In this document: piece after piece, positions 1 through 21,744 of the stretch
Position numbering within the stretch: the stretch's first letter is position 1
Layout: each line of letters begins with the position of its first letter
Source: a virus
Virus record (IMG/VR): IMGVR_UViG_3300020084_000127
Coordinates: 1 to 21,744 of that record
Strand: one strand, 5' to 3'
DNA: 21,744 nt
The notes under the pieces: generated by a model
The model's database searches: none
The model's input: the letters and a program-made list of their open reading frames with translations, nothing else
What the model was told of the DNA's origin: nothing
Position numbers and translations under genes: made by a program

Positions 1-123
1 ACACATCAATATTGTTTCATGTTCACGATAATATAACTCCCAGTTTTTCTTAACCATAGCATTATATCTTCGTTGATAGGCACAACACCAGACATTACGA
101 AAAATTTTGTCCTTCTCAGTCAC
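1..123 (-). CDS. small hypothetical protein, 3' end cut by window edge
   Basis: The frame opens at a GTG at 123 and stays open through all 41 codons to the left edge, so the C-terminus lies outside the window. An AGGAGG Shine-Dalgarno sequence (131-136) sits 7 bases upstream of the GTG and decides the start. The visible part begins (M)TEKDKIFRNVWCCAYQRR and is rich in Tyr, Trp, Arg and Lys. I recognise no domain. It is the last visible member of the run of tiny co-directional genes and begins two bases after the stop of the 53-aa gene. Confidence 0.7.
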   Translation of the reverse strand, partial: MTEKDKIFRNVWCCAYQRRYNAMVKKNWELYYREHETILMC

Positions 124-125
124 TG

Positions 126-287
126 TTATGCCTCCTGTCCTTTTTCATACCCCATTTGATATGCAGTCCTCAACCATTCTACCATTGTATTCCAATTTTG
201 TGCATCAAAGTCACTTGCACATCTTTCAGAACGGAGACCGAAACCTTCCATTTCATAGAACCAATCGTCAAATCCGTTTTCAGTCAT
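126..287 (-). CDS. small hypothetical protein, 53 aa
   Basis: Starts with ATG at 287, overlapping the stop of the preceding gene as ATGA, which favours it over a GTG 30 bases upstream in the same frame. The protein begins MTENGFDDWFYEMEGFGLR, is acidic and aromatic, and ends in a likely helix with the sequence MVEWLRTAYQMGYEKGQEA. It is probably an all-helical cytoplasmic protein. Function unknown; I cannot assign a family. Its place in a translationally coupled chain of small genes suggests host-interaction or early accessory genes, but that is inference. Confidence 0.75.
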   Translation of the reverse strand: MTENGFDDWFYEMEGFGLRSERCASDFDAQNWNTMVEWLRTAYQMGYEKGQEA

Positions 288-460
288 CGTAGTTTCTCCT
301 GCATCATTTTGATACACTCATTCCACTTATAACTATTAGTATCATGAATTGGTGGCAACCACTCCTCAACAGCATCTACAATCTCATCACACATATCAAT
401 AGAGAATCCGAGATTGTCTCGCATGATTTCCCACAATGTTAATCGTTTAGTGTCAGTCAT
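284..460 (-). CDS. small hypothetical protein, 58 aa
   Basis: An ATG at 460 overlaps the stop of the upstream gene (ATGA), and the frame ends with TGA at 284-286, itself overlapping the next ATG. The protein begins MTDTKRLTLWEIMRDNLGF and contains DEIVDAVEEWLPP followed by a basic C-terminal helix (MMQEKLR). It looks like a compact acidic helical protein. No catalytic motif or known domain is visible. The double stop-start overlap and lack of any other explanation for this interval make it a real gene despite its small size. Confidence 0.78.
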   Translation of the reverse strand: MTDTKRLTLWEIMRDNLGFSIDMCDEIVDAVEEWLPPIHDTNSYKWNECIKMMQEKLR

Positions 461-648
461 AATGCCTCCACTTCATCAGCAATTTCACGCAAAACCTCAA
501 CAGGGTCTTCAAGTTCTCCACAATCGGTGCATAACCGATCAGCAACTTCGTTGATTACACGGGCAATCAGTTTCTGTCGGTCTTCACTTTTGGGTCGTAG
601 TGTGAGTTCCATTGTGGATTCTAGGATTTGTAGGGCTCTGGTAGTCAT
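457..648 (-). CDS. small hypothetical protein, 63 aa, IADEVEA C-terminus
   Basis: I chose the ATG at 648 (MTTRALQILESTME...) over one eight codons upstream: it follows the preceding stop by one base, and GGAG lies six bases before it. The protein is helical, with a middle segment ARVINEVADRLCTDCGE containing one CxxC pair and a C-terminal segment VLREIADEVEAL. That C-terminus closely resembles the end of the 65-aa protein at 1079-1276 (VLKIADEIEAVQ), so the two are probably diverged paralogues. Function unknown. A single CxxC is not enough to claim metal binding. Confidence 0.78.
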   Translation of the reverse strand: MTTRALQILESTMELTLRPKSEDRQKLIARVINEVADRLCTDCGELEDPVEVLREIADEVEAL

Positions 649-649
649 T

Positions 650-841
650 TTAAACTCCGTCTCCTGTCTCATTCCATTCAGTTTCTTCTTGAGAATTGAA
701 ACTCTCCTGAAATTGTTTCCATCGTTTGTCTAATTGACTATCCATCCATCCCCATACACCGTGTTCCATACCATCAACACCAGCAACTTCAATCTCATCT
801 TGAATAAGACGGCGGAGCATTTCAATTTGTTCGTCAGTCAT
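650..841 (-). CDS. small hypothetical protein, 63 aa
   Basis: The frame is open further upstream, but the ATG at 841 (MTDEQIEMLRRLIQDEIEVA) is preceded at four bases by a strong GGAGGAGGT Shine-Dalgarno sequence that is also the end of the upstream gene, so I start there. The protein has an acidic helical N-terminal third, a Trp-rich middle (HGVWGWMDSQLDKRWKQF) and a Glu/Thr-rich tail. No family recognised. The spacing of one base between stop and start suggests coupled translation with the 79-aa gene. Confidence 0.78.
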   Translation of the reverse strand: MTDEQIEMLRRLIQDEIEVAGVDGMEHGVWGWMDSQLDKRWKQFQESFNSQEETEWNETGDGV

Positions 842-842
842 T

Positions 843-1082
843 TCAACCTCCTCCAAAAACATAATTAATAACACCTGCGGGATGATTGATGTTTTCAATC
901 ACCTGAAATGTTGCATCCTTAAAATCTGTTTGTGCGTCAATAATCTCATCACCTGACCACATCTCACAATGCTCAAACTTTTTCACATAAATCTCTTCAC
1001 AATGAGACATAGATTCAGCAGCAATTACACACATTCCACGAGTAGCATCCCAAAGAACATTGCTGATAATATAGAGATTCAT
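843..1082 (-). CDS. hypothetical protein, 79 aa
   Basis: ATG at 1082 overlaps the upstream stop as ATGA. The protein (MNLYIISNVLWDATRGMCVI...) has alternating hydrophobic residues suggesting a small alpha/beta fold, two isolated Cys-His pairs (SHCEE, EHCEM) and ends in FGGG. I do not recognise a family. Its last codons (Gly-Gly-Gly, then TGA) double as the Shine-Dalgarno sequence for the next gene, which explains the purine-rich end. Confidence 0.78.
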   Translation of the reverse strand: MNLYIISNVLWDATRGMCVIAAESMSHCEEIYVKKFEHCEMWSGDEIIDAQTDFKDATFQVIENINHPAGVINYVFGGG

Positions 1083-1276
1083 TGTACTGCCTCAATTTCA
1101 TCAGCGATTTTTAGCACTTCCTGTTTCCAGGCAGTGAATGTGTCATTTGGACTGTATGGAAGAACTTGATTGACTACCTCACGCAAGGCAGCAGCAACAC
1201 CATCACGATGCCAGTATGATCTTTCTTGTTGATGAGAGTCCCAGAATGCTAGAATTACTTTTTCTGCTTTGGTCAT
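1079..1276 (-). CDS. small hypothetical protein, 65 aa, IADEIEA C-terminus
   Basis: ATG at 1276 lies eight bases after the end of the HNH endonuclease gene; GGAG for this start falls within the last codons of that gene. The protein (MTKAEKVILAFWDSHQQER...) is predicted helical, with VAAALREVVNQVLPYSPND and a C-terminal VLKIADEIEAVQ that matches the end of the 63-aa protein at 457-648. Probable paralogue of that protein; function unknown. Its stop overlaps the next start (ATGA). Confidence 0.8.
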   Translation of the reverse strand: MTKAEKVILAFWDSHQQERSYWHRDGVAAALREVVNQVLPYSPNDTFTAWKQEVLKIADEIEAVQ

Positions 1277-1284
1277 TGGTAAGT

Positions 1285-1926
1285 TTACTCCACTTTTTTG
1301 ATAGAAAGAATTTCTAATTTTTTTGGTTGTGGTTCTTCTACTTTCCAGTCAAATGGAGTATCATCCTTCAACCAGTCAGGACAGACAAAAGGTTCTTGTT
1401 TGACTTCAAGAATAACCCATTTTTTATCTTTTTTGATAAGTCGTCGTTCAGCAATTGCATTATCCATAAAATTTCCTTTTCGCAAATTACAAATTTCACA
1501 CATATTTTGTAAGTTTGTGTGTTCCAATCTCATATTCCAATATCTTCTTACTGGGTAAATATGGTCAACATGCATTTTTACTTCTTCTTCAGATTTTCCA
1601 CAACAATTACATACTCTTTTTTTATTGAGTTTGTAATAATTACAAAGATAATCTTTGCGACACGATTTCCATTCTTCAGACAAATACCATTTATCAGAAA
1701 TTGACCTTGGAACTTGAACTGGAGCAGCAGAAACTCTTCTACCACCACCTTTATAAGAAAGAATTTGTTTATGCTCTTCAGAACCATACTTTACATACTT
1801 GTATTGTTTAGTTCTATTATCCCACTTTCTAAATGAAGTTGAAAATAACTTTCGTTTCCAATGAAGCGAAGATGGTTCTATTGTTCCGTCTTCATTATAA
1901 ACCCAAGATCCTCTCGTTTTGGTCAT
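1285..1926 (-). CDS. HNH endonuclease, free-standing
   Basis: Probable DNA endonuclease of the HNH superfamily, 213 aa. The HNH core lies at about residues 104-150: CxxC at C106/C109, HVDH at 119-122 (catalytic and metal-binding His), then NMCEICN with N141, C143, C146 and N147. The two CxxC pairs would bind a structural zinc. The N-terminal ~75 residues are basic and aromatic (WKRKLFSTSFRKW) and may bind DNA; the C-terminus is Lys/Glu-rich. I chose the ATG at 1926, which overlaps the upstream stop (ATGA) and has GGGAGGT four bases before it, rather than the ATG four codons upstream. T4-like phages often carry such genes as selfish homing elements; that role here is inferred. It sits among much smaller genes and its A+T-rich third positions stand out a little. 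Confidence 0.88.
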   Translation of the reverse strand: MTKTRGSWVYNEDGTIEPSSLHWKRKLFSTSFRKWDNRTKQYKYVKYGSEEHKQILSYKGGGRRVSAAPVQVPRSISDKWYLSEEWKSCRKDYLCNYYKLNKKRVCNCCGKSEEEVKMHVDHIYPVRRYWNMRLEHTNLQNMCEICNLRKGNFMDNAIAERRLIKKDKKWVILEVKQEPFVCPDWLKDDTPFDWKVEEPQPKKLEILSIKKVE

Positions 1927-2123
1927 AGCACCTCCCATTCAGTTTCCCAGTGGCAATCTTCGCTTACATTGACCCAGAAGCAGTATTTCTGGTTCTCACT
2001 AACAAGAAACAGCATACCATCTCCTTTGTCTTGCTCAACAACACAGATAGGATTACCATCCATGGAGTTAGCAAGACGGTTCTTTGCCTTGCTAGATTTA
2101 GGTCTTACAGTCACTCTTTTCAT
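1923..2123 (-). CDS. small hypothetical protein, 66 aa
   Basis: ATG at 2123 overlaps the upstream stop as ATGA, and the gene's own stop overlaps the ATG of the HNH gene. The N-terminus is strongly basic (MKRVTVRPKSSKAKNRLA), followed by a beta-rich stretch (MLFLVSENQKYCFWVNV) and an acidic, Trp-containing end (HWETEWEVL). The basic leader could contact nucleic acid, but this is only a compositional hint. No known family recognised. Confidence 0.8.
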   Translation of the reverse strand: MKRVTVRPKSSKAKNRLANSMDGNPICVVEQDKGDGMLFLVSENQKYCFWVNVSEDCHWETEWEVL

Positions 2124-2536
2124 TGACCTTCCTCCAGGTTTGTGAGTTCTTCATCAGTCAGTACAGTTCCCGCCATAAAACCTCTTTCCAGTCGTGCCCA
2201 CTCTTTTTCTGCCTGTTGCATATCCTCAAACTTCTTCTTTAGGTCTTCACCCAAAGTCAGTTCAAAGTAATCAGCAACCTTACGCATATCTTCTTCGCTG
2301 CGGTCTTCACCAAATGCGACACCACAAGCACCTTTCATGATGTTGATGTCATCGTGACCCATTGTACGAGCAACAGTTGCAAAGAAGCGAAACAGTTGAA
2401 GAGTGGAAAGGTCTTCGGCAGGAACCTCAAAAGTGTAATGCTCTTCGGGGAGCATCGTATCATCAAAACCACTGCTGTAATGGGTAGAACTCCATTCAGT
2501 ATCAAACTGGACTTTGAGAGTTGCTTTGTAAGTCAT
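2120..2536 (-). CDS. conserved-looking hypothetical protein, 138 aa
   Basis: Starts at ATG 2536, 23 bases after the upstream gene ends. The N-terminal ~45 residues alternate in a beta-like pattern (TYKATLKVQFDTEW ... HYTFEVPAED), followed by helices (STLQLFRFFATVARTMGHDD) and a long charged helix near the C-terminus (LKKKFEDMQQAEKEWARLER). Acidic overall. I do not recognise a characterised family. The 23-base leader holds a TATAAT-like hexamer (2559-2564), so it may be the first gene of a transcription unit covering the small genes downstream. Confidence 0.85.
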   Translation of the reverse strand: MTYKATLKVQFDTEWSSTHYSSGFDDTMLPEEHYTFEVPAEDLSTLQLFRFFATVARTMGHDDINIMKGACGVAFGEDRSEEDMRKVADYFELTLGEDLKKKFEDMQQAEKEWARLERGFMAGTVLTDEELTNLEEGQ

Positions 2537-2558
2537 AACGATTGTTGTTTACAGATAT

Positions 2559-2564
2559 ATTATA
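2559..2564 (-). promoter_or_regulatory. possible -10 element (TATAAT) before the 138-aa gene
   Basis: Minus strand reads TATAAT overlapping the stop of the 104-aa gene and 22 bases before ATG 2536. I see no clear -35 box at the right distance, so it may be chance in an A+T-rich gap. Confidence 0.25.
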
Positions 2565-2874
2565 CACCAGTCCAGGGGTCTGGAGCAGGTGCTGTGGACA
2601 GTTTTTCAAGTGTCCTAAAGTTCCAAGTCCTGGCCATAAAGTCTAGATCAAATCCAAACTTATAAACCCAAATTATAATGCCAAGCAGTCCACCATTTCC
2701 ACTACTAATTTGAATGTAAGGCCAACTAGGATGATCGTTCCATGATAGAGAAAATTGTAGCACAGAACGTTTCTTCAGTGGTCTAGGCCAATGTCTGCCC
2801 AGGTTTATAATCTGACAGTAATAATCGTGTCCAAAGTCCTCACGATGCTTGACGTTTATCAGAATGTTTGTCAT
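2560..2874 (-). CDS. hypothetical protein, 104 aa
   Basis: The frame is open further upstream via a GTG, but the ATG at 2874 (MTNILINVKHREDFGHDYY) has AGGGA eight bases before it and a natural N-terminus, so I start there. This overlaps the end of the zinc-ribbon gene by 35 bases. The protein is aromatic-rich, with a Trp/Pro-rich middle (LSWNDHPSWPYIQISSG), a short hydrophobic stretch (GLLGIIIWVYKFGF) that could be a buried strand or a weak membrane segment, and a Pro-rich tail. No function can be assigned. Confidence 0.78.
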   Translation of the reverse strand: MTNILINVKHREDFGHDYYCQIINLGRHWPRPLKKRSVLQFSLSWNDHPSWPYIQISSGNGGLLGIIIWVYKFGFDLDFMARTWNFRTLEKLSTAPAPDPWTGV

Positions 2875-3076
2875 CTTTTGGTTCCCTAGGTTTTGGAGCA
2901 TTACATTTATTGCAGTAATATGAAAATCCACTGCGAAAGTATTTTACCACCTGATAGTGGTCACTGTCAAGTGGTTTGGTCTTCCCACACTTGCTACAAG
3001 TCCTTTCCGCTAGACTTTTTAGCTTTTTTGAGTTCTTTGAGTTCTTCTTTGATTTCTTTGTATGCTGTTGCGGCAT
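2840..3076 (-). CDS. zinc-ribbon protein, frame overlapping the upstream gene
   Basis: The convincing part is residues ~24-60: CSKC (C27, C30) and CNKC (C55, C58) separated by 24 residues, a classic four-cysteine zinc ribbon, with an aromatic/basic stretch between them. The only ATG in frame upstream of the ribbon is at 3076, giving a 78-aa protein with a very Lys/Ser/Asn-rich first 20 residues encoded inside the 57-aa gene in another frame (83-base overlap). Either translation starts there, or ribosomes enter by a +1 shift from the 57-aa gene, giving a fused protein. Probably nucleic-acid or protein binding; exact role unknown. Confidence 0.62.
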   Translation of the reverse strand: MPQQHTKKSKKNSKNSKKLKSLAERTCSKCGKTKPLDSDHYQVVKYFRSGFSYYCNKCNAPKPREPKDDKHSDKRQAS

Positions 3077-3167
3077 CAATTTTTCCGCCAAGTTCGAACG
3101 CACAGATAAGACTAACTCTCGTACCGAAGTGAGCAAGTGCTTTTTCAAAATTATCCAGTTCATACAT
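2994..3167 (-). CDS. small charged helical protein, 57 aa
   Basis: ATG at 3167 is preceded by GAGGTGA at 7-base spacing, immediately after the stop of the 216-aa gene. The protein begins MYELDNFEKALAHFGTRVSL and ends in a Lys/Glu-rich helix (YKEIKEELKELKKAKK) typical of a coiled coil, ending with TAG at 2994. A longer frame overlapping it (GTG at 3175) lacks comparable sense here, so I treat this as the true gene. Function unknown; the helix suggests self-association or binding to a partner. The zinc-ribbon frame begins inside it. Confidence 0.8.
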   Translation of the reverse strand: MYELDNFEKALAHFGTRVSLICAFELGGKIDAATAYKEIKEELKELKKAKKSSGKDL

Positions 3168-3176
3168 GATTTCACC

Positions 3177-3827
3177 TCAAACTATCCTAACTAATTTGTG
3201 TGTACGATGAGCATCTACTGCACTCTCTGGCAAAAGATCTACGCCAAGAGTGACTCTTGGTACATGTAACTCATGCAATGTAGTCCAATGAATGATATAT
3301 TCAGGGAACATTGTAATTGTACCAGGTACATTGTCAAAAGCAACACTATTTAGTCCATATGGATTTTGGTACACAGTTTGTGTATTGTGTGCTTGTAAAG
3401 TTATATTTGCAGACAAAAAACTATACTCATCACACGCATGTTGATGGGGTTTTATTGCTTGTCTAGATCTCAATACATTTGCCCACATTTGAGCATAAAC
3501 GGGTTCTTCAAAATCAGGAGCCATCAAGTTGACTCCATGTGCTAACTTATCCTTGATTGTTTGACATACTGGATGCTCCCACTGAAGCATATTATATGCT
3601 TGAAACTTTGCAGTGATAGAATTTGGACCAAGACCAGTCCCTCCATCATTTTTGTACTCAGGATTCTTACTAATAATATCCATTTCTTGTTCAATAATAT
3701 GAGTAGTAAGACTCTTACATTCTTCAGGTGTAAGAATTACTTCATTCCATACTTTGACACAATATGAAACTGCAAATGGAGTTTTTGGATCATTCTCTTG
3801 GTAAAAAAGTTTAGTGATTTGATTCAT
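3177..3827 (-). CDS. 2OG-Fe(II) oxygenase-like protein, 216 aa
   Basis: Probable iron/2-oxoglutarate-dependent oxygenase-fold protein. Visible iron-site candidates: KPHQHACDEYSF (H128, H130, D133), a distal His in MFPEYIIHWTT (H180), and R191 in VPRVTLGVDLLP, the usual position of the 2-oxoglutarate-binding Arg. The pattern resembles the putative 2OG-Fe(II) oxygenase family found in cyanophages (2OG-FeII_Oxy_5 type) but is more diverged than its two upstream relatives. I chose the ATG at 3827 (MNQITKLFYQ) over a TTG 18 bases upstream. It overlaps the preceding gene by 17 bases and is the last of four oxygenase-like genes. Substrate unknown. Confidence 0.72.
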   Translation of the reverse strand: MNQITKLFYQENDPKTPFAVSYCVKVWNEVILTPEECKSLTTHIIEQEMDIISKNPEYKNDGGTGLGPNSITAKFQAYNMLQWEHPVCQTIKDKLAHGVNLMAPDFEEPVYAQMWANVLRSRQAIKPHQHACDEYSFLSANITLQAHNTQTVYQNPYGLNSVAFDNVPGTITMFPEYIIHWTTLHELHVPRVTLGVDLLPESAVDAHRTHKLVRIV

Positions 3828-4527
3828 GACGTATCCCCATTCCAACTAATGAGTATCTATGTTCATCTAAAAATGTTTCTTCTGGTATATATGGAGAATG
3901 GAAATATCCTCCATCATAAATCAAACAACTGTTATATTCAATAGGAGCAATGGTGTCAAGTTGCCAGTTTTCATCACCACGAAAACATTCCCACTTTGTT
4001 ACTTTATAATCGGTCTCGGGGAAAATCTCCTCGTATTCTTCTTTATTGAGTTCAGTAACATATTTTTTATCACGCCAGCGCCAGAATGCAGTCCCCCCAA
4101 TACCTTGACACATCCACAGATTGAATACAAAGTTGATAACATTTAGATTGCCTTCAGGATCTGTAAATACATCAGCATGTGGCAAATGTGATCTATCAAC
4201 CATTGGCATATCACCTGTAAATATGTTATTGAATATTCGCACAGGCATGAAATCAACATCTTGACGAATACGTTCCATAATAGTTGCTGCTGCCCAAGGT
4301 GGGATTTCTTGACGCCAACCAGGAGCAAATCCACCAGTCTTTCTCCACTGAGAAGAAATAACTGGAAATTGTTCCATAATCTGAACATACAGATCTGGAT
4401 TCAATAAAAAATTTTGATACATTTTGAATGAGTTCATTCCATCAATGTTCACCTCAACCAGTTTTGTTTCTGGATTGATTTGAACTGCTTTCAGAAATTT
4501 CTCTTCATCAATCCAATTTAGTGTCAT
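3811..4527 (-). CDS. DUF6445-like / 2OG-Fe(II) oxygenase-fold protein, 238 aa
   Basis: The sequence shows a clear HxD...H...R arrangement: H117-A-D119 in SHLPHADVF, H210 in DGGYFHSPY and R224 in EHRYSLVG, as in 2-oxoglutarate/Fe(II) dioxygenases. The surrounding text (FNNIFTGDMPMVDRSHLPH, VFNLWMCQGIGGTAFWRW) resembles the DUF6445 family, which from memory occurs near flavin-dependent halogenases in bacteria such as Caulobacterales; here a halogenase lies about 15 kb away on the same strand. The ATG at 4527 overlaps the preceding gene by 20 bases. The active fold is fairly secure; substrate and DUF assignment are inference. Confidence 0.75.
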   Translation of the reverse strand: MTLNWIDEEKFLKAVQINPETKLVEVNIDGMNSFKMYQNFLLNPDLYVQIMEQFPVISSQWRKTGGFAPGWRQEIPPWAAATIMERIRQDVDFMPVRIFNNIFTGDMPMVDRSHLPHADVFTDPEGNLNVINFVFNLWMCQGIGGTAFWRWRDKKYVTELNKEEYEEIFPETDYKVTKWECFRGDENWQLDTIAPIEYNSCLIYDGGYFHSPYIPEETFLDEHRYSLVGMGIRHESNH

Positions 4528-5188
4528 ATCTTGTTACCTTGAATGTGTAAGATCCTCGTGTTTCAAATACTTCTGGCAAAACATTGAAAGAAATACTAAT
4601 TCTAGAGTCTGCATAGTTTTCGTCATAACCATGCACCAAATTAGATTGCCATAACAATAAATCCCCTTCGCCATGATCTATAATTGCACCACCAGAATTA
4701 TATTTTGTTTGTTTACATTCTGCTAGTTCAATATATGGTTTACATGATGCTCCAGGGATCATGTTTCCATTTTGGAATGACAAATGTGGGTGTTTACCAC
4801 GAATAAAATTAGCAAAATATGTACCAGAAATATACGAATTGCTGTGAACATGTGCAAACTGATGTCCACCAGTATCACACTTATTCAACCAACAATCTGT
4901 AATGATTACGTTCTCACATTTGTAACCAAGTACATCATTGATAAAATCAAGAGAGCATTGTTTGATCCACTCTTCAAATTTATCAAATAATCCTGTAGAA
5001 AGGAGATTTTGATTGTACCTGTTGAAATAATGTGTGAGTTGATCTGATTCACCATTTATTTTTACATACTGTTGATCACCATATTCGTCTAGAACATCAA
5101 AACATTTTTGCTTGACATCATCAATCCCATTTTGAGGCATTTTATATTTCCCAATTGATATGGGAAATATTTCCATAATTTCTTTCAT
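4508..5188 (-). CDS. putative 2OG-Fe(II) oxygenase, 226 aa
   Basis: Belongs with the putative 2OG-Fe(II) oxygenase family common in cyanophages. Key residues: HVHSNSYISGTYF (H113, H115, N117), a distal His in LLLWQSNLVHGY (H186) and R196 in DSRISISFNVLPE, the Arg expected to hold 2-oxoglutarate. The order H-x-H-S-N / SG-x-Y / H / R-x-S-x-S-F-N matches its neighbour at 5185-5859, so the two look like paralogues. I chose the ATG at 5188, overlapping the upstream stop as ATGA, rather than a TTG two codons earlier. A perfect 10-bp inverted repeat lies in codons 7-15. Substrate unknown; hydroxylation of a protein or small molecule is the default guess. Confidence 0.82.
   Translation of the reverse strand: MKEIMEIFPISIGKYKMPQNGIDDVKQKCFDVLDEYGDQQYVKINGESDQLTHYFNRYNQNLLSTGLFDKFEEWIKQCSLDFINDVLGYKCENVIITDCWLNKCDTGGHQFAHVHSNSYISGTYFANFIRGKHPHLSFQNGNMIPGASCKPYIELAECKQTKYNSGGAIIDHGEGDLLLWQSNLVHGYDENYADSRISISFNVLPEVFETRGSYTFKVTRYDTKLD
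5144..5170. repeat. perfect 10-bp inverted repeat inside the oxygenase start
   Basis: ATATTTCCCA (5144-5153) and its reverse complement TGGGAAATAT (5161-5170), separated by a 7-base loop, lie in codons 7-15 of the 226-aa oxygenase gene. It could form an RNA hairpin about 18 bases after the start codon; no T-tract follows, so it is not a terminator. Confidence 0.6.
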
Positions 5189-5859
5189 GAGCAATTCAAC
5201 CGATTGAGTGCATAATTATAACCAAGGTCACCTCTCATCCAAATATTGAATGATACACTAAACCTTGGTTCTGTACCATACCTATTAGGTATTGTACCAT
5301 GTTCCAACCAGGATGGGAATAGTAGTAGCAAACCTTTTTTTGGACGTATAATAATTTCGCCCATGTTGATATCATTTAGTCCTCTAACTTGAGGCATAAT
5401 AGTATATCTTTTTACTGGATCTATAAATTTGATGGCACCGCCGTTAGTAGCATAATCAATCTCTACATCCTCAGGATACCAAACTCCAGAAAAAAATGAA
5501 TTACTATGGCAATGAGATTGAATTGATGCATTCTTACCTAATGAATTTGCCCACATTGATGTGATATATGGTTTGATAGACGTGTAACCATACTCTGACC
5601 AGGCACTTTGTACTGCTGTTATAACTTTGATACAAAAATTGTGATAGATGGGTTCTTTGTCAAGGGTATCTTCAGTCTGATACGATTCTTGATCAAATGC
5701 TTTTTCTATTTCTCTTGTTGCCCACCTAGAGTTTAGATCTCTGATAATATCATTTTGCTCATCAACGAAACACGGAAATTCAAATAAACACGTTGGAAAC
5801 ACCTTATGCACAGTTGGTTCCATTGGAGTGTTGGGACCATCATAATAAAAATAACTCAT
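5185..5859 (-). CDS. putative 2OG-Fe(II) oxygenase, 224 aa
   Basis: Residues ~113-127 read SIQSHCHSNSFFSGVWY, with iron-ligand candidates H116/H118 and N120; the distal His is H187 in LLLFPSWLEHGTIP and the 2-oxoglutarate Arg is R199 in PRFSVSFNIW. This is the typical pattern of the putative 2OG-Fe(II) oxygenase family (2OG-FeII_Oxy_5 type). The N-terminal ~100 residues (KVFPTCLFEFPCF...) are the usual helical lead-in, so the gene is full length. ATG at 5859 overlaps the preceding stop (ATGA). First of four consecutive oxygenase-like genes that follow the fibre cassette and two unknown proteins. Substrate cannot be read from the sequence. Confidence 0.85.
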   Translation of the reverse strand: MSYFYYDGPNTPMEPTVHKVFPTCLFEFPCFVDEQNDIIRDLNSRWATREIEKAFDQESYQTEDTLDKEPIYHNFCIKVITAVQSAWSEYGYTSIKPYITSMWANSLGKNASIQSHCHSNSFFSGVWYPEDVEIDYATNGGAIKFIDPVKRYTIMPQVRGLNDINMGEIIIRPKKGLLLLFPSWLEHGTIPNRYGTEPRFSVSFNIWMRGDLGYNYALNRLNCS

Positions 5860-6620
5860 TCTTTTTCTTCACTGCCCTCCAGCATAGCAGTAATTGGATT
5901 GTCACCACCGCTGATCATTTCATGTAGTGGAATATTTAGAGTTTCTTCAATTCCATCCCAGGTTGGAAGTCTGAAATTGTTAGGATCTCTCAGTAGTTTA
6001 TTAGCAGTAGGTGCCAATGCCCTTTCAATTTTCTGTAATTGAGCACCAAGAAGATTACTATATTGGAATCCAACTGAAAGTGCCTTGAGTTGATCTTCTT
6101 CGGGCATCATAGAAATAGAGTCTAGATTACCAACACTAATTCTACCAAATGACATGATATCCATTGCTGCTTGTTTACCCATACGGGCAATCCAGTATTT
6201 CTTTTCTTCTTCTTCATCATCATTCCAATAACGCAGAAGATCTTCTTCAGTAGCACAGTGCTGTCGTACTAGATCAATGAAAACATCAGACTCTTTGGTT
6301 TGCCGAATATATTTTCTTTCTGCAATTTCAATATCGATACACTTATCTTTGTGATCGATTTCTAAAAGTTTACGTTCGTACTCTGACTCACAATTAGCAA
6401 GACGTTCCTCAATATGATCACGATGAACTTTTTCACGCTCAATTTCAAATTCAATTTTTTTGAGCGAGTGAGTTCTATTTTCAAGTTCAAGCAATGCTTG
6501 CCTAACTTGACGATACTTTGTTACATGGCTGTGACTAACAAAAACTTCATTTTGGTATTTTGTTTGTCCACTTGCATATCTTACAGAATAATCAAGAATT
6601 TGCTCTTTTGATAATGTCAT
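5856..6620 (-). CDS. coiled-coil hypothetical protein, 254 aa
   Basis: Residues ~35-115 form a long, highly charged heptad-like helix (LKKIEFEIEREKVHRDHIEE onward), a probable coiled coil. Residues 130-140 are strongly acidic (DDEEEEK), and the C-terminal half contains further helices followed by a Pro/Gly-containing region (NNFRLPTWDGIEETLNIP). No enzyme motif is visible. It starts at ATG 6620 with GGTGA eight bases upstream and overlaps the first oxygenase gene by ATGA. Lying directly after tail-fibre genes, it could be an assembly factor or a minor virion protein, but I cannot tell which. Confidence 0.82.
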   Translation of the reverse strand: MTLSKEQILDYSVRYASGQTKYQNEVFVSHSHVTKYRQVRQALLELENRTHSLKKIEFEIEREKVHRDHIEERLANCESEYERKLLEIDHKDKCIDIEIAERKYIRQTKESDVFIDLVRQHCATEEDLLRYWNDDEEEEKKYWIARMGKQAAMDIMSFGRISVGNLDSISMMPEEDQLKALSVGFQYSNLLGAQLQKIERALAPTANKLLRDPNNFRLPTWDGIEETLNIPLHEMISGGDNPITAMLEGSEEKE

Positions 6621-6646
6621 TCAAATCACCATTGTTATATTATATA

Positions 6647-7543
6647 TTAGAAATTGTAACCCTTGTTTACCTCTTGTCTGACTTCTTGTCCATCAACAAA
6701 TGTAATTCTTCCATCTTCAATTGCTTGAGTCATTGGCATGTGAACACCCAAATAATCTTCATAGAAACGATTCATTTCAGCAGTTGTAGTGCAAGATTTA
6801 TACTTAGCTTTTACTTCATTCATGGATACAAGTAATTGTGTAACCCTTGCTTTATGTCTATCCTTGGCAGTGATAATTCTAGTGGAAAGTTCATCCAGTG
6901 TCAAGTCTCTTGCCTCAGCAAGAGCACTCAAAAATGGATAATTCCCCTCTGGATTTAGTTTGTATGCATTTGCATCTTCGATTTGATATTCAAATGTTGC
7001 CTGTTCAAGATTAGTATTCAGATCTAGAAGCATGAGACGTTTGTCATATTCTTCTTCAATAACTGCTTTAGCAACAACTTTCATTGCCAATACAGCAGCA
7101 TCATGACGTTGTTGATCAAATTTGATTTCTATTTTAGATGGAGTGTGTACTTCAGGTGGAGTTATTACCAATTCTTGCTTTTCAGCATCCCACGAAAGAG
7201 TTTCATTTCCAAACGATGTTTGCAATTCAATATCTTCATCTTCAGTTACTGCATCTCCAGTAGCAGTATTCATCAATACTTTACCAAGTTCAAGATCTGT
7301 AGATAGAACCTTGATATTTTCTCTTACTTCAGAAAATGATCGAAATCCTTTAGATCCTACAATCTCATTCAATAAGTAATATCTTGAATTTGTATTCGTG
7401 ACCCGATAAATTTCTTCAAATACAGAAAAATTTTCAGAGTCTAAAGAACTAGAAATCCATCCTAAATTACTACCATAATTGATAAACTCTTGGGGCATCG
7501 AGTTCATCCAATTTCCTACTTTTGCTAAAAAATATGTACGCAT
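6647..7543 (-). CDS. hypothetical protein, possible tail-fibre assembly (DUF4376-like), 298 aa
   Basis: N-terminal ~65 residues begin MRTYFLAKVGNWMNSMPQEF and contain aromatic-rich segments; residues 97-135 are acidic and end in ELVITPPEVHTP. Residues ~175-250 hold a pattern (LEQATFEYQIEDANAY ... FLSALAEARDLTLDELSTRI) reminiscent of the DUF4376 domain seen in phage tail-fibre assembly proteins: a helix, a Pro, then [R]-x-[LV]-T-x-x-x-L, then a helix. The match is from memory and not exact. The gene follows the last fibre gene by 12 bases with AGGA upstream of ATG 7543, a position that fits a fibre chaperone or a minor fibre component. Confidence 0.6.
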   Translation of the reverse strand: MRTYFLAKVGNWMNSMPQEFINYGSNLGWISSSLDSENFSVFEEIYRVTNTNSRYYLLNEIVGSKGFRSFSEVRENIKVLSTDLELGKVLMNTATGDAVTEDEDIELQTSFGNETLSWDAEKQELVITPPEVHTPSKIEIKFDQQRHDAAVLAMKVVAKAVIEEEYDKRLMLLDLNTNLEQATFEYQIEDANAYKLNPEGNYPFLSALAEARDLTLDELSTRIITAKDRHKARVTQLLVSMNEVKAKYKSCTTTAEMNRFYEDYLGVHMPMTQAIEDGRITFVDGQEVRQEVNKGYNF

Positions 7544-7555
7544 TGTTATTTCCTA

Positions 7556-9055
7556 TTAGTAAGAACCAAATCCACCATATGGACCAGTACCATCGGCAAG
7601 TGCAGTACCTTGAGTATAAGGGGCTTGATAACCAGAACCAGTATAAGTCATGAATGATCTTGGTTGAACACCAGCACCAATCATGTCTCCACCTTCTCTA
7701 CCAACACCAGATGAAGATCCAGGAATACCCTTTCTATAAGTGATAATAGAATCAGCAAATCTGATTGCATCAACATAGAAAAAGTAAATCCAAGAATTAT
7801 TATTTTGTGCTCCATTATAATTGGAGATAGAATACCCTCTATTCATTCCAGTATGAAGGTTTTCTTCTCCACCATTTTCTGGTTTTTCAATACCTGTTTT
7901 TAGAACTGCTGCATCAGAATCACGACGCTTAGAGACACCACGCGCCGTATTATTTCCTTCAGAACAATAGAAGAAACCAATTCTGGTTCTCATATGTTTT
8001 GCAAAACCATCATTAGTAGGGACTGGAGCAAAGTTAGACCAGGCAGAGTAAGTTTCTGAAGAAAATTCAAATCTAAAGGCTCCCGTATTGACCCACGCAA
8101 AGTATTCTCCTTCAGCGTGTGAAACGTGAGAAATAGCACCACCAACGTCAGTCATCATAACCTCAGTATTGAGATCATGACGATCTGTATTGCCATCTCC
8201 AGATGTAATATAGGCTCTATTTCTACCATTATTTGTATACCATTGATTTCCTAGAAAATCAATCCAAGCACCAGCATAAGTACGATTTCTCTTGGTGTTC
8301 CAGTTACTATTTTGTCCACGATTAGTTTCAGTAATCATAGAGAACGAACAAGAATTAGCAACAGCTGGCAACCACGCATTCTGGCAGTTATAAACGAATA
8401 GATTTACTCCGTTGTGCGATCCTCCAATATATGCCGCAGATCTATCAATAACATCTCCAAGAGAAAGTGTTACATCATTTGGGTGAGTAGTTCTATTACC
8501 ATTTCTGTAAGGAGCAGCATCTTTATAACCAGCGATTGTATAACCACGGTTGATAATATATCTAAATGGATATTGAGTAGGGTTTTCTAGACGATAGTTA
8601 GAATCTAGATCATGCGTCCAATATGCTTCATATGTATCATCATTTCTGATAAGGTTATTATCATAGTCAACTCCAGATTTACGACGACAACGCAGAACCG
8701 ATCCTGCAGTATCATCATTCATTGGAGGAATACCACCACCTACATCTGCCCAAGCAGCAGTAGCATCATATACTTCAACTTTACCAGTTGAGGTATTATA
8801 CCGCAGCATACCTTGAGATGCTGTTGTTGGTCTTTGTCCAGTAGTGCCTTTTGGAATGATAATCGCATCGGTAGTGCTACCTAGATCCAAAGCAACTGCT
8901 GGAGTGGTTGTTTTGACACCGATTCTATCATTGCTACTATCAACGTAAAGTGTGCCGTTATCAAAGCTGAAACGACCAGACGAATCAATTGCCAACTCTG
9001 GAGATCCACTACCAGCAGTTAGACCAGAGATTCTATCAACATTGAGTCTTGACAT
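7556..9055 (-). CDS. tail-fibre-like protein, Tyr/Asn-rich, 499 aa
   Basis: Residues 1-66 resemble the N-terminal part of many phage fibres, including LYVDSSNDRIGVKTTTP and ALDLGSTTDAII. Residues 67-108 are the shared fibre module IPKGTTGQRPTTASQGMLRY followed by NTSTGKVEVYDATAAW. The large C-terminal region (110-499) is rich in Tyr, Asn, Arg and Gly, with two related motifs (INRGYTIAGYKDA at 168-180 and MNRGYSISNYNGA at 404-416), suggesting an internal duplication, possibly of beta-propeller or kelch-like blades. It ends in a Gly/Tyr-rich tail (GPYGGFGSY). A late-promoter-like motif lies just upstream. Probably a receptor-binding or distal fibre protein of the virion. Confidence 0.8.
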   Translation of the reverse strand: MSRLNVDRISGLTAGSGSPELAIDSSGRFSFDNGTLYVDSSNDRIGVKTTTPAVALDLGSTTDAIIIPKGTTGQRPTTASQGMLRYNTSTGKVEVYDATAAWADVGGGIPPMNDDTAGSVLRCRRKSGVDYDNNLIRNDDTYEAYWTHDLDSNYRLENPTQYPFRYIINRGYTIAGYKDAAPYRNGNRTTHPNDVTLSLGDVIDRSAAYIGGSHNGVNLFVYNCQNAWLPAVANSCSFSMITETNRGQNSNWNTKRNRTYAGAWIDFLGNQWYTNNGRNRAYITSGDGNTDRHDLNTEVMMTDVGGAISHVSHAEGEYFAWVNTGAFRFEFSSETYSAWSNFAPVPTNDGFAKHMRTRIGFFYCSEGNNTARGVSKRRDSDAAVLKTGIEKPENGGEENLHTGMNRGYSISNYNGAQNNNSWIYFFYVDAIRFADSIITYRKGIPGSSSGVGREGGDMIGAGVQPRSFMTYTGSGYQAPYTQGTALADGTGPYGGFGSY

Positions 9056-9077
9056 GAAACCTTACTCTCCCTTCATT

Positions 9078-9086
9078 TTATTTATG
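9078..9086 (-). promoter_or_regulatory. T4-type late promoter-like element
   Basis: Minus strand reads CATAAATAA, overlapping the stop of the 364-aa fibre gene and 23 bases before ATG 9055 of the 499-aa fibre gene. One base from TATAAATA and in the expected place. Confidence 0.5.
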
Positions 9087-10176
9087 CAAATGCAGCGTCT
9101 GCTTCTCTAAAGTAAAACTCTACATCTTGAACCCCATTATTAGGACCACGACATGCCTCAAGATGCAACGGATCGCCATGAAACCATTGGTCTGCTTCAT
9201 AACCAGAATCACCAGTTTCCCAATAAAGAATAGATCTACGAACTAAAAATCTTTCAAAAGATCCTGTGTTGTCATCATTTTGATTGAAAGATGATGCCCA
9301 TGCAATTCCTGGATATGATGGTCCACCTTCATAACGAACTCGATCAGCTTCACCAGCAATATAATCTCTTGACAATAATCCTGCTCTCCCTTGCTTGCTC
9401 ATACGACATTTTCTAATGACAGTTCCAATGTTATTATTAGGAAATGTGTAGTTTGTATTATTAGTTGTACCAAATCTATTGAGCTCTGTAACTTCCCAAA
9501 TAAAAATTTTATTTTGATTATCGGTTCTTTTCGCCATCAATTGACTTTCATTACCTGCGCCAGATATTGCCTTAGCAAAATCCATTCTAGAGAAAGCAGT
9601 TCTATTAGTTCTTGCAGTGTGAGAAATAGTTCCATAATTATGAAACAAAGGCATGAAGTTTGCACCAACAGTATTAGTTTTATTTGTGTTGATTGTCCCT
9701 GCATATGCAACCAACATCCACCCTCCACCGTCAGTTTGCATATCGCAATAAACTTGAATGGCATTACCTGACCCAGCAGCTGCTGGTAAAACTGAAGCAC
9801 CAGTGCCATCTGGTTTGATCCAGTAAACTCCATCAGGAGCATTTGGAAATACTCTTTTGATTGCAAGTGCCGATGGAGCTGGGTTTGCTTGTGAAGATCC
9901 GATGATACTAGTACCAGAAGTTGTAGCAGCAGCGTTTATCATCTCCCAAGAAGTTCCATTATAAATCTCCGTTCCCCCAAGAGTTGTGTTATTTCTAATC
10001 ATACCACTTACAGGGATTGATGGTCTTTGCGCTGTAGTGCCAGAGGGAATTGCAACATCTGCATTATTTGCAACGTTCAATGTTCCAGCCAAAATAACAT
10101 TAGTATTTGATACAGTATTGACTGTAAAATCTTTATCACTTGTGCCAAATATTTGTGCTACTTTTATTGTGGACAT
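9082..10176 (-). CDS. tail-fibre-like protein with fibrinogen-like C-terminal domain, 364 aa
   Basis: Residues 1-42 are a leader (VAQIFGTSDKDFTVN...), 43-80 the shared fibre module (IPSGTTAQRPSIPVSGMIR, NNTTLGGTEIYNGTSWEMI). From ~105 a fibrinogen-related domain begins: DGVYWIKPDG (115-124) and then VYCDMQTDGGGWMLVA (142-157), the signature of the fibrinogen C-terminal domain in eukaryotic lectins. The rest (to 364) holds Trp/Tyr/Asn-rich segments and WFHGDPLHLEACRGP near the end. Such domains bind carbohydrates or acetyl groups in animals, so a host-surface-binding role is likely but inferred. Start: ATG 10176, with AAGGAGG at 10183-10189. Sister of the 307-aa protein. Confidence 0.82.
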   Translation of the reverse strand: MSTIKVAQIFGTSDKDFTVNTVSNTNVILAGTLNVANNADVAIPSGTTAQRPSIPVSGMIRNNTTLGGTEIYNGTSWEMINAAATTSGTSIIGSSQANPAPSALAIKRVFPNAPDGVYWIKPDGTGASVLPAAAGSGNAIQVYCDMQTDGGGWMLVAYAGTINTNKTNTVGANFMPLFHNYGTISHTARTNRTAFSRMDFAKAISGAGNESQLMAKRTDNQNKIFIWEVTELNRFGTTNNTNYTFPNNNIGTVIRKCRMSKQGRAGLLSRDYIAGEADRVRYEGGPSYPGIAWASSFNQNDDNTGSFERFLVRRSILYWETGDSGYEADQWFHGDPLHLEACRGPNNGVQDVEFYFREADAAFA

Positions 10177-10182
10177 GATTTA

Positions 10183-10189
10183 CCTCCTT
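10183..10189 (-). promoter_or_regulatory. strong Shine-Dalgarno sequence, 364-aa fibre gene
   Basis: Reads AAGGAGG on the minus strand, six bases before ATG 10176, and overlaps the stop of the preceding glycine-rich fibre gene. It is the strongest ribosome-binding site seen among the fibre genes. Confidence 0.75.
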
Positions 10190-11363
10190 ATACTCTATAA
10201 CGTATGACAACGATACCAGTACCACCAGCGCCGCCAGTACCACCAGCACCACTAGATGTTGATCCACCACCACCGCCACCACCAGTGTTAGCATCACCAG
10301 ATTCACCACTATCTACCTGTCCAGGTCGTCCACCAAATCCACCACCGCCGCTGCCACCAAACCCTCTCCCCATTGCAGGATCATGAGAACCACCTCCACC
10401 GCCACCACCGTAATACTTAGCAGAACCAGTAATTCGATACAATAGTCCTTGACCTCCAGATCCACACGTTCCACTTTGACTATATGGACCGCTGCCACCT
10501 CCAGCACCAGTCTGAGCACCAGTTCCTGGTTCACCTAAGTTCAAAGAACCTCCACCGCCGCCAGCATTCCAGGTGTTAGCGGTGCCAGATGCACCTGCAG
10601 TGCCGAAACCTCCAGATGTTGACGTGGGTTGTGTTGCTGCACCTCCAGCTGCTCCATAGCATCCACCTCCACCAGATCCACCATCTCCGCCAGATTGATT
10701 GACATCGGATCCGCCACCGCCACCACCACCTAAGGCAGTTAGTGTAGTAAATCCTGAGGGTCCAACAATGGTTGTATTTCCACCATTTGTTCCACGAGCT
10801 CCAGTGCCGTTTCCACCAGCACCACCGTTGCCTGTAAATCCAACGGTAATTGTATAATTTCCAGTTTGTGTAAATGGATAGAGTAGTCCAAGTCTAGGAG
10901 CGTCACTACCATAATAAACAATTCCTCCACCGCCGCCGCCACCGCCTGCGCGACCTCCACCGCCACCGCCGCCACCAACTAGCATAACTTCACAGGTTCC
11001 ACCAGTTGTGACAGTAAATGTTCCACTACTAGTAAACATATGAATTTTGAAACCATCTGAGTTATATACTGTATTACCTCCAGATGCAACCATACCCAAA
11101 GTTAGTCCAGCTGTGCTTGTAATAGGATTCCATGCACCTCCAGTCCATACCTCAGCACGACCATTAGTAGTATTATAAATCAACAGTCCTGCAACAGGAG
11201 CTAGTGCATTCTTTTGTGCCTCAGTAATTTTAGGCAATACCATTGCACTATTACCACATTTAGCATCCAAATAACTTTCAACTCTCAATGTGGTTCCTGC
11301 TTGGGTTTGAAGTAATCCAACCCCAGGTTCGCCTTCTAGTTCTGAAACGTAAAGTCTGCTCAT
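10188..11363 (-). CDS. glycine-rich tail-fibre/adhesin-like protein, 391 aa
   Basis: Residues 1-80 hold a leader plus a diverged shared fibre module (VLPKITEAQKNALAPVAGLL, IYNTTNGRAEVWTGGAWNP). At ~105 the sequence FKIHMFTSSGTFTVTTGG starts a glycine-rich domain; residues 130-380 contain repeated runs of 6-8 Gly (130-137, 140-147, 212-218, 320-325, 361-367) and the chain ends GGTGIVVIRYRV. This architecture is typical of phage adhesins built of poly-glycine II helices (as in T-even gp38-type adhesins), and of the Gly-rich domains of other marine phage fibres. Likely host receptor recognition by loops between Gly runs. ATG at 11363 follows the previous stop by one base. Very different composition from its neighbours, hence high local G+C. 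Confidence 0.82.
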   Translation of the reverse strand: MSRLYVSELEGEPGVGLLQTQAGTTLRVESYLDAKCGNSAMVLPKITEAQKNALAPVAGLLIYNTTNGRAEVWTGGAWNPITSTAGLTLGMVASGGNTVYNSDGFKIHMFTSSGTFTVTTGGTCEVMLVGGGGGGGGRAGGGGGGGGIVYYGSDAPRLGLLYPFTQTGNYTITVGFTGNGGAGGNGTGARGTNGGNTTIVGPSGFTTLTALGGGGGGGSDVNQSGGDGGSGGGGCYGAAGGAATQPTSTSGGFGTAGASGTANTWNAGGGGGSLNLGEPGTGAQTGAGGGSGPYSQSGTCGSGGQGLLYRITGSAKYYGGGGGGGSHDPAMGRGFGGSGGGGFGGRPGQVDSGESGDANTGGGGGGGSTSSGAGGTGGAGGTGIVVIRYRV

Positions 11364-11364
11364 T

Positions 11365-12288
11365 TTATTTTACCCACAACCATCCGTTTGCTTGTCCGAG
11401 GGTATCTTCTCTGAGTCCACAATTATTTCCCTCTTCAGGATGGCGACCCCATGCGAAATAAGTACCCCCAGAAGTATGATGATCCCCCATACCTCTAGTT
11501 CCTGTGTTTGGCGATCTGTTGTCGAATATTCCTTCATAATTTAGAGCGATTGATGTTCTTGCAGCTTGACCATTGGCACTAGCATTCAAATCAAATGTCA
11601 TAGCAAATGGAAGGAACATATTTTTAGGACCATAACCACTAGTCCAGTGTCCCGATTCCAACCAAATAGGAGTCTGCCCTCTATATGTAGAAGAATTTCT
11701 AAGACTTTGAATATAAGTATCAGCCAATTTCATAGTGACCTGTGCATTATATACAGGACCATAGTTGGCACCGCCTTCTACATACAATCCAGTTGAACCA
11801 GTAGTTACATGATTTTGACATTGTTCTCTTCTAACTGTTGCACAGAGAGTCCACCCACCAGCATATCTACGATTATCAACATACAATCTATAAATTGTGC
11901 TCTGTCCAGTTGGACGAATATAATAATATCCAGTTACAAATCCATAATAATTTAGTTGTGCTCCAGTTAGAGCTGGATTATTTAGTGTGCCTAAAGTAAC
12001 CGTGGAAGTTGCAGAAGTTCCTGTTTTTACCCAAGAAGAACCAGTCCAAGTCTCAATAACATTTTCAGTCTCATTGAAAAATAAAGCACCAATTCGTACT
12101 CCTCTTTCAGGTCTTTGATTTAGAGGAGCATGACGAAGTTGTAGTTTATCCATTCCACCAAGGTCTAGACTTCCTTCTACAACGAGAGGCTCTTTGATAC
12201 TAACTGTAAAGGGTGGGATAGTCTGTCCATCTACAGTAGAAGCAGAATCAAGACCCGCCAAATATCTTGTCTGCAATCTACTAGGCAT
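11365..12288 (-). CDS. tail-fibre-like protein with diverged fibrinogen-like domain, 307 aa
   Basis: N-terminal ~50 residues are unique (MPSRLQTRYLAGLDSAST...), then a diverged shared module LRHAPLNQRPERGVRIGALF and ETWTGSSWVKT (51-89). From ~117 the sequence GFVTGYYYIRPTGQ and AGGWTLCATVRRE matches the start of a fibrinogen-related domain (GxYxIxP ... GGWT), with the YCDM segment replaced by LYVDNR. The C-terminus has MGDHHTSGGTYFAWGRHPEE and ends WLWVK. Probable receptor-binding fibre tip, a sister to the 364-aa protein. ATG at 12288 overlaps the preceding stop as TAATG. The loss of the usual Cys in the signature suggests relaxed or altered folding. Confidence 0.78.
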   Translation of the reverse strand: MPSRLQTRYLAGLDSASTVDGQTIPPFTVSIKEPLVVEGSLDLGGMDKLQLRHAPLNQRPERGVRIGALFFNETENVIETWTGSSWVKTGTSATSTVTLGTLNNPALTGAQLNYYGFVTGYYYIRPTGQSTIYRLYVDNRRYAGGWTLCATVRREQCQNHVTTGSTGLYVEGGANYGPVYNAQVTMKLADTYIQSLRNSSTYRGQTPIWLESGHWTSGYGPKNMFLPFAMTFDLNASANGQAARTSIALNYEGIFDNRSPNTGTRGMGDHHTSGGTYFAWGRHPEEGNNCGLREDTLGQANGWLWVK

Positions 12289-12719
12289 TATCTAATACTC
12301 CATGAAGCGCCATTTTGAACGGTGACAGTTCGACCAGTTGCAACCGTAATCGGTCCTGCACTCATTCCGTTAGCAAATTCAGCTCCAGTTTGAGTACCTG
12401 TTGGACCAACAGTTAGATTTTCATTGATCGTATTAGCATTAGTCCTAATAATACTTTTATCACCAATAGATGGTCCACCTCCAGAAAGAGGAAACCAATC
12501 AGATGCTTGTCCAGCTACTGGTGGTCTTCTAATTTCTGCAGCATTGAGTGTGGTGTTGAAACGAACTGTACCGTCGATAGCTCCAGCTGGTCTCTGACCA
12601 GTCGTACCTACAGGAAGTTGCAGAACAGCGTTACCTGCAGTATTCAAAAATCTGAGAGCACTAATTGTTGCATCAGTGGTCTGTGATATATTACTACCTT
12701 TGATTTTTGTTTGTGACAT
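12288..12719 (-). CDS. short tail-fibre-like protein, 143 aa
   Basis: Starts at ATG 12719 and carries the shared fibre module (LPVGTTGQRPAGAIDGTVRF, NTTLNAAEIRRPPVAGQ) at residues ~34-78, with a short leader before it (MSQTKIKGSNISQTTDATIS). After the module there is only a Thr/Asn/Gly-rich tail (INENLTVGPTGTQTGAEF ... TVQNGASWSIR) without a recognisable receptor-binding domain. It is therefore either a truncated fibre or a short baseplate-anchored adaptor. Stop and next start overlap as TAATG. A late-promoter-like element lies 23 bases upstream. Confidence 0.75.
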   Translation of the reverse strand: MSQTKIKGSNISQTTDATISALRFLNTAGNAVLQLPVGTTGQRPAGAIDGTVRFNTTLNAAEIRRPPVAGQASDWFPLSGGGPSIGDKSIIRTNANTINENLTVGPTGTQTGAEFANGMSAGPITVATGRTVTVQNGASWSIR

Positions 12720-12741
12720 GTCTCTAAATCCTTGGTATAAC

Positions 12742-12749
12742 TATTTATT
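12742..12749 (-). promoter_or_regulatory. T4-type late promoter-like element
   Basis: Minus strand reads AATAAATA, one base from the T4 late consensus TATAAATA. It lies 23 bases upstream of the 143-aa fibre gene in the only intergenic gap there, at the position expected for a -10-like late element. Confidence 0.5.
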
Positions 12750-12750
12750 G

Positions 12751-15700
12751 TTAGATGGGGAATTCTATGATATGAACAACATCACCAGCTGATGGAATTG
12801 TTCCCTGATCAAATTGAACAGAAGTTCCAGTAGCGTTTGTAGTAAAATCTACTCCTCCACGTTGAACAACACCATTGATACTTACTAAGATAGAACTTGC
12901 AGTATGTTGGATTCCAGTATATCCTGTAATTGTATATGTTTGAGTAATGCCATCAGCAGTGTAGTTGCGTGTGATATACTTGGAAGAAGAAACAGCGCCT
13001 CTACCAGTAACTGTGAGGTCTCCATTGATATATGTGTTGCCTTGAATTTTGAGTCTATTGTTGGCATCTGGTGCCGTGCCAAGACCCATATTTTGTGTAC
13101 CAGAAAATGTACTAATGTTGATAAAATCAGTGTCAGTTAGTCCAAATTCTTTCCATGATCCTTGATAATAAATCCAACCAAGAGATTTACCTGGAGACCA
13201 GTTTTGATTGTAAACTAGGTCACCATCTGCAGGAGTATCATATCCCGTGATGGTAGAAAAATCTGGTAGTCCGTTTGCAAGTGCTGGAGCAAGAAGCGAC
13301 TGCTTGATAACAGTACCATCTTGGTTTACATAAGTAATTTTTTTAGCAAGAATATTACCAGTAGATGATAGTGTGCTCTGGAATGTTACAGGACCAGCAA
13401 AGATAGATTCCAACTGGTTAGATGCACCACCAATTACAGTAAGTTTGTCAGTAAGAACTAGTTCAGAGAATGTTTGAATAGTAGTATTCTCTTCCCCGAT
13501 AACATTCAGTTGAGCAATATCTTCATTTGTAATTTGACCTGTAACTGGGTTGATGATCTGGTTACCAATGAATAGATCACCATTTGAGTTTAGACCAGAA
13601 TAGAATGCAACACCAGCATCTTCTTTTATTGATTGAGAGAATTTGATTTGATCGGGAGATAGAGTTTCTACCTGTGTCTGTGGGAATGCAGTTGAGTAGT
13701 TACCAGGACCAAATCCTGTATATTCAAAAGTATGGTTACCAGAACGTAGAATAGAGTGTCTTCTCAGTTCACATGGAATTGGATTTACATTTCCTTGACC
13801 ATCAACTCTAATAGGAATTTTACGTGTTTCTTCATTACCGAGTCTTGCAGTAAGATCGATGTTGGATAGTTTCTTGTTGACAGAATCCCAGTTTGGTGTA
13901 GAACCAGGTTGAGACCATCCAGTATCAGCAAGTAGGAATTGAATAGCCTCTTTTGTAATAGAAGTTTTAGGTTCCTTGTTATTTACGGCTGGAGTAGATC
14001 CATTCGTTGCATACACGAGACCAATAGTCCTAATATCAGCAACTGAGACCGCTGCAGGAGGGTCTGCTACAGGGTTGTCTCTATCAAATGAAGGATATAC
14101 CTCATTGACGTTCTGAGAGAACCTCTTATCGTCATAATTCGACGTTGCTGGTATAATAGAACCACACAATAAAGTTATGTAATAGATACCGTCAGTTTCA
14201 CCACGAACAAATGTCTGCTTGGTTTCAATATCGTAAATGTAGAATGTCTTTTGCAGATTGTATCTTGTAAGGTCGGTATTCAGAGGTTGTAAAACAAAAC
14301 CAGAAATTGGTGCTCGTGGTAGTGGAAGCTGTTGCTCTTTATCAATTACAAACCGAACTCTGTATGTTCTATCGACAAGGTTTCTAGCATCAGGAACTCT
14401 CTTGATAAACGTAGTTGGAGTAAAGTTTACATTGTTGTATTGTGTATTAGTTGTAAGTGTTGTATAGATTGAGTTATTTGTTGCAGAAACTGATAGATAC
14501 CATCCAGCAGGTTGTCCACCAAATGCATTATTGTAAGTTCCAGAATCGTATTGAATTGGAGAACCAACAGTACCAGGAGTTGTAAGAGAAACTGCAGGTC
14601 CATAAGGACTAATGCTAGCTGTTTTTACTGTTGCTGCAGCTGCACCACTAGAAACCAAAAGACAATTTAGTTTATCTGCTACTGCGTTGACACCAACACC
14701 ATCTTGACGAGCTCCGATAACATAACCTTGAACTTTATTACCTGGTGGTGAATCACTATTTGTATATCCATACAAATACAATCTTGTTCCTGGTGTTTGC
14801 CCAATGTTCACCAACTGTGAATTCACTGTTTTAGTTCTTTGAATATCAACGTTTACCCAGTTGATAGAAATTTCTTCGACATCAGCAAGTGACTTTGGTG
14901 GGATAATGTGAGTAAGTTTTATAGATTTATCTTTGGTAAATGCTACTTGTTTGAATCCTTTTGATCTCAGAGCAGTGTGACCAAAGTTGGAGTTTGAGTT
15001 GGTGATTGACATGTCAGCACCAGCAACACCAGTGAAGTGGTCTGCATATCCAACAGCAAATACCGAAACAACTTGAATAAATGAATCATTAGAACACAAA
15101 ACGTGAGTATGACCCCATCCCTTTCTATACCTAGCAAAACCATCTAGGTGAGCACCATCTCCAGCAGTAGCGGCAAGATAGTTGCCAGTTGATTCATCAA
15201 ATCTTACAAATGCACGGTCATCTTTTTGTAGAGATAGTCCAGTAAACTGTGCAACAACCATTGATTTGAAACCAGTTGCTTTTGCACCATCAGCGTGCAT
15301 TCCGTTCATACCCCAGACTGAACGAAGCGAGAGGTTGAACATGTATGGAGATGCAGAGTCAACTGTATCAATTTCAACTTTTACAACAATATTTGTTCCA
15401 GTTGCAGTACCAGTTGGTTCTCCACCCATCTGGTAGGTAAATGTATTACCATTCGCAGACGTTACTTGGAATGAACCATTATAGTATGACGCATCGAGTT
15501 CTGGTGATGTGCCTTGAGAACCAGTAACTCCGCTAATATTGACGTTTACACCAACAGAGAATCCATGATCTCTAGGTTGACCAAATTCATCGACAGTAAC
15601 TGCAGTTGCAGTTTGACCATTACGAGTAATTTGAAGAACACGATATTCATCAGAAATTGGACCAACAATTCTATTTTCTTCAACTCTTGCCTGAATCTGG

Positions 15701-16506
15701 TCAGTTGCTGGATCACCAGATGTATCGGGAATTGTTGCAAATGCCTTGGATACTTTTTGATAGTAGATATCAAGGTCAGTTCTTTCTAGAATATTAGCAA
15801 CTGCAGAGTAATCACTAGCTGGAACTCTGCCTTGAGTAATTAGATCTGATAGGGTATTTACACCATCTGCAAATCCAAAGCAGGTTAGTTTATGGTGAGA
15901 AAAAGATGGTTGAATTGTTTCTGTAGAGTCTGGTTTGAAATATACACCAGTTGGGTCACCATCAAAGAGAGAAAACTGCCAGAAATAACATCCACCAGTG
16001 ACACTAAAAACATTACATGGTTTTGGAGATTGTTCCTCAGTATTGATATTTTTTGCTGCATAAATTGTTGGGTACGGAACATATTTTGGAATAATCTTAG
16101 TTCTTCTAAGATCAGTTCCAACTAGTGAGCAACCTCTAGGAACAATGATTCCACCTTCAACGGAGTTGAATTTATAAAGTACATTATTTGGAGATGTAAT
16201 ATCTAAGTTTGAGTTACTATCAATTGGAGGTATGTTGGTATAAAGTACTTCTCCTGGTCTATTATCAACAATATATTCGGAAGGATATAGGTATATTGAG
16301 AACGCATCAAATTCGTCGTTAGAAAGACCAACTCTATACGAGAAACGTGCTACTTCAAGAAATGCCCTCTGCAAAGATTTGAATGGTCTAAGAGACGAGT
16401 TCCCTCTATTGTCAATAGAATCAGATGCATCAAAATCGTCTGGGTTGACGTAGATGATACGACCAGTCCTTGACGTAATAATATTCTTGAGTCTTGTTAG
16501 TGACAT
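12751..16506 (-). CDS. large virion structural protein, tail/baseplate-associated, 1251 aa
   Basis: The N-terminus (RLKNIITSRTGRIIYVNPDD at 5-24, PFKSLQRAFLEVARFSY near 42-58, and FDAFSIYLYPSEYIVDNRPG) resembles large structural proteins of T4-like cyanophages and the lead-in of beta-helix tail proteins (a 'rolled-sheet' pattern of a Phe/Tyr followed by a Pro-Gly step). Middle parts are Asn/Gly/Ser/Thr-rich and beta-dominated, with no transmembrane or signal peptide. The last 76 residues begin KYITRNYTADGITQTYTI and form a separate conserved C-terminal beta domain (SSILVSINGVVQRGG). Length and position after two smaller structural genes suggest a tail-spike- or fibre-associated protein of the distal tail. 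ATG at 16506. I do not know a specific gene number. Confidence 0.8.
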   Translation of the reverse strand: MSLTRLKNIITSRTGRIIYVNPDDFDASDSIDNRGNSSLRPFKSLQRAFLEVARFSYRVGLSNDEFDAFSIYLYPSEYIVDNRPGEVLYTNIPPIDSNSNLDITSPNNVLYKFNSVEGGIIVPRGCSLVGTDLRRTKIIPKYVPYPTIYAAKNINTEEQSPKPCNVFSVTGGCYFWQFSLFDGDPTGVYFKPDSTETIQPSFSHHKLTCFGFADGVNTLSDLITQGRVPASDYSAVANILERTDLDIYYQKVSKAFATIPDTSGDPATDQIQARVEENRIVGPISDEYRVLQITRNGQTATAVTVDEFGQPRDHGFSVGVNVNISGVTGSQGTSPELDASYYNGSFQVTSANGNTFTYQMGGEPTGTATGTNIVVKVEIDTVDSASPYMFNLSLRSVWGMNGMHADGAKATGFKSMVVAQFTGLSLQKDDRAFVRFDESTGNYLAATAGDGAHLDGFARYRKGWGHTHVLCSNDSFIQVVSVFAVGYADHFTGVAGADMSITNSNSNFGHTALRSKGFKQVAFTKDKSIKLTHIIPPKSLADVEEISINWVNVDIQRTKTVNSQLVNIGQTPGTRLYLYGYTNSDSPPGNKVQGYVIGARQDGVGVNAVADKLNCLLVSSGAAAATVKTASISPYGPAVSLTTPGTVGSPIQYDSGTYNNAFGGQPAGWYLSVSATNNSIYTTLTTNTQYNNVNFTPTTFIKRVPDARNLVDRTYRVRFVIDKEQQLPLPRAPISGFVLQPLNTDLTRYNLQKTFYIYDIETKQTFVRGETDGIYYITLLCGSIIPATSNYDDKRFSQNVNEVYPSFDRDNPVADPPAAVSVADIRTIGLVYATNGSTPAVNNKEPKTSITKEAIQFLLADTGWSQPGSTPNWDSVNKKLSNIDLTARLGNEETRKIPIRVDGQGNVNPIPCELRRHSILRSGNHTFEYTGFGPGNYSTAFPQTQVETLSPDQIKFSQSIKEDAGVAFYSGLNSNGDLFIGNQIINPVTGQITNEDIAQLNVIGEENTTIQTFSELVLTDKLTVIGGASNQLESIFAGPVTFQSTLSSTGNILAKKITYVNQDGTVIKQSLLAPALANGLPDFSTITGYDTPADGDLVYNQNWSPGKSLGWIYYQGSWKEFGLTDTDFINISTFSGTQNMGLGTAPDANNRLKIQGNTYINGDLTVTGRGAVSSSKYITRNYTADGITQTYTITGYTGIQHTASSILVSINGVVQRGGVDFTTNATGTSVQFDQGTIPSAGDVVHIIEFPI

Positions 16507-16529
16507 TTTCTATCTACTATCCTTCTTTG

Positions 16530-16537
16530 TTATTTAG
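16530..16537 (-). promoter_or_regulatory. weak late promoter-like element before the 1251-aa gene
   Basis: Minus strand reads CTAAATAA, 24 bases upstream of ATG 16506 and overlapping the stop of the 489-aa gene. Spacing matches the other late elements, but CTAAATA also occurs by chance inside coding sequence (3347-3353, 5933-5939, 20701-20707), so support is limited. Confidence 0.3.
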
Positions 16538-18003
16538 CCACCAGATGCTCCACCAGCCTGAGGTCCAGCAGATTCATTATATGATCTCAAAGTAATATCC
16601 GCAGAACTATCTTGGAATCCACTATAGTCGAATACTACATTTGCAGTCGTTGAATAAACAATAAGAGCTTGACCAGGACCAACTACCAAAGATGTCAATC
16701 TAGTATCTGCGGTTATATTTTTATTATACAAAACATAATCAGCATCTGGAATAACAGTTGCAGCAGTTGTTACAGAAGAAACAGTTGCTAGAGTTCTAGT
16801 TGTTCCATATCGAGGAACATCAAAAAATGTATCGGCGGCTGCCAAATCTGCAGATCCAGCTCCAGTAGTTACGTTCAGAGTAGTTCCAGAGTATGACTGG
16901 ACATATGCCCACTTAGATCCAGACTGAGCAGTCACAGTGTAAGTTGTGTTCCCAAGAGTAATAGAGTCACTGCTATTTACTAGAGTACCATCCACATCAA
17001 AAACATAAATTGAACTATACGTATATGCAGTCGAAAGTTGAACGACCTGCGACCCGCCACCTAGGTTTGCATCATTAGCATCATAGTAGTAGTACGTTGC
17101 TGTACCACCACCATTTTGTGCCATGTCGAATTGAACATATGCATTAGCAGATCCTGGAGTTCCACTGATTGTTCTTCCAGTTGTGTAGTCAGTACCATCA
17201 TCAGATGTTCCAGACACGCCATCAAGACCCCATGTACCGTTGATTCCAGTAGAAAGTCTAAACAATGTTCCAGTCATTGAAGAATCTTGAACATAGAATC
17301 TAAAAGTTCTATCAAGAAGCAAGGTGATATTATTGCCTCTACGTAAAGAATATGTCCCAGTAGAACCAGTGCTAGAGAAAACAAATTCGTTTCTTGCAAC
17401 ACCAATACCACCAGTGGAAATGTTTGCTGTAGCACCAGAAGTTCCACCAGTCAGCGTATCACCTGCTGCAAGTGTCCCACCAGTTCGAGGGCCAAGGTAC
17501 AATGTTGAGTTTCCAACTCCAGATCCAGCGACAATATCAAAAATAACTGCAGAAATGCCACCAAAAGTAACAGTTTCACCAACTGTAAAAGTACCAGTTT
17601 GACTAGTCATTGAAAAAGATGTCAAACTTACCTTTTTGACATAAAAATCTGTTGTTGTAGGTATAAAATATGACTCCCATTTGAATGTTTTTTCACCATC
17701 ATCCGTGGTAAGTTTTTGTCCAGGGGCAAAAGTATCTTGTTGATTGGTGGTGATTGGAATAGGAGTATCAAACGTAAGAATTTTATTTGTGATCACATCA
17801 CCACGATGCAACTTATACGTTGATGCGTTCAGAGTCAGGGAAAGATCATACTGCTTCACCCCAACACGAACAGTCGAAGCAGTGCCATCATTTATCATAT
17901 TGAGAACACCACTTGCTGCAGAATCGATCGGTGCTCTGTAGAGTACAGTATTTGTTGCAGCACTGGGCTTTATCGAAGCCAATTTACCTGTTAGTGTTGC
18001 CAT
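16534..18003 (-). CDS. virion structural protein, 489 aa
   Basis: Begins MATLTGKLASIKPSAATNTV, an N-terminus typical of cyanophage structural proteins. The chain is Thr/Gly/Ser-rich and beta-dominated with related segments such as FTVGETVTFGGISAVIFD and LAAGDTLTGGTSGATANIS (around residues 139-200) that look like repeated beta domains. It ends in a Gly/Ser/Ala-rich tail (NESAGPQAGGASGG). No enzyme motif. The gene starts five bases after the end of the 439-aa gene and is followed after 27 bases by the 1251-aa gene, so the three form one structural group. Probably a tail or baseplate-associated component; not more specific. Confidence 0.75.
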   Translation of the reverse strand: MATLTGKLASIKPSAATNTVLYRAPIDSAASGVLNMINDGTASTVRVGVKQYDLSLTLNASTYKLHRGDVITNKILTFDTPIPITTNQQDTFAPGQKLTTDDGEKTFKWESYFIPTTTDFYVKKVSLTSFSMTSQTGTFTVGETVTFGGISAVIFDIVAGSGVGNSTLYLGPRTGGTLAAGDTLTGGTSGATANISTGGIGVARNEFVFSSTGSTGTYSLRRGNNITLLLDRTFRFYVQDSSMTGTLFRLSTGINGTWGLDGVSGTSDDGTDYTTGRTISGTPGSANAYVQFDMAQNGGGTATYYYYDANDANLGGGSQVVQLSTAYTYSSIYVFDVDGTLVNSSDSITLGNTTYTVTAQSGSKWAYVQSYSGTTLNVTTGAGSADLAAADTFFDVPRYGTTRTLATVSSVTTAATVIPDADYVLYNKNITADTRLTSLVVGPGQALIVYSTTANVVFDYSGFQDSSADITLRSYNESAGPQAGGASGG

Positions 18004-18008
18004 CGTTA

Positions 18009-19328
18009 TTAGAATCCAGCGTAAAAGAATTGTTGTTGTCTTGTTCTACCTGTTAGTGTTGCTGCACCAATACCACCGCCAAATTGAACGTCATCTAGTG
18101 TTACGTTTTCTGTAGATAGTAGAGTTGCATCCGCATTAGGAAACTTGATTGTTCTCAGTTCTGTAATGTTAGTGAGATCAAAAACAACTGAGGAAGCGCC
18201 ACCAAATGCCGACTTGATTACAGGATTTAGCAAAGTCTTATTTCTAAGATCTTGTGCTGCTCTTTCAGTAACAAATATATTGTTACCGCCTGCATTATTT
18301 AGCACAGAATTATTTGGGAACTGATAAGATTCGTTTGTATTTTCAGTAATATTATCAAGACTAAAATTGACTTTTCTAGTAATACTTGTTGCAGATGCAA
18401 ATACTGGACTTGCATAAACTTTGTTAGTTACAGTCTGTGTAGCGTCGGTTCCCAATAGTGTCAAACTGATATCAGGAACTGTAATTGTTCTATTCGCTGT
18501 AATTCCAGTTGTATTGAACTGAGCAAAAAATGTAGAGTCAAACGTTTGCTTTGTCTTCAACTGCACAAAAGTTTTACCAAGACATGTCTGAGTTGTTTTG
18601 GTATCAAGAAGTGTAGAGTGATTGGCATTTGGTTCAGTAGTTGTAGTAGTTGCACCTGCATCAGGAAGAAAATACGATCTACGAGCTGCCTCTGTTTCAG
18701 TCCAATCAATCTGAAAGATTGCTTCCTCAGTTCCATCAACAATTACAAAGTCATCTTCATCAACAAGAATTGTTTTATTTCTGAGTGTTTGAATAGTAGT
18801 ATCACCGACTAGAACTGTTCCGTTACCAGTGGTAATTGGTGGTAGGTTGAAGATTCTTGTAGATGTACCACTACCAATACCAGAAATTTCAAATCTTGCT
18901 TTAGAACCTAGGGAGTCTTCAAGAATAAATGCAGTATCATCAATACGAAACTGTCCTGTAACTCTTACAGAACCAGAACCTTTAGGTGCAAGAACCAAAT
19001 CTGAGTTATTGACTAAATTATCAAGAGCAGTCAAATATTGAGATGTACTACCATCACCATTTGGAAGTCTTGTAAAATAAACACCACCATTTCCCCAGGA
19101 AAGACCAAGTTCATTATAACCATTTTGATACATTCCAGTATCACGGTCAAGGTCAAATGATAGTCCTGGAGCAGTTTTTGTACCAGCAGTAAGTCCTTTG
19201 AAAAGTTGATTTACTTTTGCTCGTCTATTTGGATTTAGCGGATCAGAAATCACTACTGGGAGAAACGCTTCTCCCGATAGACTTGCTGTTGCTACCTCAG
19301 ATAATTGAGAAATCTTTTTAGTTCCCAC
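18009..19328 (-). CDS. tail-fibre-like structural protein with repeated LxNKT motifs, 439 aa
   Basis: Starts at a GTG (19328): the preceding sequence has AGGA five bases upstream and no ATG is near, and the N-terminus (M)GTKKISQLSEVATASLSGE is a common start of phage fibre and neck proteins. The middle contains at least three related segments: IQTLRNKTILVDEDDF, TQTVTNKVYASPVF and AQDLRNKTLLNPVI, the 'tLtNKTLtsP' repeat of trimeric beta-structured fibres. Ends in RTRQQQFFYAGF. A late promoter element precedes it. Likely a trimeric fibre, tail-collar or baseplate protein, first gene of the late structural group. Confidence 0.8.
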   Translation of the reverse strand: MGTKKISQLSEVATASLSGEAFLPVVISDPLNPNRRAKVNQLFKGLTAGTKTAPGLSFDLDRDTGMYQNGYNELGLSWGNGGVYFTRLPNGDGSTSQYLTALDNLVNNSDLVLAPKGSGSVRVTGQFRIDDTAFILEDSLGSKARFEISGIGSGTSTRIFNLPPITTGNGTVLVGDTTIQTLRNKTILVDEDDFVIVDGTEEAIFQIDWTETEAARRSYFLPDAGATTTTTEPNANHSTLLDTKTTQTCLGKTFVQLKTKQTFDSTFFAQFNTTGITANRTITVPDISLTLLGTDATQTVTNKVYASPVFASATSITRKVNFSLDNITENTNESYQFPNNSVLNNAGGNNIFVTERAAQDLRNKTLLNPVIKSAFGGASSVVFDLTNITELRTIKFPNADATLLSTENVTLDDVQFGGGIGAATLTGRTRQQQFFYAGF

Positions 19329-19355
19329 GGAATTCCTAACAGTTCTTACAGAAGC

Positions 19356-19363
19356 TATTTATA
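19356..19363 (-). promoter_or_regulatory. T4-type late promoter (TATAAATA)
   Basis: Perfect match to the T4 late promoter element on the minus strand, in the 37-base gap between the halogenase and the 439-aa gene, leaving about 20 bases of leader with a Shine-Dalgarno sequence before GTG 19328. Likely driven by the phage late sigma-factor analogue (gp55 family). Confidence 0.65.
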
Positions 19364-19365
19364 AT

Positions 19366-20442
19366 CTATGGGACATATAGGTTTTGCAATCCCTCAAACA
19401 TATTCATTACAGACTCAGAACTATGAAATCCATAGGTTATCATTTGTGTTCTGAGATTCATATCAATGATATTATCTAAATGAGGATCATCTACAGTCAA
19501 AGTTTTTGCATAATCCCAGAATGGTGTATCATACTTCGATCCAAACTGGTAATGGTACAAAATAAAATTCATGTTCTCTTTGATAGACCTCTGCATATCA
19601 AATATTGCAGTTTCTAATGGAAGACCGTCAAGCAAAACATCCATAGTTTTGAAAGTCCACTTCAAATAACCAGCAACTGAAGTTGCTTCCATTGGCTCAA
19701 TGAAAAAATATTTGTTACCGTTCAGGAATATTCTATTCTCTATCACTGGGTTTTTTGCACAATAATTCCTGAACGGGAATTTTTTGACTACCTTTTCAAT
19801 ACCAAACAAGTTTTTGAAATTTGCTTCTGCTTGTTCATCAGTAGTAATAGTATCATTATACAGGTATCCATATTGAATACGATTTTTTAGATGAATGACA
19901 AAACACCAACCGTCAGGAGTTGCTACAGTTCTTGTCCAAGGAACGAATTGAGGATTTGGCATGTTTGATAGAAGAACTTTATTCAGCGGGTTCTTCAACT
20001 CATCATAGTCAGTATAATCTTTTGGAAATCCAGTACAGTCATAAATGAAATCTGCATCAATATCATTATATGACGCAATATTTTTTTGTGTTACAGGAAA
20101 TACTCCCATATTACATATAGATTCTTGAAATGCTTGTGGATCAAAATGCATTCCAACTTGATTGAAGTTGAACGGATGAAACCAATCACCCTTTTTACCC
20201 CAATTTTCATACATAATTCCCATTTTGGGAGTAGCATGAAATGTATTATTTTGCCATGTCAAACTCCATCCAAAAGTATCAGCAAGAAAATCTGTTAGAC
20301 CAGGGAAAGATCCTGATCCTACTGGTTCAGTAGGAATTTCACTATCATAGTAAAGTTCTACCTCAGTTTTTGGTGATAATACTTTCCAATGCAGTGCGGT
20401 AATAACTCCTGCTAATCCTTTTCCAATGATACCTATTTTCAT
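19366..20442 (-). CDS. flavin-dependent halogenase, tryptophan-halogenase/VirX1 type
   Basis: Predicted FADH2-dependent halogenase: uses flavin hydroperoxide and halide to make HOX that is passed through a tunnel to a catalytic Lys. Visible: FAD-binding GKGLAG (GxGxxG) at 7-12; catalytic Lys candidate K73 in HATPKMGIMYENWG; a segment PDGWCFVIHL (177-185, WCFVIH) at the place of the family's WxWxIP motif, but degenerate; YGYLYND at 191-197; FIEPMEATSVAGY with E252 at the position of the catalytic Glu of PrnA (next residue Ala instead of the usual Ser). At 358 aa it is short for PrnA-type enzymes (about 530) and so is a compact type. VirX1 from cyanophage Syn10 is a known viral relative (broad substrate range, prefers iodide). 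ATG at 20442 overlaps the stop of the 67-aa gene (ATGA). No flavin reductase is seen in the window. Substrate cannot be read from the sequence. Confidence 0.85.
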   Translation of the reverse strand: MKIGIIGKGLAGVITALHWKVLSPKTEVELYYDSEIPTEPVGSGSFPGLTDFLADTFGWSLTWQNNTFHATPKMGIMYENWGKKGDWFHPFNFNQVGMHFDPQAFQESICNMGVFPVTQKNIASYNDIDADFIYDCTGFPKDYTDYDELKNPLNKVLLSNMPNPQFVPWTRTVATPDGWCFVIHLKNRIQYGYLYNDTITTDEQAEANFKNLFGIEKVVKKFPFRNYCAKNPVIENRIFLNGNKYFFIEPMEATSVAGYLKWTFKTMDVLLDGLPLETAIFDMQRSIKENMNFILYHYQFGSKYDTPFWDYAKTLTVDDPHLDNIIDMNLRTQMITYGFHSSESVMNMFEGLQNLYVP

Positions 20443-20642
20443 TGAGGTTTTTGCATCTCGTTCATATCATCAAGTCTATCTAGAATACCATCAAAAGATT
20501 TCATTTGCTCTATTCGACAAAGCAATTCAGAAATACTATTGCATACAATTGGACGTTCTCCACGAGCAGCATATGCTAGAGCATTACGAAGCATCACAGA
20601 TGCTTCATCTAGTGATTCGATAACAGTTTGTGAAAGTGCCAT
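20439..20642 (-). CDS. small hypothetical protein, 67 aa
   Basis: ATG at 20642 overlaps the preceding stop as TAATG, and its own stop overlaps the halogenase start as ATGA, so it is coupled on both sides. The protein (MALSQTVIESLDEASVMLRN ...) is helical, with AYAARGERPIVCNSISE in the middle and a charged C-terminus (GILDRLDDMNEMQ). No motif recognised. Its position directly before the halogenase makes it a candidate partner or regulator, but nothing in the sequence shows that. Confidence 0.8.
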   Translation of the reverse strand: MALSQTVIESLDEASVMLRNALAYAARGERPIVCNSISELLCRIEQMKSFDGILDRLDDMNEMQKPQ

Positions 20643-20770
20643 TAGTTGTTGTTCCAGTAAAGTTCATTATAACGCAAAAAGCGTTTTAGACTCGGTTCTA
20701 TATTTAGTGATGCACACACATCAAGATAAGATTCCCATTCATACCACAAATGTTGCGGAATCGAGGTCAT
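20642..20770 (-). CDS. very small hypothetical protein, 42 aa
   Basis: Begins MTSIPQHLWYEWESYLDVCA at ATG 20770 and ends with TAA at 20642-20644, coupled to the next gene by TAATG. The frame is the only sensible one between 20739 and 20642. It overlaps the end of the 106-aa gene by 32 bases in a +1 frame; I cannot exclude that the two are joined by a frameshift into one longer protein. Aromatic-rich, function unknown. A longer ATG-initiated frame exists upstream, but its first half reads like a shadow of the 106-aa gene. Confidence 0.6.
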   Translation of the reverse strand: MTSIPQHLWYEWESYLDVCASLNIEPSLKRFLRYNELYWNNN

Positions 20771-21059
20771 TGGATCGATGTCCCAACAGGAGATTGTAGA
20801 ATTCGGTTGCTTTATCCAAATTTGTTTGATGGTAGTCAACCCATTCTTTAGCTTCTGCCAGTATTTCTTCATATGCTGTCCTTGCATCAATTTCTTCGTC
20901 TGTCAAATAGTCGCCAATAACATCGCCAAGTCGGTCTCTTCGTTGCTTAGCGTATGTGCTTAGTGCCCACATGTCACGAAGTTCTTGTGGAGGAGGTGGA
21001 ACAAAGTCACGCTCTTTCACAGTTTTACCTTTATCGGGAGATTCATAGATTTTTGTCAT
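20739..21059 (-). CDS. hypothetical protein, 106 aa
   Basis: ATG at 21059; the start lies inside the end of the 49-aa gene (17-base overlap). N-terminal 20 residues are basic then Pro-rich (KERDFVPPPPQELRDMWALS), followed by charged helices (YAKQRRDRLGDVIGDYLTDE, EILAEAKEWVDYHQTNLDKA). Ends SNDLDSATFVV. The helix-rich acidic profile recalls small phage assembly proteins, without a specific family. Function unknown. Confidence 0.78.
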   Translation of the reverse strand: MTKIYESPDKGKTVKERDFVPPPPQELRDMWALSTYAKQRRDRLGDVIGDYLTDEEIDARTAYEEILAEAKEWVDYHQTNLDKATEFYNLLLGHRSNDLDSATFVV

Positions 21060-21192
21060 TGGTCAAATTCTCATGTTTAGTTTTAGTAGATTGTTGCTGT
21101 GCAATGTACGCTCTCAATTCTGGTTGTTCAATCCATTCCCAGACTGTACCATCTTTTTGAACGTGATACTTTATTGTAGTTCTAAGAATCAT
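21043..21192 (-). CDS. small hypothetical protein, 49 aa
   Basis: ATG at 21192 has AGGAG seven bases upstream (the end of the 57-aa gene) and the frame ends with TGA at 21043-21045. The protein starts MILRTTIKYHVQKDGTVWEW, a beta-hairpin-like sequence, continues EQPELRAYIAQQQS and ends in a polar tail. Too short for family assignment. The good Shine-Dalgarno sequence makes it a real gene rather than a gap. Confidence 0.75.
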   Translation of the reverse strand: MILRTTIKYHVQKDGTVWEWIEQPELRAYIAQQQSTKTKHENLTNDKNL

Positions 21193-21196
21193 AACA

Positions 21197-21370
21197 TTAC
21201 TCCTGTTGGGCATTGGTCATCATGTATTCAACGGTATTTGCAATATCTTCCATGGCATCACGTAAGAATGGTCTTGAACCAGATTCTTGCCGAATGATTG
21301 GTCGATGATCATCAGATAGTGTCCATCGCCATAATTTCATTTCTGTGCAATACCAAAGATTTATTTTCAT
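21197..21370 (-). CDS. small hypothetical protein, 57 aa
   Basis: ATG at 21370 overlaps the stop of the upstream gene as ATGA; frame ends TAA at 21197-21199. The protein begins MKINLWYCTEMKLWRWTLSD, Trp-rich, and ends with an acidic helix (RDAMEDIANTVEYMMTNAQQ). No known domain. Its end carries the ribosome-binding site of the next gene, so the two are coupled. Confidence 0.78.
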   Translation of the reverse strand: MKINLWYCTEMKLWRWTLSDDHRPIIRQESGSRPFLRDAMEDIANTVEYMMTNAQQE

Positions 21371-21744
21371 TTATTTCTAAGGAGTGCTTTGATTTCATCT
21401 AGTCGTTCCACAATTTGGGCGAGAAACATGACAAATTGTTGTTGCGAATCAGGTTTGAAACTATCAATCAAATCAACTAGTGTTCCCATAGCTTTAGATT
21501 GTTCTACTTTAGTGTTTTTATCTGGTACTTTTTTTGCAGCTAGTCTTTTCTTTTTTTCTTCTTCAATTTTTTTTAGACGTTCTGCAAATTTGGGATATAG
21601 TGGAATTTGGGAAGCATAGGAATCATACTCTCCATGGCGAGCGTGCTGGCCGAGTCTTCTGGACATACGAGATACAACTGTATCCATAAAACCCTCATCT
21701 GTATGATTTATGAGCTGCCAATAATTGACTTCAGAATCAGACAA
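21367..21744 (-). CDS. hypothetical protein, 5' end cut by window edge
   Basis: The frame is open to the right edge; its first visible codon is TTG with no ATG near, so the true start lies outside the window and 125 codons are seen. Residues include MDTVVSRMSRRLGQHARHGE, a Lys/Glu-rich helix (FAERLKKIEEEKKKRLAAKK) and a C-terminal helix (FVMFLAQIVERLDEIKALLR). It could be a coiled-coil structural or assembly protein. No family recognised. Confidence 0.78.
   Translation of the reverse strand: MSDSEVNYWQLINHTDEGFMDTVVSRMSRRLGQHARHGEYDSYASQIPLYPKFAERLKKIEEEKKKRLAAKKVPDKNTKVEQSKAMGTLVDLIDSFKPDSQQQFVMFLAQIVERLDEIKALLRNK

Follow-up and report, generated by a model that had tools for sequence, protein, structure and literature searches.

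A compact flavin-dependent halogenase gene in a T4-like cyanophage contig: catalytic residues kept, tryptophan-binding segment missing

Introduction

Can a phage protein of 358 residues, against the 538 of PrnA, still be a working flavin-dependent halogenase, and if so, would it act on free tryptophan? The question is raised by an uninterrupted open reading frame of 358 codons plus a stop on the minus strand of a 21,744-base marine virus contig, which we analyzed over its whole length (the window); the plus strand of the same region is rich in stops. A preliminary description, which gave no strand, had read the product as a viral halogenase much shorter than PrnA-type enzymes, which it is, with both catalytic residues in place and a degenerate signature motif, i.e., one pointing to an altered substrate or a reduced block on monooxygenation. 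Genes of this type have been annotated since 2010, when cyanophage “prnA” genes of 1104 to 1593 bases were tabulated (PMC3037559), and a speculative role as pyrrolnitrin-type antibiotic enzymes has repeatedly been assigned to the cyanophage “tryptophan halogenases”. Our search of the open-access literature yielded neither a description of the compact clade as a group nor a compact relative with activity data, and the clade appears uncharacterized.

Genomic setting of the halogenase gene

The tail-fibre region of the contig shares 73-79% DNA identity with Synechococcus and Prochlorococcus myoviruses, and by its sequence the contig is that of a T4-like cyanomyovirus in which the halogenase gene adjoins virion structural genes (Table 1). 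The downstream genes, PHROG 692, 693 and 529, stand in an order identical to that in cyanophage S-ShM2, whereas upstream talC lies directly before the halogenase gene in S-ShM2 and PHROG 1179 and other small genes occupy that place in the window. A putative late promoter, TATAAATA, precedes the first of the virion genes, although this is a weak signal, with one match in the window against 1.3 expected by chance. Elsewhere on the minus strand of the window we observed a run of four genes (3177-5859), three for 2OG-Fe(II) oxygenases (PHROG 81) and one for a minor coat protein, and an HNH endonuclease-like gene (1285-1938).

Table 1. Positions in the window of the compact halogenase gene, its motifs and the adjoining features
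Feature	Position	Strand	Basis or remark
Compact flavin-dependent halogenase gene (predicted)	19366..20442	-	358 aa + stop; profile matches, fold
GxGxxG FAD-binding segment GKGLAG, residues 7-12	20407..20424	-	sequence; conservation in compact relatives
K73, PrnA K79 equivalent	20224..20226	-	alignment to PrnA, RebH and full-length phage enzymes
H89-P90-F91, Trp2 motif equivalent (PrnA H101-L102-F103)	20170..20178	-	alignment; motif definition PMC8269204
W179-C-F-V-I-H184, WxWxIP equivalent	19891..19908	-	alignments
F247-I-E-P-M-E252-A-T-S255, halide-tunnel motif; E252 = PrnA E346 equivalent	19678..19704	-	alignments
Virion structural protein, PHROG 692	18009..19328	-	downstream neighbour of halogenase; order same in S-ShM2
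Upstream neighbour, PHROG 1179 (function-less label)	20439..20642	-	overlaps halogenase start by 4 bases (ATGA)
TATAAATA, T4-late-promoter-like site	19356..19363	-	between halogenase stop and downstream virion gene

Family membership and predicted fold

The window protein passes the PF04820 Trp_halogenase profile with E=2.5e-32 and 112.7 bits (cut-off 21), and it matches PHROG 2928 at E=4e-94 and RebH at E=6.6e-15. A profile built from 68 compact relatives reaches solved halogenases with E down to 9e-32, and an NCBIfam search returned a match to CmlS alone, which was sub-threshold. The AlphaFold2 model (pLDDT 94.1, pTM 0.92) recovers tryptophan-halogenase-type enzymes in all 50 of the PDB matches listed, rather than the non-halogenating monooxygenases that would have spoken against the preliminary description, and the highest TM among these matches is that of MibH (0.85), with Xcc4156 at 0.83. 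When the model was searched against BFVD, the two best matches, including one named halogenase, were followed by giant-virus monooxygenases with TM of about 0.5-0.6. Family, profile and fold comparisons thus agree with the description of the protein as a viral flavin halogenase carrying both catalytic residues, i.e., one that belongs to the flavin-dependent halogenase family by descent, as judged from sequence and model.

Catalytic and cofactor residues

Our alignments bear out the cofactor and catalytic residues that had been proposed, in that GKGLAG is read directly in the sequence as G7-K-G9-L-A-G12, while K73 and E252 align with K79 and E346 of PrnA, where the K79A variant is inactive and the E346Q variant about 100-fold slower (PMC5727139). 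All conservation counts given here refer to 111 distinct compact relatives. G7, G9 and K73 are invariant among them, G12 is present in 110, and E252 is present in 108, the other three having Q. The HxF stack of the Trp2 motif is also present in the window protein (H89-P-F91), with H89 conserved in 104/111 and F91 in 107/111. On the basis of alignment and fold, K73 and E252 would face each other in the geometry seen in halogenases.

The FX[DE]PX[EFL] motif of flavin-dependent halogenases (PMC8407142) is matched by F-I-E-P-M-E at residues 247-252. In the Fx.Px.Sx.G tunnel motif, S is replaced by A253 and G by S255 at the aligned columns, although the published notation leaves spacing free and a looser spacing would match; E252, A253 and S255 align with PrnA E346, S347 and G349, and the full-length phage enzymes yield the identical pairing. 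The compact clade has the signature NGNRxFFxEP where full-length enzymes have GLSxGFxEP. Two further positions are altered clade-wide, with the equivalent of PrnA E49 being Q (77) or S (27), i.e., in 104/111, and that of G349 being S or A in 110/111, a state also seen in some full-length phage enzymes. Since these two positions are near the flavin and the halide, halide use is not assured.

The WxWxIP-equivalent motif is a conserved variant

The motif equivalent to WxWxIP does read WCFVIH, as had been noted, with W179, F181 and H184 aligned with PrnA W272, W274 and P277, and so departs from the WxWxIP pattern. The consensus of the compact clade is WxFxIP, with W179 present in 111/111, F181 in 110/111 and P184 in 103/111. 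Phenylalanine at position 181 is found in compact members, including distant cellular ones, and tryptophan in full-length members and in the copy of Campylobacter phage CP21, which sits on the full-length side of our tree. H184 occurs in 8/111 relatives, all in the one clade formed by the S-ShM2/window lineage, a distribution showing that the P-to-H change has a single origin and is fixed there. The nearest known relative, the annotated “tryptophan halogenase” of Synechococcus phage S-ShM2 and cyanophage S-RIM14 (T4-LIKE GC 212), shares this WxFxIH motif, has 66.5% identity over its full length and is of equal size, and its gene likewise has virion genes downstream.

Estimates of dN/dS range from 0.027 to 0.134, with dS near saturation, and indicate strong purifying selection. 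Since W-to-F is a conserved state of the whole clade and purifying selection acts on the one lineage in which P-to-H has become fixed, neither the term “degenerate” nor the proposed reduction of monooxygenase-blocking function is supported as worded; judged from these alignments, the window motif is not decaying but is a local form of the clade-wide WxFxIP. WxWxIP has been proposed to block monooxygenation, but it is absent from some accepted halogenases (PMC8407142) and is therefore not strictly required.

Missing segments and the substrate

In the profile alignment, K73, HPF and E252 coincide with the corresponding residues of the full-length enzymes, about 50 residues are gone between HPF and the next H99, loops are shorter, and the C-terminus ends before Trp4, so that nothing aligns to that region (PrnA 443-461). 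The absence of these two segments accounts for the shortness of the protein and suggests a K73/E252 site far more open to its surroundings than that of PrnA. In known enzymes Trp4 is in contact with tryptophan, which is not bound by halogenases that lack this segment (PMC8269204). The altered substrate that had been put forward is favoured more by the loss of Trp4 and of segments next to it than by the motif change. The window protein is most likely a catalytically active halogenase core whose exposed site would not act on free tryptophan.

The tryptophan 7-halogenases PrnA and RebH share with the window protein GxGxxG, the catalytic Lys and Glu, the HxF substrate stack and the flavin core, but they are of about 530 aa, possess the absent segment together with Trp4, and differ from the compact clade at E49, W274 and G349. 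VirX1 of cyanophage Syn10 (PDB 6QGM), for which an open active site has been reported (PMC8407142), had been cited as a known relative; it is a phage flavin-dependent halogenase of the same core family with Lys and Glu equivalents, but it is a distant one, being 531 aa long with intact GWVWNIP and EPLESTG, matching the window protein in the PDB at E=3.5e-11, and having its nearest relative in our set (S-RIM44b) among the full-length enzymes. Since VirX1 is distant, full length and intact at GWVWNIP, its iodide preference is not transferable to the window protein. MibH (5UAO), the lanthipeptide tryptophan 5-halogenase with the highest TM among the PDB matches listed (0.85, rmsd 3.6), is a 541-aa enzyme of lanthipeptide biosynthesis that acts on a peptide, and its small lead in TM is no evidence of substrate.

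Distribution of the compact clade in phages

At least 424 stretches of viral contigs, by a single-signature count, encode relatives, and the short form is shared by hundreds of contigs of ocean viruses. In our tree the compact clade, with the window protein in it, is split from the full-length phage enzymes with 100/99 support. One virus record of 199 kb has a compact copy beside three full-length ones, another has one of each, and S-ShM2 carries only the compact copy. The presence of compact and three full-length copies in one phage genome argues for a separate role of the compact enzyme.

The neighbours of the compact gene vary across lineages (PHROG 692, psbA, tail tube, major head protein, NAD synthetase and 2OG oxygenases), with many different locations, no fixed partner gene in our survey and no flavin reductase among the annotated neighbour clusters; with such varied surroundings it behaves like a movable auxiliary gene. 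Genes for 2OG oxygenases have a density of 0.12 per kb near the compact halogenase, about twice that in S-CREM1, a rough background counted by another method, and such genes are common in these phages generally. In four contigs (L032, L034, L113 and L109), 2OG oxygenase genes lie immediately upstream of a full-length halogenase gene, followed by psbA and then by the compact halogenase gene. One other contig contains a tandem pair of compact halogenase genes with overlapping ends, encoding 362 and 364 aa (L073:5001-7180).

Proposed function and alternatives

We favour, at a probability of roughly 60%, the reading that the product is a functional FADH2-dependent halogenase pared down to its flavin/halide core, which would serve as an auxiliary in infection on a substrate other than free tryptophan. 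This reading draws on the observed homology, fold, catalytic-residue conservation, loss of Trp4, purifying selection and coexistence of compact and full-length copies, and from these we infer catalysis, the halide, an exposed pocket, the substrate and the timing. Externally supplied reduced FAD would, as elsewhere in the family, react with O2 and halide to give hypohalous acid, which would move via an internal tunnel to K73 and E252, where an electron-rich aromatic ring would be halogenated. The substrate would more likely be a bulkier or tethered aromatic than free tryptophan, and the enzyme's use in infection would be distinct from that of the full-length halogenases of some of the same phages. 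Against this reading count the clade-wide changes at the E49 and G349 equivalents, the annotated neighbour clusters, among which no flavin reductase appeared, and the cellular side group that has V or I in place of E252. More speculatively, and in our view with a rather low chance of being right, the compact clade may be a minimal, cap-less halogenase whose targets during phage infection are aromatic side chains on proteins or peptides.

It is unlikely, if worth weighing, that the clade has instead turned into flavin monooxygenases, i.e., hydroxylases whose altered halide site and WxWxIP motif (W to F and, here, P to H) expose the flavin hydroperoxide to the substrate. The W274-to-F and G349-to-S/A equivalents are indeed clade-wide, and WxWxIP is the proposed block on monooxygenation (PMC8407142), but a hydroxylase could dispense with both the halogenase-specific Lys, which is invariant, and the Glu, which is nearly so; in addition, the motif keeps its initial W179 in every relative, WxWxIP is missing altogether from some accepted halogenases, and the closest solved folds, among the matches listed, are all halogenases. 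We regard as distinctly improbable an enzyme that, instead of halogenating site-specifically, generates hypohalous acid or peroxide, for example by oxidizing bromide or iodide during infection; the missing segments would make for poor retention of hypohalous acid at an exposed K73 site, and phage halogenases have been proposed to release reactive species (PMC11337851), yet conservation extends to E252, H89 and F91, whose part in tryptophan halogenases is in substrate chemistry.

Halogenation of a virion or other phage protein has a similarly slim chance. Several lineages place the gene beside structural genes (PHROG 692, major head protein, tail tube) and 2OG-Fe(II) oxygenase genes, and the peptide halogenase MibH together with a presumably exposed pocket would fit such a target, but the gene is found in many places with differing neighbours, the structural gene in the window may have its own late-type promoter, 2OG genes are common in these phages, with the roughly twofold density taken against a background counted by another method, and the TM lead of MibH is small. 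A non-functional or decaying relic, as the shortened protein and altered motif might suggest, is very improbable and is contradicted by the conservation data, since the open reading frame is intact, dN/dS is below 0.14 and the catalytic residues are kept across a large clade, one found in hundreds of viral stretches.

A large group of cyanophage “tryptophan halogenases” lacks the tryptophan-binding segment, which makes the pyrrolnitrin-type antibiotic explanation unlikely for that group. An enzyme of 358 aa with the halogenase fold would also offer a small biocatalyst, possibly of broad scope, and would test what a minimal halogenase core needs.

Cellular homologues

Among the non-viral hits of our genome scan, which included Euryarchaeota MAGs, a contig named Nonlabens xiamenensis (L157:5001-6134) encodes a halogenase almost identical to the copy of cyanophage P-TIM40; this near-identity indicates that it is probably phage sequence in the assembly, and it was not counted as cellular. 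A cellular compact side group of Vampirovibrionales and others (L151, L153, L154, L155 and L156) has FFEPLV/I and the motif GWMFGVP, with V or I at the E252 position, and loss of the catalytic Glu is thus compatible with the compact fold. The chromosomal compact homologue of BD1-7 clade bacterium SB11_3 (L144), just outside the S-ShM2/window lineage, resembles the window protein in having 53% identity over its full length, 369 aa and FIEPMEATSV, but differs in having P at the H184 position and in sitting among metabolic genes.
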